A stretch of DNA of 64,000 bases from Flavobacteriales bacterium (lineage in GTDB: Bacteria; Bacteroidota; Bacteroidia; Flavobacteriales_D; Parvicellaceae): contig JAGYKU010000001.1 in assembly GCA_018401455.1 (NCBI GenBank), forward strand, positions 1 to 64,000, written 5' to 3'. Below are positions 1 to 64,000 of this stretch, in pieces. Numbering within the stretch: position 1 is the stretch's first letter; each line of letters begins with the position of its first letter. The notes below the pieces were generated by a model. It was not told the origin of the DNA. It saw only the letters and a list, made by a program, of their open reading frames with translations, and did not search any database. The position numbers and the translations under genes were made by a program.

Positions 1-129
1 GTTCAAATTGTATCAGAAAGGATCATTCAAAAAGTAACCAAGCAATTTGTGACACATCTCAAAAATACAGAATCAAATTCTTATGAATCTGTAAAGATTA
101 TGAACGAAATTTTTAAATTGGAAATTTGA
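1..129 (+). CDS. hemA: glutamyl-tRNA reductase, C-terminal end (partial)
   Basis: An open frame enters from the left edge and ends at TGA 127-129; about 42 residues are visible. The stretch is helical and charged, as expected for the C-terminal dimerisation tail of glutamyl-tRNA reductase, but it carries no diagnostic motif. The assignment rests mainly on position: it overlaps hemC by four bases, and Bacteroidota usually start this operon with hemA. The enzyme reduces glutamyl-tRNA to glutamate-1-semialdehyde, the first committed step of C5-pathway tetrapyrrole synthesis. Confidence 0.6.
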   Translation, partial: VQIVSERIIQKVTKQFVTHLKNTESNSYESVKIMNEIFKLEI

Positions 130-1037
130 AATCATCCATTCGAATAGGGACAAGGAAAAGTGAATTGGCGCAATGGCAAGCTAAATTAGTTAGAGATTTA
201 TTAGAAAAACAAGGCATTGCTTCACATTTAGTTTTAGTGGATTCAGAAGGTGATCAAAACCAGACTGTGCCTTTATATGAAATGGGTGTGGTTGGGGTTT
301 TTACCAAAACTTTAGACATCGCATTGCTCAATAATAAAATAGACATTGCTGTTCATTCGATGAAAGACGTTCCTGTAGGACTGCCCAAAGGAATCATTGA
401 ATTTGCAGTACTTGAAAGAGGTGATGTGGAAGATGTTTTTGTGAAGCATCCAAAAAATGAATTTTCAAGGGCTATTGCAACCAGCAGTTTGAGAAGAAGA
501 GCGCAGTGGCTCAACAAATACCCAAATTTCTCGATTGAAGAATTAAGAGGAAATGTAAATACAAGACTTCAAAAAGTAGCGGATAGCAATTGGAAAGGGG
601 CTATTTTTGCCAAAGCAGGATTGGAAAGAATTAACGTTTTACCCAAAGATGCAGAAGTGCTAGATTGGATGATTCCAGCCCCTGCTCAAGGTGCTATCAT
701 GGTGGTGGGTAGAGAAAATGAACCTGCATTTTTGGAGGCTTTGAAAACTTTAAACCATACTAATACATCAAACTGTGTAACTATCGAGCGACAAGTATTA
801 AAAATTTTGGAAGGAGGCTGCACTGCACCAATTGCTGTAAATGTCAAAGAAATGCAAGATAATTATAATGTTAGTGCAGGTATATACAGTCTTGACGGAC
901 AAAGAAAAGTAGAGGTTTTTGAGTCCTTCTCGAAAGAAAATCAAACTCAAATAGCAAATCAAGTTTCAAAAATGCTCCTCGAAAATGGTGGAGCAGAAAT
1001 TATGAAAGAAATTAAAGCTTTCAACAATAAGAAATAA
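126..1037 (+). CDS. hemC: porphobilinogen deaminase (hydroxymethylbilane synthase)
   Basis: Cytoplasmic enzyme that polymerises four porphobilinogens into hydroxymethylbilane. At 303 residues it has the usual family length. It begins RIGTRKSELAQWQA, has HSMKDVP near residues 77-83, the ATSSLRRRAQ segment, and EGGCTAPI, whose Cys near residue 232 is the dipyrromethane cofactor attachment site. The start is TTG at 126, overlapping the preceding stop (TTGA); no upstream ATG fits, so translational coupling to hemA is likely. It overlaps hemD by one base. Confidence 0.97.
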   Translation: MKSSIRIGTRKSELAQWQAKLVRDLLEKQGIASHLVLVDSEGDQNQTVPLYEMGVVGVFTKTLDIALLNNKIDIAVHSMKDVPVGLPKGIIEFAVLERGDVEDVFVKHPKNEFSRAIATSSLRRRAQWLNKYPNFSIEELRGNVNTRLQKVADSNWKGAIFAKAGLERINVLPKDAEVLDWMIPAPAQGAIMVVGRENEPAFLEALKTLNHTNTSNCVTIERQVLKILEGGCTAPIAVNVKEMQDNYNVSAGIYSLDGQRKVEVFESFSKENQTQIANQVSKMLLENGGAEIMKEIKAFNNKK

Positions 1038-1729
1038 TGCCGAACAACGAAATCAAAATACTATCAACGAAGAAATTATCAGAAGCACAAAGTGATAAAA
1101 TAAATTCCTTTGCGCAACTCGTTGATTTTGATATTTTGAATGTTGTTTCATTGAATCCAGTTTTAAAAAACATAAACCAAAACATTATTTTCACAAGTTT
1201 TAAAGGAGCACAAGAAGGTCTGAAGTTACTGTCAAAAAAAGCAAAAGAACATCAGTTTTTATGTGTTGGTCATAAGACTTTTGAATTGCTTCAAAAAAAT
1301 AACTTAACTGTTTTGCATTCGGCTAATTATTCCAAAGAATTGGCTTCATGGATGGTCGCAGAAATGCCTGAGGCATCATTTACTTATTTGTGTAGCCCAG
1401 ATAGGTTGAATGATTTGCCAGAAATTCTGAAGAAATCTAAGATTAATTTTGAAGAATCATACATCTATGATACTGAAACCACAAACGTTTCTTTATACCA
1501 AAGATTTCACTACGATATATATCTATGGTTTAGTCCCAAAGGCGTTAAAGCATTCCTATCTTCAAAGTTGAAAATGCAAAATGCAAAACATATTTGTATA
1601 GGTAAAACAACTGCTCAAGAGGTGATAAATACTTTTGAAATACAAGATAAAGACCAAGTACTTTATCCCGAAGTTCCCTCGGTAGAAGGGATGATTACAC
1701 AAATTGAAAAAACGATGAGTATCTATTAA
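1037..1729 (+). CDS. hemD: uroporphyrinogen-III synthase
   Basis: The product is 230 residues, about the usual size, and probably cyclises hydroxymethylbilane to uroporphyrinogen III. HemD sequences are poorly conserved. Support here is the two-lobed alpha/beta pattern, the ending of the first lobe ([16 protein letters not shown]), the [11 protein letters not shown] segment and [10 protein letters not shown] in the second lobe, plus the position between hemC and hemE. The ATG shares its A with the hemC stop (TAATG), indicating coupled translation. Confidence 0.9.
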
Positions 1730-1733
1730 TATT

Positions 1734-2759
1734 ATGATAAAAAACGATTTATTTTTAAAAGCACTCAAAGGCGAATCTGTAAGTCGCCCACCCGTATGGA
1801 TGATGCGTCAGGCAGGTAGATATTTGCCAGATTTTATGAAGTTAAAAATGGAATATGATTTCTTTACAAGATGTCAAACACCAGAATTAGCAGCAGAAAT
1901 CACAGTGATGCCCATTCATCAAATTGGAACAGATGCCGCGATTTTGTTTTCGGATATTTTGGTGATTCCACAAGCAATGGGAATTGAAGTGCAAATGAAA
2001 CCTGATTTTGGTCCTTTTGTACCTAATCCAATTAGGAATATGCAAATGGTTGCCAACATTCCGCCTACTGATGCAAAAGAAGCCTTAAAATATGTTTATG
2101 ACGCTATTAAACTGACTAAACAAATGCTTAATGATGAAGTTCCTTTGATTGGTTTTGCTGGAAGTCCATGGACCATTTTGTGTTATGTAGTAGAAGGAAG
2201 AGGCTCCAAAACATTCGACAAAGCCAAAGGATTTTGTTTCGAAAACCCAGAAGCTGCTCATCTTTTATTGCAAAAAATCACAGATGTAACCATAGATTAC
2301 CTTAAAGAAAAAGTAAAAGCAGGAGTAGATGCCATTCAAGTTTTCGACAGTTGGGGAGGTTTACTTTCTCCAAAGGATTATCAAGAGTTTTCTATGCCTT
2401 ACATCAATCAAATTACCAAAGCATTGAAAGACCTTACGCCTGTAATTGTTTTTGGAAAAGGATGTTGGTTTGCACTTGAGGATTATGCTCAAACAGGCGT
2501 AAGCGCTTTGGGTGTGGATTGGACACTAAATGCAGATGTGGCTAGAAAATTAACCGATAATAAAATCACGTTACAAGGAAACTTTGACCCAGCAAGATTA
2601 TTGTCTCCTATTCCTAAAATAAAATCGATGGTAAAAGAAATGATTGATGCTTTTGGAACAGATAGATATATCGCCAACTTAGGTCATGGAATTTTACCTA
2701 ATATTCCAGTAGATCACGCCAAAGCTTTTGTGGATGCTGTGAAGGAGTATGAGGAGTAA
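1734..2759 (+). CDS. hemE: uroporphyrinogen decarboxylase
   Basis: Decarboxylates the four acetate side chains of uroporphyrinogen III to give coproporphyrinogen III. The 341-residue protein has the N-terminal signature [13 protein letters not shown] (residues 19-31, with the substrate-binding Arg residues), the GFAGSPWTI segment, [10 protein letters not shown], and the C-terminal [11 protein letters not shown] motif. It starts four bases after the hemD stop, so it belongs to the same transcript. The gene is intact, unlike the two heme genes that follow. Confidence 0.98.
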
Positions 2760-3088
2760 TAAGGGTTTGGAGTTTGAGGTTCGGAGTTCGGGGTTTTTGA
2801 TTGTATGATTAACGATTTTACGACATACGACTTAACGATTATGGGCTTTAGATGCTTTGTCATATCGACTGGAGTGCGTAGCGATAGCGAAAGTACGAAA
2901 TGGAGATATCTGTTTTGTTAGATAGATGGTTGACTTAATGTCTCAAGACTGGAAGACAAAAGACTTTAAGATTTAATTTGTATTTTTAAAACATATTTTG
3001 GAGAATAATTATAAATAAAAACCTTTGTGCACTTTGCGTAAATCCTTTGAGCTTTGAGGTTAAAAACTAAGTACTAAAACTAATAAAA
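2760..3088 (+). repeat. intergenic stretch built of dispersed repeats
   Basis: No gene is visible in about 330 bases. It holds three pieces seen elsewhere in the window or typical of Bacteroidota intergenic DNA. The first is a GTTCGGAGTTCGGGG-type tract at 2763-2796, related to 15505-15525, 19235-19266 and 53612-53660. The second is a TCGACTGGAGTGCG element near 2867-2910. The third is a composite at 2954-3066 (AGACAAAAGACTTTAAGA followed by CTTTGTGCACTTTGCGTAAA) that recurs at 24541-24634. Confidence 0.7.
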
Positions 3089-3981
3089 TGAAAGAAATAT
3101 TTTCAAAATTTATTGACCAATTACAACAGGATATTTGTATTGGTCTTGAAAAGAAGACGGATTAGCGAAATTTCAAGCGGACGAATGGACAAGACTATGG
3201 TGGTGGCGGAGGAAAATCTATGGTCATCCAAATGGAAATGTTTTTGAAAAAGGAGGCGTTAACGTTTCAAAGTTTATGGAAAACTACCAGATACCATGAT
3301 GGAAAAATTTGGCGTAACAGATTCAGATTTTGCTTGTAGACCCTTTAGTTATTCATCCTAAAAATCCTTTTTGTACCAACTACACACGCAAATTTTAGAT
3401 ATTTCGAACTGTACGACAAAGATGGCAAATACTGCAAATACTGGTTCGGTGGAGGGCAAGATTTAACCTTACTACTTTTGAGGAAGATGCGGTTCATTTT
3501 CATCGAGTTTGTAAAACATTTTGTGACAATCATCATAAAGATTATTATGCGAAATTCAAAAAATGGTGTGATGAATATTTTTTCAACTCCCACAGAAATG
3601 AAGCAAGAGGCATAGGTGGTATCTTTCGATTACCTTTCAGAAAATGAAGAAATGACGCAAGAGCAACTTTATGCATTTGTAAAAGAAGCAGGAAATAACT
3701 TCTAAATTGCTATTTACCTATCGTAAGTAAAAGAAAAATATATCTTATTCACAAGAACAAAGAGACTGGCAAGAAATCAGAAGAGGAAGATATATGTAGA
3801 GTTTGAATTTTAGTACACGACAGAGGTACGCTATTTGGTTTGAAACCAACGGTAGAATTGAAAGCATCTTGATGAGTTTGCCCCCTCACGTGCAATGGAG
3901 ATACGGATCACCATCCAGAAATTGGAACCCTGAACACGAATTAGTTGAAGTTTTGACCCACGAAAAAGAGCATACGTATAA
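3089..3981 (+). pseudogene. hemF: oxygen-dependent coproporphyrinogen III oxidase, many frameshifts
   Basis: Joining the three forward frames recovers a nearly complete HemF: an MKEIFSKFIDQLQ start, the GGGGGKS loop, the [11 protein letters not shown] and HANFRYFE segments, the [11 protein letters not shown] active-site motif, and the ending LPPHVQWRYG. HemF converts coproporphyrinogen III to protoporphyrinogen IX with oxygen. Reading is broken first near 3150 and then repeatedly, often where one A of a short A run is missing. The recovered protein is otherwise well conserved, so sequence error is as likely as real decay. The proposed stop overlaps the hemB start (TAATG at 3979-3983). Confidence 0.85.
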
Positions 3982-4979
3982 TGGAATTGAACAACAGACA
4001 TAGAAGATTAAGAACGAGTCCTTTTGAGAGAGATATTGTAAGAGAAAACCTCTATTTCTGTAAATGACTTTATTGTACCTCTTTTTGTTGTAGAAGGAGA
4101 AAATATCAAAGAGGAAATCGCCTCCATGCCGAATTATTTTCGTTTTAGTTTCTTGACGAACTCACCAAAGAAATCGAAACCATTGTTGCTTTGGGTTTAA
4201 AATCGGTTTTGTATTCGTAAAAGTTCCGAAAAACTCAAAGACAACGAAGGAACTGGAAGCCTAAATCCCAATGGATTGATGCAAAGAACCGTAAAGCATA
4301 TCAAATATTGCACCACAACTGGTTGTAATGACAGATGTGGCTTTGGATCCTTATTCATCTTTTTGGTCACGATGGTGTGATTGAAAACGAAGTAGTGAAC
4401 GACAAAACAGTTGCTATATTATCAAAATGGCATTGTCTCAATGCAGAAGCAGGAGCAGATTTGTAGCGCCTCCGACATGATGGACGGTAGAGTAGGGAGC
4501 GATAAGAACACAACTCGGATAGCGAAATTTTACCCATGTTGGAATCATGAGTTATAGCGCCAAATATGCTTCTTCATTTCATTTGGGCCCGTTTAGAGAT
4601 GCTTTGATCTGCCCAGTGTTAGGATCATTATAAAAGACAAAAAAAAAACCTATCAAAATGGATCCCGGGCTAACAGGCTGGAAGCCATCAAAGAAGTACT
4701 TTCCGACATTGACGAAGGAGGCAGACATTGTGATGGTGAAACCCGGAATGGCTTATTTAGATATCGTGAGAGATATTGCCAATCAAGAAGTTCCGATTTC
4801 TGTGTATCAGGAAAACTATAAATGATAAATCCGCAGTGGTTCAAGGATGGTTGGAAGAAAAAGAAGTGGTCTTGGAAAGTATTATTGCTTTCAAAAGAGC
4901 AGGCGCCAAATTGATTGCGAGTTATTTTGCAAAAGATGTAGCGAAGTGGTTGAGGGAGGATTTTAAAGCGACATTATAA
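3981..4979 (+). pseudogene. hemB: delta-aminolevulinic acid dehydratase, many frameshifts
   Basis: Frame-joined translation gives an almost full HemB: RRLRTSPFERDIVRE near the start, [66 protein letters not shown] (with the Schiff-base Lys), and the end REDFKATL. HemB condenses two aminolevulinates to porphobilinogen, the substrate of the hemC product. At least six indels disrupt it between 4070 and 4830, while the last 150 bases are clean. Loss of hemB would abolish heme synthesis, yet hemC, hemD and hemE are intact, so assembly error deserves first consideration. Confidence 0.85.
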
Positions 4980-4996
4980 TACAATACAAAGATAGA

Positions 4997-5126
4997 ATGA
5001 ACAAGATGAGTAAAATTTTTAAGCAAAAACCTATTGATTCCATATAAAAATACTATCTTTGAATACAAATCAAGTTGTTAAACAACAGTCTTTGAACCAT
5101 AAAAGATAAAATGTAGTTAAACTTTT
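4997..5126 (+). repeat. TA-upstream repeat, copy A
   Basis: About 130 bases that match 34009-34139 in inverted orientation at roughly 90 percent by eye. The core contains GAATACAAATCAAGTTG followed by the dyad GTTGTT-A-AACAAC (5074-5086), which could be an operator. Both copies lie upstream of, and point towards, a RelE/ParE-type TA locus. A 16-codon reading frame beginning ATGAACAAGATG at 4997 is cut to nine codons in the other copy, so it is probably not a conserved peptide. Confidence 0.75.
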
Positions 5127-5227
5127 CTAATTTTCAACGCTGAACAAACCTATGAGCCTCATTTACTTTGGCTAATAAAAATTTAATAAAAGGTTTTGGC
5201 TTTACTTAAACTCATTCGTGATCTGAA

Positions 5228-5377
5228 GATATTGTTCTTGAAGAGAATGTTAATGATTACCTACTTAACAGATGTTCAAAATCAATCCTTGACCAAAGAA
5301 AAGTAGCCCATTTACCAGGAGCAAGCAAATCATTTTCTTGGGACGAAGTCAAAGAAAGAGCAAGAGCAAAGAAATGA
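5228..5377 (+). pseudogene. antitoxin relic of a RelE/ParE module
   Basis: Only the last 50 or so codons are readable in one frame, ending LPGASKSFSWDEVKERARAK before TGA 5375-5377. That tail is typical of short antitoxins whose C-terminus wraps the partner toxin. Upstream of about 5228 the frame breaks and no start codon can be chosen. The stop overlaps the toxin ATG (ATGA), the standard arrangement of such modules. Like hemF and hemB next door it may be broken by sequencing error rather than by mutation. Confidence 0.6.
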
Positions 5378-5665
5378 CAAACTACAATTTAATTGTCAAG
5401 CAGGAAGCAGACCAAGAAATCACTGAGGCATACCGTTGGTAAGGAAAATAAATCTGAAGGACTTGGAGAACGCTTTTAAGTGCTTTTTAGAAGATTGTTT
5501 TTATACTATTGATATTAATCCTACAACCTACCAGAAAATTTATAAAGAACAAAGACAGGCAATTGTAAAAAACTTTCCTTTGTAGCTATTTACGAACAAT
5601 AAGGCCAACAATGACATCGTTGTTTATGCTGTTTTTGATACAAGACAAGACCCAAACAAAATTAA
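5374..5665 (+). pseudogene. RelE/ParE-family toxin, frameshifted
   Basis: Frame joining gives MTNYNLIVKQEADQEITEAY, then RWY, a break near 5440, SEGLGERFLSALEDC, NPTTYQKIYKEQRQAIVKNF, a second break near 5600, and VVYAVFDTRQDP. This is the usual ParE/RelE toxin layout of about 95 residues, ending in the VFDTRQDP strand also present in the toxin at 31586-31900. Members of this superfamily poison gyrase or cleave mRNA on ribosomes; which applies here cannot be told. Confidence 0.65.
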
Positions 5666-6331
5666 GGTAATTTTTGAAATTCATGTTGTTGCGCAAAACT
5701 CGAAGTTTCCTGGAAGGCACCAGAAGGGGGTAGTAGCCCTTCTTATTATATTGGCTGGTGTCTTGGGGCTAGTGGTTGGCTAAATGGAACTTTAATCTAT
5801 TTGTGAAACCCCAAGCAAAATCCAGGAGTAATGAAACAGAAAAGATAAATAATTAGGGCAATGAGTTTATGTAATCTTAAAACTGTATTACTAGAACTAA
5901 TACTTTTTCTTCTTTTTACAAAATAATAATTTACTACAAGAATAAATATTGAGGCAAAAATGTCAACTTTTAAATTCATAACATAGTTTTTATCAGCAAT
6001 AATTATAATATTGTAAAAGTTAACAGTAAATTGAAATAAAATTATATATAAAGCCTGATGTAATTAAAAAAAGTATGTATCAGAGGATGATTTTCATTCA
6101 ATATATTTTTGCAAAACATATAAATGTACTCCATAGTGTCATTTAATTCTTCCATTACAGTTATTCTTTGATTAATCCCCCTGCCTCCCCTGCTCCTGCA
6201 CTAAACAAAGTTCGACAAAGTCAATCCTTTCGTTTGTATTTCTATTTTCTTCCAAACACCTAAATTACAACTTTTATTCTGTTTTTAGTTTTTGGCTAAA
6301 TATCCTTACTTTTATCAAAAATAAAAGAAAA
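5666..6331. other. no gene seen (about 660 bases)
   Basis: No frame on either strand looks like a protein; the only longer one (minus strand, 5797-5979) is hydrophobic, AT-driven and without homology that I recognise. Around 6178-6225 there is a CCTCCCCTGCTCCTGC tract followed by AAAGTTCGACAAAGT, resembling the GC-richer intergenic pieces near 32485, 33260 and 34140. The remainder is AT-rich spacer and the presumed promoter region of the gene at 6332. Confidence 0.6.
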
Positions 6332-7126
6332 ATGGATTACCAGAAAATTTGCAAGGAAGTAGTAGCAGTTAGCCAAAGCATCGGGGATTGGATGTGGCAG
6401 GAAAGAAAGAAATTTTCAAAGGCAAGGGAAACAAAATCTTTTAATAATCTCGTTTCTTATGTTGACAAAACCTCAGAAGAAAAATTTGTAAAAGAACTAC
6501 TTCGCATACTTCCAAACAGTGGAATTTTGGGAGAAGAAGGCGCCAATAGTAATCTGGATAATGATTTTATTTGGATTATTGATCCACTAGACGGAACTAC
6601 CAATTATGTGCATGGCATTCCTGCGTATTGTACAAGCGTTGCGCTTCAATATAAAGGAGTAACTATTATGGGAGTCGTTTACGAACCCAACAATAAAGAA
6701 TGTTTTTTTGCATGGAAAGGCAGTCCTGCTTATTGCAACGAGAACGAAATACATGTAAGTGACAAAAACAGTTTGAAAACTTCACTTTTGGCAACAGGTT
6801 TTCCCTATGATGATTTTTCGAAAATGGAAAATTACATTGATATCTTGAAATTTTTTATGAAAGAAACCAGAGGTGTAAGAAGAATTGGAGCTGCCGCTTT
6901 GGACTTGTGTTATGTTGCTTCGGGAAGGTTTGATGGATTTTACGAATATGCGCTTCAACCTTGGGACGTAGCAGCTGGAGCATTTATCGTTCAGCAAGCA
7001 GGAGGAAAAATTTCTGACTTTAGCAATGGCGAAAATTTCATAAAAGGTGGCGAGATTATTGCAGCAAATTCGTACTTGCACGAAACCATCCAAAAGAAAG
7101 TTGACTTCTTTTTTAATGGTCAGTAA
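6332..7126 (+). CDS. suhB: inositol monophosphatase family protein
   Basis: A 264-residue sugar-phosphatase fold enzyme of the SuhB/IMPase family, probably dephosphorylating inositol-1-phosphate or a related sugar phosphate with Mg2+. The metal site is visible: GEEG near residues 67-70, DPLDGTTNY at 84-92, and WDVAAGA near 211-217, with GRFDGFYE just before it. No signal peptide is present, so it is cytoplasmic. The ATG at 6332 follows an A-rich stretch. It stands just upstream of the PIG-L gene in the same direction. The symbol is by family; the substrate is not shown. Confidence 0.9.
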   Translation: MDYQKICKEVVAVSQSIGDWMWQERKKFSKARETKSFNNLVSYVDKTSEEKFVKELLRILPNSGILGEEGANSNLDNDFIWIIDPLDGTTNYVHGIPAYCTSVALQYKGVTIMGVVYEPNNKECFFAWKGSPAYCNENEIHVSDKNSLKTSLLATGFPYDDFSKMENYIDILKFFMKETRGVRRIGAAALDLCYVASGRFDGFYEYALQPWDVAAGAFIVQQAGGKISDFSNGENFIKGGEIIAANSYLHETIQKKVDFFFNGQ

Positions 7127-7194
7127 GACTTTTAACGATTAAATTTGCCACTCGTTGTTTATAAAAACAACTTAAAAAATTGAAAAACAAAACA

Positions 7195-9645
7195 ATGAGA
7201 TATTTTATCTTTTTTTTACTTCCTATTATTTGTTTTAATGCTTTCGCACAGCAAACTTCATCGGAACTGTATTTAGATTTAAAAAAATTAGCCTCTTTAA
7301 AGCGTGTTCTGTACTTAGCTGCGCATCCTGACGATGAAAACACAAGAGCTTTAGCTTGGCTTTCTTTAGGTGAAGAAGCAGAAACCGCTTATCTATCTTT
7401 GACCAGAGGTGATGGAGGACAAAATCTTATTGGAGAAGAACTGGGGGCAAACCTTGGGATTTTGAGATCTCAAGAGTTATTAGCAGCACGAAGTATTGAC
7501 AACGCCAAACAGTTTTTTTCTCGTGCCGTAGATTTTGGTTATTCGAGATCGGCTGAAGAATCTTTTGAAAAATGGGAAAAAGAAGAAATTGTTTCAGATG
7601 TTGTTGGCGTGATTAGAAAATTTAAACCAGATGTTATCATCACTAGATTTCCACCAGACGAAAGAGCAGGACACGGACATCACACCGCTTCGGCATTGCT
7701 GGCAATTGAAGCTTCCAAATTAGCTGCTGACAAAGATTTCTTACCCAATCAAATTAAAGATTTAGGGACTTGGAATACCACTTCTGTTTATTGGAATACG
7801 AGTTATTGGTGGTCTAAAGATATTGAAGTTACCGCCCAAAATAACGATGAATATTTAATTTTTGACATTGGAGATTACAATCCAACTATTGGGAAATCTT
7901 ATAATGAAATTGGAACTTTAGCCAGAAGTCAGCATAAATGTCAAGGTTTTGGATCTTTGATTGAAAGAGGCGCAAAAGAGGAATATTTTCAATACTTATC
8001 TGGCGAAAAATTAAAGAACAGTTTTTTTGAAAAACCTACCAGAACTTGGAGTAGTGTTGTCTCCAAAGAGCTTGAAAATGAGTTTAATACTCTTATTCAA
8101 AATTTTGATTTCAAAGATGTTAGAAACAATGTAAAACCGCTATTAAGCATTTACAAAAAATTACAAAACATCAAAGATGATTATCTAAGAGAAGAAAAAT
8201 TATCACTTTGCCAAACATTGATTGTCAATTGTTTGGGATTACATATCGAACTCCTTGGAGAAGATTTTAGTTTTGCATTGAATGAAGATGTAAAGTTGAA
8301 CTTAGAAGCCATCAACCGTTCTAAATCTCAAGTTTCTGTGGAGGAAATTACCATCAATGGAACTGCTTTTGTTCCTGAAAATAAAACGCTTTCATTCAAT
8401 CAAATTGTAAATAACAATATTTCCATCAAAGCAAATTCGAATACATTCGCCCCTTACTGGCTACAAAATCCTTATGAAAACCTTTTTGATGTCACCAATG
8501 TTTCACTAATTGGTAATCCAACTTCTAAAAATTCCATAGAAGGAACAGTAAAATTAAACATAGAAGGTGCTTCTTTTGAATATCCTATCAATGGGATTTA
8601 TAAATGGAGCGACCCGGCTTATGGTGAGAAAAAAAGAGATATTGTTTTTACGCCCAATATGGCAATTTCTATTGAAGAAACGGCACTTATTTCCAAAATT
8701 GGAACTGAAAAAAAACTTAAAATAAAGGTGCACAGTTTTCAAGATAATTTAAAAGAAAAAATTCATCTCAAACTTCCTCAAAATTGGGAAGCAACACCCA
8801 AGGTTTTTGAGATTGATATTCAAAACAAACACAACGAAAAGTATATTGAAGTTGTCCTAAAACCCAATTCCAATGCTGTAAATGGAGAACTGATATTACT
8901 AAATGCAAATCAAGAAAGCATCAAACATTTCAGAGAAATAAGTTATGATCATATTCCAACTCAAACTTATTTTACAGACGACCAATTGAAATTAGTAAAG
9001 ATTGACTCAAAAATCAAAGAAGGAAAAATTGCATATATCAAAGGTGTAGAAGACAAAGTGCCACAAGCAATTTCTCAATTAGGATTTGATGTAAAAGTAA
9101 TAGAAGTAGAAGATATAAAAACCACTTCATTGAATGATTTTCAATCTATTGTAGTGGGAATAAGAGCTTACAATGTGAAACCAGAATTGGACTTCTTTCA
9201 TCAACAATTGATGGATTATGTAAGTCAAGGTGGAAATTTGATTGTCCAATACAACACTTCCACCAAAAGCGTAAAAGAAATGCAATTAGGGCCTTATCCT
9301 TTTGATGTTTCTAGAGGAAGAGTCACTGAGGAAGATGCAAAAGTATCTTTTGTAAACCAAAAACATCCTATTTTGAATTATCCCAATTCTATTACTGAAA
9401 AAGATTTTGAAGATTGGGTGCAAGAAAGAGGATTGTACTTTGCCGACAATTGGGATGCAAAATATGAAACGCTACTTTCATGGAATGATAAAGGTCAAGA
9501 ATCTTTAGAAGGTGCGCTCATTGTTGCCAAACATGGAAAAGGACAATTTATTTACACAGGAATTTCATTTTTTAGACAACTTCCAGCAGGTGTAGAAGGT
9601 GCTTACAGATTATTTGCAAATATGTTGAGTTATGGAGGAAATTAA
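7195..9645 (+). CDS. secreted PIG-L/LmbE-family deacetylase with C-terminal extension
   Basis: Begins at ATG 7195 with a clear signal peptide (MRYFIFFLLPIICFNAFAQ); a TTG 15 bases earlier is less likely. The N-terminal half is a zinc-dependent N-acetylglucosamine-type deacetylase of the LmbE/PIG-L family, with HPDDE at residues 44-48 and RAGHGHHTAS near 160 supplying the metal ligands. The remaining 500 or so residues look like beta-sandwich domains plus a C-terminal glutamine-amidotransferase-like fold (VGIRAYN, GGNLIVQYN). It is therefore an exported enzyme acting on an acylated sugar or glycan, not the cytoplasmic BshB. It overlaps a tiny gene and then a symporter. Confidence 0.88.
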   Translation: MRYFIFFLLPIICFNAFAQQTSSELYLDLKKLASLKRVLYLAAHPDDENTRALAWLSLGEEAETAYLSLTRGDGGQNLIGEELGANLGILRSQELLAARSIDNAKQFFSRAVDFGYSRSAEESFEKWEKEEIVSDVVGVIRKFKPDVIITRFPPDERAGHGHHTASALLAIEASKLAADKDFLPNQIKDLGTWNTTSVYWNTSYWWSKDIEVTAQNNDEYLIFDIGDYNPTIGKSYNEIGTLARSQHKCQGFGSLIERGAKEEYFQYLSGEKLKNSFFEKPTRTWSSVVSKELENEFNTLIQNFDFKDVRNNVKPLLSIYKKLQNIKDDYLREEKLSLCQTLIVNCLGLHIELLGEDFSFALNEDVKLNLEAINRSKSQVSVEEITINGTAFVPENKTLSFNQIVNNNISIKANSNTFAPYWLQNPYENLFDVTNVSLIGNPTSKNSIEGTVKLNIEGASFEYPINGIYKWSDPAYGEKKRDIVFTPNMAISIEETALISKIGTEKKLKIKVHSFQDNLKEKIHLKLPQNWEATPKVFEIDIQNKHNEKYIEVVLKPNSNAVNGELILLNANQESIKHFREISYDHIPTQTYFTDDQLKLVKIDSKIKEGKIAYIKGVEDKVPQAISQLGFDVKVIEVEDIKTTSLNDFQSIVVGIRAYNVKPELDFFHQQLMDYVSQGGNLIVQYNTSTKSVKEMQLGPYPFDVSRGRVTEEDAKVSFVNQKHPILNYPNSITEKDFEDWVQERGLYFADNWDAKYETLLSWNDKGQESLEGALIVAKHGKGQFIYTGISFFRQLPAGVEGAYRLFANMLSYGGN

Positions 9646-9742
9646 AGACCCAACAAAATGGAATCGAATGTATTGGATGCTTGTCATCTTATTGGTTTTG
9701 CAAATCATTATTTATTCATGGATTACATTTTCGTTTGATTAG
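9632..9742 (+). CDS. 36-residue single-pass membrane peptide
   Basis: A short gene overlapping the end of the deacetylase gene by 14 bases and ending nine bases before the symporter. It encodes a charged N-terminus (MEEIKDPTKWNRMYW) followed by one hydrophobic helix (MLVILLVLQIIIYSWITF). A good AGG-rich sequence overlaps the start. Small proteins of this kind are often found immediately before SSS-family transporters in Bacteroidota, so a role as an accessory subunit of the next gene's product is a reasonable inference. No function is known to me. Confidence 0.7.
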   Translation: MEEIKDPTKWNRMYWMLVILLVLQIIIYSWITFSFD

Positions 9743-9750
9743 ATTTTGTT

Positions 9751-11433
9751 ATGAGTTGGATTGATTGGACTATATTATTATTGACTTTGACTGCCATCGT
9801 TTGGTACGGAACGTGGAAAACCAGAAAAAACGCAACTTTAGAAAGTTATTTAAAAGGAAACAACGAAGAAAACTGGTACACGATTGGGCTTTCTATCATG
9901 GCAACACAAGCCAGTGCGATTACTTTTTTATCGGCTACAGGTCAAGGTTATGAATCTGGAATGGGATTCGTTCAGTTCTATTTTGGACTGCCTTTGGCAA
10001 TGATATTTATTGCAGTATTTTTTCTACCCATCTACTATCGACTCAAGGTTTTTACTGCTTACGAATTTTTAGAAAATAGATTTGATTATCGTGTCCGGGC
10101 TTATACGGCTTTGTTGTTTTTAATTTCAAGAGGATTAGCAGCAGGAATTACCATTTATGCACCTGCTATTATTTTGTCGAGTTTGTTTGAATGGGACTTG
10201 AAACTCACTTGTGTGGGTATTGGGATTTTGGTGATTATTTATACTGTTTCTGGAGGAAGTAGAGCCGTTTCACTTACTCAAAAGTGGCAAATGGGAATTA
10301 TTATGACAGGAATGTTTATTGCTTTTTATTATATATTGAAAGCCATTCCAGCAGACTTTTCATTCACCGAAAGTGTAAATATGGCTGGAGAATTAGGCAA
10401 AATGAAAGTTGTAAATTATGACTTTGATGTCAAAGAAAAATATAACATTTGGGCTGGTTTAACAGGTGGATTTTTCCTTTTTCTATCTTATTTTGGAACA
10501 GACCAATCGCAAGTACAAAGATACCTAGGGGGCAAAAGTCTCAAAGCATCAAGGCTGGGATTGATGTTTAATGGTATTTTTAAAATTCCGATGCAATTTT
10601 TTATTGTATTTGTGGGTGTAATGCTTTTTGTGGCTTATCAATTCAATCAGCCACCAATTATCTTTAATGATTCTGATGTTTCAAAAACAGTTTTGCAAGA
10701 TCCAGAATTACTAGAAAAAGAGAAAGATTACCGATTGGTTTTTGAAGAAAAAAAGGAGTTGATGTTTTCCTACAAAGAAGCCCCTAGCATCGAAAAAATG
10801 CAAGACATCAAAGCATTACACTTGGAGCAATTGCAAATAAGAGCAGACTACCAAGAACAATTGATGATTTTGGACAAAAATTACAACAGTAAAGATGGCG
10901 ATTACGTGTTCTTGAGTTTTGTTTTGAAATATTTACCTCACGGATTAATAGGCTTATTGCTTGCTGTGATTCTTTCTGCCGCCATGTCTTCCACAGCGGG
11001 CGAACTTAATGCTTTGGCATCCACTACAACAGTAGATTTTTATAGAAAATATTTCAAAAAAGGAGAAAACGAAGACGAAGTAAGAACCAGTAGATTTATC
11101 ACAGTAATTTGGGGAGGCGTTGCCATTTTTGTGGCACTTATTGCGGGCTTATTCGAAAATCTAATTGAATTGGTAAATATTTTAGGCTCTTTATTCTACG
11201 GAACAATTTTAGGTGTGTTTTTGGTTGCTTTTTTCTTTAAAAAAATAAGCGCTGGCCCCACTTTCATCGCAGCAATAATAGCAGAAATAGTTGTCGTTTC
11301 CACATTTATCACCACAAAAATGGTTGATGACTTTGAAATTGGGTATCTTTGGTACAACCTTATTGGTAGTTTGTTTGTTATACTACTTTCTATGTCTTTT
11401 CAACTTATAATTAATAATAAAATAAAACAGTAA
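9751..11433 (+). CDS. sodium:solute symporter (SSS family)
   Basis: A 560-residue inner-membrane transporter with about 13 membrane helices. Typical SSS features are the early unwound-helix segment GLSIMATQASAITFLSATGQ, the GGSRAVSLTQKWQ loop, the DQSQVQRYLGGKSLKASRLG motif, and LLAVILSAAMSSTAGELNAL. The loop around residues 305-385 is charged and probably extramembrane. Substrate cannot be read from sequence; the partner PIG-L deacetylase suggests a sugar or deacetylated amino sugar. It belongs to the same operon as the genes at 7195, 9632 and 11436. Confidence 0.93.
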   Translation: MSWIDWTILLLTLTAIVWYGTWKTRKNATLESYLKGNNEENWYTIGLSIMATQASAITFLSATGQGYESGMGFVQFYFGLPLAMIFIAVFFLPIYYRLKVFTAYEFLENRFDYRVRAYTALLFLISRGLAAGITIYAPAIILSSLFEWDLKLTCVGIGILVIIYTVSGGSRAVSLTQKWQMGIIMTGMFIAFYYILKAIPADFSFTESVNMAGELGKMKVVNYDFDVKEKYNIWAGLTGGFFLFLSYFGTDQSQVQRYLGGKSLKASRLGLMFNGIFKIPMQFFIVFVGVMLFVAYQFNQPPIIFNDSDVSKTVLQDPELLEKEKDYRLVFEEKKELMFSYKEAPSIEKMQDIKALHLEQLQIRADYQEQLMILDKNYNSKDGDYVFLSFVLKYLPHGLIGLLLAVILSAAMSSTAGELNALASTTTVDFYRKYFKKGENEDEVRTSRFITVIWGGVAIFVALIAGLFENLIELVNILGSLFYGTILGVFLVAFFFKKISAGPTFIAAIIAEIVVVSTFITTKMVDDFEIGYLWYNLIGSLFVILLSMSFQLIINNKIKQ

Positions 11434-11435
11434 AA

Positions 11436-12272
11436 ATGAAAAAAATGATCATCACGGGATTTCTATCCCTTTGTCTTTTAGGAGCAAATGCTCAAGATTT
11501 ACCAAAACCAAGTCCTTCTGCAACAATTGAGCAACAAGTAGGTTTGACCAATATTAAAATTGAATATTCTAGACCATCTGTAAAAGGAAGAAAAGTATTC
11601 GGAGAATTGGTTGCATACGACAAAGTATGGAGATTAGGAGCGAATAAAGCAACTAATCTTACTACCGATAGAGAGATGATGTTTGGAAAACAAACATTAA
11701 AACCTGGAAGCTATGCAGTATTTGCTATTCCTGCTGAAAAAGGAAACTGGAAAGTGGTAATTAATTCAGATACTGAACAGTGGGGAACAGGAAACTATGA
11801 CGAAGCCAAAAATGTAGTAACAATGGAAGTTGCTCCAAAATCAACAGATTTAGTAGAAACCTTTTCTATCACGATTGAAGATATTACGGCAAATGGAGCA
11901 AATATCGTAATGGCTTGGGAAAAAACTAAATTGGTAGTTCCTTTTACATTAGATACTGACAAAGCTGCTGAAGAAAATATTGCTGCTGCGATTAAAGAAG
12001 GTAAAGACCTTGAAAAAGTATATTACAGATCTGCTGCTTATCAAAAAGACGCAAAAGGTGATTTGAAAATGGCTTTAGAGCACATCGAAAAGTCGATTAA
12101 AGTGAAAGAGTACCACGGAAACGTATTTCTTAAAGCGAGCATTATTGAAGCTCAAGGCAACAAAAAAGAAGCAATTAAATTAGCCGAACAAGCAATGAAA
12201 ATGGCAAATGATGCTGAAGAAAAAGGATGGGCGAATTATATCGAAGAAACCATCACTGCTTGGAAAAAGTAA
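11436..12272 (+). CDS. DUF2911 family secreted protein
   Basis: A 278-residue protein with an N-terminal signal peptide ending near LLGANAQ. The DUF2911 region follows, with PSPSATIEQQVGLTNIKIEY, SRPSVKGRKVFGELV, VWRLGANKAT and LKPGSYAVFAIP. The last 90 residues are helical and TPR-like (DLKMALEHIEKSIKV). DUF2911 proteins are common in Bacteroidota and have no established function. It starts three bases after the symporter stop and ends the operon at a strong hairpin. Confidence 0.9.
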   Translation: MKKMIITGFLSLCLLGANAQDLPKPSPSATIEQQVGLTNIKIEYSRPSVKGRKVFGELVAYDKVWRLGANKATNLTTDREMMFGKQTLKPGSYAVFAIPAEKGNWKVVINSDTEQWGTGNYDEAKNVVTMEVAPKSTDLVETFSITIEDITANGANIVMAWEKTKLVVPFTLDTDKAAEENIAAAIKEGKDLEKVYYRSAAYQKDAKGDLKMALEHIEKSIKVKEYHGNVFLKASIIEAQGNKKEAIKLAEQAMKMANDAEEKGWANYIEETITAWKK

Positions 12273-12295
12273 ATTTTTCTTTCTAAAATAATATT

Positions 12296-12337
12296 AAAGC
12301 GAGTAAGTTTCTAAGAAATTTACTCGCTTTTTTTTGA
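12296..12337. terminator. rho-independent terminator, probably bidirectional
   Basis: Stem AAAGCGAGTAA-TTTCT paired with AGAAA-TTACTCGCTTT around a 2-3 base loop, followed by a run of T on the plus strand and preceded by A-rich sequence, so it can serve both the plus-strand operon ending at 12272 and the minus-strand gene ending at 12346. Confidence 0.85.
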
Positions 12338-12345
12338 ACTAAATT

Positions 12346-13692
12346 CTACTCTTCTTCAGTAGTTTCAAGTGCTAAATCTGCTTCATCTTCCAAAGGTTCA
12401 CTTACTGTTTTTTTGTTAAACATCAACCCAATCATCATGACCAGTGCTGTGATGATAATGACTTGAAGTATCATAGGTTTGTTTACCAAACTAATACTTT
12501 GATCAGAAGGAATTGACAAAAAGAGCAAGATGGTTATTAATCCTCTAGGTGCAATGAACAAAAGAGGGAGCAAATCAATTTTAAATACTTTTAACTGAAT
12601 AAAACGCACTAAAAATATACCTCCGCAAATGCTTAATGACCACATCAATGTATTGGTGTTGGTTAATTCTTCTATATTAATCAAGTAGCCAAAGAGTAAG
12701 AAGAAAAGTGTTCTGATGAGAAACGTAGCTTCTGCAGTAATTTCACCAAATTTATGAATCTCTCGGTTTAATATTTCTGGTTTTAATTTCTTAATCCACT
12801 TGATTCCTTTCAATTCGTCTAAATTTCCCAAAAACAAACCAAAAACAACAATAAAAATCAATGCAGGAAGGTGATAAATTTTGGATATTGCATAAATAAT
12901 AATCAGCAACATAATGATGGGAATAAACTTAATATTGTGTTTGATTTTACTCAATAAATAGGCTAAAAGTACAGAAGCAGCAAAAGATATTGCAATCATA
13001 ATGAGCAACTCCAATCCAAAATGCAGAAAGGAATCAACTCCAATGGTTGCGTTTACCACAAAAAAGTTAAAAAGAATTACGCCTAAAATATCAGACAAAC
13101 TACTTTCGAAGGTGACGAATTCTTTATTGGACTTTGCAATATTTTTAGCACTTGGAATGGCAATAGCGCTACTAATGATAAACAACGGGATAGAGTTTAC
13201 CAAAGCATCTTTGTAATTGTATCCACCGTAGTAATAAAACACATAAGCCGAAATAAAACTCAAGGTAAGCAATGGAAAAACAGCCACAAAAAAGGATTGT
13301 CTTAGTACTTTTAATTTGCTCTTATTAAACTCCAATTCCAATGAGCCTTCCAACACTATGAGAATTAAGCCCACTGTGCCCAGAACAGGAAGTACAGGCT
13401 GTAAATCTGGAATTTCGAAATGAAAGTACTTGCCAATTTCTTTCACTCCCCAACCTAATAAAAGCAGTAAAATTACTGGTGGTATTTTTGTTTTGCCAGA
13501 AGTAATGTCAAAAACATACGCAATAAGAACAAGCGTACACAATGTTATAATGATTCCTAGTGTCAAAGGATTTGATTGATTTTGATGAATTTTAATTGGC
13601 GTTAAAGTTACTGATTCTTTAAAGAATGAGAAGTGAATAAAGACAAAATTATTACAGTGAATCTTAACTTGTTTTGGATGAAAATTGTACAA
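12346..13692 (-). CDS. cation:proton antiporter (CPA family)
   Basis: About 12 hydrophobic helices in 448 residues, including the KIPPVILLLLLGWGVKEIGK opening, LPVLGTVGLILIVLEGSLELEF and IFIVVFGLFLGNLDELKGIKW, as in NhaP/KefB-like Na+ or K+/H+ antiporters. The C-terminus is short and acidic, without a TrkA-type domain. The first 30 residues are not typical of the family, so the true start could be internal, but no in-frame ATG lies closer to the first helix. The ATG is seven bases after the TonB-like gene, which supports it. Confidence 0.82.
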   Translation of the reverse strand: MYNFHPKQVKIHCNNFVFIHFSFFKESVTLTPIKIHQNQSNPLTLGIIITLCTLVLIAYVFDITSGKTKIPPVILLLLLGWGVKEIGKYFHFEIPDLQPVLPVLGTVGLILIVLEGSLELEFNKSKLKVLRQSFFVAVFPLLTLSFISAYVFYYYGGYNYKDALVNSIPLFIISSAIAIPSAKNIAKSNKEFVTFESSLSDILGVILFNFFVVNATIGVDSFLHFGLELLIMIAISFAASVLLAYLLSKIKHNIKFIPIIMLLIIIYAISKIYHLPALIFIVVFGLFLGNLDELKGIKWIKKLKPEILNREIHKFGEITAEATFLIRTLFFLLFGYLINIEELTNTNTLMWSLSICGGIFLVRFIQLKVFKIDLLPLLFIAPRGLITILLFLSIPSDQSISLVNKPMILQVIIITALVMMIGLMFNKKTVSEPLEDEADLALETTEEE

Positions 13693-13699
13693 ATCAATA

Positions 13700-14485
13700 C
13701 TACTGTGCCTTATATCTAAATTCTATCCAGCCTTGTTTTCGAATTTCATCATTAAAGTTTTGATTGAATTTCCACAAACCAGCATACTCCAAAGCAGCAT
13801 TTCTTAGACATTCATTTTGTGTATTGGTTTTACTCTCATCAATCGCTTTACTCACCACTTGTCCTTTTTGATTTACTTTAATTATCACCCTTACTATTCC
13901 TTCATTTTTACAGACATAAGAAGGCTTTTTATCTGATAAAAGGTTTCTTCCTTTGAGTTCAAAATAGACACTTGCCACTACATCCATTCCATAACCTGCT
14001 TTGTCATTTTTTTCGACATTTTCTTTTACCAAGTTTTGGCTGACTTCATTTTCGTTGTTCTCTTGGTTTTTAGAAGTTTTATCAGATATCGTTTTGCCTT
14101 GCTGTAAAGCGTTGAACTCAGCGGCTTCCATTGCCTTGAGTTCTTCCCAAACTTCTTTTTCTGCTTGTGCTTTACTGAAGTTACTAGCGTTAGAATTGGT
14201 ATAAGTAGTTTTTTCCTGAGAAACATTGGCGCTCACATTTTCCATTTGTGCATTGTTTTCATTGGGAACTATTTGGTTTGGGTCATCTGGATTGATTTCT
14301 GGTTCTTTTTTTTCCGGCTTGTCAATTGAAAAATCCATAACAGCAACTACACGCTCTTTTTCGGGTTGAGGAACTGCTGTTTCAATGACATGCCAATTGC
14401 TCCAAACAAATATAAAAACATGAAATGCTAATGTGCCCAAAACACTGAATTTATTGCGCTCTATGAAATCAAAAACCTTCATCAA
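13700..14485 (-). CDS. TonB-like energy transducer
   Basis: A 261-residue protein with one N-terminal membrane helix (FSVLGTLAFHVFIFVWS), a Lys/Glu/Asn-rich periplasmic linker, and a C-terminal domain of TonB type (YVCKNEGIVRVIIKVNQKGQ, then NECLRNAALEYAGLWKF). It may couple the proton motive force to outer-membrane receptors, but the C-terminal domain is divergent and it could serve a different periplasmic role. The gene abuts the M50 protease gene (14486) with no gap. Confidence 0.75.
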   Translation of the reverse strand: MMKVFDFIERNKFSVLGTLAFHVFIFVWSNWHVIETAVPQPEKERVVAVMDFSIDKPEKKEPEINPDDPNQIVPNENNAQMENVSANVSQEKTTYTNSNASNFSKAQAEKEVWEELKAMEAAEFNALQQGKTISDKTSKNQENNENEVSQNLVKENVEKNDKAGYGMDVVASVYFELKGRNLLSDKKPSYVCKNEGIVRVIIKVNQKGQVVSKAIDESKTNTQNECLRNAALEYAGLWKFNQNFNDEIRKQGWIEFRYKAQ

Positions 14486-15436
14486 TTATCCAAGAAAAAG
14501 TTCTTGTAATTTTTTAAGAATTGGATAGACAGCATAAAAACTTGCTACAAAAGATCCAGCCCAAATCAAAGCGACTATCAATTTACCCATAAAACTAACA
14601 TCATTCTTTACAGGCGTATGTAATAAATTTCGAATAGCAGGTGCTAAAACTTCTTCCTTTTCGTCATATTCCTTTGCGTCTGGCTCTAATATATTTTCTA
14701 ATTTGGAAATATGAATATACTCTTTTCTTATTTTCCAATAATCACTATCTGAAAGGTTGCCGTATGAAGTTTCCAAAGGTATTTCTAGCAGCGAAAGTCT
14801 TTTTCTAATTTTAATAATCTTGAGATGCGAAGAAACTCTAGTTAGCAAAAATGCTCCCAAAATCATAATAGGATAAGATTCGAAATACATACCCAAAACT
14901 ACTAAGGATAATGAGGATAAAATATGAAAGACCAACTTGGCTTTTTCATTGAACGAAAAGAAAATCAACTCAAATAATCTTCCTCCATCTAGTGGATCAA
15001 TAGGAATTAAATTCAAAATATTCAATCCGATAAACATCGTTCCATACACCAAAAAATATGGGTTCAAATCGAAAAGTTGAACCCCCATTATCAAGCCAAT
15101 TCCAATCAATATTCCAGGCAATGGACCTGCAAGGACAATAATAATGCGCTGTAATTGACTCATTTCTTCTTTTCTTCCCGTTACTACAGCGCCAATAAAT
15201 GGAATAAAAAACATTCCCACATCTTCATACCCAAAAGACTTCATCGCTATGAGATGTCCCATCTCGTGAAGAAACAACACCAAAACCACTAAGAAAATAA
15301 AGTTGACGGAAACAGGCAAAAACATAAACAACAAGATAAAGGCGAGCAAACTAATAATCGTCTTAATTATGCTCGCTGTATTCTTCTCGTTGATTTCAGG
15401 TTTTGGGGGATAATATGTATAATCTTCTGATTCCAT
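14486..15436 (-). CDS. site-2 protease family (M50) membrane metalloprotease
   Basis: An integral-membrane zinc protease of 316 residues. The metal-binding helix FLHEMGHLIAMKSFGYE has HExxH at residues 57-61, and the second motif DPLDGGRLFE falls near 146-155. About six membrane helices surround these. Such enzymes cut transmembrane anti-sigma factors or act in lipoprotein and envelope processing. The C-terminal 100 residues are more polar with a final helix. It is co-transcribed with the TonB-like gene and the antiporter. Confidence 0.9.
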   Translation of the reverse strand: MESEDYTYYPPKPEINEKNTASIIKTIISLLAFILLFMFLPVSVNFIFLVVLVLFLHEMGHLIAMKSFGYEDVGMFFIPFIGAVVTGRKEEMSQLQRIIIVLAGPLPGILIGIGLIMGVQLFDLNPYFLVYGTMFIGLNILNLIPIDPLDGGRLFELIFFSFNEKAKLVFHILSSLSLVVLGMYFESYPIMILGAFLLTRVSSHLKIIKIRKRLSLLEIPLETSYGNLSDSDYWKIRKEYIHISKLENILEPDAKEYDEKEEVLAPAIRNLLHTPVKNDVSFMGKLIVALIWAGSFVASFYAVYPILKKLQELFLG

Positions 15437-15526
15437 TTCTACAAAGATATTCGATTTTTTTAACTTTAGGATATCCGCAGACGTAAAATGTATTAAGCAC
15501 TTCGTCTTGACTCCGAACCCCGAACG

Positions 15527-17110
15527 TTATCTAAACTCCCATTTGATTTCAATATCCCAACCTGTTTTAAGGTCTATGGGTTCGGTGTAATATTCAATTC
15601 GTTCTGGTTGGAGGTTTTGATAATAATCTCCTGTATCCCAAAAGCCATTTTCGTTGGTATCAAATATTAGTCGTAAAGCATATTTTCCGCTTTTTAAATG
15701 CGTGAAGTTTACTTTCTTTAATTCTTCTGCGGTTAATTTCCTGCTGTAAAGAGGCTTGTCACTTTGTAGTAATTCCAAAATAAATGGATGTTCACCATTT
15801 ACATCGACTGAAAGCATAATATTACCGTATTTCCCAGCTTTATTTCGTTCAAAAACAGCGCCAAGCGTATCGTTTTTTACACCATAATAACTCGTAAAAG
15901 CCCCCGGAAGTGCCTCAAATGTATAAAGCGATTCCTCATCATAAGCAGCAGCAAAAACAATTTTGTTTAGAGCCGTTTGCACTTTTTCGAAAGGAACATT
16001 TTCTTCATTTTTAGTGATGCTTATTTTACTTTCGTCTATCGTTTCGATAGGTTGAGAAAATATAAAAAACAAATCTTCCTGAGGTTTCAAACCTTCCAAA
16101 GCATTGGTGGTAAATGTCATTGTTGTATCTTCTGGCAATTTGATGTTGGTATTTATTTTTTTTGACCCTTGCACAGCCATTCCATACTTAGGTTGAGGGC
16201 CTACTTTGGGATTTATCCAATAAAAAATACTGTCTTCTGTTGCAGAAAGTTCAAATTCATTCTTTAGGAATAAATTCAAAACAGAATCTTCAAAAACTGG
16301 CTTTGATTTATCCAATCTTTGGTTCATTACAATCAATCCTTTTCCGTTTTTTCTCAGTGCGGATGTGGTGATTTCAAAAAGATCAGGTCGATGTGAAAAA
16401 ACGCCAATTGTATCTGCAATAGTATCATTTTTGGCATCAAATCGTTTGTTGATAAAACCAATTTTTTCTTCTTTTATTTGAAATTTGTAGTCCCCATTTT
16501 TATCTTCCAAGGCTACCACTTTGTAGTTGCCCTCAGCAATGTTTTGAATATTACACAATCCTTGAGCATTGGTTTTGCCAAAGTAGGTAGGTTTCTTTTT
16601 TTGCACTACTGAGTCACTTTCATCTTTATACAATAAAACAAGAATATCTTTTTCTGGTTTTTTGGTAAAAGCGTCATAAACAAAAGCATTATATTGAAGC
16701 GAATCTATAAAACTTCCCGTTGAAAAAACATATTTGTAATTCGAAAAAATATTTCCTTCGGTGTTGTCGATAATAGCATCTCCAAAATTGATAATGTAAG
16801 TGGTATTTGTTTGGAGTGGTTCTTTAAAGTCAATCATCAACTTTTTACCTTTGGTATAAATATCAGGTGTTTTATCTAAAAATGGTGTGATGATGATTTG
16901 TTTGTCAGGATTTTTGAGCGCAATCAATTCGTTAAAATGAATGACAATATTTGGGCTCGAAAAATTCGTGCTTCCGTTTTTGGGTTCTTCCATTTTCAAA
17001 GTATCAACCATTGGTGGAGTGGTGTCTTTTTCTCCTCCCGTGATTAGAGTTTGCTGGGCACATTTTAAAAATAAAAGCGCAGAAATAATAATAAAAAGAA
17101 GATGTCTCAA
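15527..17110 (-). CDS. Ig-like domain lipoprotein
   Basis: Starts with a lipoprotein signal (MRHLLFIIISALLFLKCAQQ; lipidated Cys at residue 17). The following PPMVDTLKMEEPKNGSTNFS and IVIHFNELIALKNPDKQIII segments are the Bacteroidota SbsA-type Ig-like domain (residues 30-130). After it comes a carboxypeptidase-regulatory-like repeat with NIAEGNYKVVALEDKNGDYK. It is probably an outer-membrane-anchored structural or adhesion protein of unknown role. Its start overlaps the fRMsr gene by four bases. Confidence 0.85.
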   Translation of the reverse strand: MRHLLFIIISALLFLKCAQQTLITGGEKDTTPPMVDTLKMEEPKNGSTNFSSPNIVIHFNELIALKNPDKQIIITPFLDKTPDIYTKGKKLMIDFKEPLQTNTTYIINFGDAIIDNTEGNIFSNYKYVFSTGSFIDSLQYNAFVYDAFTKKPEKDILVLLYKDESDSVVQKKKPTYFGKTNAQGLCNIQNIAEGNYKVVALEDKNGDYKFQIKEEKIGFINKRFDAKNDTIADTIGVFSHRPDLFEITTSALRKNGKGLIVMNQRLDKSKPVFEDSVLNLFLKNEFELSATEDSIFYWINPKVGPQPKYGMAVQGSKKINTNIKLPEDTTMTFTTNALEGLKPQEDLFFIFSQPIETIDESKISITKNEENVPFEKVQTALNKIVFAAAYDEESLYTFEALPGAFTSYYGVKNDTLGAVFERNKAGKYGNIMLSVDVNGEHPFILELLQSDKPLYSRKLTAEELKKVNFTHLKSGKYALRLIFDTNENGFWDTGDYYQNLQPERIEYYTEPIDLKTGWDIEIKWEFR

Positions 17111-17598
17111 GAAGTGATAATTTTACTTATTAATATTCCTATTTGCTCCAATCCAAATTGATCTTCTTCATCAAAATCATTGAGTTTGTCGCTGTCCACA
17201 TCCAAAACGCCTATTACTTCTTGATTATTGTCAAACAATGGCACGACCACTTCCGATTTTGAATCCGAACTACAAGCAATATGACCTGGAAATGCTTCCA
17301 CATCAGGAACTAAAAGTGTTTCATTTAATTCCCACGATTTTCCGCAAACGCCTTTTCCTTTGGGAATTCTTGTACAAGCCAAAGGCCCTTGAAAAGGACC
17401 TAAAACCAATGCTCCATCTTTCACAAGATAAACGCCTACCCAGAAAAAACCAAAACCATATTTCAAACAAGCCATAACATTACTCACATTTGCAATCCAA
17501 TCACCTTCTCCCTCAGTAAGTGCTTCTAATTGCAATAAAGCATTTTTATATTGTTCTTTTTTACTGATTGATGTATTTACTAAAAATGTCTCCGCCAT
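17107..17598 (-). CDS. msrC: free methionine-(R)-sulfoxide reductase (GAF domain)
   Basis: A 163-residue stand-alone GAF-domain enzyme reducing free Met-R-sulfoxide. The three characteristic cysteines are present at C75 (GPLACTRI), C85 (GKGVCGKSW) and C109 (HIACSSDSKSE), with the same spacing of 10 and 24 residues as in the E. coli enzyme. It is cytoplasmic. It precedes the Ig-like lipoprotein gene with a four-base overlap, which suggests co-translation although no functional link is obvious. Confidence 0.92.
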   Translation of the reverse strand: MAETFLVNTSISKKEQYKNALLQLEALTEGEGDWIANVSNVMACLKYGFGFFWVGVYLVKDGALVLGPFQGPLACTRIPKGKGVCGKSWELNETLLVPDVEAFPGHIACSSDSKSEVVVPLFDNNQEVIGVLDVDSDKLNDFDEEDQFGLEQIGILISKIITS

Positions 17599-17652
17599 AT
17601 TTCAAAATCATTTGGGATGTAAAGGTAGTTTTTTTCAATGAAATAGTGTTTT

Positions 17653-19002
17653 TTATTCGATTTTTTGATTCATAAACCATTCGATGTATTCATTTATTTT
17701 AATCCCCAAATAATAGGGAAGGTTTAATAAATAAAACTCTTTTCCAAGCGGTGTTTTTAATTTGTTTATTTCTAGTTTCCCCGCATACATTCTTACTGCA
17801 TATTGATGTGGGCACTGTTCCATAAACTGATGTAGAGATCTTAATTTCCCTACAGGTCCAGATTTAATTTCTACGGGAATGAGTTTACTTTTGTATGGAA
17901 TTATTAAATCCACTTCTGCAGAGGATTGTTTTTTTTCTCTTACCCAAAAATGAGGTTTGTGAAAACTAAACACATTTAATGACATTATTTCCTGCGTAAT
18001 CACTTGAGGAATTAAAGCGCCTTTAAAAGCATTGCTTAAATCTTTCATTCCTATGAGTTCGTGTTGAATATTTAACGAAAAATTGACCAATCCAATATCT
18101 AAAAACTGAATTCGTGGTTTTTTTCTTAAGTCACTTTTTAAAGGAAAATCAACATCTGTTGTTGGATAAATAAGTTGTAGTATTTTAGCATCGTCTAAAC
18201 TTCTAAATGCTTCTCCAACTTCACGAGATTTATAGTTTGAATTTCCAAAATTTTGAAATGTAACTCTTGTATCCAAAAAATTGTGTGCTGACGAAATAAT
18301 ATGAGAAATTATCCTTTCATCAGTTGCCGATTTTGCGTATTTTTTTACATCACTTTTATAAGTGCTCCAAATACTTTCATATATTTCGAAAAGCCCTATC
18401 ATACTGTCGTTAGAAACATACTGCTGAACAACTTCTGGCATTCCTCCTATTATAGCATAATCGTGAAAATAATCTAAAAGGGTGCTGTGCGCTGATGAAG
18501 GAAGTGGAATCTGATTTAAAACATCCAAAGCATTAGTTTTACCTTTTGCATTTAAAAATTCTTCAAAGTTTAGCGGAAATAAATACATAAAACTTACTCT
18601 GCCTACAGGAAAACTCTTAATTTGACTTAAAGAAAATTCCAGTAATGAACCTGCTGAGATTATATGTAATTCTGGATATTCCTCATAAAAATATCTCAAT
18701 AAAGCAATAGCTTTGGGGCTTTCTTGTATTTCATCTATAAATAAAAGTGTGTTGGATGCATCATAGTTCAATTCGAATTTTAAAAAAATGGCTCCTAAAA
18801 TATCTTTTACATTATCTAAATCTTCAAAATAAACTACATCTTCTGGTTTCTCAAGATTCAAATATATATACTGTTTGTAATTTGAAGAAAACTGTTTTAT
18901 CAACGTGGTTTTGCCAACTTGTCTAGCTCCTCTTAAAATTAAGGGCTTTCTATTGGGGTTTTCTTTCCATTTTAGGAGTTCTTTTAAGGCTTTTCGTTGC
19001 AT
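17653..19002 (-). CDS. AAA+ ATPase with DUF4143 domain
   Basis: A 449-residue ATPase of the AAA_14/DUF4143 type. Residues 25-33 form the Walker A loop GARQVGKTT, and LLFIDEIQE near 85-93 is Walker B, followed by a sensor segment (ISAGSLLEFSL). The C-terminal DUF4143 part ends in a nuclease-like strand pattern, AEVDLIIPYKSKLIPVEIKS, recalling PD-(D/E)xK folds. These ATPases are abundant in Bacteroidota and archaea, often on mobile DNA, with unclear function. Directly upstream are three 33-bp repeats. Confidence 0.9.
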   Translation of the reverse strand: MQRKALKELLKWKENPNRKPLILRGARQVGKTTLIKQFSSNYKQYIYLNLEKPEDVVYFEDLDNVKDILGAIFLKFELNYDASNTLLFIDEIQESPKAIALLRYFYEEYPELHIISAGSLLEFSLSQIKSFPVGRVSFMYLFPLNFEEFLNAKGKTNALDVLNQIPLPSSAHSTLLDYFHDYAIIGGMPEVVQQYVSNDSMIGLFEIYESIWSTYKSDVKKYAKSATDERIISHIISSAHNFLDTRVTFQNFGNSNYKSREVGEAFRSLDDAKILQLIYPTTDVDFPLKSDLRKKPRIQFLDIGLVNFSLNIQHELIGMKDLSNAFKGALIPQVITQEIMSLNVFSFHKPHFWVREKKQSSAEVDLIIPYKSKLIPVEIKSGPVGKLRSLHQFMEQCPHQYAVRMYAGKLEINKLKTPLGKEFYLLNLPYYLGIKINEYIEWFMNQKIE

Positions 19003-19047
19003 TTTTAAATCTAAATTTCATCACAAAGTAACAAATTTATTTTTACT

Positions 19048-19132
19048 CTTGTAACAAAGTCAGGGCATTTTTTGTATTTTCTTGTAACAAAGTCAGGGTA
19101 TATTTTTCATTTTCTTGTAACAAAGTCAGGGC
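19048..19132. repeat. three direct repeats with exact 33-bp period
   Basis: CTTGTAACAAAGTCAGGG begins at 19048, 19081 and 19114, separated by AT-rich spacers of similar composition. Each unit contains the short dyad TTGT-A-ACAA. On the minus strand each reads TGACTTTG, close to the Bacteroidota -7 box TAnnTTTG. They sit 46-130 bases before the ATG of the ATPase gene, so they could be operators or a multi-promoter array for that gene. Confidence 0.85.
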
Positions 19133-19234
19133 AAGTTTCAATTTTTTAAAGAAAAAATTGTGTTCGTAGTTCGGTGTTTTTAGTTATTTTAGTAAGTGAA
19201 TAAGCGGAGTAGTAGGTTATGAATTTGAGTCCAA

Positions 19235-19266
19235 AAAACTCCGAACATCAAACTCCGAACCCCAAA
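19235..19266. repeat. CTCCGAAC-type dispersed intergenic repeat
   Basis: A tract reading ACTCCGAACATCAAACTCC and then GAACCCCAAAC. It is a relative, on the opposite strand, of the GTTCGGAGTTCGGGG tract near 2763-2796 and of pieces at 15505-15525 and 53612-53660. All lie between genes. It has the look of a low-complexity dispersed element rather than a regulatory site. Confidence 0.5.
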
Positions 19267-19381
19267 CAAGAAAATTCTTTCCCAATCAAAATCTAATTTT
19301 TTGCAAAAAACTAAATGATTCAATTGATTTTTTTGTAAATTGCACAATAATTTAGAGATTTATATAAAAACTTTACAATAA

Positions 19382-21481
19382 ATGGCAACTTCAGCACCTG
19401 CAAAGAAGACTACAAAATCCCCAAAATCAACTGTTGATACTGCAATTTTGCTCAATGCTTATCGCTTAATGAGTACCGCAAAATGTTTGACAGAACTTTA
19501 CGAAGAAAATAAAGCCATCACCGCAAAATACGTTCACGCTACTTCTAGAGGTCACGAGGCGATTCAGTTAGCCACTGGAATGCAGTTGCTTCCTCAAGAT
19601 TTTGTTGCGCCTTACTACCGTGATGATAGCATCCTTTTGGGAATTGGCATCACCCCTTTTGAGTTGATGTTACAAGTTTTGGCAAAAAGAAACGATATAT
19701 TTTCTGGCGGAAGAACCTATTATTCTCACCCAAGTTTGAATAGACCAGATATGCCCAAAATTCCACATCAAAGTTCGGCTACAGGAATGCAAGCCATCCC
19801 TACTACAGGTGTTGCGATGGGAATTCAATACAAAGAACAAGAAGGACTTGCAGAAGATTTGAAAGAAAAACCAGTTGTAGTTTGTTCTCTGGGCGATGCT
19901 TCTTGTACAGAAGGAGAAGTCTCAGAGGCTTTTCAAATGGCTTGTTTGAAACAATTGCCTATTGTATTCTTGGTTCAAGATAACAATTGGGATATTTCTG
20001 CAAGCGCAGACGAAATCAGAGCGCAAGACATTACACATTTTGCCAAAGGTTTTAAAGGTCTGGAAGTAAGAACCATCAATGGAAGCGACTTTACAGAATG
20101 CTACCAAACCGTGGAAGAAGTTTTCGAAACTGTGAGAACTGAAAGAAGACCCTTTTTAATCCACGCTAAAGTGCCACTTTTGAATCATCACACTTCTGGT
20201 GTGAGAATGGAATGGTATAGAGATGATTTGGAAGAAGCCAAAACAAGAGATCCTTTTCCAATATTGGTGAATCAACTTTTGGAAGCGGGAATATCTCAAT
20301 CGGAGTTGGATGAAATATACAGCGAAGCCAAAAATTTAGTGGCTGAAGATTATCAAAAAGCATTGAAAGAGGAAGATCCAAGACCAGAGGATTTGACAGA
20401 TTATATTTTTGCTCCTACTCCCATTACAGAAGAAAAAGGAGAAAGAGCCCCCGCAGGAAAAGAACCAACAGTAATGGTAGATTCTGCACTTTTTGCGATT
20501 AGAGAATTAATGTCTGCTCATCCAGAATGTTTGCTTTACGGACAAGATGTTGGAAGAAGATTAGGCGGTGTTTTTAGAGAAGCGGCCACCTTGGCGCAAA
20601 CTTTTGGCGATAATAGAGTTTTCAATACCCCGATTCAAGAAGCATTTATTATAGGAAGTACTGTTGGAATGTCTGCTGTAGGTCTAAAGCCTATTGTAGA
20701 AGTACAGTTTGCAGATTATATTTGGCCTGGATTGAATCAATTATTTACAGAAGTGAGTCGTTCTTATTATTTATCTAACGGTAAATGGCCAGTAAGTATG
20801 ATTTTGAGAGTTCCAATTGGCGCTTACGGTTCGGGTGGTCCTTACCATTCTTCGAGTGTAGAATCTGTGGTGACGAATATAAGAGGTGTGAAAGTCGCTT
20901 ATCCAAGCACAGGAGCCGATTTGAAAGGCTTGCTAAAGTCTGCTTACTACGATCCCAATCCAGTAGTAATTTTCGAGCACAAAGGTTTGTATTGGAGTAA
21001 AATAAAAGGTACAGAAGGTGCTAAAACCATTGAACCAGACGAAGATTATGTCATTCCTTTTGGAAAAGCAAGAACCGTTTTGGAAGCAGACCCAAGCAAA
21101 GTAGAAAATGGCGAATCTGTAGCGGTGATAACCTATGGAAGAGGCGTTTATTGGACTTTGGAAGCCGAAAAACAATACAAAGGGCAAGTCGAAATCATTG
21201 ATTTGAGAACACTGAACCCAATAGATGAAGAAGCAATGTATACAGCTGCCAAAAAGCACAACAAGGTAATTATTGTAACAGAAGAATCTGTGGAATGTAG
21301 TTTCTCATTAGGGTTAATGGCAAGAATTCAAAAAAATTGCTTCAAAGACTTGGATGCTCCTGTTGAGATAGTCGGTTCTATAGATACTCCTGCCATTCCT
21401 TTAAACTCAGTTTTGGAATTTACTTTGTTACCTAATGCCGAAAAAGTAGGAAAGAAGATTGGGGAGGTTTTGAGTTATTGA
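19382..21481 (+). CDS. fused alpha/beta E1 component of a 2-oxo acid dehydrogenase
   Basis: A 699-residue protein joining the two E1 subunits. Residues 20-340 are the alpha part, with the thiamine diphosphate site GDASCTEGEVSEAFQMA followed by VQDNNWDIS. From about 363 the beta part runs (VDSALFAIRELM, LLYGQDVGRRLGGVFREA, PIVEVQFADYIWPGLNQL). The family decarboxylates pyruvate or branched-chain 2-oxo acids for transfer to lipoyl E2. The fused form is usual in Bacteroidota and is generally annotated as branched-chain. No E2 or E3 gene is in the window. The first 18 residues are a basic linker. Confidence 0.93.
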   Translation: MATSAPAKKTTKSPKSTVDTAILLNAYRLMSTAKCLTELYEENKAITAKYVHATSRGHEAIQLATGMQLLPQDFVAPYYRDDSILLGIGITPFELMLQVLAKRNDIFSGGRTYYSHPSLNRPDMPKIPHQSSATGMQAIPTTGVAMGIQYKEQEGLAEDLKEKPVVVCSLGDASCTEGEVSEAFQMACLKQLPIVFLVQDNNWDISASADEIRAQDITHFAKGFKGLEVRTINGSDFTECYQTVEEVFETVRTERRPFLIHAKVPLLNHHTSGVRMEWYRDDLEEAKTRDPFPILVNQLLEAGISQSELDEIYSEAKNLVAEDYQKALKEEDPRPEDLTDYIFAPTPITEEKGERAPAGKEPTVMVDSALFAIRELMSAHPECLLYGQDVGRRLGGVFREAATLAQTFGDNRVFNTPIQEAFIIGSTVGMSAVGLKPIVEVQFADYIWPGLNQLFTEVSRSYYLSNGKWPVSMILRVPIGAYGSGGPYHSSSVESVVTNIRGVKVAYPSTGADLKGLLKSAYYDPNPVVIFEHKGLYWSKIKGTEGAKTIEPDEDYVIPFGKARTVLEADPSKVENGESVAVITYGRGVYWTLEAEKQYKGQVEIIDLRTLNPIDEEAMYTAAKKHNKVIIVTEESVECSFSLGLMARIQKNCFKDLDAPVEIVGSIDTPAIPLNSVLEFTLLPNAEKVGKKIGEVLSY

Positions 21482-21495
21482 GTTTGTTATTTTAT

Positions 21496-22453
21496 TCATC
21501 TCGCTGTACAAAATACCCAGTAAGATTTCCAATTACTATTGGGGTCAAAATAGAAACCAACACCTACATACTTACTTTCGGGATTGAACATATTTTCATA
21601 ATGCCCTTTGCTATTATACCACTGCATATAAGTCGCCTGAGGACTTTCATTTCCTGCGGCAATGTTTTCTGTATTTACAAAAGAGTCTTTATAAAACAAT
21701 TTTATTCTATCAAAAGCGCTTCCCAAAGTGATGTGTTTTCCATTTACCCTATCTTTGCTTTCGTGAGTAAAATAATTTTGCGATGCCATATCGTAAGCGT
21801 GATACCTTGAAGCCCTTGCCAAATCTTCATTCCAAATAAGTGGTTGCAATCCTTTTTCTTTTCTTGCTTTGTTGAGAATTTCTACCAGTTGTTTTTCGCT
21901 TGTAACGCTTGTTGAAGGAATGTTTTCTGTCCCTTTTGGGAGTCCAAAATACTCTCCTTTTTCATATTTGTAAGGTGTTTCTTTTGCATAAGAATCCGTT
22001 TTTTCTTTAGATTTTGAATTGCTGTTGTTCAAAGACTTTCCTGTCATTTTCGAAAACCGTGTTTGGAGTTTATTGGATTTGTCTGATAACTCTTCTTCAT
22101 CGAGTTTGGGAATCAATTCTAACACATTATCTTCAATAGCAATAAGTTTTTCTTCCCATTTCTTTTGTTCCAATAATGAATTATCAGCGTATTTTGAGAA
22201 TTTATTTCCATAATTATAGCATTACTTCAAAAGGTATATTGAGAATTTTACCTTATATATTTATCAATAGAAATCTGATAAAAATAATAATAAGGAATAG
22301 CGTTTTTACTGTTTTTTGAAATCAATTCTTGGCATATTCATAACATTTTGTAGCATCCTGCTGATAGAGTTTTTCTAACTTTTTTTCATCTTTTTGATTG
22401 TCCCAAAAAATCAAAAGCCCCATAGTTAATATTATACTTAGTGCACATTTCAT
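21496..22453 (-). pseudogene. CAP (SCP/PR1) domain protein with frameshifted N-terminus
   Basis: The intact C-terminal 225 codons (22173 to 21496) contain a CAP domain: LVEILNKARKEKGLQPLIW, RASRYHAYDMASQNYFTHES, TENIAAGNESP and GHYENMFNPESKYVGVGF. No ATG opens that frame. Upstream, frame joining gives a plausible beginning at ATG 22453 (MKCALSIILTMGLLIFW, then KKLEKLYQQDATKCYEYAKN). A break follows near 22325, then SKNSKNAIPYYYFYQISIDK, another break near 22260, and YGNKFSKYADNSLLEQKKW. The gene thus probably encodes about 315 residues with a signal anchor and a helical leader domain, interrupted by two or more indels. Confidence 0.75.
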
Positions 22454-22526
22454 AAATAGTCTTGTAATTTTGTTGTAGTTTGAGTTAGATTTGGCAACAA
22501 ATATAAAACTGATAAAATTGATTTAG

Positions 22527-22544
22527 TTACGTTAAACTACGTAA
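22527..22544. promoter_or_regulatory. dyad TTACGT-N6-ACGTAA
   Basis: A perfect 6-6-6 inverted repeat between the divergent CAP gene (minus) and deoxynucleoside kinase (plus). On the minus strand its spacer reads AGTTTA, and the same dyad with spacer AGTTAT occurs at 47817-47834 upstream of the WG-repeat gene. The geometry resembles CRP/FNR-family operators, but the regulator is unknown. Confidence 0.5.
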
Positions 22545-22675
22545 TTTATAATTCAGATTTCCTTTTTAATTGTAAAGAAAAAACCACATTCCTGAAAAAA
22601 AACTATTTTTATTAACATAATATGTTTGGATTTAAGAATTATTTCTACCTTAGATGCTTCAAAAATTGGAATATT

Positions 22676-23283
22676 ATGCATGTAGCAATAGGAGGAAATA
22701 TAGGCGCAGGGAAAACCACCCTAACAGAATTATTATCAAAACATTACGGTTGGGAGACTCATTATGAAGATGTAGATACTAATCCTTATCTGTTGGATTT
22801 TTACGATGATATGCAACGTTGGGCTTTAATCTACAGGTCTATTATTTGAATAGTAGATTTACTCAAATTCAAGAAATCAAGGCATACCAAGACAGTAATA
22901 CAAGATAGAACTATTTATGAAGACGCATTTATTTTTGCCCCCAATCTTCATTCTATGGGATTAATGATGACTAGAGATTTCGAAAATTATTTTTCTTTTA
23001 ATCTTATGGAGTCTTTTTATTTCTGCTCCAGATTTATTGATTTACCTGAGAGCAAGTGTTCCAAAACTAGTACAAAATATCCAAAGTAGAGGTAGAATAC
23101 GAAGAAAGCATCCGTATTGATTACTTAAAAAGATTGAACGAAAGATACGAAGCGTGGATTTCTACTTACGATAAAGGTAAACTACTTATCATTGATATCG
23201 ATGACAACTCTTTTAACGAAAATCCAGAGGATTTAGGTAAAATTATTCAAATGATAGACGCTGAATTGCACGGATTGTTTTAG
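22676..23283 (+). pseudogene. deoxynucleoside kinase, frameshifted
   Basis: Frame joining restores a deoxyadenosine/deoxyguanosine kinase-like protein of about 203 residues: MHVAIGGNIGAGKTTLTELL (P-loop), YEDVDTNPYLLDFYDDMQRW, SRFTQIQEIK, TVIQDRTIYEDAFIFA (the DR motif), RDFENYF, APDLLIYLRASVPKLVQNI and RIDYLKRLNERYEAW, ending at TAG 23281-23283. Breaks occur near 22840, 22885, 23010 and 23075. The recovered sequence is highly conserved apart from single-base indels, which favours sequence error. It would phosphorylate salvaged deoxynucleosides. The next gene is ychF. Confidence 0.85.
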
Positions 23284-23397
23284 TCTCTATTCAAGTAGTC
23301 TTTGGCTGTTAGTTATGAGTAAACTTTTAGCCTTTAACTTTAAACTATTTCAATCCTTTTTTATTTCTTTGCAACTTCAAACTTATCAAAACAAATT

Positions 23398-24495
23398 ATG
23401 GCTTTAAAATGTGGTATCGTAGGTCTTCCAAATGTTGGAAAATCAACTCTTTTTAACTGTTTGAGCAATGCAAAAGCTCAAAGTGCTAATTTTCCTTTTT
23501 GTACGATCGAACCTAATGTAGGTACGATTACAGTTCCAGACCCAAGACTCAACAAACTAGAAGAATTAGTAAAACCAGAACGTGTAGTTCCTACAACAAT
23601 CGAAATTGTAGATATTGCTGGACTGGTAAAAGGCGCTTCTAAAGGGGAGGGTCTAGGAAATCAATTCTTGGGGAATATCAGAGAATGTGATGCAATTTTG
23701 CACGTTTTGAGATGTTTTGAAGATGGAAATATCGTGCACGTAGATGGTAGCGTAAATCCAGTAAGAGACAAAGAAGTCATTGATACAGAATTGCAGTTAA
23801 AAGACTTAGAAACAGTTGAGAAAAATATAGGTAATGCCCAAAGGAGAGCAAAAGCAGGAGATAAAGACGGGGCAAAACTTTTAGAAATATATACTTTACT
23901 AAAAACACATTTAGAATCTGGAAAAAATGCAAGAGCATTGGAACTAGAACCAGAAAAATGGGATTTATTATATGATTTACACTTACTTACAGCCAAACCT
24001 GTAATGTATGTTTGTAATGTAGATGAAGCATCCGTAAAAACTGGAAATGCTTTTGTGGAACAAGTAAAAGAAGCTGTAAAAGACGAAAATGCAGAAGTTT
24101 TAATGTTAGGCGCTGGAATAGAAGCAGACATTTCCGAATTAGAGAGTTATGAAGAACGTCAAATGTTTTTGGAAGATTTAGGTCTCGATGAACCTGGTGT
24201 TGCTAAGTTAATAAGAGCTGCATACTCTCTTTTGAACCTTCAAACTTATTTTACTGCTGGAGTTAAAGAAGTCAGAGCTTGGACTATAGAAAGAGGAATG
24301 ACTGCTCCACAAGCGGCTGGTGTGATTCACTCAGATTTTGAGAAAGGATTCATCAGAGCAGAAGTGATGAAATATGAAGATTTTGTAACCTTAGGATCTG
24401 AAGCAGCTTGCAAGGAAGTAGGTAAACTTCATGTAGAAGGAAAAACTTATGTCCCTGCTGATGGAGATATAATGCACTTTAGGTTTAATGTTTAG
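23398..24495 (+). CDS. ychF: redox-regulated ATPase/GTPase YchF (OLA1 family)
   Basis: A 365-residue Obg-related P-loop protein with G1 GLPNVGKST at residues 9-17, the DIAGLVKGASKGEGLGNQFL switch segment, and a C-terminal TGS domain (LINLQTYFTAG-type start, ending DGDIMHFRFNV). YchF binds ribosomes and hydrolyses ATP; it acts in stress adaptation. Length and motifs are normal and the gene is intact, in contrast to the frameshifted kinase before it. Confidence 0.97.
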   Translation: MALKCGIVGLPNVGKSTLFNCLSNAKAQSANFPFCTIEPNVGTITVPDPRLNKLEELVKPERVVPTTIEIVDIAGLVKGASKGEGLGNQFLGNIRECDAILHVLRCFEDGNIVHVDGSVNPVRDKEVIDTELQLKDLETVEKNIGNAQRRAKAGDKDGAKLLEIYTLLKTHLESGKNARALELEPEKWDLLYDLHLLTAKPVMYVCNVDEASVKTGNAFVEQVKEAVKDENAEVLMLGAGIEADISELESYEERQMFLEDLGLDEPGVAKLIRAAYSLLNLQTYFTAGVKEVRAWTIERGMTAPQAAGVIHSDFEKGFIRAEVMKYEDFVTLGSEAACKEVGKLHVEGKTYVPADGDIMHFRFNV

Positions 24496-24540
24496 ATTTT
24501 TTGGCTTGTGAGTCTTTAATATAAAAGATTAAAGTCTGTA

Positions 24541-24634
24541 AGACAAAAGACTTTAAGACTTAATTTGAAATTACGATAAATGAAAAACTTTGTGCGCTTG
24601 GCGTAAATTTCTTTGCGTGCTTTGTGGTTAAAAA
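24541..24634 (+). repeat. composite intergenic repeat, copy 2
   Basis: AGACAAAAGACTTTAAGA at 24541 and CTTTGTGCGCTTGGCGTAAA near 24588, followed by GCGTGCTTTGTGGTTAAAAA. The same two blocks in the same order and orientation lie at 2954-3066 after hemE. Tracts reading CTTTGTGC-CTTTGCGT are a familiar intergenic signature in Bacteroidota genomes; no function is known to me. Confidence 0.7.
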
Positions 24635-25079
24635 GACTTTTGTTTAAGCAATAACTGCTCAAAATTTTCTGGAAATTGGGTTTTAAACTCAATTTTTTGA
24701 CCATGAACTAAGGTGTTTCCTCTCAGAAAAATAGAAACAATTGATTCGTTATTTTCATTTCTTAAGTTGATATCCGAATGATTCGAAAAGCAAAGCAAAA
24801 TACCTCTTGAGAAAGATTTTTTAAATCTACTGTTGAATTATTTTCAGCGCAATGTTGTATGATAACTCTTGGAATGTTTTTCTTTGAAAAAAGTTTTTTC
24901 TGAGAAATAATAATTTGCTTTTGTGTTACAATGATATTTGATTTGAGAAAAACTGTTGTAGTGGGTTTACCAATTTGCTCAACTTTTACGCTTTCTTCAT
25001 GCCATAAAACCTCTTCGTCTTTTTCAAATGGAGGTAATTCAAGTTTTTGACCGTTATTAAAAGTAAAGACATTCTTCAT
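24628..25079 (-). pseudogene. hypothetical protein, one frameshift
   Basis: Starts MKNVFTFNNGQKLELPPFEK at 25079. Near 24785 the frame shifts: the downstream frame continues sensibly as CFSNHSDINLRNENNESIVS, IFLRGNTLVHGQKIEF and KTQFPENFEQLLLKQKSF, ending at TAA 24628-24630. The joined product is about 150 residues of mainly beta sheet, without signal peptide or recognised domain. It lies just downstream of the YefM-YoeB pair in the same direction. Confidence 0.6.
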
Positions 25080-25097
25080 TTATTTACAATTTTGAAC

Positions 25098-25352
25098 TCA
25101 ATAGTGGTAACGACAAGCTACAATAATTAGTGTGTTTTCTTCAAAAGAATAAACAAATCTGTGTTCCCCATCTATTCTTCTAGACCAAAAACCTTGTAAA
25201 TCATGTTTTAAAGGCTCTGGATTTCCAATTCCTTTGAATGGATCTCTCATAGAATCTTTTATAAGTTGATTGATTCGTTTTAATTTATTTTTATCGGTTG
25301 ATTGCCAATAAAGATAATCATTCCAAGCTGTTGAAGTCCAGGTTATTTTCAT
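25098..25352 (-). CDS. yoeB: toxin YoeB (ribosome-dependent mRNA interferase)
   Basis: An 84-residue RelE-superfamily toxin that cleaves mRNA in the ribosomal A site. All catalytic residues known from E. coli YoeB are at the same numbers: E46 (in GNPEPLKHDL), R65 (in DGEHRFVY), H83 and Y84 (C-terminal CRYHY). Its ATG overlaps the antitoxin stop by four bases, the usual order with antitoxin first. Confidence 0.96.
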   Translation of the reverse strand: MKITWTSTAWNDYLYWQSTDKNKLKRINQLIKDSMRDPFKGIGNPEPLKHDLQGFWSRRIDGEHRFVYSFEENTLIIVACRYHY

Positions 25353-25600
25353 TCATCAATTAAATCGTGCTGTTCAGTATTACCACTTTTTAGTTCGTTG
25401 ATAGATTTTATTAAAACATCACGATTTTTTCCAGATAATAGGTAACTGGTCTCTTTTAGTGAGTTGTACTCTTCAAGAGATATGACCACTAAGTCTTTGT
25501 TGTTTTTTCGCTTGATTATTAATTCTTCTACATCATTAACAACCAAATCTAACCACTTCTTAAGGTTAACCCTTAAATCAGTATAATTTACTACTTTCAT
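25349..25600 (-). CDS. yefM: antitoxin YefM (Phd/YefM family)
   Basis: An 83-residue antitoxin with the N-terminal DNA-binding Phd/YefM fold (MKVVNYTDLRVNLKKWLDLV, IIKRKNNKDLVVISLEEYNSL) and a polar C-terminal tail that covers YoeB. It autoregulates the pair in characterised systems. Upstream on the minus strand TACCTTTG (25618-25625) fits the Bacteroidota -7 box, and a TTACG element sits about 20 bases before it. Confidence 0.95.
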   Translation of the reverse strand: MKVVNYTDLRVNLKKWLDLVVNDVEELIIKRKNNKDLVVISLEEYNSLKETSYLLSGKNRDVLIKSINELKSGNTEQHDLIDE

Positions 25601-25714
25601 ATTGTGATTTTCTACAAAGGTATGACTTTTTTATTAACGTAATTAAAAAAGTACTTAATTAGTTACGCTTAATTTATTGAATCAATCATTATTTTTCAGA
25701 TAAAACCGAAAAAT

Positions 25715-26716
25715 TTACCTCAAATTTCCAAAAGAGAGTGCTTTTTCAACCATATTTTTGCTTCCCACAATAAAAGGTACTCGCTGATGCAATTCTGTAG
25801 GTTGAATCTCCATAATTCTTTTATTACCGTCCGTTGCAACTCCACCAGCTTGTTCAGCCAAAAACGCAAAAGGATTACATTCGTAGAGCAATCTCAGTTT
25901 TCCATTGGGAGCAGAAGAAGTGGCTGGATAAATATAAATTCCTCCTTTAATCATATTTCTGTGAAAATCTGAAACTAAAGAACCAATATATCTTCCAGAA
26001 TAAGGTCTTTGTGTTGCAGCATCATTTTCTTGACAATATGAAATGTACTTTTTCACACCTTCAGGACTGCTGTGAATGTTGCCTTCATTCATACTGTAGA
26101 TTCTTCCATCTTTGGGAATTTGCATATTGGGATGCGATAGAAAAAACACTCCGATTCCAGGGTCGTACGTAAAACCATTAACACCATTCCCTGTTGTATA
26201 AACTAACATGGTGGACGAACCATACACAACATATCCAGCGGCCACTTGTTCTGTGCCAGGTTGTAAGAAATCTTCCAGTTCTACTTCAGTTCCTATTGGT
26301 GATTTTCTTCTGTAAACGCTAAAAATAGTTCCCACCGAAACATTCACATCAATATTTGAAGAACCGTCCAAAGGATCAATCATCACCACATATTTTGCTA
26401 AAGGGTTTTTGGATTCAAAAGCAACAAAATCATCATTTTCTTCTGAGGCTATTCCACAAACCACTCCCCTTGCTTCCATAGCTTTTATAAATTGCTCATC
26501 TGCAAAAACATCCAATTTTTGTTGCTGCTCACCTTGAATATTTTCACTTCCTGCAGCCCCCAAAATATGTTTTGCCAATCCAGCTTTGTTGATTTGTTGG
26601 TTTACAATTTTTGCCGCTAATCTTATTGCACTTAATATCCTTGACAACTCTCCAGAAGAGCCTGGAAAATCTGCTTGTTTTTCTAATATAAATTCTCCTA
26701 AAGTTGTAATATTCAT
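25715..26716 (-). CDS. fbp: fructose-1,6-bisphosphatase class I
   Basis: Gluconeogenic phosphatase. I start it at ATG 26716 ([20 protein letters not shown]), giving 333 residues, the normal family length; an in-frame ATG at 26812 would add a 32-residue tail absent from relatives. Motifs include the metal site [49 protein letters not shown], and [20 protein letters not shown]. No inhibitory domain is seen. Confidence 0.96.
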
Positions 26717-26814
26717 CTTTTTTAAAGCCTTACGGTTAATAATTAGGTCGTAAATATCGTAGTTTTCTTGAATATAATCGTGATTTTTGAGGTCTAAAGT
26801 TAAAAAAAACATCT

Positions 26815-27282
26815 ATGAACATACATATTCGAATTGCTACACCTGAAGATATGAAGGCTGTTTTTGAATTGATTCAAGAATTGGCGTTGTACGAAAAAGC
26901 CCCAGAAGAAGTGGTAAATACAGAAGCACAACTCATAGAAGATGGATTCGGAAAAGACAAAATCTTTGATTGTTTTGTTGCTGAAAATGATAAAAATGAG
27001 ATTTTGGGAATGGCACTTTTCTTTACAGGATATTCCACTTGGAAAGGGAAAACTTTATACCTAGAAGATTTTTTGGTAAAAGAAGCCTACAGAAAACACG
27101 GGATTGGAAAATTGCTTTTTGATGCTGTGGTGGAAGAAGCCCAAAAAAGAAAAGTAAACAGAATGGATTGGCAAGTATTGGATTGGAATACGCCTGCCAT
27201 TAATTTTTACAAAAAAAACAATGCTGTTTTAGATGGTGAATGGATCAATGGTAGATTGTTTTTTGATTATAATTCAATATAA
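26815..27282 (+). CDS. GNAT-family N-acetyltransferase
   Basis: A 155-residue GNAT enzyme resembling diamine/spermidine acetyltransferases: MNIHIRIATPEDMKAVFELI at the N-terminus, LEDFLVKEAYRKHGIGKLLF with the acetyl-CoA-binding R/K-x-x-G-x-G/A loop, and DWNTPAINFYKKNNAVLDGE near the end. Substrate is not certain; polyamine or thialysine is typical of this branch. It is divergent from fbp and five bases upstream of aspartokinase. Confidence 0.88.
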   Translation: MNIHIRIATPEDMKAVFELIQELALYEKAPEEVVNTEAQLIEDGFGKDKIFDCFVAENDKNEILGMALFFTGYSTWKGKTLYLEDFLVKEAYRKHGIGKLLFDAVVEEAQKRKVNRMDWQVLDWNTPAINFYKKNNAVLDGEWINGRLFFDYNSI

Positions 27283-27287
27283 AACTT

Positions 27288-28553
27288 ATGCAAGTATTTA
27301 AATTTGGTGGCGCATCAGTAAAAAACGCATCTGCAATAAAAAATGTAGCATCAATCATTAAAGATTATAATGATGATTTGATGGTGGTGATTTCTGCCAT
27401 GGGCAAAATGACCAATGCCCTTGAAGAATTGGCTTTTGCCTATTTCAAAAACGAGGATTGGAAAACAAAACTCCAACCCATAAAAGATTTTCACGATGCT
27501 ATTATTCAAGAACTTTTGTTGCATTTGGATGCCAATTTTATGAAAGTCTATGAAACTAAATTTGAGCAATTGACCCAAAAATTAGAAAAAGATCCTGCAC
27601 CCAATTATGATTATGAGTATGATCAAATCGTTTCTTTTGGAGAAATTATGGCTACCACAATAGTTTCTGGATATCTCAACACAATTGGTATTGCAAATGA
27701 ATGGCTGGATGCTCGAAAAATAATTCGCACAGATAATGCTTACCGAGAAGCTAAAGTCGATTGGGAACTTACCAAAGCCCTTTTTCTGAGTAAATCTGGA
27801 CTTTTTTACCAAGATAAAAACAAAAAAAACATTTGTATCATTCAAGGTTTTATTGGTCATACAGAAACTGGGCAAACCACCACTTTGGGTCGTGAAGGCT
27901 CTGATTTTACAGCAGGAATTGCCGCTTGGTGCTTGGACGCCACTTCAGTTACGATTTGGAAAGATGTACCAGGAATGCTCAATGCCGACCCGAAATTTTT
28001 TAACAACACAGAATTATTGTCCAAAATCTCGTTTAGAGAAGCCATAGAATTGAGTTATTATGGCGCCTCTGTGATTCATCCCAAAACTATAAAACCACTC
28101 GAAAACAAGAGCATTCCGCTGTATGTAAAATCTTTTTTGAATCCTCAGGAAACGGGTACCGTAATTCAAAAAGATGTACAATATGACGCTTTAATTCCTT
28201 CGTATATTTTTAAGGAAAATCAAATTTTGATATCCATATCACCCAGAGATTTTTCGTTTATCACGGAAGAAAATATGAAAGACATTTTCGATCAGTTTAG
28301 CCAATGTGGCATAAAAGTAAACGTGATGCAAAATTCAGCCATAAGTTTTTCAGTTTGCGTAGATCATCAAGAGGAAAAAGTAGCAAAATTTATCCAACGT
28401 TTGGAAAATGAATATGTGATAAAATACAATACGGACTTAAGTCTAATGACAGTAAGACACTATACAGAAGAAGTCATCGAACAACTTTCTAAAGACAAAG
28501 AAATTCTTTTAGAACAGAGAAGCAGACATACTTCGAGATTTGTGATGAGATAA
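27288..28553 (+). CDS. aspartate kinase
   Basis: A 421-residue monofunctional aspartokinase, first enzyme of the Lys/Thr/Met pathway. The N-terminal kinase signature is MQVFKFGGASVKNASAIKNV; TTTLGREGSDFTAGIAAWCL is the substrate and nucleotide site; LSYYGASVIHPKTIKPLENK completes the catalytic domain. The C-terminal 130 residues are a divergent ACT region for feedback control. Which amino acid inhibits it cannot be told. Confidence 0.93.
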   Translation: MQVFKFGGASVKNASAIKNVASIIKDYNDDLMVVISAMGKMTNALEELAFAYFKNEDWKTKLQPIKDFHDAIIQELLLHLDANFMKVYETKFEQLTQKLEKDPAPNYDYEYDQIVSFGEIMATTIVSGYLNTIGIANEWLDARKIIRTDNAYREAKVDWELTKALFLSKSGLFYQDKNKKNICIIQGFIGHTETGQTTTLGREGSDFTAGIAAWCLDATSVTIWKDVPGMLNADPKFFNNTELLSKISFREAIELSYYGASVIHPKTIKPLENKSIPLYVKSFLNPQETGTVIQKDVQYDALIPSYIFKENQILISISPRDFSFITEENMKDIFDQFSQCGIKVNVMQNSAISFSVCVDHQEEKVAKFIQRLENEYVIKYNTDLSLMTVRHYTEEVIEQLSKDKEILLEQRSRHTSRFVMR

Positions 28554-28704
28554 CTTTTTAAGTTGAATGGTTATTTAGTTGTGTAGTTCTTCGTTATTTG
28601 GTTTTTCAGTTTAACACTTGTCGTGAAATCGTTAAGTCGTTTTTTTATTTCAATAAAATTTCTGTTTTAAATCAATGAAAAGTTATAACCCAAAATAATT
28701 TTTA

Positions 28705-28712
28705 TATATTTG
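28705..28712 (+). promoter_or_regulatory. Bacteroidota -7 promoter box
   Basis: TATATTTG matches TAnnTTTG, 33 bases before the ATG of the lipoprotein gene at 28745. A convincing TTG-type upstream element is not seen at the expected distance, so the assignment is tentative. Confidence 0.45.
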
Positions 28713-28744
28713 CTAACGTAAATGACGATTTAACAAAACTGAAC

Positions 28745-29371
28745 ATGAAAAAATTTATTCTTCCTGCATTATTAGGCGTTGCCTTGATTTTTAATTCTTG
28801 TGGTGAAACTACTACAGAAACAGACGAACCAGAAAACACAAATCCCGATCAAGTAACTACTTCAGGTGTTGATTTAAAAGGTTTGAGAGAATTTGACATG
28901 TCGCCTTATGACTTGAATGTGATTATTTATGTGCCAGAAAAGTACTATACAGATCAAGAGGAACAGGTAGAAAAATATATTCAACCTGTGATTACTCATA
29001 ACGAGGGTGAAGCACTATGGGAAATCACAATGCCAACAGAGAAGCATTTCCACTTGGTGATTGAAGATTGGGGAGACATCAAACAAACTGTTGCAGATGA
29101 GAAAAAAGTGCATGTAGATCAAAACATCATTTACGATTATGTATATACAGAAGAAGGTGAAGATTACATGTTGTTTTCGAGATTGTTGAAGTCAGAAAAC
29201 TCTACTTTAGAAGATGTAGATTTATCAAAAATTCCTACGCACCATTTTTATGTGGTTAAACAAATTGATGGATACTACATTACTGCAAAATCATTTAGCA
29301 TGCAAGATTTCCACATGGTTTCTGCCAAAACAATGATGAACTGCGCCAGAGGAATGAAGTCTGCAAAGTAG
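28745..29371 (+). CDS. hypothetical lipoprotein
   Basis: A 208-residue protein with a lipoprotein signal (MKKFILPALLGVALIFNSCG; lipidated Cys at 19), then a Thr/Glu-rich linker and a mixed alpha/beta domain with EALWEITMPTEKHFHLVIED and SKIPTHHFYVVKQIDGYYIT. I do not recognise the family. It has no stop-to-start gap to the Rhs fragment: the TAG at 29369 is followed directly by ATG 29372, a possible recombination junction. Confidence 0.8.
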   Translation: MKKFILPALLGVALIFNSCGETTTETDEPENTNPDQVTTSGVDLKGLREFDMSPYDLNVIIYVPEKYYTDQEEQVEKYIQPVITHNEGEALWEITMPTEKHFHLVIEDWGDIKQTVADEKKVHVDQNIIYDYVYTEEGEDYMLFSRLLKSENSTLEDVDLSKIPTHHFYVVKQIDGYYITAKSFSMQDFHMVSAKTMMNCARGMKSAK

Positions 29372-30433
29372 ATGAACATCACTACCTACGATAGTGAATT
29401 TTATCGTTCTTACCGTTACGGCTTTAACGGTATGGAGAAGGATGATGAAGTAAAAGGCAACGGAAACTCTTATACTACGGAGTTTAGACAGTATGACCCA
29501 CGACTTGGTAGATGGTTATCAATTGACCCAATGGCAGCATCTCAGCCATATAACACTCCTTATAATTCAATGGGAAATAACCCTATATCAAGGATAGATC
29601 CAAATGGTGACACTGATACGCAAGTTGTTGATGAAAATGGCAACATAATTTATGATGACAATCAAAATGACGGTAATATATATAGAGCTGAAGGAAAAAC
29701 ATCCGAAGATTTTGCTGGAATGAATACTAACGAAGTTATAAATTCTGAAGGAGTAACGCAATTAACACAAGGTGTAACTGACAATTCAAATAATTATACA
29801 GGTAGCATTTGGCTAGGAACAGAAGATGAATTAAAAGATTTTATATGGAAACAAGGTCAGCAAATAGGTTTAAATTCAAACATCTCAAAAGATCAAATAA
29901 CAATAACGCATTTAGATGAATCTCAAAGTTTTTTAGCAAGTGATGCGGGGAAATGGGATAAGAAATATGATTACAGCATTGCTGCTTTTGGGGGAATTTA
30001 CAGCACTACAGTTCCTGCATCTTGGGATCTCAGATTAAACCTAGGAACAGGTGATTTAAATAGCACTTCTACCATATTATTGTTTAATGTATATGATATA
30101 AGAAATGTTTTAGTGCATGAGAACTCACACTTTACAATGTTAGAAAATATGTATAATGATCACGGTACTAATAACTTTCCTGTTAAACAGTATGGATTTC
30201 CAACATCTGGTGGTTTTAAGTCTCAAAAAGAATTAATGGCTATGATTGAGCAGCAAAATCATGCCAGTTGGGGCATGACAACCATTCTTCACCAAAACAA
30301 CGTTAAAAATTATTGGGAGAAACAATATAATGCATATTTTAAAGAGTACAAACTTATTGGAGGGAGATCTAAAGTTAGCAAAACCTTAAATCTTAAGCCC
30401 GAAGAGTATCTGAATCAATCAGTTTATAAATAA
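29372..30433 (+). CDS. orphan Rhs C-terminal fragment with HExxH toxin-like domain
   Basis: The first 70 codons are the end of an Rhs repeat-associated core: YGFNGMEKDDEVKG, EFRQYDPRLGRWLSIDP and YNSMGNNPISRIDPNGD. The whole beta-cage N-terminus is missing. The remaining 280 residues are the variable toxin region. It contains VLVHENSHFTMLENMYNDHG, where HENSH fits the zinc-protease motif HExxH, and ELMAMIEQQNHASW about 45 residues later could supply the third ligand. It may be a displaced, normally silent toxin cassette awaiting recombination, or a remnant. A secreted protein gene follows seven bases later. Confidence 0.82.
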   Translation: MNITTYDSEFYRSYRYGFNGMEKDDEVKGNGNSYTTEFRQYDPRLGRWLSIDPMAASQPYNTPYNSMGNNPISRIDPNGDTDTQVVDENGNIIYDDNQNDGNIYRAEGKTSEDFAGMNTNEVINSEGVTQLTQGVTDNSNNYTGSIWLGTEDELKDFIWKQGQQIGLNSNISKDQITITHLDESQSFLASDAGKWDKKYDYSIAAFGGIYSTTVPASWDLRLNLGTGDLNSTSTILLFNVYDIRNVLVHENSHFTMLENMYNDHGTNNFPVKQYGFPTSGGFKSQKELMAMIEQQNHASWGMTTILHQNNVKNYWEKQYNAYFKEYKLIGGRSKVSKTLNLKPEEYLNQSVYK

Positions 30434-30440
30434 TTTAACA

Positions 30441-31072
30441 ATGAAAATATTATTTTGCATATCGTTTTTAATTGCTATGACAACCCATATATTTACTCAA
30501 GATTCAGTAGTAAATTTCGAAGTCAAAAGAATTAAGTATTGTAAATTAAATAATAGCTTAAAAATCAAAGGAGAATTAACAGTAGAAAAGAAAGTATTCG
30601 TTTATAGTGTTAATTATGAAGATTTATCTAACACTTTTTCCGATGATTTTTTACCCATTTTTACTAGTTATAATGAAATTGGTGTTGGTATATTTTCATA
30701 CCCGAAACTTTACTTTAAATATTATGACAATGATTCATTATTCCCAATTCAGACTCCAATTTTAGAAATTAACCCATCGAGTGTATGCGATTCTATTAAT
30801 AATTGTAAAATAATAAACAGAAAATTTAAAAACTTTATAATTGTGAACAATCTTTAGATGGTTATTGTAATGTTGTTTTTACTAGTATGTTTGACTACCA
30901 GCCCATAGCTTATGTACCACCCTTAAAAGTCCCAGAAAAAAAACAAATTGATATGAATGTTACACTTTTAAAGCCATTAAACATGAAACATATTGAGAAA
31001 TTTTATATAATTCTGGGATTGTGTGAAAACAATGACCCAGCTAATACACTTTTTGTGGTGTTTAATAAGTAA
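30441..31072 (+). pseudogene. secreted hypothetical protein, one frameshift; possible Rhs partner
   Basis: Begins with a signal peptide (MKILFCISFLIAMTTHIFTQ). The first frame reaches a stop at 30857. The next frame gives a natural continuation (YNCEQSLDGYCNVVFTSMFD, YQPIAYVPPLKVPEKKQ, ending TLFVVFNK), so the intended product is about 210 residues. Placed directly after an Rhs toxin end, a periplasmic immunity role is an inference from position only. The break near 30840 may be real or a sequencing error. Confidence 0.6.
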
Positions 31073-31585
31073 ATATGGTATTTGTCGGTAACGTTCCAAT
31101 TAGCACCTTATGGCATTTTTATATTTTAAATAATTGATAATCAATATGATTATGATTTTTAGAATTGTGGTTTTTCGGTAGTATATGCTAACTTAAAAAA
31201 TAGTTAACTGATTTAAAGGGCTTTAAAAACCTTTTTTCAAACCTTGCGTTCCAATTAGCACCTAATAAAAAAACATCAAAAATATGGTATTCCTCTTCCT
31301 CCCTCAGCAATAAACCACGCCATACTGTTGCACCTATTTTTTTTGGTTGGTTCTTTTTCAAAGGATAAAAAATAAGTGCAACACCTTTCAGGTTCGTACC
31401 TCAGTTTGTCATGGTTTTTGCGTTCGGTCGTCAATCGTCATTCGGTGTTCTCGGTATTTTATGCCTTGTTTGTCCATTCCTGTGCAATTGGCAATCGCTT
31501 ATGTCCCACAAAGCAAAAAATCCCTACACACCTTCGTGTTTTTGCTCTCCGCCTTAGGCGGATTAGGAGCTTAGAGTTTTAGAAA
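31073..31585. other. gene-free island DNA with a 17-bp direct repeat
   Basis: No protein is supported. CGTTCCAATTAGCACCT occurs at 31092-31108 and again at 31247-31263. From about 31325 to 31570 the composition becomes richer in G and C (CGGTCGTCAATCGTCATTCG, CTCCGCCTTAGGCGGATTAG). Two overlapping plus-strand reading frames there look like shadows of low-complexity sequence. CTCCGCC-TTA-GGCGGA(T) near 31549-31563 is a short hairpin. Confidence 0.6.
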
Positions 31586-31900
31586 TTACCTTAATTTTTT
31601 ATCAGGATCTTGTCTTGTGTCAAAAACGTGAGTAACATAAGCATAATTATTTTCAAGAAAATAGATGATTTTATAATGTCCTTCAATTAAGTATCTGTGT
31701 CCTTGACCAAGATGAACTAAAGTAAGTTCTATTTGACCTATTTCTTCGGAAATAACATTGGGAAGTATTAGTATATCTGGAGCATCTAGCAACTTACTTT
31801 TTAAATCATAAGCATATTTTTCAGACTTTTTTTTGTGAAAATCGAAGATTGATTCTAAATCCTCTTGCGCAGGTTCAGCCCAAATAACATCTTTTACCAC
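31586..31900 (-). CDS. RelE/ParE-family toxin
   Basis: A 104-residue toxin with the family pattern: VIWAEPAQEDLESIFDFHKK helix, a long second helix, GHRYLIEGHYKIIYFLENNY and the final strand VTHVFDTRQDPDKKLR. The second toxin relic at 5374 ends in the same VFDTRQDP motif. Target (gyrase for ParE or mRNA for RelE) is unknown. It overlaps the antitoxin gene by seven bases. Confidence 0.88.
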   Translation of the reverse strand: MVKDVIWAEPAQEDLESIFDFHKKKSEKYAYDLKSKLLDAPDILILPNVISEEIGQIELTLVHLGQGHRYLIEGHYKIIYFLENNYAYVTHVFDTRQDPDKKLR

Positions 31901-32130
31901 TGTTTAGATTTTTCTCTAAGTTCTTTTGATGTCATTACATTGCCATTTTTGATAGCCTCATTTGCTCTATGAGCCTGATCAATAATCTTTTGCTGAAAGT
32001 CACTCAATTCAGCACTAGGAACACTTGTTGCTTTAAACTTTTTAAGTTCCATAATTAATGAAATATCTTGCAATTGAGCAATCCAATTTATTAATTCAAA
32101 TTTTTCTGAGTTTATTGTTTCTTTTTTCAT
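31894..32130 (-). CDS. antitoxin of the adjacent RelE/ParE toxin
   Basis: A 78-residue, mostly helical protein (INWIAQLQDISLIMELKKFK, then SDFQQKIIDQAHRANEAIKN), of the short antitoxin type common before ParE toxins in Bacteroidota. The C-terminus (SKELREKSKQW) is basic. The family assignment comes from the seven-base overlap with the toxin and general shape. Confidence 0.8.
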   Translation of the reverse strand: MKKETINSEKFELINWIAQLQDISLIMELKKFKATSVPSAELSDFQQKIIDQAHRANEAIKNGNVMTSKELREKSKQW

Positions 32131-32145
32131 AATAAATCGTTTTAC

Positions 32146-32289
32146 TTATAAAACTTGTTGAATGTTACATTTTAAAAGAAAAGCATCCATTAAAGTATAT
32201 AAATGTCCTTTTTGTTTTTTATTGTACCAACTAATAGTTTGTTGGATATCCAACTTGGCATCAGTCTCGATTTTTATTTTAAAACTCAT
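32146..32289 (-). pseudogene. truncated RelE/ParE toxin
   Basis: A 47-codon frame, MSFKIKIETDAKLDIQQTIS then WYNKKQKG, LYTLMDAFLLKCNIQQV. This is the first helical hairpin of a ParE toxin; the central beta sheet and catalytic end are absent, and a short deletion seems to lie after KKQKG. Its ATG overlaps the preceding antitoxin stop (TAATG), showing a once complete module. Confidence 0.7.
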
Positions 32290-32420
32290 TAATCAAACTT
32301 AAAATCATTTTTCACATCATCCCAATCCTGTAATCTTTCAGGATTCTTTTTAGAAGTCTCAATACGTTTTCTCACTTCGTTTTTGTGTTCTTTAGGAATA
32401 TTTAAAGTAACTTGTTTCAT
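32289..32420 (-). CDS. small antitoxin of the truncated module
   Basis: A 43-residue product, MKQVTLNIPKEHKNEVRKRI followed by ETSKKNPERLQDWDDVKNDF. Such minimal antitoxins with a short N-terminal strand and an LxxWDDVKxxF tail commonly precede ParE toxins. It is intact although its toxin is not, so it may persist as an orphan. Confidence 0.65.
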   Translation of the reverse strand: MKQVTLNIPKEHKNEVRKRIETSKKNPERLQDWDDVKNDFKFD

Positions 32421-32736
32421 AAAAAGAAAATGTAAAAAATTTATATGCCAACGTTGTATAGCAAATATACGAATAAAATTTTAACTCCCCTGCTCCCGCA
32501 CGAAGAATACACAATATTAGAAGGACTGCCGCTCTTCCGACAACTTCGGAATTTCGAGTGGTATTTTGAACTTAGCAGGATGATTAAAAAAAAGTTGTAT
32601 TTTTGAAGATTGAATAGAACTAAAAATAGTAAAGTCACCTGCCTCCCGTCACCATGTCTGCCGACAGGTAGAGGCAGGCACGAAAGGATTGGCTCTGCCG
32701 AACTTCGTTTCGTGCGACAGCGGAGGGAAGAGTCAC
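32421..32736. other. intergenic spacer with GC-rich repeat pieces
   Basis: No gene. Two GC-richer pieces stand out against the AT-rich background: CTCCCCTGCTCCCGCACGAA near 32483 and a stretch at 32640-32730 containing CTGCCGACAGGTAGAGGCAG and CGAACTTCGTTTCGTGCG. Both kinds are typical of Bacteroidota intergenic elements and recur in part near 6180 and 33260. Confidence 0.55.
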
Positions 32737-33255
32737 ATGAAGAAAATGAAATTAAAACGGAGTAGAATAAGCCTTTTAACAATTATTCTTTGCTTGAATT
32801 TGTATAGTATTGCACAGGATAATGTAAGGTTTATTTGTATAGATGATTCAATGGATTCAATTGTTATTGAAAAAAACAAATTTGAATCTAACGATACTAT
32901 GACTGTCCAGTCTATGAAATTCTATAAAACAAAATTAAAAGATGAAGTTGGTTTTACTATAACTTTGCATAAGATTGACTCTTTGGAAACGAAAGGTAAT
33001 CACTTTTTAATAGAAGTTTCTGAAAATCGTTTTCAAATCTCAAGGATTTTTTTCGATTATCTTGTAGATTATCACGAATCAGGTGGAATGATTATTATGG
33101 AAGATATAGTTCAAGGAGGTGAAATATATATTCCAAATGAGAGTTTTCCTCAAGACTATGTTTTACATTTACGTAAAGTCGTTATCTACGACAAGAAATT
33201 CTCTATATATATTTTATATGACTGTCAATATATGTTTTACTTAAAAAGGCTGTAG
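32737..33255 (+). CDS. secreted hypothetical protein
   Basis: I start at ATG 32737, giving 172 residues with a signal peptide (LLTIILCLNLYSIAQ). The 16 codons upstream fall in the GC-rich intergenic repeat and are not protein-like. The mature part is a mostly beta protein (FTITLHKIDSLETKGNHFLI, GGEIYIPNESFPQDYVLHLR), without recognised domain. It is alone on its strand within the TA-rich island. Confidence 0.65.
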   Translation: MKKMKLKRSRISLLTIILCLNLYSIAQDNVRFICIDDSMDSIVIEKNKFESNDTMTVQSMKFYKTKLKDEVGFTITLHKIDSLETKGNHFLIEVSENRFQISRIFFDYLVDYHESGGMIIMEDIVQGGEIYIPNESFPQDYVLHLRKVVIYDKKFSIYILYDCQYMFYLKRL

Positions 33256-33393
33256 GGTTAGCCCCCTTGCTCATGCGCGAAGAAAATTAAAATAAGAAGT
33301 TCGCTGCCGCAAGAATCACCCGCTCCCGCCCGAATAAATTAATAAAGGCTGGTGGGTAATTCTCATCGCGTTGTATTATGTATTGTATTCTGT

Positions 33394-33675
33394 TTAGAAT
33401 TTATGATCTGAATTATTATCAATAAACCCAATTATATGAATGGTGTTATTTTCAATAATATAGATGATGGAAGAATGTTTTGATATGACACATCTTCTAA
33501 TTGCGCTATCTTTTTTAGAAGCAGGACAAATATGATTGTGAAGCTCTAAATTATGAATCAAACTATTAACAGCATTCTCTAATCTACTGGCTATTTCTAC
33601 AGGCCATTTTTGCAATAACTCAAATATTTTTTGAAGATAAGAAGCTTTTGCATCATCAGACCAAGTAACTTTCAT
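33394..33675 (-). CDS. RelE/ParE-family toxin
   Basis: A 93-residue toxin-like protein: MKVTWSDDAKASYLQKIFEL, a second long helix, then IRRCVISKHSSIIYIIENNT and IHIIGFIDNNSDH. The IYIIENNTIHIIGFxDNNxD strand pair is typical of the RelE/ParE fold. Its start codon shares a base with the antitoxin stop, the standard coupling. Confidence 0.82.
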   Translation of the reverse strand: MKVTWSDDAKASYLQKIFELLQKWPVEIASRLENAVNSLIHNLELHNHICPASKKDSAIRRCVISKHSSIIYIIENNTIHIIGFIDNNSDHKF

Positions 33676-33923
33676 CAGGCTGTTTTTTTACTTTCTATCA
33701 ATTGTCTAATCTCAGAAATAACAGTTTCGTGTGGAGTTACTCTTCCTGCTTTAACATCTTCCAAACCTCTTTCGATTGATGCTTTTTGCTCTTGCGTGAG
33801 TTCCTCATACCAATCCACTTCTGTTTCTTGTTCTATTTGAATGGATTTATCTGATTTAAGCAATTGAAGAAGTGCCAAAGTGTGCTCGTTAAATTCTGGT
33901 ATGGTTAGTTTAAATGTTGTCAT
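33675..33923 (-). CDS. antitoxin of the adjacent toxin
   Basis: An 82-residue protein whose C-terminal half (WYEELTQEQKASIERGLEDV, KAGRVTPHETVISEIRQLIE) is the well-known 'addiction module' antitoxin tail. The N-terminal part is short and probably non-DNA-binding. The ~130-base region upstream (34009-34139) is a near copy of the region upstream of the TA relic at 5228. Confidence 0.85.
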   Translation of the reverse strand: MTTFKLTIPEFNEHTLALLQLLKSDKSIQIEQETEVDWYEELTQEQKASIERGLEDVKAGRVTPHETVISEIRQLIESKKTA

Positions 33924-34008
33924 GATGTGTGTGTTAACGGAATAAATTAAAAAAGGTTTTTAAGATGCTAGTTTTTGAATTTGTTTTTAAGTAATGAATG
34001 GTTCTAAT

Positions 34009-34139
34009 AAAGTTTTAACTATATTTTTTATTTTATGATTCAAAAGACTGTTGTTTAACAACTTGATTTGTATTCAAAGATATTATTTTTATATGAAATC
34101 AACTGGTTTTTACTTAAAAATTTTACTCATCTTGTTCAT
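34009..34139 (-). repeat. TA-upstream repeat, copy B
   Basis: Reads on the minus strand like 4997-5126 on the plus strand with about 90 percent identity by eye, including the GTTGTTTAACAAC dyad (34050-34062). It lies about 85 bases before the antitoxin ATG, so both copies hold the same relation to a TA locus although the downstream genes differ. Confidence 0.75.
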
Positions 34140-34262
34140 GCGCGAATAATTAAACAAAATAAGAAGTTCGATACTACACTTCTGAAACTTGACAAAGTTC
34201 TCGATATATTCTGAATTAAGCAGGAAATTTCATCCAAAAAACTTTAAAACAAGAATAAAAGT

Positions 34263-34307
34263 CATTTTCATGATTTGGATTTTATTTTTAGCGCTTCTTC
34301 AAGGGCT
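34263..34307. repeat. duplicated tRNA-Asn 3' end (att-like copy)
   Basis: A 45-base segment identical, apart from one base, to 34406-34450. The right-hand part (GCGCTTCTTCAAGGGCT) is the complement of the tRNA-Asn 3' end; the left part is the sequence just beyond the tRNA. The rest of the tRNA is absent here. Such partial duplications arise by integration at the 3' end of a tRNA gene. Confidence 0.85.
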
Positions 34308-34405
34308 TACCGAATTACAATTTTTACGCTCGTATCTCGCTAAAATTGTGTTCGGCATCCTACTTCTCGCCCTTACAAACTTTTTGGAAACAAAAAAATC
34401 CAAAC

Positions 34406-34450
34406 CATTTTCATGATTTGGATTTTATTTTTGGCGCTTCTTCAAGGGCT
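34406..34450. repeat. att-like direct repeat overlapping tRNA-Asn
   Basis: The partner of 34263-34307, offset by 143 bases. It covers 16 bases of the tRNA 3' end (34435-34450) and 29 bases downstream. The single difference is at 34433 (G here, A at 34290). Confidence 0.85.
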
Positions 34451-34508
34451 CGAACCTTGGACCCTCTGATTAACAGTCAGATGCTCTAACCAACTGAGCT
34501 AAAGAAGC
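34435..34508 (-). tRNA. tRNA-Asn (GTT)
   Basis: Folds as a complete cloverleaf: acceptor GCTTCTT pairing with AAGAAGC, D arm GCTC...GAGC, anticodon arm TCTGA-CTGTTAA-TCAGA giving anticodon GTT, and T arm CAAGG-TTCGAGC-CCTTG. CCA is not encoded; the next bases are CCAAA after the discriminator G. The 3' end is duplicated upstream (see repeats), marking this as an integration target. Confidence 0.97.
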
Positions 34509-34598
34509 GTCTTTTTTTCCCTTTCGGAGTGCAATATTAAGTCAAAGTTTGGAATTAAACAATATCTTTGTGAAAAAATTTACAAAAAAATTAAAAAA

Positions 34599-35534
34599 AT
34601 GAGTTTAGTTAATGTTGGAACGGTTGCTTTTGATGCAATTGAGACCCCTTTTGGAAAAACTGATAAAATTATCGGTGGTGCTTGTACTTATATTAGTCTT
34701 GCGGCTTCCTATTTTACAAAAAATGCAAAAATTGTTTCTGTGGTAGGTGACGATTTCCCACAAGATGTGATAGATATGTTCTCTGATAGAGGCATTTCTA
34801 CTGAAGGTCTTCAAGTGAAAAAAGGAGAAAAAACATTTTTCTGGTCTGGAAAATATCACAACGATATGAATTCTAGAGATACTTTGGATACGCAATTGAA
34901 TGTATTAGAAAATTTTGATCCTATTATTCCAGAAAGTTACCAAGATTGCGAATATTTGATGCTTGGAAATTTAGCGCCAGTGGCTCAACTTACTGTTTTG
35001 AAAAGACTTAACAAAAGACCTAAACTCATTGTGCTTGACACTATGAACTTTTGGATGGAAATTGCTCTTGACGATTTGAAAGCTGTTATCAAAGAAATTG
35101 ATGTGCTTACCATCAATGACGAAGAAGCTAGATTGCTTTCGGGAGAATACTCTTTGAGAAAAGCAGCAAGAAAAATTCTTGAAATGGGACCAAAATATTT
35201 AATTATCAAAAAAGGAGAACACGGTGCTTTGTTGTTCGACAAGGAAAGAGTATTCTTTGCTCCTGCGCTACCTTTAGAAGAAGTATTCGACCCAACAGGT
35301 GCCGGAGATACTTTTGCAGGTGGTTTTATCGGATTCTTAGCTTCTACAGGAAATATTTCTTGGGAAAATATGAAAAACGCAATCATTATGGGTTCTGCTT
35401 TGGCTTCTTTCACAGTAGAAAAATTCGGAATCGAAAGATTAAGAGATTTAACAATGGATGAAATCGCTGATAGAATCAGTCAGTTTGCTGAATTGACCAA
35501 CTTTACTATGGAGTATCCAGTGATGGAATCTTAG
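34599..35534 (+). CDS. PfkB-family carbohydrate kinase
   Basis: A 311-residue ribokinase-fold kinase. GGACTYISLAASYFTKNAKI near the start and the C-terminal anion-hole motif DPTGAGDTFAGGFIGFLA (catalytic Asp in GAGD) are the family's two signatures. Substrate is unknown; adenosine- or sugar-type are both possible. It is intact, ends the accessory island on the right, and is followed by a strong terminator. Confidence 0.92.
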   Translation: MSLVNVGTVAFDAIETPFGKTDKIIGGACTYISLAASYFTKNAKIVSVVGDDFPQDVIDMFSDRGISTEGLQVKKGEKTFFWSGKYHNDMNSRDTLDTQLNVLENFDPIIPESYQDCEYLMLGNLAPVAQLTVLKRLNKRPKLIVLDTMNFWMEIALDDLKAVIKEIDVLTINDEEARLLSGEYSLRKAARKILEMGPKYLIIKKGEHGALLFDKERVFFAPALPLEEVFDPTGAGDTFAGGFIGFLASTGNISWENMKNAIIMGSALASFTVEKFGIERLRDLTMDEIADRISQFAELTNFTMEYPVMES

Positions 35535-35555
35535 TATAACGATATACATTTAAAC

Positions 35556-35592
35556 TAAAAAGGGCAATTTCAAATTTGAAACCGCCCTTTTT
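35556..35592. terminator. rho-independent terminator between convergent genes
   Basis: AAAAGGGC paired with GCCCTTTT, with an inner palindrome TTTCAAATTTGAAA, then TTGTATTTT. It can end both the sugar kinase (plus) and htpX (minus). Confidence 0.85.
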
Positions 35593-35611
35593 GTATTTTA
35601 TAAATGCTCTT

Positions 35612-36544
35612 TTACAATCCTCTTTCTAAAATGTCTATTCTTTTGTTAATTGGTGGATGCGTAGAAAACAATCCTCCCAAACTGCTCAAAAAACTAGATT
35701 TTGGTTTGTTTTCGATAAACATTTGTTTTACATCATCACTTTTTACATCATCAACTTCGCTATTGCCTGAGATTTTTCTTAAGGCAGAAGCTAGCGCCAT
35801 AGAATTTTTGGTCATTTCTACCGCTCCTGCATCTGCAAGATATTCCCTTTTACGAGATAAAGCAAATTTGAACAATACGGAAAGGAAATAGACTACAGCG
35901 GCAATAATCAGCATTAAAATTAATGCTTTCCCATCTGTTTTGGAGTCTTTTCTGTTTCTTCCACCTCCATAAATCAAACTTCTAAAAAGAATAGAAACGA
36001 TAAAAGATAAGATTCCAACAAAAACAATCGAAATCACCAATAATCTCACATCTTTGTTTCTAATGTGTGCCAATTCATGTGCAATTACGCCTTCCAATTC
36101 ATCATCGTTCAAAGTATTGATAATTCCCGATGTAAGTGTTACGGCATAAGATTTCTCGTCAATTCCACTTGCAAAAGCATTGAGTGCATCAGATTGGATA
36201 ATGTATAATTTTGGCATTCTCATTCCAACAGACATACATAAGTTTTCTGTGAGATTGTAAATCCTCATATTTTCTTTTCTTTCCAACGTTTTGGCTCCAG
36301 TTGCCATTCTAATCATCTTAGTATTGAAAAAATAAGCAATTAAAAACCAAATTCCAACACCACCTAATACAAAAGGAACTGTAACAATAAAGTTGTAGTT
36401 CACTTCATCCATATAATCTGGCCCAATGGCAAAAAAAAAAAAAGCATACACTCCCGCCAAAATCAAAAGTGGGAATGATGCTAATAATAAGGTTGACCTA
36501 AAATTATTCTGTCTAATTTGTTTTTGAAGACCAATGTACTTCAT
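35612..36544 (-). CDS. htpX: M48 family membrane metalloprotease (HtpX-like)
   Basis: A 310-residue inner-membrane protease for quality control of membrane proteins. Two N-terminal helices are followed by GVIAHELAHIRNKDVRLLVI (HExxH with zinc ligands near residues 156-160), two more helices, and SRKREYLADAGAVEMT with the third ligand Glu. The end (LFSTHPPINKRIDILERG) is the conserved HtpX tail. It is 13 bases downstream of lemA, a common pairing. Confidence 0.95.
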   Translation of the reverse strand: MKYIGLQKQIRQNNFRSTLLLASFPLLILAGVYAFFFFAIGPDYMDEVNYNFIVTVPFVLGGVGIWFLIAYFFNTKMIRMATGAKTLERKENMRIYNLTENLCMSVGMRMPKLYIIQSDALNAFASGIDEKSYAVTLTSGIINTLNDDELEGVIAHELAHIRNKDVRLLVISIVFVGILSFIVSILFRSLIYGGGRNRKDSKTDGKALILMLIIAAVVYFLSVLFKFALSRKREYLADAGAVEMTKNSMALASALRKISGNSEVDDVKSDDVKQMFIENKPKSSFLSSLGGLFSTHPPINKRIDILERGL

Positions 36545-36557
36545 ATTCGTTCAAAGT

Positions 36558-37121
36558 TTAGAATTTTATCTCTGGTGCTTTGTCCATCGTCTGACGCTCT
36601 TCGTAGTTCAATTCGAACATCGGCTCTTTTACGTATTTTTTGAATCCAGCAACAATGTTACTTGGAAATTGCTCTATTCCATTGTTGTATTCTCTTGTTG
36701 CAGAATTGAAATATCTTCTTACTGAAGAAAGTTTGTTTTCAATATCTCCGATTTCAGTTTGCAAATGCATAAAATTAGTGTTTGCTTTCAAATCTGGATA
36801 CGCCTCTACATGCATTTTGAATCCTGTCATAGCAGCTGCCATTTGACCTTCAGCAGCAATTTTTTCTGAGATAGATCCTGCAGACATACATCTACTTCTT
36901 GCTTCAGTAACTTTGATCAACACTTCACTTTCGTGATTCATATAACCTTTTACTGCTCCCAAAAGTTGTGGAATTAAATCATAACGTTGCTTCAATTGAA
37001 CATCAATATCGGCAAAAGCATTTTCTCGGTTATTTTTCAAAGAAACCAAACGGTTGTTGATAGAAATAAACCAAATGATGATTAGTAAAACAACTCCACC
37101 AGTAATTAATAAAGGAATCAT
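36558..37121 (-). CDS. lemA: LemA family protein
   Basis: A 187-residue protein with one N-terminal membrane helix (PLLITGGVVLLIIIWF) and a long helical domain: LVSLKNNRENAFADIDVQLK, QRYDLIPQLLGAVKGYMNHE, and RRYFNSATREYNNGIEQFPS near the end. LemA proteins have no firm function but are often next to HtpX or TPM-domain proteins. First gene of the pair with htpX. Confidence 0.95.
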   Translation of the reverse strand: MIPLLITGGVVLLIIIWFISINNRLVSLKNNRENAFADIDVQLKQRYDLIPQLLGAVKGYMNHESEVLIKVTEARSRCMSAGSISEKIAAEGQMAAAMTGFKMHVEAYPDLKANTNFMHLQTEIGDIENKLSSVRRYFNSATREYNNGIEQFPSNIVAGFKKYVKEPMFELNYEERQTMDKAPEIKF

Positions 37122-37261
37122 AATTTTTTATTTTTTAGTATTAGTAGGATAAAGGTAGAAATTATATTAAAATTAATAATCATTATAAATGCTTATTTAT
37201 TACGAATTGTCTTTTAAGGTAACTCTTTTAACAAAAATTATGTGCTATTTTTGTTTTTAGA

Positions 37262-37759
37262 ATGTCTTCTTTACCCAATCAAACAAAATTCAACCTATTC
37301 AAAGGAATGTGGTTTTATCACAAGGATGCTTCTTGTGAGATACATATTTATATGTCTGTATTGGGCAAGCAAACGGTTTATTTTAATAGAAAAGTGGTGA
37401 GTTCAGCATTTTCTTTAAAAATGAAAACACAACATGATTTTAATGACGGTATTGAACAGTACTCTGTAATTTCCGAACCATCAAACAAAGCGATGACAGC
37501 ATTTGAAACCACTATTAGAAAAAACAAAGTCATTTTAAAATCTTTCTCAACACATTATAATTTTGATTGGAAAAGAATCCTTTCTCTATTCGTTGCTATT
37601 TTTGGAGTAAATGTATTTGTTGAGTATTTCAATTTACCTGACTGGACAAGATGGGCAGGAGGCGTATTGGTAATATTGGTAGTAATCATTTATTTTTCAA
37701 AAACTTTGATGACTATAAAAGAACTAGAAAATCCTATTACTTATGACGATATTGCTTAA
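37262..37759 (+). CDS. hypothetical protein with C-terminal membrane helices
   Basis: A 165-residue protein, divergent from lemA. The N-terminal 115 residues are polar and probably beta-rich (GMWFYHKDASCEIHIYMSVL). Two hydrophobic helices follow (ILSLFVAIFGVNVFVEYF, WAGGVLVILVVIIYFSKTL) and the tail is acidic. I do not recognise a family. Codon use and composition resemble the surrounding core genes. Confidence 0.7.
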   Translation: MSSLPNQTKFNLFKGMWFYHKDASCEIHIYMSVLGKQTVYFNRKVVSSAFSLKMKTQHDFNDGIEQYSVISEPSNKAMTAFETTIRKNKVILKSFSTHYNFDWKRILSLFVAIFGVNVFVEYFNLPDWTRWAGGVLVILVVIIYFSKTLMTIKELENPITYDDIA

Positions 37760-37853
37760 GTTGGTTATTATCTAGATAATAAACTTTAGTTTTTACAAAG
37801 TCCTATTTCTTATTTACAATTCAAAGGCTTAGATTGAAACCATCCTTCATCAA

Positions 37854-38765
37854 TTAATCATGTCTTTCTCCTCGTAAAACCTTAAAAGCGTGCAAAACTT
37901 GAGGAAAAAGGGCGTCCATTGTTTCTTTAGCACCATTGGTAGATCCTGGCATTGTCAAAATCAACATCCCTCCAATGGTTCCAGCAACACTTCTAGAAAG
38001 CATTGCATAAGGCATTCTCTGCTGCCCATAGTTTCTTGCCGCTTCGGCAATTCCTGGTATTTCTCTTTCTAGCAATGGCAAAATCGTATCGGGTGTCACA
38101 TCTCTAACAGAGAGTCCTGTTCCTCCTGTAAAAATCAATAATTGTGTTCCTGCGTTCTTGTGATAGGACACTTGGTTTTCGATGGCATTGGGTTCATCAG
38201 GAATGATTTCATAACCCACATTTTGCAATCCCAATGAAATTAATTTTTCTTGAATCACCAAACCGGCTTTATCGGTTTTGATGCCTTTTGAAATGGTGTC
38301 CGAACAAACAACAACAGCGGCTCTTATATCTTTGGCAAAAGCATCTTTATAATCAGATTTACCGCCTTTTTTACTGAGCAATTTAATGTTACAGATTTCA
38401 ATTTCTTTATCAATCGGTTTGAGCATATCATAAATATTAAGAGCTACCACACTTGCTCCGTGCATTGCTTCTACCTCTACTCCTGTTTTGTAGATTGTTT
38501 TTACCAAAACTTTGATGATAATCTCTAAATCTTTAATCTCAAAAGTAATCGCTGTTGCTTCAATCGGCATTGGATGACAATCTGGTAAAAGTTCCGCTGT
38601 TTTCTTTACTGCCAATAATCCAGCTGCTTTCGACATAGCAAAAACATTTCCTTTGGGCACTGTATCAGAAATAATCGCTTCTATGGTTTTTGATGCTCCC
38701 ACCTTTACAATCGCTTGTGCTTCGGCAATTCTTAATGTATTATTTTTATGTGTAATGTCAATCAT
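37854..38765 (-). CDS. fused molybdenum cofactor proteins MoaC-MogA/MoaB
   Basis: A 303-residue fusion starting at ATG 38765 (MIDITHKNNTLRIAEAQAIV); the 18 codons upstream are not typical. Residues 1-150 are MoaC, cyclic pyranopterin monophosphate synthase, with LLPDCHPMPIEATAI and EVEAMHGASVVALNIYDMLK. Residues 160-303 are a MogA/MoaB-type adenylyltransferase domain with LLIFTGGTGLSVRDVTPDTI and MLILTMPGSTNGAKETMDAL. Both act on molybdopterin synthesis. No other moa gene is in the window. Confidence 0.93.
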   Translation of the reverse strand: MIDITHKNNTLRIAEAQAIVKVGASKTIEAIISDTVPKGNVFAMSKAAGLLAVKKTAELLPDCHPMPIEATAITFEIKDLEIIIKVLVKTIYKTGVEVEAMHGASVVALNIYDMLKPIDKEIEICNIKLLSKKGGKSDYKDAFAKDIRAAVVVCSDTISKGIKTDKAGLVIQEKLISLGLQNVGYEIIPDEPNAIENQVSYHKNAGTQLLIFTGGTGLSVRDVTPDTILPLLEREIPGIAEAARNYGQQRMPYAMLSRSVAGTIGGMLILTMPGSTNGAKETMDALFPQVLHAFKVLRGERHD

Positions 38766-38923
38766 TCGGTTTGAATTGGAAAAATGAATTGTAAATATAC
38801 AAGTTTTGGTCAAAAACAATGATACCTTTTTTGGGAGTTCTGAGAATCGAAAAAAAAATGATAAATTAAAAAATGTTTGTAAAATGTTAAAATTTACTAA
38901 TATTGTACTTTATTTAACGCACT

Positions 38924-41341
38924 ATGAAAATGAAAAATTACTTTTTAACTCTGATTTTATCAGCTTTAACGCTCTTCGGGTTCAATGTTTTTGCACAAGT
39001 TACCCAGACTGTAAGAGGAACTGTCGTAGATAATGAATCCAAATTTCCATTACCTGGTGTTTCTGTATTGCTGATAAGCGATACTACCAAAACTATTGGT
39101 GCTGCCACTGCTGTAAATGGTCAATTCAAATTAGAAGGTGTGCCACTAGGACGTCAGCAAATAAAAATTTCATACATAGGTTACAACACACAAGTAATTA
39201 CTGTACAAGTGATTTCTGGAAAAGAATCCGTGTTGAACATCGAAATTGAAGAATCAAGTGAATTGATGCAAGAGTTTAAAGTTGTTGCCAACGAAAATAA
39301 AGAGGTCAACAATGAAATGGCTATTGTGAGTGCGCAACAGTTTTCGGTGGAAGAAACAGAAAGATATGCAGGGAGTAGGGGAGACCCAGCCCGAATGGCG
39401 TCCAACTTTGCCGGTATTCAAGGTTCTGACGATAGTAGAAATGACATTGTGATTAGAGGAAACTCGCCTCTTGGAGTAGTGTATAGAATAGAAGGTGTGG
39501 ACATTCCCAACCCGAGTCACTTTGCGATTACAGGAAGTAGTGGTGGGCCAACAAGTATGTTGAACAATAAATTATTAGCCAACAGTGATTTTTTTACTGG
39601 AGCATTTCCTGCGGAATATGGAAATAGTGTTTCTGGTATTTTTGATTTGAGATTGCGAAATGGAAACAACCAAACAAGAGAACATCAAGTTCAGTTTGGT
39701 GTTTTGGGAGCAGAAATTTTAGCAGAAGGACCTTTCAAAAAAGGAAAAAATGCTTCTTATTTATTAATTTATAGATATTCTACTCTAAAAATGTTTCAAG
39801 CTATTGGTATAGACATTGGAACAACTGCAGTACCACAATATCAAGATTTATCTTTCAAAATGAACTTTCCTTTAAAAGACGGAAGTAATATTGCGCTTTG
39901 GGGAATTGGCGGAAATAGTAAGATTGATATTATGGTGAGTACTCAAAAAGATACTTCTATTATTGATTTGTATGGTGAGAATGATAGGGATCAGTATTTT
40001 AGAACTTCAATGGCTGTTGGAGGAATTACATATTCTAAAGCTTTTAATGAAGATACTTATTTCAAAAGCACTGTTTCGGGCTCTAGAGACATGCAACGTT
40101 CTACCCACAATTTAGTAAATAGAAGCATTATAAATGGTCAGTTTGAAGTTGACGATGATGGAATTTACAATCTTATGGATTACTATTATGAAAATTATAG
40201 AATCTCCAATTCCTCTAGTTTGAATAGAAAGTTTGGAAAAAAGAATGTGTTGAAAATTGGATATAACATCGACTATTTTATTGCTTCCTACCAAGATAGT
40301 ATTTTAAAAAATGACACCATAAGAAATGATTATAGAGTAAGATGGAATACTCAAGAAAATTTTGTTTTGGCGCAAGGTTATGTGCAATGGAAACATAAAT
40401 TCTCTGACAAATTGGTAATGACTACAGGTCTTCACGCACAACATTTGTCTTTGAGTAATGCTACTTCGCTGTTCGAACCAAGATTTGGAATTAAATATAC
40501 TCTCAATCCAAAAAGTGATATTGCTTTTGGTGCTGGTCGTCATAGCCAGTCTCAACCCTATTACAACCACTTTTATTTGAGAGAAGGAAATACCGTACCT
40601 CACAACAAACAAATGGGTTTTACTTATAGTAATCACTTAGTTTTGAGTTATTCAAGAAGATGGAGCAAAAAAATAGGAACCAAAATAGAAACCTATTACC
40701 AAAACTTGACAAATATTCCAATTGAACAAAGCCCTTCAGCATTTTCTTTAATCAACCAAGGAAGTGGATTTGCGAGGTTTTTTCCAGATTCAGTATTGGT
40801 TAATGAAGGAACAGGATATAATTTCGGAGTTGAGTTTACAGTAGAAAAATATTTTAGTGATGGATGGCACGGTATGATTACAGGTGCTATTTTCGAGTCT
40901 AAATACAAAGGAAGCGATGGAATTGAGAGAAATACTGATTATAACGGAAATTATGCTGCTAATTTATTAGTAGGAAAGGAATTCAAATTCAATGAAAAGC
41001 ATTCCTTATTAATTGGTGGGAAAGTAACAATTGCAGGAGGTAAAAGATATGGTTTAATAGATACTTTAAGAACTCAAAATCAAAGAGAAATCGTTTTCCA
41101 AGATACGCAATATAATGAATTTCAATTTCAAAATTATTTTAGAACAGACATAAAATTTACCTACAGAATCAATGCTAAAAAAGTAACGCACGAAATCTCT
41201 TTGGATATTGTAAACGTCACAGATAGACAAAATATTCTAGGAATTACTTATGTTCCTTTGGATGGAGCAGGTGTTTCTCCGTTTAGAGAAAATTACCAAC
41301 TTGGATTTTTACCCATCTTCTTCTATAGGGTCGATTTTTAG
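38924..41341 (+). CDS. TonB-dependent outer-membrane receptor
   Basis: An 805-residue receptor. Signal peptide MKMKNYFLTLILSALTLFGF to FAQ; a carboxypeptidase-regulatory-like domain at about residues 27-110 (VRGTVVDNESKFPLPGVSVL); the plug domain with IVIRGNSPLGVVYRIEGVDI; then a beta barrel of alternating strands ending in LGFLPIFFYRVDF. There is no SusD partner next to it, so the ligand is more likely a siderophore, cobalamin or small oligomer than a SusCD glycan, but this is inference. Confidence 0.93.
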   Translation: MKMKNYFLTLILSALTLFGFNVFAQVTQTVRGTVVDNESKFPLPGVSVLLISDTTKTIGAATAVNGQFKLEGVPLGRQQIKISYIGYNTQVITVQVISGKESVLNIEIEESSELMQEFKVVANENKEVNNEMAIVSAQQFSVEETERYAGSRGDPARMASNFAGIQGSDDSRNDIVIRGNSPLGVVYRIEGVDIPNPSHFAITGSSGGPTSMLNNKLLANSDFFTGAFPAEYGNSVSGIFDLRLRNGNNQTREHQVQFGVLGAEILAEGPFKKGKNASYLLIYRYSTLKMFQAIGIDIGTTAVPQYQDLSFKMNFPLKDGSNIALWGIGGNSKIDIMVSTQKDTSIIDLYGENDRDQYFRTSMAVGGITYSKAFNEDTYFKSTVSGSRDMQRSTHNLVNRSIINGQFEVDDDGIYNLMDYYYENYRISNSSSLNRKFGKKNVLKIGYNIDYFIASYQDSILKNDTIRNDYRVRWNTQENFVLAQGYVQWKHKFSDKLVMTTGLHAQHLSLSNATSLFEPRFGIKYTLNPKSDIAFGAGRHSQSQPYYNHFYLREGNTVPHNKQMGFTYSNHLVLSYSRRWSKKIGTKIETYYQNLTNIPIEQSPSAFSLINQGSGFARFFPDSVLVNEGTGYNFGVEFTVEKYFSDGWHGMITGAIFESKYKGSDGIERNTDYNGNYAANLLVGKEFKFNEKHSLLIGGKVTIAGGKRYGLIDTLRTQNQREIVFQDTQYNEFQFQNYFRTDIKFTYRINAKKVTHEISLDIVNVTDRQNILGITYVPLDGAGVSPFRENYQLGFLPIFFYRVDF

Positions 41342-41457
41342 AAGTTGAAAGTTATATCTAACTCAAGTATTCTTATTAAAAGTATGTTACCGCTTGTAAC
41401 AAAACTTTTCATTTGTTCATTTTTTTTTGTAATATTGAAGTATTAAAACACAAAAAA

Positions 41458-43260
41458 ATGAAGAATTCTAATTTCATTACAAAGACTAAAGTCTTATTTT
41501 TAACAGGTATTTTTGGATTCACAGGACTTGTTTCAGCTCAAAATCAAGATCTACCTATTGGTTTAACACCAAATGAAAAAAGCATTTTAGAAAATGGTTT
41601 ACACCAATACACAAACCAAAATAGAGGGATTACAACACCTCCTCCAGGTCCACTTAGAACAATGGCTGAGTGGGAGGAAATCCAAACACTAGTTATCACT
41701 TGGACAGGTTTTCAATCTATACTTGCTCAAATTGTAGATCATGCTCAAGAAGAATGTGAAGTCTTGATTAGTTGTTCAGACTCTAATGCTGTAAAAACGT
41801 ATCTTACTGGTCAAGGAGTTCCTCATACGAATGTAAGTTATATTCAAGTTCCTTTTAATAGTATTTGGGTGAGAGATTACGGTGCACATACTGTTTACAA
41901 AAACGATGTAGAAGACATTTATATGGTGGACTGGATATACAACAGACCTAGACCAGCAGACGATGCAATGCCAGATGCACAAGGTGTATTTAAGAATATT
42001 CCTGTTTATGCCACCACTCAAGCACCAAACGACTTAGTGAATACTGGAGGAAACTGGATGGTAGATGGCGCAGGAACCGCTTTCGCTTCTGATTTGATTA
42101 TAGAAGAAAATGAAGCAGGAAATCCTTATGGCGTTACTACAAAAACAGAAGCACAAATAGACCAAATTGTAGAAGATTTCATGGGAATAGATAGATTTAT
42201 CAAAATGGTTTCGCTTCCTTATGATGATATTCATCACATTGATATGCACATGAAGTTATTGGATGAAGAAACGCTTTTGGTAGGAGAATTTCCAGATGGA
42301 ATTTCTGACGGACCCCAAATTGAGGCAAACATCCAATATGTATTGAGCAATTTCAACTCTGTTTATGGTACGCCTTATAAAATTATTCGTATTCCAATGC
42401 CGCCCAATGCTGCTGGAACATCATATCCAGGTCAACCTTATGGAAATGCTTATTACAGAACGTATGCAAATAATGTATTTGTAAACAAAACAGTGATTGT
42501 TCCGAGTTACAGAGAAGATTACGATACCATTGCACAAAGAATTTTAGCAGAATCATTACCGGGTTACAATATTAAGTACATTGATGTAGATAATCAAGGT
42601 GCAAATCTAATTTCCAATGGTGGCGCTATTCATTGTATCACTAATGCCATTGGTGTTTCCAACCCTTTATTGATAAGACATCAATCTTTGGTGGACACAT
42701 ATGACGAAACCAATCCTTATGAAGTAAATGCTTTTATAAAACATGCAAGTGGTATTCAGAACGCTACTTTGTTTTACAGTACAAACGATGGCACAAGTTA
42801 TAATTCATTACCTATGACAGCATCTGGAAATGATATTTTTAACGCTTCAATTCCAGCGCAAGTGGCGGGAACAGAAGTGCTTTATTACATTCATGCAACT
42901 GCAAATAGTGGCAAAGAACAAGTAAGACCTATCGTAGCACCTGAAGGATATTTTCATTTTAAAGTTTTAGGAAACAGTTCTGTTGGAGTTGAAGAAATAA
43001 ATCAAAATGCAAACATTAATATTTTTCCAAATCCTGCAAAAGCCATTACTTGTATTGATATAACACCCTATGTGAATGAAAAAATAAAAGTAACCATGCA
43101 AAATTTATTAGGTCAAACCGCTGAAGTTTTGTTTGAAGGTGAAGTATCAGGAAACAACCAAAAAGTGTTTTTTGACGCTAGAAATTATACTTCTGGAACC
43201 TACCTAATCACTGTTTCATCACCCAATGGATTTTTGGTGCAAAAAGTTTTAGTGCATTAG
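41458..43260 (+). CDS. secreted agmatine deiminase/peptidyl-arginine deiminase-like enzyme, T9SS substrate
   Basis: Start ATG 41458 gives 600 residues; the 15 codons upstream are not a signal. The signal peptide is followed by the PAD_porph domain: PLRTMAEWEEIQTLVITWTG, SIWVRDYGAHTVY, GGNWMVDGAGTAFAS, DIHHIDMHMKLLDEETLLVG and NGGAIHCITNAIG, whose Cys is the expected catalytic nucleophile. After an Ig-like domain, the last 80 residues form a type A T9SS sorting domain (INIFPNPAKA to TYLITVSSPNGFLVQKVLV). The enzyme would convert agmatine or peptidyl-arginine to citrulline-type products outside the cell. Confidence 0.9.
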   Translation: MKNSNFITKTKVLFLTGIFGFTGLVSAQNQDLPIGLTPNEKSILENGLHQYTNQNRGITTPPPGPLRTMAEWEEIQTLVITWTGFQSILAQIVDHAQEECEVLISCSDSNAVKTYLTGQGVPHTNVSYIQVPFNSIWVRDYGAHTVYKNDVEDIYMVDWIYNRPRPADDAMPDAQGVFKNIPVYATTQAPNDLVNTGGNWMVDGAGTAFASDLIIEENEAGNPYGVTTKTEAQIDQIVEDFMGIDRFIKMVSLPYDDIHHIDMHMKLLDEETLLVGEFPDGISDGPQIEANIQYVLSNFNSVYGTPYKIIRIPMPPNAAGTSYPGQPYGNAYYRTYANNVFVNKTVIVPSYREDYDTIAQRILAESLPGYNIKYIDVDNQGANLISNGGAIHCITNAIGVSNPLLIRHQSLVDTYDETNPYEVNAFIKHASGIQNATLFYSTNDGTSYNSLPMTASGNDIFNASIPAQVAGTEVLYYIHATANSGKEQVRPIVAPEGYFHFKVLGNSSVGVEEINQNANINIFPNPAKAITCIDITPYVNEKIKVTMQNLLGQTAEVLFEGEVSGNNQKVFFDARNYTSGTYLITVSSPNGFLVQKVLVH

Positions 43261-43272
43261 TATAATTAACTC

Positions 43273-44166
43273 TTACAAAACACCCAATATCTTTGCTGTG
43301 AAAGCACCGATATTGGTTACTTCATTGTTGGCTTTCTTTACCTGAATCATGTACAACTGGCTTTTAATCCATGCAGGAGCATGAAGTTGTAACGCTTTTT
43401 CTGCTTGGTCTTTTCTCAAGCCGAATTTATTCACTAGTCGTTCAAACATTTCGGTATCTTCGTCTTTAAAATCAAATTGAACTTGATAAGGCGTATGGAC
43501 AATGTGAAACTCTAGTTTGGTAAACTTTCTGCCCGTTTTGATGGGTTTGTATTCAAACTTAATATCAGTGAGTTTGTTGATTTCTTTGTGTGCTATTTTC
43601 AAAACATATTTATCAAATGCAGACCATTTTTCGTACTGTTCAATCTTCTTTTTAGGATCATAAAGGCTCAACCTTTCTTTTAAGTCTAAAACACTCAATC
43701 TCAAAATTCCAGTGTTTTTGAATTGACTTAACATCTCGTACATTCTTTTAGAAAACTTAGATTTAAGAATAAGTGCCAATTCGAGTTGATAGGTAGTAAA
43801 ATTTTGTTTTAACTCAAAAAGATAGGGACGCAATTTGGGTTCAATTCCCAATTCTATAATTCCATGTCCTTTAATATACTCAGCGGAACTTACGAGTGTT
43901 GTTTGCAGTATATTCCCATTGTCTTTATGAATCGTAATGATTTTTGACATCATTCTTTCAATGGCGTTTTTGTAATCTACGTAACTGTTGTCAACGCCAG
44001 TTTTCTGTGCTAATTCGTTTACAGAAATAAAATAGTACTTTTCGGGTTCGTCTCCTTTTCTAATTTGAGACATCATCATGTACATTATGTTTTTCTCCAA
44101 AGGTGAAAAATCATAGTTTGCTTCTGTTATCGCATTATTTTGAAAAATTGTCTTTAACTCTCCCAT
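43273..44166 (-). CDS. RepB/Rep_3-family replication initiator
   Basis: A 297-residue protein of the plasmid initiator superfamily (two winged helices): FSPLEKNIMYMMMSQIRKGD, VNELAQKTGVDNSYVDYKNA, LKSKFSKRMYEMLSQFKNTG, LSVLDLKERLSLYDPKKKIE and KEINKLTDIKFEYKPIKTGR are characteristic. It would bind iterons and open the origin. About 1.2 kb of matching iterons lie directly upstream. The flanking genes are chromosomal in type, so this is either an integrated plasmid origin or a chromosomal copy with its own role. Confidence 0.88.
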   Translation of the reverse strand: MGELKTIFQNNAITEANYDFSPLEKNIMYMMMSQIRKGDEPEKYYFISVNELAQKTGVDNSYVDYKNAIERMMSKIITIHKDNGNILQTTLVSSAEYIKGHGIIELGIEPKLRPYLFELKQNFTTYQLELALILKSKFSKRMYEMLSQFKNTGILRLSVLDLKERLSLYDPKKKIEQYEKWSAFDKYVLKIAHKEINKLTDIKFEYKPIKTGRKFTKLEFHIVHTPYQVQFDFKDEDTEMFERLVNKFGLRKDQAEKALQLHAPAWIKSQLYMIQVKKANNEVTNIGAFTAKILGVL

Positions 44167-44180
44167 ACCGCAAAGATAGC

Positions 44181-45354
44181 TAAAGGATAGAGACCTTTTT
44201 AAATCTATCCCTTTGTTTTGGTATTATTGTTTTCGACATTGTTTTTCTATCCTTTAAAAGTCAATTGGCTGTATCTCAATAATAGTAAGGAATTTTAGCG
44301 AAACGATATGCTAGCGAGGATTTTCTATCTTTTAAACGTAAGCGTATAATATTCAGAAATTTATATACAAATGATAACTTAAAATATTGTTAAGAACTCT
44401 TATGGGAAAATCGAGGATTTACTATCCTTTAGATAAATATTAGAAATGAATCCACCAATAATTCGAGGATTCTCTATCCTTTATTGACTGGTTAATCCTA
44501 TAAAATATGTTATTGCACTCGGTTTTCCTATCCTTTCATTTGTAAACATCAAGACTTTATTTTCTGAAAAGATAGAAAATCCTCTACAAAACTTTAAATT
44601 TACTATCGTCCTAAAAATGTTATATATTCGAGGAATTTCTATCCTTATAGATTTTATATTGTTGTTTTTAAGGCATTTAACATTCACATTGTTATTGTTT
44701 TTTGGTATTGATTCTGACAATACTTATCATTTTAACGGTTTCATTTCGAGGTTTTACTATCCTTTTATAATTTTATTGCCGTTTATACACAAGTGCAAAA
44801 TATTGTTTATTAGATTGTTACGAGCAGTATACAACATAAAGCCAGTTCTAATGGATAGTCTATCCTTTTCTTCTATCCTTTCACGAGGAATTTCTTACCA
44901 CTTAACTAGGGAATACTATCCTATCACTAGTATTCTCTATCCTTAGAACGATGGATTTCTATGCAGTAAACTATGGTTTACTATCCTTAGACCTTTTGTA
45001 CGCCAATGATAGCGTGGCTTAACAAATCCTAAAAGTAAAAAGTAAATATAAAAATAATTACAATATTGTATTGTCCCTCGCTCTTTCAATATTTAAGAAG
45101 TTGAAAACAAATTGAAATGTTATTATCACAATTCGAAAATCAAAACAAAGAAAACAAAAAAACAAAGAGGGAAGGCCATGTTACATAAAAATAAATTCCG
45201 CAAACTAGGTTTTTCTATCCTTTAAAAGTTTACTCCAAATCTAATGCGTTATATACAGGTATATTAATATCATAACAAATTTCTTTACAATCATTTTAAA
45301 AAACTTTGGCTAATTTTGCAACAAATAATAATAATTCATTTATCAAAAGGATAG
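44181..45354. repeat. iteron array, putative Rep-dependent origin
   Basis: Eleven direct copies of CTATCCTTW begin at 44247, 44422, 44474, 44528, 44639, 44757, 44860, 44873, 44937, 44981 and 45215. Two inverted exact copies are at 44182 and 45346, marking the two ends, and there are degenerate copies at 44205, 44325, 44567 (inverted) and 44916. Several carry the extended form CGAGGATTTNCTATCC (starts 44316, 44412, 44464, 44629, 44747). A relaxed DnaA box, TTATACACA, lies at 44783-44791. The region is AT-rich and gene-free. Confidence 0.88.
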
Positions 45355-45419
45355 AATTTCCAAGTATAGTGAATTAGAGAAGTATTTCTAGCAGTTAAGA
45401 GGAATACACATTTTATAAA

Positions 45420-45626
45420 ATGAAGAGAAAACAACTTCAGATATTTGAAACCGACAATACACAACAAACTAAATTGGAGTTTGATGGACAGTTTGCTTCA
45501 TGGTCTTTAAAAGTTCAAAAAATAACAGAACTATTACAAAACCAAAATTTATCTCCTGAAATAAAAGACAATTGGAGAAAAGAACTGCACTACTATCAAG
45601 ATCTTTTGAGAAAATATCATAAGTAA
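45420..45626 (+). CDS. small hypothetical protein next to the iteron array
   Basis: A 68-residue helical, charged protein (MKRKQLQIFETDNTQQTKLE, WSLKVQKITELLQNQN, WRKELHYYQDLLRKYHK) reading away from the array and divergent from rep. No known domain. Its position 66 bases after the last inverted iteron allows a role in copy control, but that is speculation. The start ATG follows an A/T-rich leader without a clear ribosome site, usual in this phylum. Confidence 0.5.
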   Translation: MKRKQLQIFETDNTQQTKLEFDGQFASWSLKVQKITELLQNQNLSPEIKDNWRKELHYYQDLLRKYHK

Positions 45627-45681
45627 AATAAACTAAATTCTAAAATAGATAATATTTACATTTATTCAGAAACTCTATAAA

Positions 45682-46608
45682 ATGAAATCAATAAAAATAT
45701 TTTTGTTTATAATCCTATCTTTAACATTAACATTTTGTACTTCAGATACCCAGAACAAAAAAGTGGAATCGAATACTGAAAAAACAACTCTTGATAAAGA
45801 TACATTACATCAATTCATTGAAAATCCTCAAGAAATGTTGAAAGAAGCCTATCAATTATTTAAAGAAGGTAACGACTCAGCATCTATAGAAATTGCCAAT
45901 AAAGTACTTGAATATGGATACAAAACCAATAATGACACTTTAATAGGAGGCGCTTTAGCTTCTCTTTGTAGAAATTCACAAAGAAGTCTAGATACAATAC
46001 GTCTTGCAGAATTAAGTGAAGAATTAGCAACATTGGCTACAAATTCAGGAAATCAAAAATGGATGATGATAAGAGCACATATGAATGCTGAAATGTGGCG
46101 ATTGATAGGAAATATGGACAGAGCAGAACAGTTTTATAATGAAAGTATGGAAATAAGTTTTGCAATCAATTCAATGGGTATGTACACAATAGACCATTTC
46201 AATAAATCATTTGTATCTACAGCAAAAGGAGATTTTGAAGAAGCAAGAAGATTGATTATAAAATATTATGCTTTACGAGAGGAATCAGATCCAGAATCAG
46301 AAGATGCTTATGGCCTGATTGCTTTGTCCTATCTACTAGAACAAGAGAAAAACTATATTGGCGCATTAGAGGTCGCCTCAGTTACTCGTAGATTATTTCA
46401 AGAACAAAATCTTTTTCCCGAACCACCAGATGAAAAACCATTGATAATGGTAGAAGAAAAAGTTAAAGAAGTATTGGATGCCAACATCTATGAAGCAACA
46501 ATTATAAAATCGAAAAATGAGACAGTAAGTTCTCTAATATCAAGTATTTGTAATTTCCTAACCCATTATCAATTATTGCTTAATTTTTTATTATTTAACA
46601 TAAGATAA
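45682..46608 (+). CDS. lipoprotein with TPR-like helices, C-terminus possibly altered
   Basis: A 308-residue protein with lipobox FIILSLTLTFC (lipidated Cys near 19). Helical pairs (MLKEAYQLFKEGNDSASIEI, SLDTIRLAELSEELATLATN, GNMDRAEQFYNESMEISFAI) suggest tetratricopeptide repeats, as in the sensor part of Bacteroidota TPR-LuxR or TPR-kinase proteins. The last 25 residues turn abruptly hydrophobic (LTHYQLLLNFLLFNI), hinting that a signalling domain was lost or that a frameshift occurred. Confidence 0.7.
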   Translation: MKSIKIFLFIILSLTLTFCTSDTQNKKVESNTEKTTLDKDTLHQFIENPQEMLKEAYQLFKEGNDSASIEIANKVLEYGYKTNNDTLIGGALASLCRNSQRSLDTIRLAELSEELATLATNSGNQKWMMIRAHMNAEMWRLIGNMDRAEQFYNESMEISFAINSMGMYTIDHFNKSFVSTAKGDFEEARRLIIKYYALREESDPESEDAYGLIALSYLLEQEKNYIGALEVASVTRRLFQEQNLFPEPPDEKPLIMVEEKVKEVLDANIYEATIIKSKNETVSSLISSICNFLTHYQLLLNFLLFNIR

Positions 46609-46760
46609 ATTATAGGTTTTATATATTTCATCCTCAAAAATTATTTATTTACATAAATATATAAATATGTATTTATATAAAAGTATAAAATGTATTTGCT
46701 AAAATAATTTCTTAAAGTATTTTATCTGAAATTCATAATTCTTACATACATTTGCAAGGC

Positions 46761-47783
46761 ATGATTGAGGAATTTGATTTAAGAAGCGATGGAGATGAAC
46801 AATCTGACAAAGAGATTGATAAAGTGTTGCGCCCTAAATTATTGGATGATTTTGCTGGGCAAAAAAAAGTCGTAAATAACTTAAAAGTATTCATCGATGC
46901 TGCAAAATTACGTTCAGAAACACTAGATCATGTTCTACTTCATGGACCACCAGGATTGGGGAAAACTACACTTTCTAATATTATCGCTAATGAATTAGGA
47001 GTTGGATTTAAAGTTACCTCTGGACCAGTTTTAGACAAACCGGGAGATTTAGCAGGATTGTTGACTAACTTAGAAGAAGGAGATGTACTTTTTATTGACG
47101 AAATTCATAGGTTGAGTCCTGTTATAGAAGAATATCTTTATTCTGCCATGGAAGATTATAAAATTGATATTCTTATTGATACTGGCCCCAATGCTCGTAC
47201 AGTGCAAATCAATCTTAATCCATTCACTTTAATTGGTGCTACAACTCGCTCTGGAATGTTGACATCTCCATTAAGAGCAAGATTTGGAATATCCAGTAGG
47301 CTGGAATATTATGATACGAAAACACTTACCGATATTGTAGAGCGATCTTCAGGAATATTAAATATCCCGATAGAATATGAAGCCGCTCACAAAATTGCAT
47401 CAAGAAGTAGAGGAACGCCTAGAATTGCTAATGCGCTTCTAAGAAGAGTAAGAGATTTCGCTCAAATCAAAGGTGATGGAACCATTACTCCAGATATTAC
47501 TGATTTCGGATTGGAAGCCTTGAATGTTGATCAACATGGTTTGGATGAAATGGATAACAAAATATTGAGTGTTTTGATTGACAAGTTCAAAGGAGGCCCC
47601 GTTGGTTTAACCACAATTGCAACAGCCGTAGGAGAACAAGCAGGAACTATTGAAGAAGTTTACGAACCCTTTTTAATTCAAGAAGGATACTTAATGAGAA
47701 CACCAAGAGGTAGAAAAGCGACTGAATTGGCTTACAAACACTTAAATCGTAAGTACGGTTTTAATCAAGGAGAATTGTTTTAG
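46761..47783 (+). CDS. ruvB: Holliday junction branch-migration ATPase RuvB
   Basis: A 340-residue AAA+ motor acting with RuvA and RuvC in recombination and repair. Motifs: [20 protein letters not shown] (Walker A), [20 protein letters not shown] (Walker B), [18 protein letters not shown] (sensor and arginine finger), and the winged-helix end with [20 protein letters not shown] choose ATG 46761 over TTG 46752, because TACATTTG (46747-46754) reads as a -7 promoter box, which would place the transcript start very near the ATG. Confidence 0.96.
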
Positions 47784-47816
47784 AAATTTATTTTCTAAGT
47801 CATTAACCAATCCAAT

Positions 47817-47862
47817 TTACGTAGTTATACGTAAAACATATTTTAGTAATTATCTAACTTTG
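47817..47862 (+). promoter_or_regulatory. promoter with upstream dyad TTACGT-N6-ACGTAA
   Basis: TAACTTTG at 47855-47862 fits the -7 consensus, 14 bases before the ATG at 47877. The dyad TTACGT-AGTTAT-ACGTAA at 47817-47834 ends 20 bases before it, where a -33 element or activator would sit. The same dyad with nearly the same spacer occurs at 22527-22544. Confidence 0.5.
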
Positions 47863-47876
47863 GAAAAAAATACAAA

Positions 47877-49685
47877 ATGAAAAAATTCAATATATTTACA
47901 TACTTTCTTTTTTTTATTGCTTTATTTTCAGTACAAAACACTATAATATCTCAAGATAACGAGCATGTATATATTAAAGGATACAACATAAAAACTATAA
48001 AAAATACGGAAAGCAATTCATTTAAAATCTTGTTGAACAGTGCTAACCAAAACGATACCCTACTAATTGCTGACGACATAATCTATTTAGATAATAGAAA
48101 CAACTACAATCCTCAAGTATTTTTTATATATAAATATGGTGGATTATTTGGTATTTATAACAAAAACATTCAAATCAAACCAATTTATGATAAAATAGAA
48201 ATTGCTGAAATTGAATCTAATTTCTTGATTCTTAAAAAAGAGGATAAAATGAATCTACTAGATATGAATGAAGGAATCTTTTCCAAAGCAAATTATATCT
48301 ATAGCAAAGATTTCAAGGTTTATAAAGATAACTATTATCCTAGTTATTATTTAAAAGAGAACGAAAAGTATATTGGTTTTGATGGTAGAACTTATAGTGG
48401 AATTAACCAATATTTTACGATTGAAGGTGAGAAAAAAAAATTCCATCTAGTCAATGAAACTGCTGACACAGAGGAAAAAGATAGAAAATCCTCGCAAATA
48501 TTTTCCGAAATCTACGAATCAGAATTTCTAAATGTCTTTATTGCAAAAGGCAACAATAAAAAATTTGGTATTATCAATCATCAATTAGACACGTTAGTTC
48601 CTTTTATTTATTCAAACATAGAAGAATATTTTGCAGATTATATTATGTTTCCATTTGACCATTTATTCAAAGTTTATGATGGTAAAAAAGTAGGAATGTA
48701 TAGTTTGCATAGAGGATTACTATTAGAACCTATTTATAATGATATAGACCAATATTATGAAGATGAATTTTTAATAGAATATTTCAAAATTTCAAATAAA
48801 AAGCGTTTAGGAATTGCTGATGCAAATGGAGAGGTAATTTTACCTGCAAATTATAAGCACATTCGAACACTCAATTACAACTATGGTATATTTGACGATC
48901 TAATAGAAGTAAAAAATAATAAAAACAAACTAGGCGTTTATACAATAAATGGAAAAGAAATTCTTCCTCCCATTTATGACGCTTTTAATCAAGCTATCGA
49001 AATGTATTTATTAGAATCAACGGAGTTTTTGTATAAGCTATATCAAAACAAAAAAGAAGGTGTTTTTTCGGGTAAAAAAGGCTTATTAATTCCGTCTAAA
49101 TATGATTATATATCCGACTTATACGAAACAGAATATATTGAATATCTTGTTTTCAAAACTCAAATAGGAAAAAATCTTTTCGGAATTTATGATTATCATG
49201 GTAATGAGTTATTTCCTTGCGAATTTGATTCATTTCAATTCTATCCAGAGTACGCATCAGAAAATGATACGCTTATTATTTATACCCAAAAAGAAGGTAA
49301 ATACTATGTTAATGTAAGTTATATTCCCGAAAATACATTGGCGCAAACATTTTCTTATGATAATTACTATAATTACATTAATGGTTACAATGGTATTAAG
49401 ATTAAAGGTGATAAATTTGAAAAATATAACCTTAAAACTAATCAAATAATCGGAACTTTCCAAAAAAGTGATACCATTACATTTGAGGGACATAGTTTTG
49501 ATATTGTATTATTAGAAGGAAAATTTGGTGCTATGAATAAAGAAGGTGTTATTACGGTTCCTCCTACTTATGACGAAGGATCTTTTATGGAAGAAAGGTC
49601 AGATATATTTATAGGGTATAAAAATGGAGTTAAATATTTTGTTTACATTGAAACCAATGAAAGATACACAGAAGAAGAGTGGTAA
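47877..49685 (+). CDS. secreted WG-repeat protein
   Basis: A 602-residue exported protein (signal FTYFLFFIALFSVQNTIISQ) composed of degenerate WG repeats of about 50-70 residues. Units follow the pattern 'x-G-h-x-s, L/I-P-x-x-Y-D': KFGIINHQLDTLVPFIYSNI, RLGIADANGEVILPANYKHI, KLGVYTINGKEILPPIYDAF, KFGAMNKEGVITVPPTYDEG. WG proteins probably form a beta propeller or solenoid; function is unknown. Confidence 0.85.
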   Translation: MKKFNIFTYFLFFIALFSVQNTIISQDNEHVYIKGYNIKTIKNTESNSFKILLNSANQNDTLLIADDIIYLDNRNNYNPQVFFIYKYGGLFGIYNKNIQIKPIYDKIEIAEIESNFLILKKEDKMNLLDMNEGIFSKANYIYSKDFKVYKDNYYPSYYLKENEKYIGFDGRTYSGINQYFTIEGEKKKFHLVNETADTEEKDRKSSQIFSEIYESEFLNVFIAKGNNKKFGIINHQLDTLVPFIYSNIEEYFADYIMFPFDHLFKVYDGKKVGMYSLHRGLLLEPIYNDIDQYYEDEFLIEYFKISNKKRLGIADANGEVILPANYKHIRTLNYNYGIFDDLIEVKNNKNKLGVYTINGKEILPPIYDAFNQAIEMYLLESTEFLYKLYQNKKEGVFSGKKGLLIPSKYDYISDLYETEYIEYLVFKTQIGKNLFGIYDYHGNELFPCEFDSFQFYPEYASENDTLIIYTQKEGKYYVNVSYIPENTLAQTFSYDNYYNYINGYNGIKIKGDKFEKYNLKTNQIIGTFQKSDTITFEGHSFDIVLLEGKFGAMNKEGVITVPPTYDEGSFMEERSDIFIGYKNGVKYFVYIETNERYTEEEW

Positions 49686-49812
49686 TTGAAAACAAACTAT
49701 TTTATAATATTTAAAGCGAAATTTTTACATTTCACTTATAAATAAATAAAACTCAACTAAACTAAACATTTTTTTTGTTTCTTTGTTAGATAGATGTATT
49801 AGAAAAAATTAT

Positions 49813-50685
49813 ATGTCAAGTTATTCAATCAAAGATTTAGAAATATTATCAGGTGTCAAGGCTCATACCATAAGAATATGGGAGCAAAGATATAATTTAC
49901 TTATTCCAAATAGAACTGAGACCAATATTAGATCTTATGATGATGAGCAACTCAAAAAATTATTGAGAGCCAATCTACTTTACAACAATGGATTTAAAAT
50001 AAGTAAAATCGCAGCTTTAAGTGACCAGCAACTCATCAACGAATTAGAAGGGCTAAAAGTCAACACCAACTCTGTAGAGGTAGTTTTAGAATCTATGACA
50101 ATTGCAATGATAGACATGAATGAATCACAATTTGATAACATTCTAAAAAACAAAATCAAAGAACACGGATTCGACTATGTAATGCAGACTTATATTTATC
50201 CTTTTTTTGAAAGAATAGGGGTACTTTGGATTACTAATGTGATACAGCCCGCTCAAGAACACTTTATTTCCAATTTATTAAGGCAAAAGATAATTACTGC
50301 AATTAATGAAATCGGACCTTGTGAAAAAGAGAGTGCTCCTATTTGTTTTGCATACCTCCATGAAGAAGAAATGCACGAATTAGGTTTGCTCTATTACACC
50401 TACCATTTAAAGTTAAAAGGATATAATGTTATTTATTTAGGACAAATGCTGCCTTATCAAGATTTATTAAAATCCAAAAAAGTACATCAACCTGATGCTA
50501 TTCTTACCTCCTTTGTAAAGCCAATGGACGAGCAATGGTTTGACGAATACGTTCAAAATATACTGAATGATTTTCCAAATACCAAAATATTCACTTGCGG
50601 ATATTTTGCATCGAAGATTTCTATCGAAAATAAGAACTTGTTTAAAATCCCTAGTGTCAGTTATTTACAAGAAATAATTTCTTAA
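49813..50685 (+). CDS. carH: MerR-family B12-binding regulator, CarH-like photoreceptor
   Basis: A 290-residue regulator from ATG 49813; the ten codons upstream are not MerR-like. Residues 1-70 are the MerR winged helix (YSIKDLEILSGVKAHTIRIW, EQRYNLLIPNRTETNIR). The middle helical bundle holds W139-x9-E149-H150, the Wx9EH motif that caps the adenosyl group in CarH. The C-terminal Rossmann domain has ExHxxG with H188 as candidate lower cobalt ligand. In known CarH, adenosylcobalamin makes a DNA-bound tetramer in the dark and light breaks it. It sits directly upstream of the carotenoid operon and paired operators. Confidence 0.9.
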   Translation: MSSYSIKDLEILSGVKAHTIRIWEQRYNLLIPNRTETNIRSYDDEQLKKLLRANLLYNNGFKISKIAALSDQQLINELEGLKVNTNSVEVVLESMTIAMIDMNESQFDNILKNKIKEHGFDYVMQTYIYPFFERIGVLWITNVIQPAQEHFISNLLRQKIITAINEIGPCEKESAPICFAYLHEEEMHELGLLYYTYHLKLKGYNVIYLGQMLPYQDLLKSKKVHQPDAILTSFVKPMDEQWFDEYVQNILNDFPNTKIFTCGYFASKISIENKNLFKIPSVSYLQEIIS

Positions 50686-50694
50686 AAAACAATA

Positions 50695-50782
50695 TTGTTT
50701 AACATTTTCGCAAAATAATTAAACAAAAATCATTGTCATGTAAAATACTTTGTTTAACTTTGTCCTATAAACATTAAACAAA
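50695..50782. promoter_or_regulatory. two matching operator dyads, TTGTTTAA-N16-TTAAACAA
   Basis: Half-sites at 50695-50702 and 50719-50726 form dyad 1; those at 50750-50757 and 50774-50781 form dyad 2. Both have exactly 16 bases between arms and the dyads are 55 bases apart. Dyad 2 overlaps the -7 box and start region of the ECF-crt promoter. This geometry suits a tetrameric MerR-type repressor such as the product of the adjacent carH-like gene. Confidence 0.75.
50733..50762 (+). promoter_or_regulatory. promoter of the ECF-crt operon
   Basis: TTG at 50733-50735, a 19-base spacer, and TAACTTTG at 50755-50762 match the Bacteroidota primary-sigma consensus. The ATG of the sigma gene is 27 bases after the -7 box. 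Operator half-site TTGTTTAA (50750-50757) overlaps the box, consistent with repression by steric block. Confidence 0.7.
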
Positions 50783-50788
50783 ATTGTT

Positions 50789-51289
50789 ATGACGGTTTTA
50801 GAATTTAATTATCAAGTTAGTACTTTCCAGGAAAAACTAACTAACTTTGCACTGAGTTTAACAAATGACAGAGAAGATGCAAAAGACCTTTTTCAAGAAA
50901 CAGTTCTGAAGGCATTGAAGTACAGAGATAAATTTGTTTCGCAGACGAATCTTAAAGCATGGCTTTATACTATTATGCGAAATACTTTTATCAACGACTA
51001 CAGAAGAAAGAAAATGGCACAGACAATTTTGGATCATTCACCAAATGAATATGTCATGAATAGCATTCCTGCTTTATCGGAATCTCCATCATCAGAGTTA
51101 GCAACCAAAGAAATTCAAAATGTTATTTCTGATTTAGAAGATGAGTATAGAATTCCTTTTATGAAGTATGTGGAAGGATTCAAGTACAAAGAAATTTCTG
51201 ATGAATTGAATCTGCCTATTGGAACGGTAAAAAGTAGAATTTTTATTGCCAGAAAAAAATTAATGTCTCAATTAGAGGATTACAGATAG
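50789..51289 (+). CDS. ECF-type RNA polymerase sigma factor
   Basis: A 166-residue sigma-70-family protein with region 2 (FALSLTNDREDAKDLFQETV, LKAWLYTIMRNTFINDYRRK) and region 4 (LEDEYRIPFMKYVEGFKYKE, ISDELNLPIGTVKSRIFIAR). There is no anti-sigma gene beside it; control is probably through the CarH-like operator. It is the first gene of the carotenoid operon, five bases before crtI, and may amplify expression of other light-induced genes. Confidence 0.93.
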   Translation: MTVLEFNYQVSTFQEKLTNFALSLTNDREDAKDLFQETVLKALKYRDKFVSQTNLKAWLYTIMRNTFINDYRRKKMAQTILDHSPNEYVMNSIPALSESPSSELATKEIQNVISDLEDEYRIPFMKYVEGFKYKEISDELNLPIGTVKSRIFIARKKLMSQLEDYR

Positions 51290-51293
51290 TATA

Positions 51294-52778
51294 ATGAGAA
51301 AGAAAGTAAATATAATAGGCGCTGGTTATTCAGGATTAGCTGCAGCATGTTATCTTGCAAAAGAAGGTGCAGATGTTACCATTTTTGAAAAGAACAATTC
51401 CATTGGCGGAAGAAGTCGTCAGTTTGAACAAGACGGATTTATTTTTGACATGGGTCCTTCTTGGTATTGGATGCCAGACGTTTTTGATACTTTTTTTGCA
51501 GATTTTGGCAAGAAAACATCAGACTATTATCATTTACATAGATTGTCACCTTCTTACAGAGTGGTTTTTGGAGAAAATGACGTAGTTGATTTACCTTCCA
51601 ATTTAGACGAATTGTATGAAACTTTCGAAAGGATAGAAAAAGGTAGTGCTTCAAAACTGAAAATATTTCTTGATGAAGCGAGTTACAAATACGATGTAGG
51701 AATCAATGAATTTGTTCAAAAACCTAGCAAATCTATAATGGAATTTGCAAGTCTTAAAGTATTCAAAGGTGCTTTAAGATTACAATTGTTCAAATCATTT
51801 TCAAAATACGTTAGGCAATATTTTACCAATCCAAAACTCATTCAGATATTAGAATTCCCAGTTTTGTTTTTGGGTGCAAAACCACAAAACATTCCTGCGC
51901 TTTATAGTTTGATGAATTATGCAGATATTGTTGGTGGAACTTGGTATCCAATGGGCGGAATGTTCAAAGTGATTGAAGCAATGCATGCATTGGCAACAGA
52001 ATTAGGCGTAAAAGTCAATATAAATCATGCCGTAGAAGAAATTGTAATTGAAAAAGGCATTACCAAAGGAATAAAAGCCAACGGTGCTTTTTATCCTTCA
52101 GATTCGGTTTTGGCTTCAGCCGATTATCATTTTGTGGAGCAAAATCTTATTCCAAAAGAATATAGAAAATACGATGAAGCTTATTGGGACAAAAGAGTAA
52201 TGGCGCCCTCAAGTTTGCTTTTTTATCTAGGAATAGACAAAAAACTGAAGAACTTATTGCATCACAATTTGTTTTTTGACAAAGATTTCGATCAACATGC
52301 AGTAGAAATATACGATACACCAGAATGGCCATCAGACCCGCTCTTTTATGCTTGTGTTCCAAGTATCACAGACGATTCTGTTGCTCCTGAAGGTAAGGAA
52401 AACTTATTCCTTTTGATGCCAATAGCGCCTGGTTTGAACGATGATGAAACCTTACGTGAAAAGTATTACCACGTGATTATGGATCGCCTTGAAAAATTGA
52501 CAGATCAAGAAATTAGAAGTCACGTCATTTATAAAAAATCTTATGCTGTAAATGATTTTATAGCCGATTACAACGCATTCAAAGGAAATGCATATGGATT
52601 GGCAAACACATTGAAACAAACAGCAGTTTTGAAACCTGCTATGTATAATAGCAAAATTAAAAATTTATTTTTTGCAGGACAATTAACGGTGCCTGGTCCA
52701 GGTGTCCCTCCATCTTTAATTTCTGGTAAAATAGCAGCGATTGAATCTATTAAATATTTTAAAACTACTACAAAATGA
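51294..52778 (+). CDS. crtI: phytoene desaturase
   Basis: A 494-residue FAD-dependent desaturase turning phytoene into lycopene. The N-terminal dinucleotide fold VNIIGAGYSGLAAACYLAKE, then GGRSRQFEQDGFIFDMGPSW, and the C-terminal carotenoid-oxidoreductase signature NLFFAGQLTVPGPGVPPSLI are all typical of bacterial CrtI. The stop overlaps the crtB start by four bases. The paralogue at 54168 lacks the MGPSWYWMPDVF form and is assigned to the later desaturation. Confidence 0.95.
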   Translation: MRKKVNIIGAGYSGLAAACYLAKEGADVTIFEKNNSIGGRSRQFEQDGFIFDMGPSWYWMPDVFDTFFADFGKKTSDYYHLHRLSPSYRVVFGENDVVDLPSNLDELYETFERIEKGSASKLKIFLDEASYKYDVGINEFVQKPSKSIMEFASLKVFKGALRLQLFKSFSKYVRQYFTNPKLIQILEFPVLFLGAKPQNIPALYSLMNYADIVGGTWYPMGGMFKVIEAMHALATELGVKVNINHAVEEIVIEKGITKGIKANGAFYPSDSVLASADYHFVEQNLIPKEYRKYDEAYWDKRVMAPSSLLFYLGIDKKLKNLLHHNLFFDKDFDQHAVEIYDTPEWPSDPLFYACVPSITDDSVAPEGKENLFLLMPIAPGLNDDETLREKYYHVIMDRLEKLTDQEIRSHVIYKKSYAVNDFIADYNAFKGNAYGLANTLKQTAVLKPAMYNSKIKNLFFAGQLTVPGPGVPPSLISGKIAAIESIKYFKTTTK

Positions 52779-53611
52779 AACAGTTATACGATGAAATTTC
52801 CATTAAGTCGAGTGCTTTAATTACCAAAAAGTACAGTACTTCTTTTTCTATTGGAATTAAGTTTTTGGATAAAAAACTACACGACCCAATTTATGCCATC
52901 TATGGATTTGTAAGAGTAGCTGACGAAATTGTTGACACCTTTCATGGATTCGATAAAAAAACATTACTATCCGAATTTAGAGCAGACACTTATAAGGCGA
53001 TAGCTCAAAAAATAAGTACAAATCCAGTCTTGAACGCTTACCAATGGGTGGTAAATAAATACAATATCCCAATGGAATTGACAGATACTTTCTTAGACAG
53101 TATGGCGATGGATTTAGAAGATATCACTTACGATAAAGAAACGTATGAAAAATACATTTTGGGTTCTGCAGAAGTGGTTGGCTTGATGTGTTTGAAAGTT
53201 TTCCTAGACGGAGATGAGAAAAAGTACGAAGAATTAAAGCCTTTTGCAATGAAACTGGGTTCTGCTTTTCAAAAAATTAACTTCTTGAGAGATCTTAAAG
53301 ATGATTACAAGGAATTGGGAAGAACTTATTTCCCAGATACAGATTTTACACAATTTAATGAAGAACTTAAAAAAGAATTAGAAGCAGATATTGCAGCAGA
53401 TTTTTATCAAGGTTATTTAGGTATTAAACAATTACCAAAATCAGCAAGATTTGGAGTCTATGTAGCTTATATTTATTACTCACGATTACTCAAAAAGATA
53501 CAATCTACAAAAGCAACAGATATACTTGAAACAAGAATCAGAATTCCCAACAGAAAAAAGTATGCATTGTTTGTGGGGTCTTATGTGAAGCATAGACTAA
53601 ATGCTATTTAG
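52775..53611 (+). CDS. crtB: phytoene synthase
   Basis: A 278-residue prenyl-transferring enzyme that joins two geranylgeranyl diphosphates head to head. Mg2+-binding aspartate motifs are DEIVD (in FVRVADEIVDTFHG) and DLKDD (in NFLRDLKDDYKELGRTYFP), with YSTSFSIGIKFL at the N-terminus. Translationally coupled to crtI by an ATGA overlap. Confidence 0.95.
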   Translation: MKQLYDEISIKSSALITKKYSTSFSIGIKFLDKKLHDPIYAIYGFVRVADEIVDTFHGFDKKTLLSEFRADTYKAIAQKISTNPVLNAYQWVVNKYNIPMELTDTFLDSMAMDLEDITYDKETYEKYILGSAEVVGLMCLKVFLDGDEKKYEELKPFAMKLGSAFQKINFLRDLKDDYKELGRTYFPDTDFTQFNEELKKELEADIAADFYQGYLGIKQLPKSARFGVYVAYIYYSRLLKKIQSTKATDILETRIRIPNRKKYALFVGSYVKHRLNAI

Positions 53612-53690
53612 TTCGAAGTTTGGGGTTCGTTGTTTGATGTTCACTAACCCTAACTAACCCCTAAATACTAATCACTAACAACATTAAAAA
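53612..53690. repeat. intergenic low-complexity repeat within the crt operon
   Basis: TTCGAAGTTTGGGGTTCGTT, then ACTAACCCTAACTAACCCCT and AATACTAATCACTAACAAC. It belongs to the same kind of dispersed tract as 2763-2796 and 19235-19266, here inserted between crtB and the SRPBCC gene. No promoter is evident. Confidence 0.5.
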
Positions 53691-54155
53691 ATGAGCGTAT
53701 TCGTATTAGAACAACAACAGTTTATCAATAACATTACTTTAGAAAAAGCGTGGGATTTTTTTTCATCTCCAGCCAATCTCAAAGTGATAACACCTGATTT
53801 TATGGGGTTTGATATTATTTCCAAATTGCACTCTGATAAGATGTATGCTGGTCAGATAATTAGATATAAAGTTAAGCCAGTTGCAGGAATTCCTATGCAG
53901 TGGACTACAGAAATAACACAAGTTCAAGAACCCAATTTCTTTATTGACGAACAAAGACAAGGACCCTACAAAATGTGGCATCACCAACATCATTTTGAAG
54001 AAAAAGACGGAGGTGTTTTGATGACAGATATCATTCACTATTGGCCTCCATTTGGATTTTTGGGAAATATAGCCAATAGTATTTTGATAAAAAAGCAATT
54101 AAAAGGTATCTTTGACTATCGAAAAAAGAAAGTGGAAGAATTGTTTAATAAATAA
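53691..54155 (+). CDS. SRPBCC-family protein in the carotenoid operon
   Basis: A 154-residue START-like/SRPBCC hydrophobic-ligand protein: EKAWDFFSSPANLKVITPDF, GQIIRYKVKPVAGIPMQWTT, and DGGVLMTDIIHYWPPFGFLG are the family's usual strands. Homologues are frequent in Bacteroidota carotenoid clusters, where no activity has been firmly assigned to my knowledge. Binding or carrying a carotenoid intermediate is a reasonable inference. Confidence 0.88.
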   Translation: MSVFVLEQQQFINNITLEKAWDFFSSPANLKVITPDFMGFDIISKLHSDKMYAGQIIRYKVKPVAGIPMQWTTEITQVQEPNFFIDEQRQGPYKMWHHQHHFEEKDGGVLMTDIIHYWPPFGFLGNIANSILIKKQLKGIFDYRKKKVEELFNK

Positions 54156-54167
54156 AACCTTTGTCTT

Positions 54168-55628
54168 TTGAAAACCGCTATAATTGTTGGGTCTGGAATT
54201 GCAGGAATAGCTTCTTCTATAAGGTTAGCCGTGAAAGGATATGAGGTAAAAGTTTTCGAAAAAAACACCTATGCTGGCGGTAAGCTTTCTGTTTTTGAAC
54301 AAGATGGATATAGATTTGATGCTGGCCCTTCCCTATTCACGATGCCTCAGTTTGTTGAAGAACTTTTCGTATTGGCAGGAAAAAAACCTAAGGATTATTT
54401 TGAGTACATAAAACACGATACTGCTTGTCATTACTTTTGGAATGATGGAACTACATTTTTTGCACCTAGCAAATCATCAGAATTAGCAAAAAAAGCACAA
54501 GAAGTTTTTGGAGTTCCAGAAGAAAGTGTGCTTAAAAAACTAAAGAAAGCAGCTTTCATCAATGATAAAGTCTCAGGCTTGTTTTTAGAACAAAGTCTTC
54601 ACAAAATCAAAGGATTCTTGAATAAGGAAACTTTAGTAGGTATAGCCAATATGCCAAGATTAGATCTCAATAAAAGTTTACATCAGGTAAATGAAAAAGA
54701 TTTTAATCATCCTAAAATGGTTCAGATTTTTGATCGTTTTGCTACTTATAACGGCTCAAGTCCTTTTCAAACTCCAGGAATTATGGGGGTGATTCCACAT
54801 TATGAACACAATGTAGGGACTTTTTTCCCAAAAAAAGGAATGCACAGTATCACGACAAGTTTGGTAAAATTGGCAGAGGATTTAGGCGTTGCATTTCATT
54901 ATGATGAAATGGTAGAACAAATCAACTATGAAGGCAAGAAAGTGAAAGGTGTTCAAACTACAAAAGGAACTTATACAGCAGATTTACTCGTGAGCAATAT
55001 GGATGTTTATTATACCTATCACAAGTTGCTTAAGAATTTCAAAATTCCACACAAAACACTTAATAGAGAACGTTCTTCGAGCGCTTTGATTTTTTATTGG
55101 GGTATTCAAAAGAAATTTGAAAATTTAGACCTACACAATATCTTTTTTGCTGATGACTATAAAGCCGAGTTTGAAGCGATTTTTAAAACCAAACAAATTT
55201 ATAACGACCCAACCGTTTATATTCACATATCTTCTAAGTTACTTCCCTCCGATGCACCAGAAAATTGTGAAAATTGGTTCGTGATGATCAATACACCGCC
55301 CGAAGGAAATATAGATTGGGATGTTTACATTGAAATGGCACGTGAAAATATTATTAAAAAACTTAGTGCTATTCTGAAAGAAGATATTTCTAAATTAATA
55401 CAATCGGAATCGGTGTTAGAGCCTAGAACCATAGAAAGTAAAACAATGTCCTACCAAGGTTCTTTATACGGTACCAGTAGTAATTCTAAATTTTCTGCTT
55501 TTTTAAGACATCCAAATTTTAGTAAAAAATTAAAAAATCTTTATTTTGTGGGAGGAAGTGCTCACCCAGGAGGAGGGATTCCTCTTTGTTTGTTGAGCGC
55601 AAAAATTGTAGCAGTCAATGTGGAGTAA
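54168..55628 (+). CDS. crtD: CrtD-like carotenoid 3,4-desaturase
   Basis: A 486-residue FAD oxidoreductase of the CrtI family starting at TTG 54168 (KTAIIVGSGIAGIASSIRLA); no ATG is available before the FAD fold. GGKLSVFEQDGYRFDAGPSL and the C-terminal NLYFVGGSAHPGGGIPLCLL segment are present; the latter (GGSAHPGGGIP) is the form seen in hydroxycarotenoid desaturases. With the cruF-like gene it would introduce the 3',4' double bond at the acyclic end of a gamma-carotene derivative. Its stop lies inside the next gene's start (11-base overlap). Confidence 0.85.
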   Translation: MKTAIIVGSGIAGIASSIRLAVKGYEVKVFEKNTYAGGKLSVFEQDGYRFDAGPSLFTMPQFVEELFVLAGKKPKDYFEYIKHDTACHYFWNDGTTFFAPSKSSELAKKAQEVFGVPEESVLKKLKKAAFINDKVSGLFLEQSLHKIKGFLNKETLVGIANMPRLDLNKSLHQVNEKDFNHPKMVQIFDRFATYNGSSPFQTPGIMGVIPHYEHNVGTFFPKKGMHSITTSLVKLAEDLGVAFHYDEMVEQINYEGKKVKGVQTTKGTYTADLLVSNMDVYYTYHKLLKNFKIPHKTLNRERSSSALIFYWGIQKKFENLDLHNIFFADDYKAEFEAIFKTKQIYNDPTVYIHISSKLLPSDAPENCENWFVMINTPPEGNIDWDVYIEMARENIIKKLSAILKEDISKLIQSESVLEPRTIESKTMSYQGSLYGTSSNSKFSAFLRHPNFSKKLKNLYFVGGSAHPGGGIPLCLLSAKIVAVNVE

Positions 55629-56262
55629 GATTAAAACATATCAATGGCATATTTCGGTATTGTTGCTGCTCATTTTTAATGGAGTAGGAATTTTTGGCGT
55701 ACTTTTAAGTGAGGATCCTATTTCGTTTTTGGAACTCACACCTTTGAATTTAATGATTAGCGCTGCAATTTTGTATTACAACCATACACAATGGAGTAAA
55801 TCTCAAATTTTGGTTTTGATTTCTGTGGCAATTCTAGGTTTTTTAGTCGAAGTATTGGGTGTTCAAACAGGAAAAGTTTTTGGGGCATATTTTTATGAAG
55901 AAACTTTGGGCTGGAAATTATGGGATGTTTCGCTAATCATAGGTTTAAATTGGGCTTTACTCACCTATTTTGCAGTTTATACGCTTTCGTTTAAGATTCA
56001 ATCTGTTTTTTTAAAAGCCTTTCTTGCTTCAATTTTACTTGTTGGGTTGGATATTTTGATAGAACCCATAGCTATTCAATATGATTTTTGGGAATGGGAA
56101 AGTGAAACTATTCCGATTCAGAACTTCATTGCTTGGTGGTTTATTGCTCTGGTTTTTAGTTTAGGAATTGCTTATACTCAAAAAGAAAGTACCAACAAAA
56201 TTGCTCCAGTTTTGTTTTTAATACAAGTTTTATTTTTTGGAATTCTTAATTTTGCACAATGA
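55618..56262 (+). CDS. cruF: CruF-like carotenoid 1',2'-hydratase
   Basis: A 214-residue membrane protein with about seven helices. The segments FLVEVLGVQTGKVFGAYFYE, WDVSLIIGLNWALLTYFAVY and DILIEPIAIQYDFWEWESET match the CruF/DUF422 family, which adds water to the psi end group. It overlaps both neighbours (crtD-like by 11 and crtZ by 4 bases), so all are one operon. Activity assignment is by family and context. Confidence 0.85.
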   Translation: MWSKIKTYQWHISVLLLLIFNGVGIFGVLLSEDPISFLELTPLNLMISAAILYYNHTQWSKSQILVLISVAILGFLVEVLGVQTGKVFGAYFYEETLGWKLWDVSLIIGLNWALLTYFAVYTLSFKIQSVFLKAFLASILLVGLDILIEPIAIQYDFWEWESETIPIQNFIAWWFIALVFSLGIAYTQKESTNKIAPVLFLIQVLFFGILNFAQ

Positions 56263-56753
56263 ACATTTTGATATACATATTTATAGTGATAGCCACCTTC
56301 TTCTTTATGGAGTTTATGGCTTGGTTTACCCACAAATACATCATGCACGGATTGATGTGGTATTTTCACAAAGATCACCATCAAGCAGAACCTGGTTTTT
56401 TTGAGAAAAACGATGTTTTCTTTTTGATTTTTGCCATTCCAAGTTGGCTTTGTATTATGTTGGGAATGATGAATGCTAATTATATTTCGGTTTCTATAGG
56501 AATTGGGATTGCGATTTATGGGGTTTGTTATTTCTTAGTACATGATGTTTTTATTCATCAAAGATTCAAGTGGTTACGCAATACCAATAACACCTATTTT
56601 ATGGCTTTAAGAAAAGCTCATAAAATTCATCATAAACATTTAGGAAAAGAAGAAGGAGAATGCTTTGGAATGTTGGTAGTGCCACCTAAATACTACAAAG
56701 AAGCCTTCAAAGCACTATCTGCGAAAGCGTCTCAAAAGAAATCTTCTAAATAA
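56259..56753 (+). CDS. crtZ: beta-carotene hydroxylase
   Basis: A 164-residue di-iron membrane hydroxylase that puts 3-hydroxyl groups on beta ionone rings. Histidine clusters HKYIMH, HKDHHQAE, HDVFIHQR and AHKIHHKH are all present, matching the fatty-acid-hydroxylase/CrtZ pattern. The ATG overlaps the cruF-like stop (ATGA) and the stop overlaps the cyclase ATG by one base. Confidence 0.93.
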   Translation: MNILIYIFIVIATFFFMEFMAWFTHKYIMHGLMWYFHKDHHQAEPGFFEKNDVFFLIFAIPSWLCIMLGMMNANYISVSIGIGIAIYGVCYFLVHDVFIHQRFKWLRNTNNTYFMALRKAHKIHHKHLGKEEGECFGMLVVPPKYYKEAFKALSAKASQKKSSK

Positions 56754-57454
56754 TGCAGTACTTATATCTCTGGTTAGATTTATTTACGTTGCTTGGTCCT
56801 TTGGCATTGAGTTTCGATAAGAAGGTTGCGTTTTACAAAAATTGGAAACCACTTTTTTGGGGAACCATCGTTATGATGGCTGTTTTTATTCCTTGGGACA
56901 TCCTTTTTACAATTGAAGGAGTTTGGTCATTCAATGATGCCTATTTATGTGGTATTAGAATTTTTCATCTGCCGATAGAAGAATGGTTGTTTTTTATTGT
57001 TGTGCCTTATGCTTGTATTTTTATTTACGAATGTGTAAAGGCATATTTTAGTGATGTTTTGAAGAAAAATGGTAATGGATTTTTACTAATATTAGGTGTT
57101 TTCATCCTTATTATAGGTCTTTACAATTACGATAAAGCTTACACATTCGTTAATTTTGTGGGTGCAGCAATTGTTATATTTATTGCGCTTTGGATTTACA
57201 GAGGGAAATCTTTAGGCTATTTTGTAATGAGTTTTCTCATCGCTTTAGTTCCCTTTTTGTTGGTCAATGGAGTGCTCACTGGAACAGGAATAGAAGATCA
57301 AATCGTATGGTATAATTCTAACGATATCCTAAACATCAGAATTCTCACCATCCCCATCGAAGACACAATGTATTGTCTTTTTATGCTTTTGCTTACCTTT
57401 TTGGTGTATGAAAGGGTGAAAAAGGAAAAAGATTTAAAATTTGTAGCAAATTAA
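56753..57454 (+). CDS. crtYcd: lycopene cyclase, fused CrtYc-CrtYd type
   Basis: A 233-residue membrane protein made of two related halves. Each contains the heterodimeric-cyclase motif PIE(E/D): LPIEEWLFFIVVPYACIFIY in the first half, IPIEDTMYCLFMLLLTFLVY in the second. Fused CrtYcd cyclases are typical of Bacteroidota. It would close one end of lycopene to a beta ring. It is the last gene of the operon, facing ttcA convergently 12 bases away. Confidence 0.93.
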   Translation: MQYLYLWLDLFTLLGPLALSFDKKVAFYKNWKPLFWGTIVMMAVFIPWDILFTIEGVWSFNDAYLCGIRIFHLPIEEWLFFIVVPYACIFIYECVKAYFSDVLKKNGNGFLLILGVFILIIGLYNYDKAYTFVNFVGAAIVIFIALWIYRGKSLGYFVMSFLIALVPFLLVNGVLTGTGIEDQIVWYNSNDILNIRILTIPIEDTMYCLFMLLLTFLVYERVKKEKDLKFVAN

Positions 57455-57465
57455 CCTTTCAAAAA

Positions 57466-58311
57466 TCAAAAATACTTCTCAATATCTTCTCCTTTGGCGG
57501 GAGTTTCTGATTCTATAAGTGATTGAAGATTTACAAAATCATACAATTTTGGATCAAGCAAATGTGTTGGGGAAACATTTTTCAATGCGTTGAAAATAAT
57601 GGATTTTCTATTGGGATATTTTTCTTCCCAATTATTGAGCAAACCTTTGATGACTTGTCTTTGTAAATTAGGTTGCGAACCACACAAATTACAAGGAATA
57701 ATCGGATGGTTTTGTAATTTAGAATACGCTTCAATATCTTCTTCCTTGCAATATGCCAAAGGTCTAATTACCACAAATTGGCTGTCGTCCGTGATGTATT
57801 TTGGAGGCATGGCTTCCATTTTTCCTGCAAAAAACAAATTTAAAAAGAAGGTTTCAATAATGTCTTCTCTGTGATGTCCCAAAGCAATTTTATTGCATCC
57901 TAATTGAGCTGCTTTTTCGTAAAGCGTGCCTCTTCTCAATCTTGAACAAAGGCTACAAGTACTTTTTCCTTCTGGCGTTTTGTCTTTTACAATGCTGTAA
58001 GTATCTCGTTCTATAATTTCAAAATTTACACCTTTTTCGGTAAGGTAATTGGGCAAAACTTCTACTGGGAATCCAGGTTGTTTTTGATCCAAGTTTACCG
58101 CTACAATTTCAAAATCCAAATCACTATATTTTTCGTAATGCATCAAGATTTCGAGCATGGTATAACTGTCTTTTCCTCCCGAAAGACAAACCATTACTTT
58201 GTCCCCATTTTCTATCATTTTGAAATCGTCCATCGCTTGCCAAACATGATATCGAAGTGATTTTTCTAGTTTTCTGAAATCTACAGTTGGTGTGTCTAAT
58301 TTTGTTTCCAT
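57466..58311 (-). CDS. ttcA: tRNA 2-thiocytidine (C32) synthetase
   Basis: A 281-residue PP-loop ATPase that thiolates cytidine 32 in some tRNAs. The ATP loop is [14 protein letters not shown]; the CxxC pairs [12 protein letters not shown] and [13 protein letters not shown] bind the iron-sulfur cluster; [18 protein letters not shown] is the downstream signature. It is last in a minus-strand set trhO-tadA-ttcA. Confidence 0.95.
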
Positions 58312-58332
58312 GAATTGGTTTTTTTGCTAATG

Positions 58333-58779
58333 CTAATTTCTTTTATTTTGAAAATAGGTTTTGATAATTTCAGAACATTCTTGTTCCAAAATTCCCCCTT
58401 GTACTTGTGTTACAGGATGTAATATTTTTTCTTGAACTCTACCGTAACCTCTTCTTTCGTCTTTTGCGCCATAAACCAAACGCCCCAATCTTGTCCAAAA
58501 TGCTCCTCCTGCACACATTACACAAGGTTCGAGTGTTACGTATAGCGTACATTCGTTTAGGTATTTGTTTCCCAAATATTCCGAAGCCACTGTAAATGCT
58601 TGCATCTCGGCATGTGCTGTAAAGTCGGTCAGGGCTTCTGTGAGATTATGCGTTCTTCCAATGATTTGATTTTTGCATACAATCACAGCACCCACAGGAA
58701 CTTCATCTCTGTCCTTGGCGTTTTGGGCTTCTTTCAAAGCTTGTCGCATAAAATATTCATCGTTAAAAGGCTGAAGCAT
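58333..58779 (-). CDS. tadA: tRNA-specific adenosine deaminase
   Basis: A 148-residue zinc deaminase turning A34 into inosine in tRNA-Arg(ACG). DFTAHAEMQAF provides the His ligand and catalytic Glu; LEPCVMCAGGAFWTRLGRLV supplies the PCxxC ligands. Length and motifs are normal. It lies eight bases after trhO. Confidence 0.95.
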   Translation of the reverse strand: MLQPFNDEYFMRQALKEAQNAKDRDEVPVGAVIVCKNQIIGRTHNLTEALTDFTAHAEMQAFTVASEYLGNKYLNECTLYVTLEPCVMCAGGAFWTRLGRLVYGAKDERRGYGRVQEKILHPVTQVQGGILEQECSEIIKTYFQNKRN

Positions 58780-58787
58780 AAATAATA

Positions 58788-59828
58788 TTAAGTGTTTTGC
58801 TTTTTAAATTTCAATACAGGAGATTTTCCTTTTTTGAAAATCTTGTTGCTTACTACTTTTCCCTTTCTCAATGCTTTTCTTTTTTCTGAAGGAAGTTCAT
58901 ATATCGATTTGCACTCATCCGAACAACAATGATTCATTTTTTCCTTGCAAGATTCACATTGAATAAACAATAAATGACAGGCTTCATTGGCGCAGTTTAC
59001 GTGATCGTCACAAGACGCTCCACACTGATGACATTGTGCTATCACATCTTCAGAAACACGCTCCCCTCTTCGCTGATCGAACACAAAGTTTTTGCCCAAG
59101 AATTTATTTTCTAATCCTTCCTCTTTTACTTGTCTCACATATTCTATGATGCCCCCTTCGAGTTGAAAAACATTTTTAAATCCTTTGTGTTTGTAGTAAG
59201 CACTTGCTTTTTCGCATCTTATCCCTCCCGTGCAATACATCACCAAATTTTTATCTTCTTTGTGATCTTTTAAATCCTCTTCAATGATAGGTAATGAATC
59301 TCTAAAAGTGTCCACATCAGGCGTAATTGCACCTTGGAAATGACCAATTTCTGATTCGTAATGATTTCTCATATCCACCAAAACGGTATTTTCTTGACTT
59401 ATAATTTCGTTGAATTCTTTGGCTTTGAGATGAATCCCTTTGTTGGTCACATCAAAAGTATCGTCATTGAGTCCATCTGCTACGATTTTATCTCTAACTT
59501 TTACTTTGAGTTTTAAGAAAGATTTGTTGTCTTGTTCGATGGCAATATTCAATCTAATATCTTTCAAAAACGGAATAGAATCCAAAAAATCTTTGAATTC
59601 GTAAAATCTTTTAGAAGGCACAGACAATTGAGCGTTAATTCCCTCACTCGCAATATATATTCTTCCCAATACTTCTTGAGCATCCCAATGGATGAATAGA
59701 TAATTTCTAAAAATCTCGGTGTTTTTAATTTGATGGTACTGATAGAAAGAAATGGTCAAGCGATCTTCGCCAGACTCATCAATCAATTTTTCTCTTTCTT
59801 CAGCACTTAATTTATTGTACAGTTGCAT
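58788..59828 (-). CDS. trhO: tRNA uridine-34 hydroxylase, rhodanese type
   Basis: A 346-residue YceA/TrhO protein. An N-terminal acylphosphatase-like domain (RIYIASEGINAQLSVPSKRF) is followed by a rhodanese domain with active-site loop VMYCTGGIRCEKASAYYKHK, then FLGKNFVFDQRRGERVSEDV. A Cys-rich tail follows (CHQCGASCDDHVNCANEACH, CESCKEKMNHCCSDEC), probably a zinc site. It makes 5-hydroxyuridine at position 34. Confidence 0.94.
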   Translation of the reverse strand: MQLYNKLSAEEREKLIDESGEDRLTISFYQYHQIKNTEIFRNYLFIHWDAQEVLGRIYIASEGINAQLSVPSKRFYEFKDFLDSIPFLKDIRLNIAIEQDNKSFLKLKVKVRDKIVADGLNDDTFDVTNKGIHLKAKEFNEIISQENTVLVDMRNHYESEIGHFQGAITPDVDTFRDSLPIIEEDLKDHKEDKNLVMYCTGGIRCEKASAYYKHKGFKNVFQLEGGIIEYVRQVKEEGLENKFLGKNFVFDQRRGERVSEDVIAQCHQCGASCDDHVNCANEACHLLFIQCESCKEKMNHCCSDECKSIYELPSEKRKALRKGKVVSNKIFKKGKSPVLKFKKQNT

Positions 59829-60201
59829 GCTATATCAATTTTTGGTGCTTAATAATGTGCAAAAGTAAGTCAAATTTTTCAAAACACCCCCAAAGTTGGT
59901 TGGTCTTCTTATTTTTGGCTGCCATTTCCTGCTGTTCTTTCCTAGTCCTCATCTGTGTGTCGGTAGATGTAAGATATTTCCAAGAGCTTCCATTGGTCGC
60001 TTTGTCTATATCACATCTTCAGAGACACACAGCTTACGGGCTATCCACTACCATCAGGGGCAGAGTTAGGGTTTTAGTTTCAAAATTAATTTTCAAAATT
60101 CAAGATTTAAACGAACATAAAAATTTTTGTGAAACACAATCCAGTTTTTTTTATTTAAATTTGTAGTAACATTATTAGTTAACACTACGTTAGCAAACAA
60201 T
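59829..60201. other. gene-free region with an intergenic element
   Basis: No credible gene. The stretch GGCTGCCATTTCCTGCTGTT followed by CTTTCCTAGTCCTC resembles an intergenic element I know from other Bacteroidota genomes. The plus-strand frame across it is hydrophobic then arginine-rich and has no family. The last 60 bases, with GTTAACACTACGTTAGC, are probably the promoter of the antitoxin gene at 60202. Confidence 0.5.
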
Positions 60202-60420
60202 ATGACAACAAAAACCATTCATATAGACGAAAGCAACAAGTACGCTCAGGCTTTTCTTGATTATTTAAAATCTTTAGATTTTGTAAAAATCGAAGAAAAT
60301 GAAGATGTCGTTATACCACAATCTCAAATCAAAGAAACACGAAGAAGAATTTCTTTAGTCAATTCCGGAGAGATTACCACTAGAAGTTGGGACAAAGCTA
60401 AAAAAGAAATTTTTGATTAA
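60202..60420 (+). CDS. antitoxin of a truncated TA module
   Basis: A 72-residue protein: KTIHIDESNKYAQAFLDYLK, SLDFVKIEENEDVVIPQSQI, and the basic tail RSWDKAKKEIFD. This is a frequent Bacteroidota antitoxin type preceding a RelE toxin. The next frame starts two bases after its stop with the N-terminus of such a toxin, which ends early. Confidence 0.82.
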   Translation: MTTKTIHIDESNKYAQAFLDYLKSLDFVKIEENEDVVIPQSQIKETRRRISLVNSGEITTRSWDKAKKEIFD

Positions 60421-60422
60421 AA

Positions 60423-60524
60423 ATGAGATATAATGTATCCATTGTTTCTCTTGCTGAACTTGATATTCAAGAGATAAAGAAATATTACAAAAGTGAACTT
60501 GGTCTTAAGAACAAAGGTAATTAA
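60423..60524 (+). pseudogene. RelE/ParE toxin, N-terminal fragment
   Basis: MRYNVSIVSLAELDIQEIKK then YYKSELGLKNKGN and a stop: only 33 codons of a toxin that should be about 95. The sequence right after is AT-rich (TTAATGAATTAATTAATAC) and the following gene is unrelated, so an insertion or deletion replaced the rest. Confidence 0.75.
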
Positions 60525-60545
60525 TGAATTAATTAATACTGATAG

Positions 60546-61412
60546 ATGAAAGAAATAATGAAATGGCTCACTGAAAAGCCAATTGGGCATTTGTTAGTTG
60601 ACGACTATTTAGACTTCACTCTTGGGGTTAATGAAACTACCTTACGGAAATTGCTTCAAAATGGATGGTGGCACGTTTTACCTTTCGCTAGCCAATCTAA
60701 TGGTGTTCTAGCTCTCTACATGATACCAAATAAAAATTGGCAACTTTGGCCAGTGGTAAAAATCTACGATTTTCGGAGAGCGGTAAATTTTGCTCCTAAC
60801 ATTTCTTATACAGCTGTTTGTTCAGTATTTGAAAGCATTTATCTTGATTCTGAACTTAGGAAAATGATCGTACAAGAATGGCCAAATTTGGAAGAGGCAT
60901 ACAAGTTATTGCCTTCTTTCATGAATAATACAGAGTTATTGAGCAAAACACAAATAACGATGCGTGAATTAAATGAATTGGCTGAGCCTATTTCTAATGA
61001 TGAATATTATCAGATGTTTTGGACATCTGTTTATCCAAATGATGAAATACTAAAAATGCATACTCAGATCAATAAACTAACAAAAGATTCTGAATATCTA
61101 CCTACTCAGGCTTTACTAAATGATCCTAGTGTGGTAATTCGTTACCCTCACCTTCAAGGAGCTAGAGCTTACAGTACTTTCTACGAGTCTGATTCTCAAA
61201 CTACCTTACCGCTAATTTGGTCTAGTCTCACAGCTCCTGCGGGATATAATGCTGAGAACATCGTTATGAGACATCGCCCAAATGAAGCTTATGATAGTGA
61301 CATTCAAGATTTTGAACTGGCTAATTTATTTGTCACAGCGATGACTGAGGAAGAGATGACTCAATATGTCGAAAGCCCTTGGTATAAAGTTTCAAGCCAT
61401 AAAGTAGATTAG
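60546..61412 (+). CDS. hypothetical protein, 288 residues
   Basis: A cytoplasmic-looking alpha/beta protein without signal or membrane helices: MKEIMKWLTEKPIGHLLVDD, NGWWHVLPFASQSNGVLALY, LWPVVKIYDFRRAVNFAPNI, and RAYSTFYESDSQTTLPLIWS. I recognise no family; the N-terminal WxhLPFA...xxPV pattern has a vague look of SMI1/KNR4-type immunity proteins but I would not rely on it. It sits where a toxin gene was broken off, so it may have come with mobile DNA. Confidence 0.6.
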   Translation: MKEIMKWLTEKPIGHLLVDDYLDFTLGVNETTLRKLLQNGWWHVLPFASQSNGVLALYMIPNKNWQLWPVVKIYDFRRAVNFAPNISYTAVCSVFESIYLDSELRKMIVQEWPNLEEAYKLLPSFMNNTELLSKTQITMRELNELAEPISNDEYYQMFWTSVYPNDEILKMHTQINKLTKDSEYLPTQALLNDPSVVIRYPHLQGARAYSTFYESDSQTTLPLIWSSLTAPAGYNAENIVMRHRPNEAYDSDIQDFELANLFVTAMTEEEMTQYVESPWYKVSSHKVD

Positions 61413-61447
61413 GTAACAAAACATACAGAGGCGAAGAACATCTTTAT

Positions 61448-61642
61448 TTGGCAAAGCAACTTATTGAAAATAAAGAAACTGAATCGGCATGGATAGCCTT
61501 AGTAAGTGCTGCTTATTGGTCGGGTATGAACGGAGGAAAAGTTAAATGGGAAGCAAAAACGATTGCAAAAGAAATTGTGGATTGTGAAGGTCATACAGAA
61601 ATTTCGGAAGTCTTATCAATTTTCAAAACATTCTATTCATAA
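61448..61642 (+). CDS. small hypothetical protein or gene remnant
   Basis: A 64-residue helical product from TTG 61448 (LAKQLIENKETESAWIALVS, SAAYWSGMNGGKVKWEAKTI). The same frame is open back to 61403 (GNKTYRGEEHLY just upstream) and has no ATG, overlapping the previous gene's end. That suggests the tail of a longer gene whose beginning was lost, or an unusual start. No family recognised. Confidence 0.4.
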   Translation: MAKQLIENKETESAWIALVSAAYWSGMNGGKVKWEAKTIAKEIVDCEGHTEISEVLSIFKTFYS

Positions 61643-61702
61643 ATTTCATTTTACAAGATCTAACTAATTGACCCCTCAAAGTTATTCAATCCTTACAATT
61701 TC

Positions 61703-61915
61703 TCAATACAAAAAACCAAACATCCATAATGGAAGGGTGTTTTGATGTGAATATTCGATATTATCTTTAACCAAATAGGCATCTGAAACACCATTAATTT
61801 GTTTGTTTTCTTTGTTTTTTCCTCCTATCTCAAAAGTAAATTTATTATTGATTAAAAAATCTCCTTTATCTGTATAATTCACTTTATTTTGATAAGAAAC
61901 TTGATTTAGAAAAAA
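61703..61915 (-). pseudogene. C-terminal relic of a DUF4143-type ATPase
   Basis: The last 70 or so codons read FFLNQVSYQNKVNYTDKGDF, LINNKFTFEIGGKNKENKQI and NGVSDAYLVKDNIEYSHQNT, ending LPLWMFGFLY. This is the conserved end of a large family of Bacteroidota AAA ATPases, where the usual ending is IPLWLFGFLY. Upstream of about 61915 the frame turns into AT-rich nonsense; Walker motifs are absent. It is a dead remnant, distinct from the intact ATPase at 62243. Confidence 0.7.
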
Positions 61916-62195
61916 GAGAATTTTAAAATAAAAGAAAAAGCAAAAGTAAGCCCTCTTTAAAGTTTGTTTTTGACTATGATATAAACTCATCTCTATAAAC
62001 TTGATACAAATTATAAATTGTCGATTCATCTCCCTTTCGGAGTTTTTCCAAGATAATATTTGGTTGCAAATCTTTCACGATGTGAATGTAAAATTTTAAA
62101 TTTATGTATAAATCGAAAATGTACTGTTTTTTGAAATTAACTATTAATAAACTTGGTTTTCTCTATCAATTGTGTTTGTTATTTTTTTCTATTGC

Positions 62196-62238
62196 TAGCC
62201 AAATGTAGGTAAAAAGAATGACATTTGGCTAAGGATAA
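62196..62238. repeat. 42-bp dyad repeat downstream of the ATPase gene
   Basis: TAGCCAAATGT pairs with ACATTTGGCTA (11 bp, 14-base loop), followed by AGGATAA. Aligned without gaps, 32 of 42 bases (62197-62238) equal 63674-63715 on the other side of the gene, in the same orientation. No T run follows on the minus strand, so it is not an ordinary terminator. Confidence 0.8.
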
Positions 62239-62242
62239 AATT

Positions 62243-63658
62243 TTATAGTACTTTTTCAAACAAACAATCCATTGTTATTTGGTTGTCCATTATTGCACTA
62301 CTGTGTGGGTTGTTTTTAACACCAAAAGTGGTGACAAATGTGATGAATATATTTTTTCGGTCAGTCAATTGTTGTGAAAATTCTTTCTTTTTCTTTAGGA
62401 TAGTTGCGGCATACGATTTTCCTATTACAAATTCTTTCTCACTAAATTTCAGTTCGCAAATATTAATAGTTCTATCGCTTCTATCTATCAGTAAATCTAT
62501 TTGAGCATTATCATTTCTCCAACTTGAGCAAATGGAATGTATGCCATTAATTCCCAATCCTGTTAGCAATTGTGTTTGGTGTTTCAAACACGTATTTTCA
62601 AATGTAAAGCCACTCCAAGATACATAACTGCTGGATGTGTAGAGTGTTTTCCAACTGCTTCCTTTATTGTGTTTGATGAATTTTAGAAAGAATATAGAAT
62701 ATTCGTCTGTGAGTCGGTATAGCGTTTCTTTTATAACCTTACTATAAGGGCGGTATTCTGATATAAAACCTGATTCGATTAATTCTGCAATGGTTTTCGT
62801 TAGAGTCCCGCCAGAACTTATACCACTTTTTTTAATCAATTCTTCACGAGTAATGCCTTTTTGCAATCCAGAAAGTGCTTCTACAATTTTTATGTGGTAA
62901 TCTGAGTTTTCAAATAATGAGGCAAATATTTGGTTAAATTCGTTAGAGAGCAATCCTCCTTTTTCAAAACATAATTTATCTATCGCTGTAGCAACACTAT
63001 CTCCAGAACTAATTTTTTCTAGATAATGTGGGATTCCACCAATAGCCATATACAGTTGAAGATATGCGTATCTATCAAGATGCACTTTTTTAGATTTCAA
63101 AAATAATTCTGTTTCGTACAAATTGAAAGGTTCTAATCGTATAGGTAAAGTAATTCGGTGATGCAATCCTTTTTTATCATTGATAACTTTATTAATCATA
63201 AAAGATGCTGCTGATCCGCATACAACAACAATTAAGTCGGATCGCTTGGAACAGTAGCTATTCCAAAAATGAGCAAAATGTTGCGTGAACTTCGATTTGT
63301 GTGTATGCATCCAAGGAAACTCATCAATAAACAGCACTTTTTTATTTTTATCTGATTTACTGTCGATAAATTTTGCTAATAAATTAAAGGCTTCAAGCCA
63401 GTTTTTTGGTGGGCTTTGTTTTTTGAATGAAGCTTTTCGATTTCCTATTTCATTATAAAAATTAATCAATTGTTCGCTATAACTTCCATCTGGAATACCT
63501 GAAACTTCAAAAACAGTCTGTTTCTTAAAGGTTTCTCTTATAAGAAATGTCTTTCCAATTCTTCTTCGACCATAAATGGCAACAAGCTCTGACTTATCTG
63601 AAATCAATAGTTTTTCTAATTGTTCTACTTGTTTTTCACGACCTATTACTTTACTCAT
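62243..63658 (-). CDS. archaeal-type AAA ATPase with DUF234 domain
   Basis: A 471-residue protein from ATG 63658; a TTG 21 bases earlier lies inside the upstream repeat and is unlikely. VAIYGRRRIGKTFLIRETFK holds Walker A, VLFIDEFPWMHTHKSKF Walker B, then VVVCGSAASFMINKVI sensor 1. A winged helix (GITREELIKKSGISSGGTLT) follows, and a C-terminal DUF234 nuclease-like core with AQIDLLIDRSDRTINICELK. Such ATPases are widespread in Bacteroidota and archaea without known role. The gene is bracketed by two similar dyad repeats. Confidence 0.9.
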   Translation of the reverse strand: MSKVIGREKQVEQLEKLLISDKSELVAIYGRRRIGKTFLIRETFKKQTVFEVSGIPDGSYSEQLINFYNEIGNRKASFKKQSPPKNWLEAFNLLAKFIDSKSDKNKKVLFIDEFPWMHTHKSKFTQHFAHFWNSYCSKRSDLIVVVCGSAASFMINKVINDKKGLHHRITLPIRLEPFNLYETELFLKSKKVHLDRYAYLQLYMAIGGIPHYLEKISSGDSVATAIDKLCFEKGGLLSNEFNQIFASLFENSDYHIKIVEALSGLQKGITREELIKKSGISSGGTLTKTIAELIESGFISEYRPYSKVIKETLYRLTDEYSIFFLKFIKHNKGSSWKTLYTSSSYVSWSGFTFENTCLKHQTQLLTGLGINGIHSICSSWRNDNAQIDLLIDRSDRTINICELKFSEKEFVIGKSYAATILKKKKEFSQQLTDRKNIFITFVTTFGVKNNPHSSAIMDNQITMDCLFEKVL

Positions 63659-63672
63659 AAAAATTCTATTAC

Positions 63673-63715
63673 CAGCCAAAAGTAATTAAAATAGTTGAGA
63701 TTTGGCTGATGATAA
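63673..63715. repeat. 42-bp dyad repeat upstream of the ATPase gene
   Basis: CAGCCAAA at 63673 pairs with TTTGGCTG at 63701, followed by ATGATAA. It aligns gap-free with 62197-62238. It lies 16 bases before the chosen ATG on the minus strand and so could be the gene's operator. Confidence 0.8.
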
Positions 63716-63965
63716 CTATTTTTTATTTGGATAATGTTTTGTTTTCAGATATATTAATGCCAAAATCCGAGTAAACATCAAAAAATTAAAAAATTGATGT
63801 TTGGTATATTGTCACATACACATAAATAAACGATTTTCATTGGTGCATTCGTGTTTAAGAGGAATAATCGTTTGTAATATTTTTGTATTGATAATTTTTA
63901 ATTCAATTGTATTTTGAAAAAGAAGTATTTTTTGTGAATTTGCAATTCAGTATAATTCTATTCAG
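63716..63965. other. gene-free AT-rich spacer
   Basis: No gene. Very AT-rich, with the run AAAAAATTGATG and several short T or A runs. Presumably it holds the promoters of the minus-strand ATPase and of the gene starting at 63966; I cannot place either with confidence. Confidence 0.5.
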
Positions 63966-64000
63966 ATGAAACAAGAAGTTTTTAATTTAAAAGAAAAAGC
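63966..64000 (+). CDS. start of an unidentified gene running off the window
   Basis: ATG at 63966 opens a frame MKQEVFNLKEKA that remains open to the right edge. Eleven complete codons are too few to identify it. The A-rich, AT-rich leader is like other starts in this window. Confidence 0.4.
   Translation, partial: MKQEVFNLKEK

Follow-up and report, generated by a model that had tools for sequence, protein, structure and literature searches.

A CarH-family regulator of Bacteroidota with candidate inverted operators in front of carotenoid, rhodopsin and light-protection genes

Well-studied CarH proteins are repressors. The known operators of the CarH/LitR family consist of three to four tandem 11-bp direct repeats, nnnnTnnACAn (PMC9304148), and the SignatureFinder motif set for the family comprises GxxW, EH, GxxH and GxxxP (PMC11796333). 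In TtCarH from T. thermophilus, the H132A variant is unable to monomerise, yet CtMerR and the photocobilins, which are without this histidine, are light-responsive (PMC11796333). In Streptomyces, the B12-dependent MerR-type sensor LitR is encoded beside an ECF sigma factor gene and crt genes, and LitR and sigma-LitS, which transcribes crtE, form an already described B12 sensor-to-sigma cascade (PMC12705666). An ECF sigma factor is also part of light-induced carotenogenesis in Myxococcus, where CarQ, of the CarQRS system, is held by an anti-sigma factor and released by singlet oxygen (PMC8156234).

The window analysed here, a stretch of 64,000 nucleotides from a Flavobacteriales bacterium, carries on its forward strand a carH gene (49813..50685) followed by a carotenoid operon whose first gene encodes an ECF-type sigma factor (50789..51289; Pfam Sigma70_r2 and r4_2). 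Our main reading, which we hold with a probability of roughly 0.7, is that the regulator represents a Bacteroidota form of the CarH/LitR adenosylcobalamin (AdoCbl) photoreceptor-repressor, placed at the centre of a light regulon. It is like the repressors of T. thermophilus, B. megaterium, M. xanthus and Cystobacter in domain order, fold, W/E/H/H residues and carotenoid-gene control, and its half-sites share their core TnnACA, here TAAACA but inverted. It differs from them in being about 20% identical, in having no equivalent of His132, in a larger apparent regulon and in its operators, which are inverted, with a 24-bp offset and often in two copies. Downstream of the sigma gene, and also on the forward strand, lie a crtI/crtD-type bifunctional phytoene desaturase/3,4-desaturase (51294..52778; NCBIfam NF058655 above its cut-off), the phytoene synthase gene crtB (52775..53611; Pfam SQS_PSY), a gene for a small protein (53691..54155), the 1-hydroxycarotenoid 3,4-desaturase gene crtD (54168..55628; NCBIfam NF042421 above its cut-off), a cruF-like carotenoid hydratase (55618..56262; Pfam Caroten_synth), a crtZ-like hydroxylase (56259..56753), recognised by position and His motifs, with no Pfam match but conserved in crt loci, and a CarR-type lycopene cyclase (56753..57454; Pfam Lycopene_cyc and TIGR03462). 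The small protein, which we presume to be SRPBCC-like, has no Pfam or NCBIfam match and has tblastn homologues in the crt loci L002, L006, L009 and L011. Unlike in Myxococcus, no anti-sigma gene lies beside the sigma gene.

From the perspective of its architecture, the 290-residue regulator has the domain order of the CarH/LitR family, with an N-terminal MerR-type DNA-binding domain (residues 4-71), a helical bundle (85-170) and a Rossmann B12-binding domain (177-290). Its start, ATG at 49813, was picked by homologue alignment, an alternative TTG at 49783 being possible. Pfam MerR_1 and B12-binding_2 score above their cut-offs and B12-binding below (26.8 vs 32.1). The CarH equivalog NF052513 is its best NCBIfam match, but with 80.6 bits against a cut-off of 400, so that the protein is to be regarded as a distant CarH homologue outside this equivalog. 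Searches with phmmer also lead to TtCarH, which is the best PDB match to the AlphaFold model (pLDDT 91; Foldseek E 4.8e-14), with a VIA Z score of 18.2 and an rmsd of 2.6 over about 197 residues. The Z score is about 18 for CtMerR and the photocobilins, B12 light sensors likewise without His132 (PMC11796333), although photocobilins carry other partner domains, unlike the regulator.

The residues given in the preliminary description as diagnostic of AdoCbl photoreceptors, W139-x9-E149-H150 and ExHxxG with H188 (E186-x-H188-x-x-G191), lie exactly where it placed them, and profile, fold and residue conservation bear out its designation of the protein as CarH-like. In an alignment of 136 rows, made up of Bacteroidota sequences plus TtCarH, E149 is invariant (100%), W139 is found in 133 rows (98%), H150 in 121 (89%) and H188 in 122 (90%); all four are kept in 117 of the 135 Bacteroidota sequences, including every one of the 75 linked to crt or sigma genes. 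The SignatureFinder motifs GxxW, EH and GxxxP are also present, and GxxH reads ExxH (E185). In the same alignment, His132 of TtCarH has no counterpart in the regulator, where the position is Ile140; elsewhere it is mostly Q, L, S or I, and it is His in three rows, TtCarH being one. The bis-His photoproduct of TtCarH is thus ruled out for this protein. The loss does not by itself exclude light sensing, judging by the known light-responsive proteins that are also without this histidine. As regards the cofactor, the window's genome encodes a PduO-type adenosyltransferase, so the host can make AdoCbl from imported corrinoid.

It is nevertheless conceivable, if rather unlikely, that the regulator binds its operators but senses something other than light via AdoCbl, either because it is B12-blind or because it needs a partner photoreceptor. 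The missing His132 and the missing glycine of GxxH both fit such a protein, as do related loci (L017-L074) that are naturally without H150 and H188, the precedent of PmlR2 and the class II LitR that needs a LOV protein (PMC9758184). Weighing against it are the retention of the four key residues, above all in the crt- or sigma-linked sequences, and the light-related nature of the genes behind the candidate operators.

These candidate operators are two unstranded dyads in the intergenic stretch that runs from the stop codon of carH (50685) to the ATG of sigma (50789). The preliminary description had reported both, together with a promoter TTG-N19-TAACTTTG, and a sequence scan recovers all three: dyad 1, upstream, at 50695..50726 and dyad 2, downstream, at 50750..50781, each an exact TTGTTTAA-N16-TTAAACAA, and the promoter at 50733-50762 on the forward strand, with a putative -33 element TTG (50733..50735) 19 bp before a putative -7 element TAACTTTG (50755..50762). 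The -7 box falls inside dyad 2, which also overlaps the expected transcription start and is conserved across the phylum; dyad 1 is conserved in L100, L101 and L104. No further site in the window comes within fewer than three mismatches of the dyad (shuffles give 4.8 sites at up to three), and the exact 32-bp form has one more copy in the whole 3.06-Mb genome. The conserved core, TGTTTAAY-N14-RTTAAACA (30 bp), is narrower than the full 8+16+8 pattern. The -7 box is found at fixed offsets inside or touching the downstream dyad, and about 44% of exact dyads have TAAYTTT built into a half-site.

With this arrangement, we infer a scheme of B12 binding, light response, direct DNA binding and repression by an oligomer. 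In the dark, oligomers of CarH loaded with AdoCbl would occupy the inverted half-sites TGTTTAAY, which lie 24 bp apart, with one pair of DNA-binding domains per dyad and two dyads at the main operon. Bound CarH would sit over the -7 box and the transcription start, so that the operon, from sigma through crtI and crtB to the lycopene cyclase gene, would stay switched off. Light would break the Co-C bond, the oligomer would dissociate or change, and the operon, sigma included, would be transcribed. The regulon controlled in this way would extend to carotenoids, isoprenoid precursors, rhodopsin, pterin cofactor genes, SOUL, peroxidase and fasciclin proteins. The most likely polarity is binding in the dark, in the AdoCbl form, and release by light, since dyad 2 covers the -7 box and start and the well-studied CarH proteins repress; the light-released repression suggested in the preliminary description is consistent with this position of dyad 2. 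A tetramer would match the four half-sites of two dyads, although the spacings between two dyads, which range from 34 to 73 bp, and their weak phasing do not decide the matter: helical phasing gives P=0.0016 over lineages and 0.2 on distinct spacings, and is only suggestive.

The opposite polarity, in which CarH is a light-activated activator, or a dual regulator, with dyad 1 as the activating site, seems unlikely. In S. coelicolor, LitR is reported to promote the transcription of litS under light (PMC12705666), and dyad 1 lies upstream of the promoter, as an activating site would. Dyad 2, however, covers the -7 box, single distal dyads such as that of the fasciclin gene described below do likewise, and the frequent presence of TAAYTTT within a half-site also speaks for repression.

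The preliminary description proposed to look for the dyads in other Bacteroidota crt operons, and there the pattern TGTTTAAY-N14-RTTAAACA does recur upstream of orthologous operons across Bacteroidota. A dyad is present in 72 of 75 crt- or sigma-linked loci, scored with up to two mismatches in loci of about 10 kb, so that some two-mismatch matches are due to chance; many dyads are scored with one to three mismatches in AT-rich DNA. Two other genomes of the same genus, with CarH proteins 60% and 54% identical, keep both dyads, whose starts are 53 and 55 bp apart, and in another genus of the family two dyads persist despite a carH-sigma distance of 761 bp. Over 187 Bacteroidota upstream regions, 101 pairs of TGTTTA and TAAACA have an offset of 24 bp and 13 pairs one of 25 bp, each other offset being seen at most 12 times, whereas 11-bp direct repeats amount to only two pairs. 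The tandem direct-repeat operator of known CarH proteins was accordingly rejected for this regulator in favour of inverted repeats with a 24-bp offset. Although unconstrained in the search pattern, as the whole spacer was, spacer positions 10-11 and 20-21 show at most 1% G or 1% C among 122 exact dyads.

The association with CarH, rather than with the sigma factor, comes from co-occurrence. Among the 39 genomes of the family, CarH is encoded in 31 and the sigma ortholog in four; 27 of the 31 CarH-bearing genomes are without sigma, and most of these keep the dyads, which then stand in front of carH-crtI, so that CarH is the probable owner of the dyad. In genomes at least 90% complete, the dyad is found in 17 of 30 with CarH and 0 of 20 without (Fisher P 1.3e-5), and the same contrast is seen within four genera (g8, g12, g32 and g56). 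The subgroup of CarH homologues without H150 and H188 is never crt-linked and has a dyad in one of 13 loci. Comparative genomics thus strongly supports the dyads as operators of CarH, as the preliminary description had proposed. That they belong instead to another factor, or are parts of the ECF sigma factor's own promoter, is very improbable: a dyad does stand directly in front of the sigma gene, but the dyads persist before carH-crtI where sigma is missing, they are absent from the CarH-free genomes, and a palindrome suits a dimeric regulator, not a sigma factor. Chance palindromes in AT-rich DNA are already refuted as an explanation, since, frequent as three-mismatch matches are in the window, the 30-bp pattern has 91 sites genome-wide in the 39 family genomes against zero for the reversed-pattern control, and dyads are conserved where proteins are 54-60% identical.

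Several variations on this arrangement were observed. In mainly Saprospiraceae-like homologues (L017, L021-L024, L030, L034, L053, L055, L059, L064, L066, L074 and L078), both B12-contact histidines are lost (H150 to N or S, H188 to Q), and these may be natural B12-blind forms. Each genome of genus g2 (G001-G004) has two CarH paralogues and 5-6 exact dyads, a setting in which the regulon could be split between them. In Pontibacter-type loci (L028, L032, L049 and L069), a degenerate dyad near 4480-4490 ends about 9 bp before crtZ and is likely a second operator of the same cluster.

The sigma factor calls for separate consideration, because the preliminary description saw in an operon headed by a sigma gene a two-tier light switch of Bacteroidota. 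This part of the proposal is weaker, and the design is not general, given the 27 of 31 CarH-bearing family genomes without sigma, the probable single sigma-crt transcript and the precedent of LitR-LitS. Only 4 bp separate sigma from crtI, with one promoter in front of both, so that sigma and the crt genes are probably co-transcribed and sigma does not have to act on crt as a second tier; this gap and the -33/-7 promoter before sigma also argue against a separate sigma-driven crt promoter. Here lies a difference from Streptomyces, as the housekeeping-type -33/-7 promoter seems to yield one transcript for sigma and crt in the window, and sigma is missing from most relatives. Since dyads precede carH-crtI where sigma is missing, placing sigma first is one option among lineages. 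With photolyase and SOUL as candidates in the window's genus, other sigma targets were not found, and a common sigma motif could not be derived because SOUL is absent from that genus; its photolyase genes have no dyad upstream. Distal dyads, counted per genome by hand, number, for example, 4 in G002, 5 in G004, 5 in G012, 4 in G018, 5 in G020, 1 in G022 and 0 in G030 and G031, all sigma-less, and 0 in G026 and G028 and 3 in G036, which bear sigma. A tendency to more distal dyads in sigma-less genomes would fit a relay role for sigma, although phylogeny confounds this comparison.

In the window's genome, the sole distal exact dyad is found 19 bp upstream of a gene for a fasciclin-domain protein and, in the manner of dyad 2, overlaps a TAACTTTT box. 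Elsewhere, distal dyads precede genes for rhodopsin (L172, L179, L242 and L257), PTPS (L169, L173, L176, L183, L195, L237 and L251), GTP cyclohydrolase I (FolE; L244), DXS (L243), HMG-CoA reductase (L187, L191 and L250), phytoene synthase (L236 and L239), SOUL and DUF429 proteins (L168, L170, L178, L192 and L198), glutathione peroxidase (L188, L190, L193 and L197) and fasciclin proteins (L164, L175, L241 and L255), and, once each, for a photolyase-related protein (L174) and for an ABA4-like protein (L181). Further targets, namely TonB receptors, an ABC ATPase and secreted proteins, have no evident theme. Representatives of these targets were identified by Pfam and the remainder by similarity of the protein start, and for divergent gene pairs the controlled side is ambiguous.

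Rhodopsin was also approached from the gene, by gathering rhodopsin genes order-wide by Pfam and scanning upstream of them, which avoids a motif-led choice. Without the four loci first found through their dyad, 42 of 67 rhodopsin genes have a dyad at up to two mismatches in 14 positions and 14 have an exact one; shuffled half-sites on all 71 give a mean of 1.5 (max 7) and 0.02, respectively. As the rhodopsin genes of several genera (g28, g42, g43 and g49) are without a dyad, the link appears common and not universal. Only two CarH-free genomes have rhodopsin, too few for a control, and one of them has a near-dyad. Taken over the order, the dyads before pigment, rhodopsin and light-protection genes suggest one light-controlled gene set.

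The regulator thus belongs to the CarH family, with operators of altered geometry and what is apparently a broad regulon. The observations of the preliminary description stand, while it overlooked the inversion relative to known CarH operators, the loss of His132 and the distal regulon. In the open-licence literature, no paper was found on such an operator geometry or on a broad CarH regulon in Bacteroidota, and the dyad-marked light gene set is apparently undescribed so far. We consider it an even chance that CarH of Bacteroidota is the master regulator of a light regulon that spans the order and is marked by a new inverted operator, that it sets light-dependent rhodopsin expression, and that photoheterotrophy and photoprotection in flavobacteria-like bacteria are thereby gated by the supply of B12. 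If true, a regulator and an operator would be named for the rhodopsin and photoprotection genes of a large heterotroph group, vitamin B12 availability would be tied to the light response of these bacteria, the control of rhodopsin genes would become experimentally testable, and the new CarH operator geometry would be usable in optogenetics.

Some minor observations concern individual loci and the surroundings of carH. In genus g16 of the order (e.g., L264-L272), one side of most rhodopsin dyads carries the variant half-site TGTTGAA. At L096:6372-7783, the fasciclin gene that follows the distal dyad shows up as two ORFs of repeated fasciclin domains; a frameshift, a collapsed assembly or a tandem duplication may be the cause. 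Some 6 kb ahead of carH, the window contains a Rep_3-type replication initiator gene (43273-44166, reverse strand; Pfam Rep3_N and Rep3_C), unusual if the contig is chromosomal and possibly an integrated plasmid remnant. Finally, the forward-strand gene at 41413-43257 encodes a secreted protein that resembles peptidyl-arginine deiminase and bears a type IX secretion tail.
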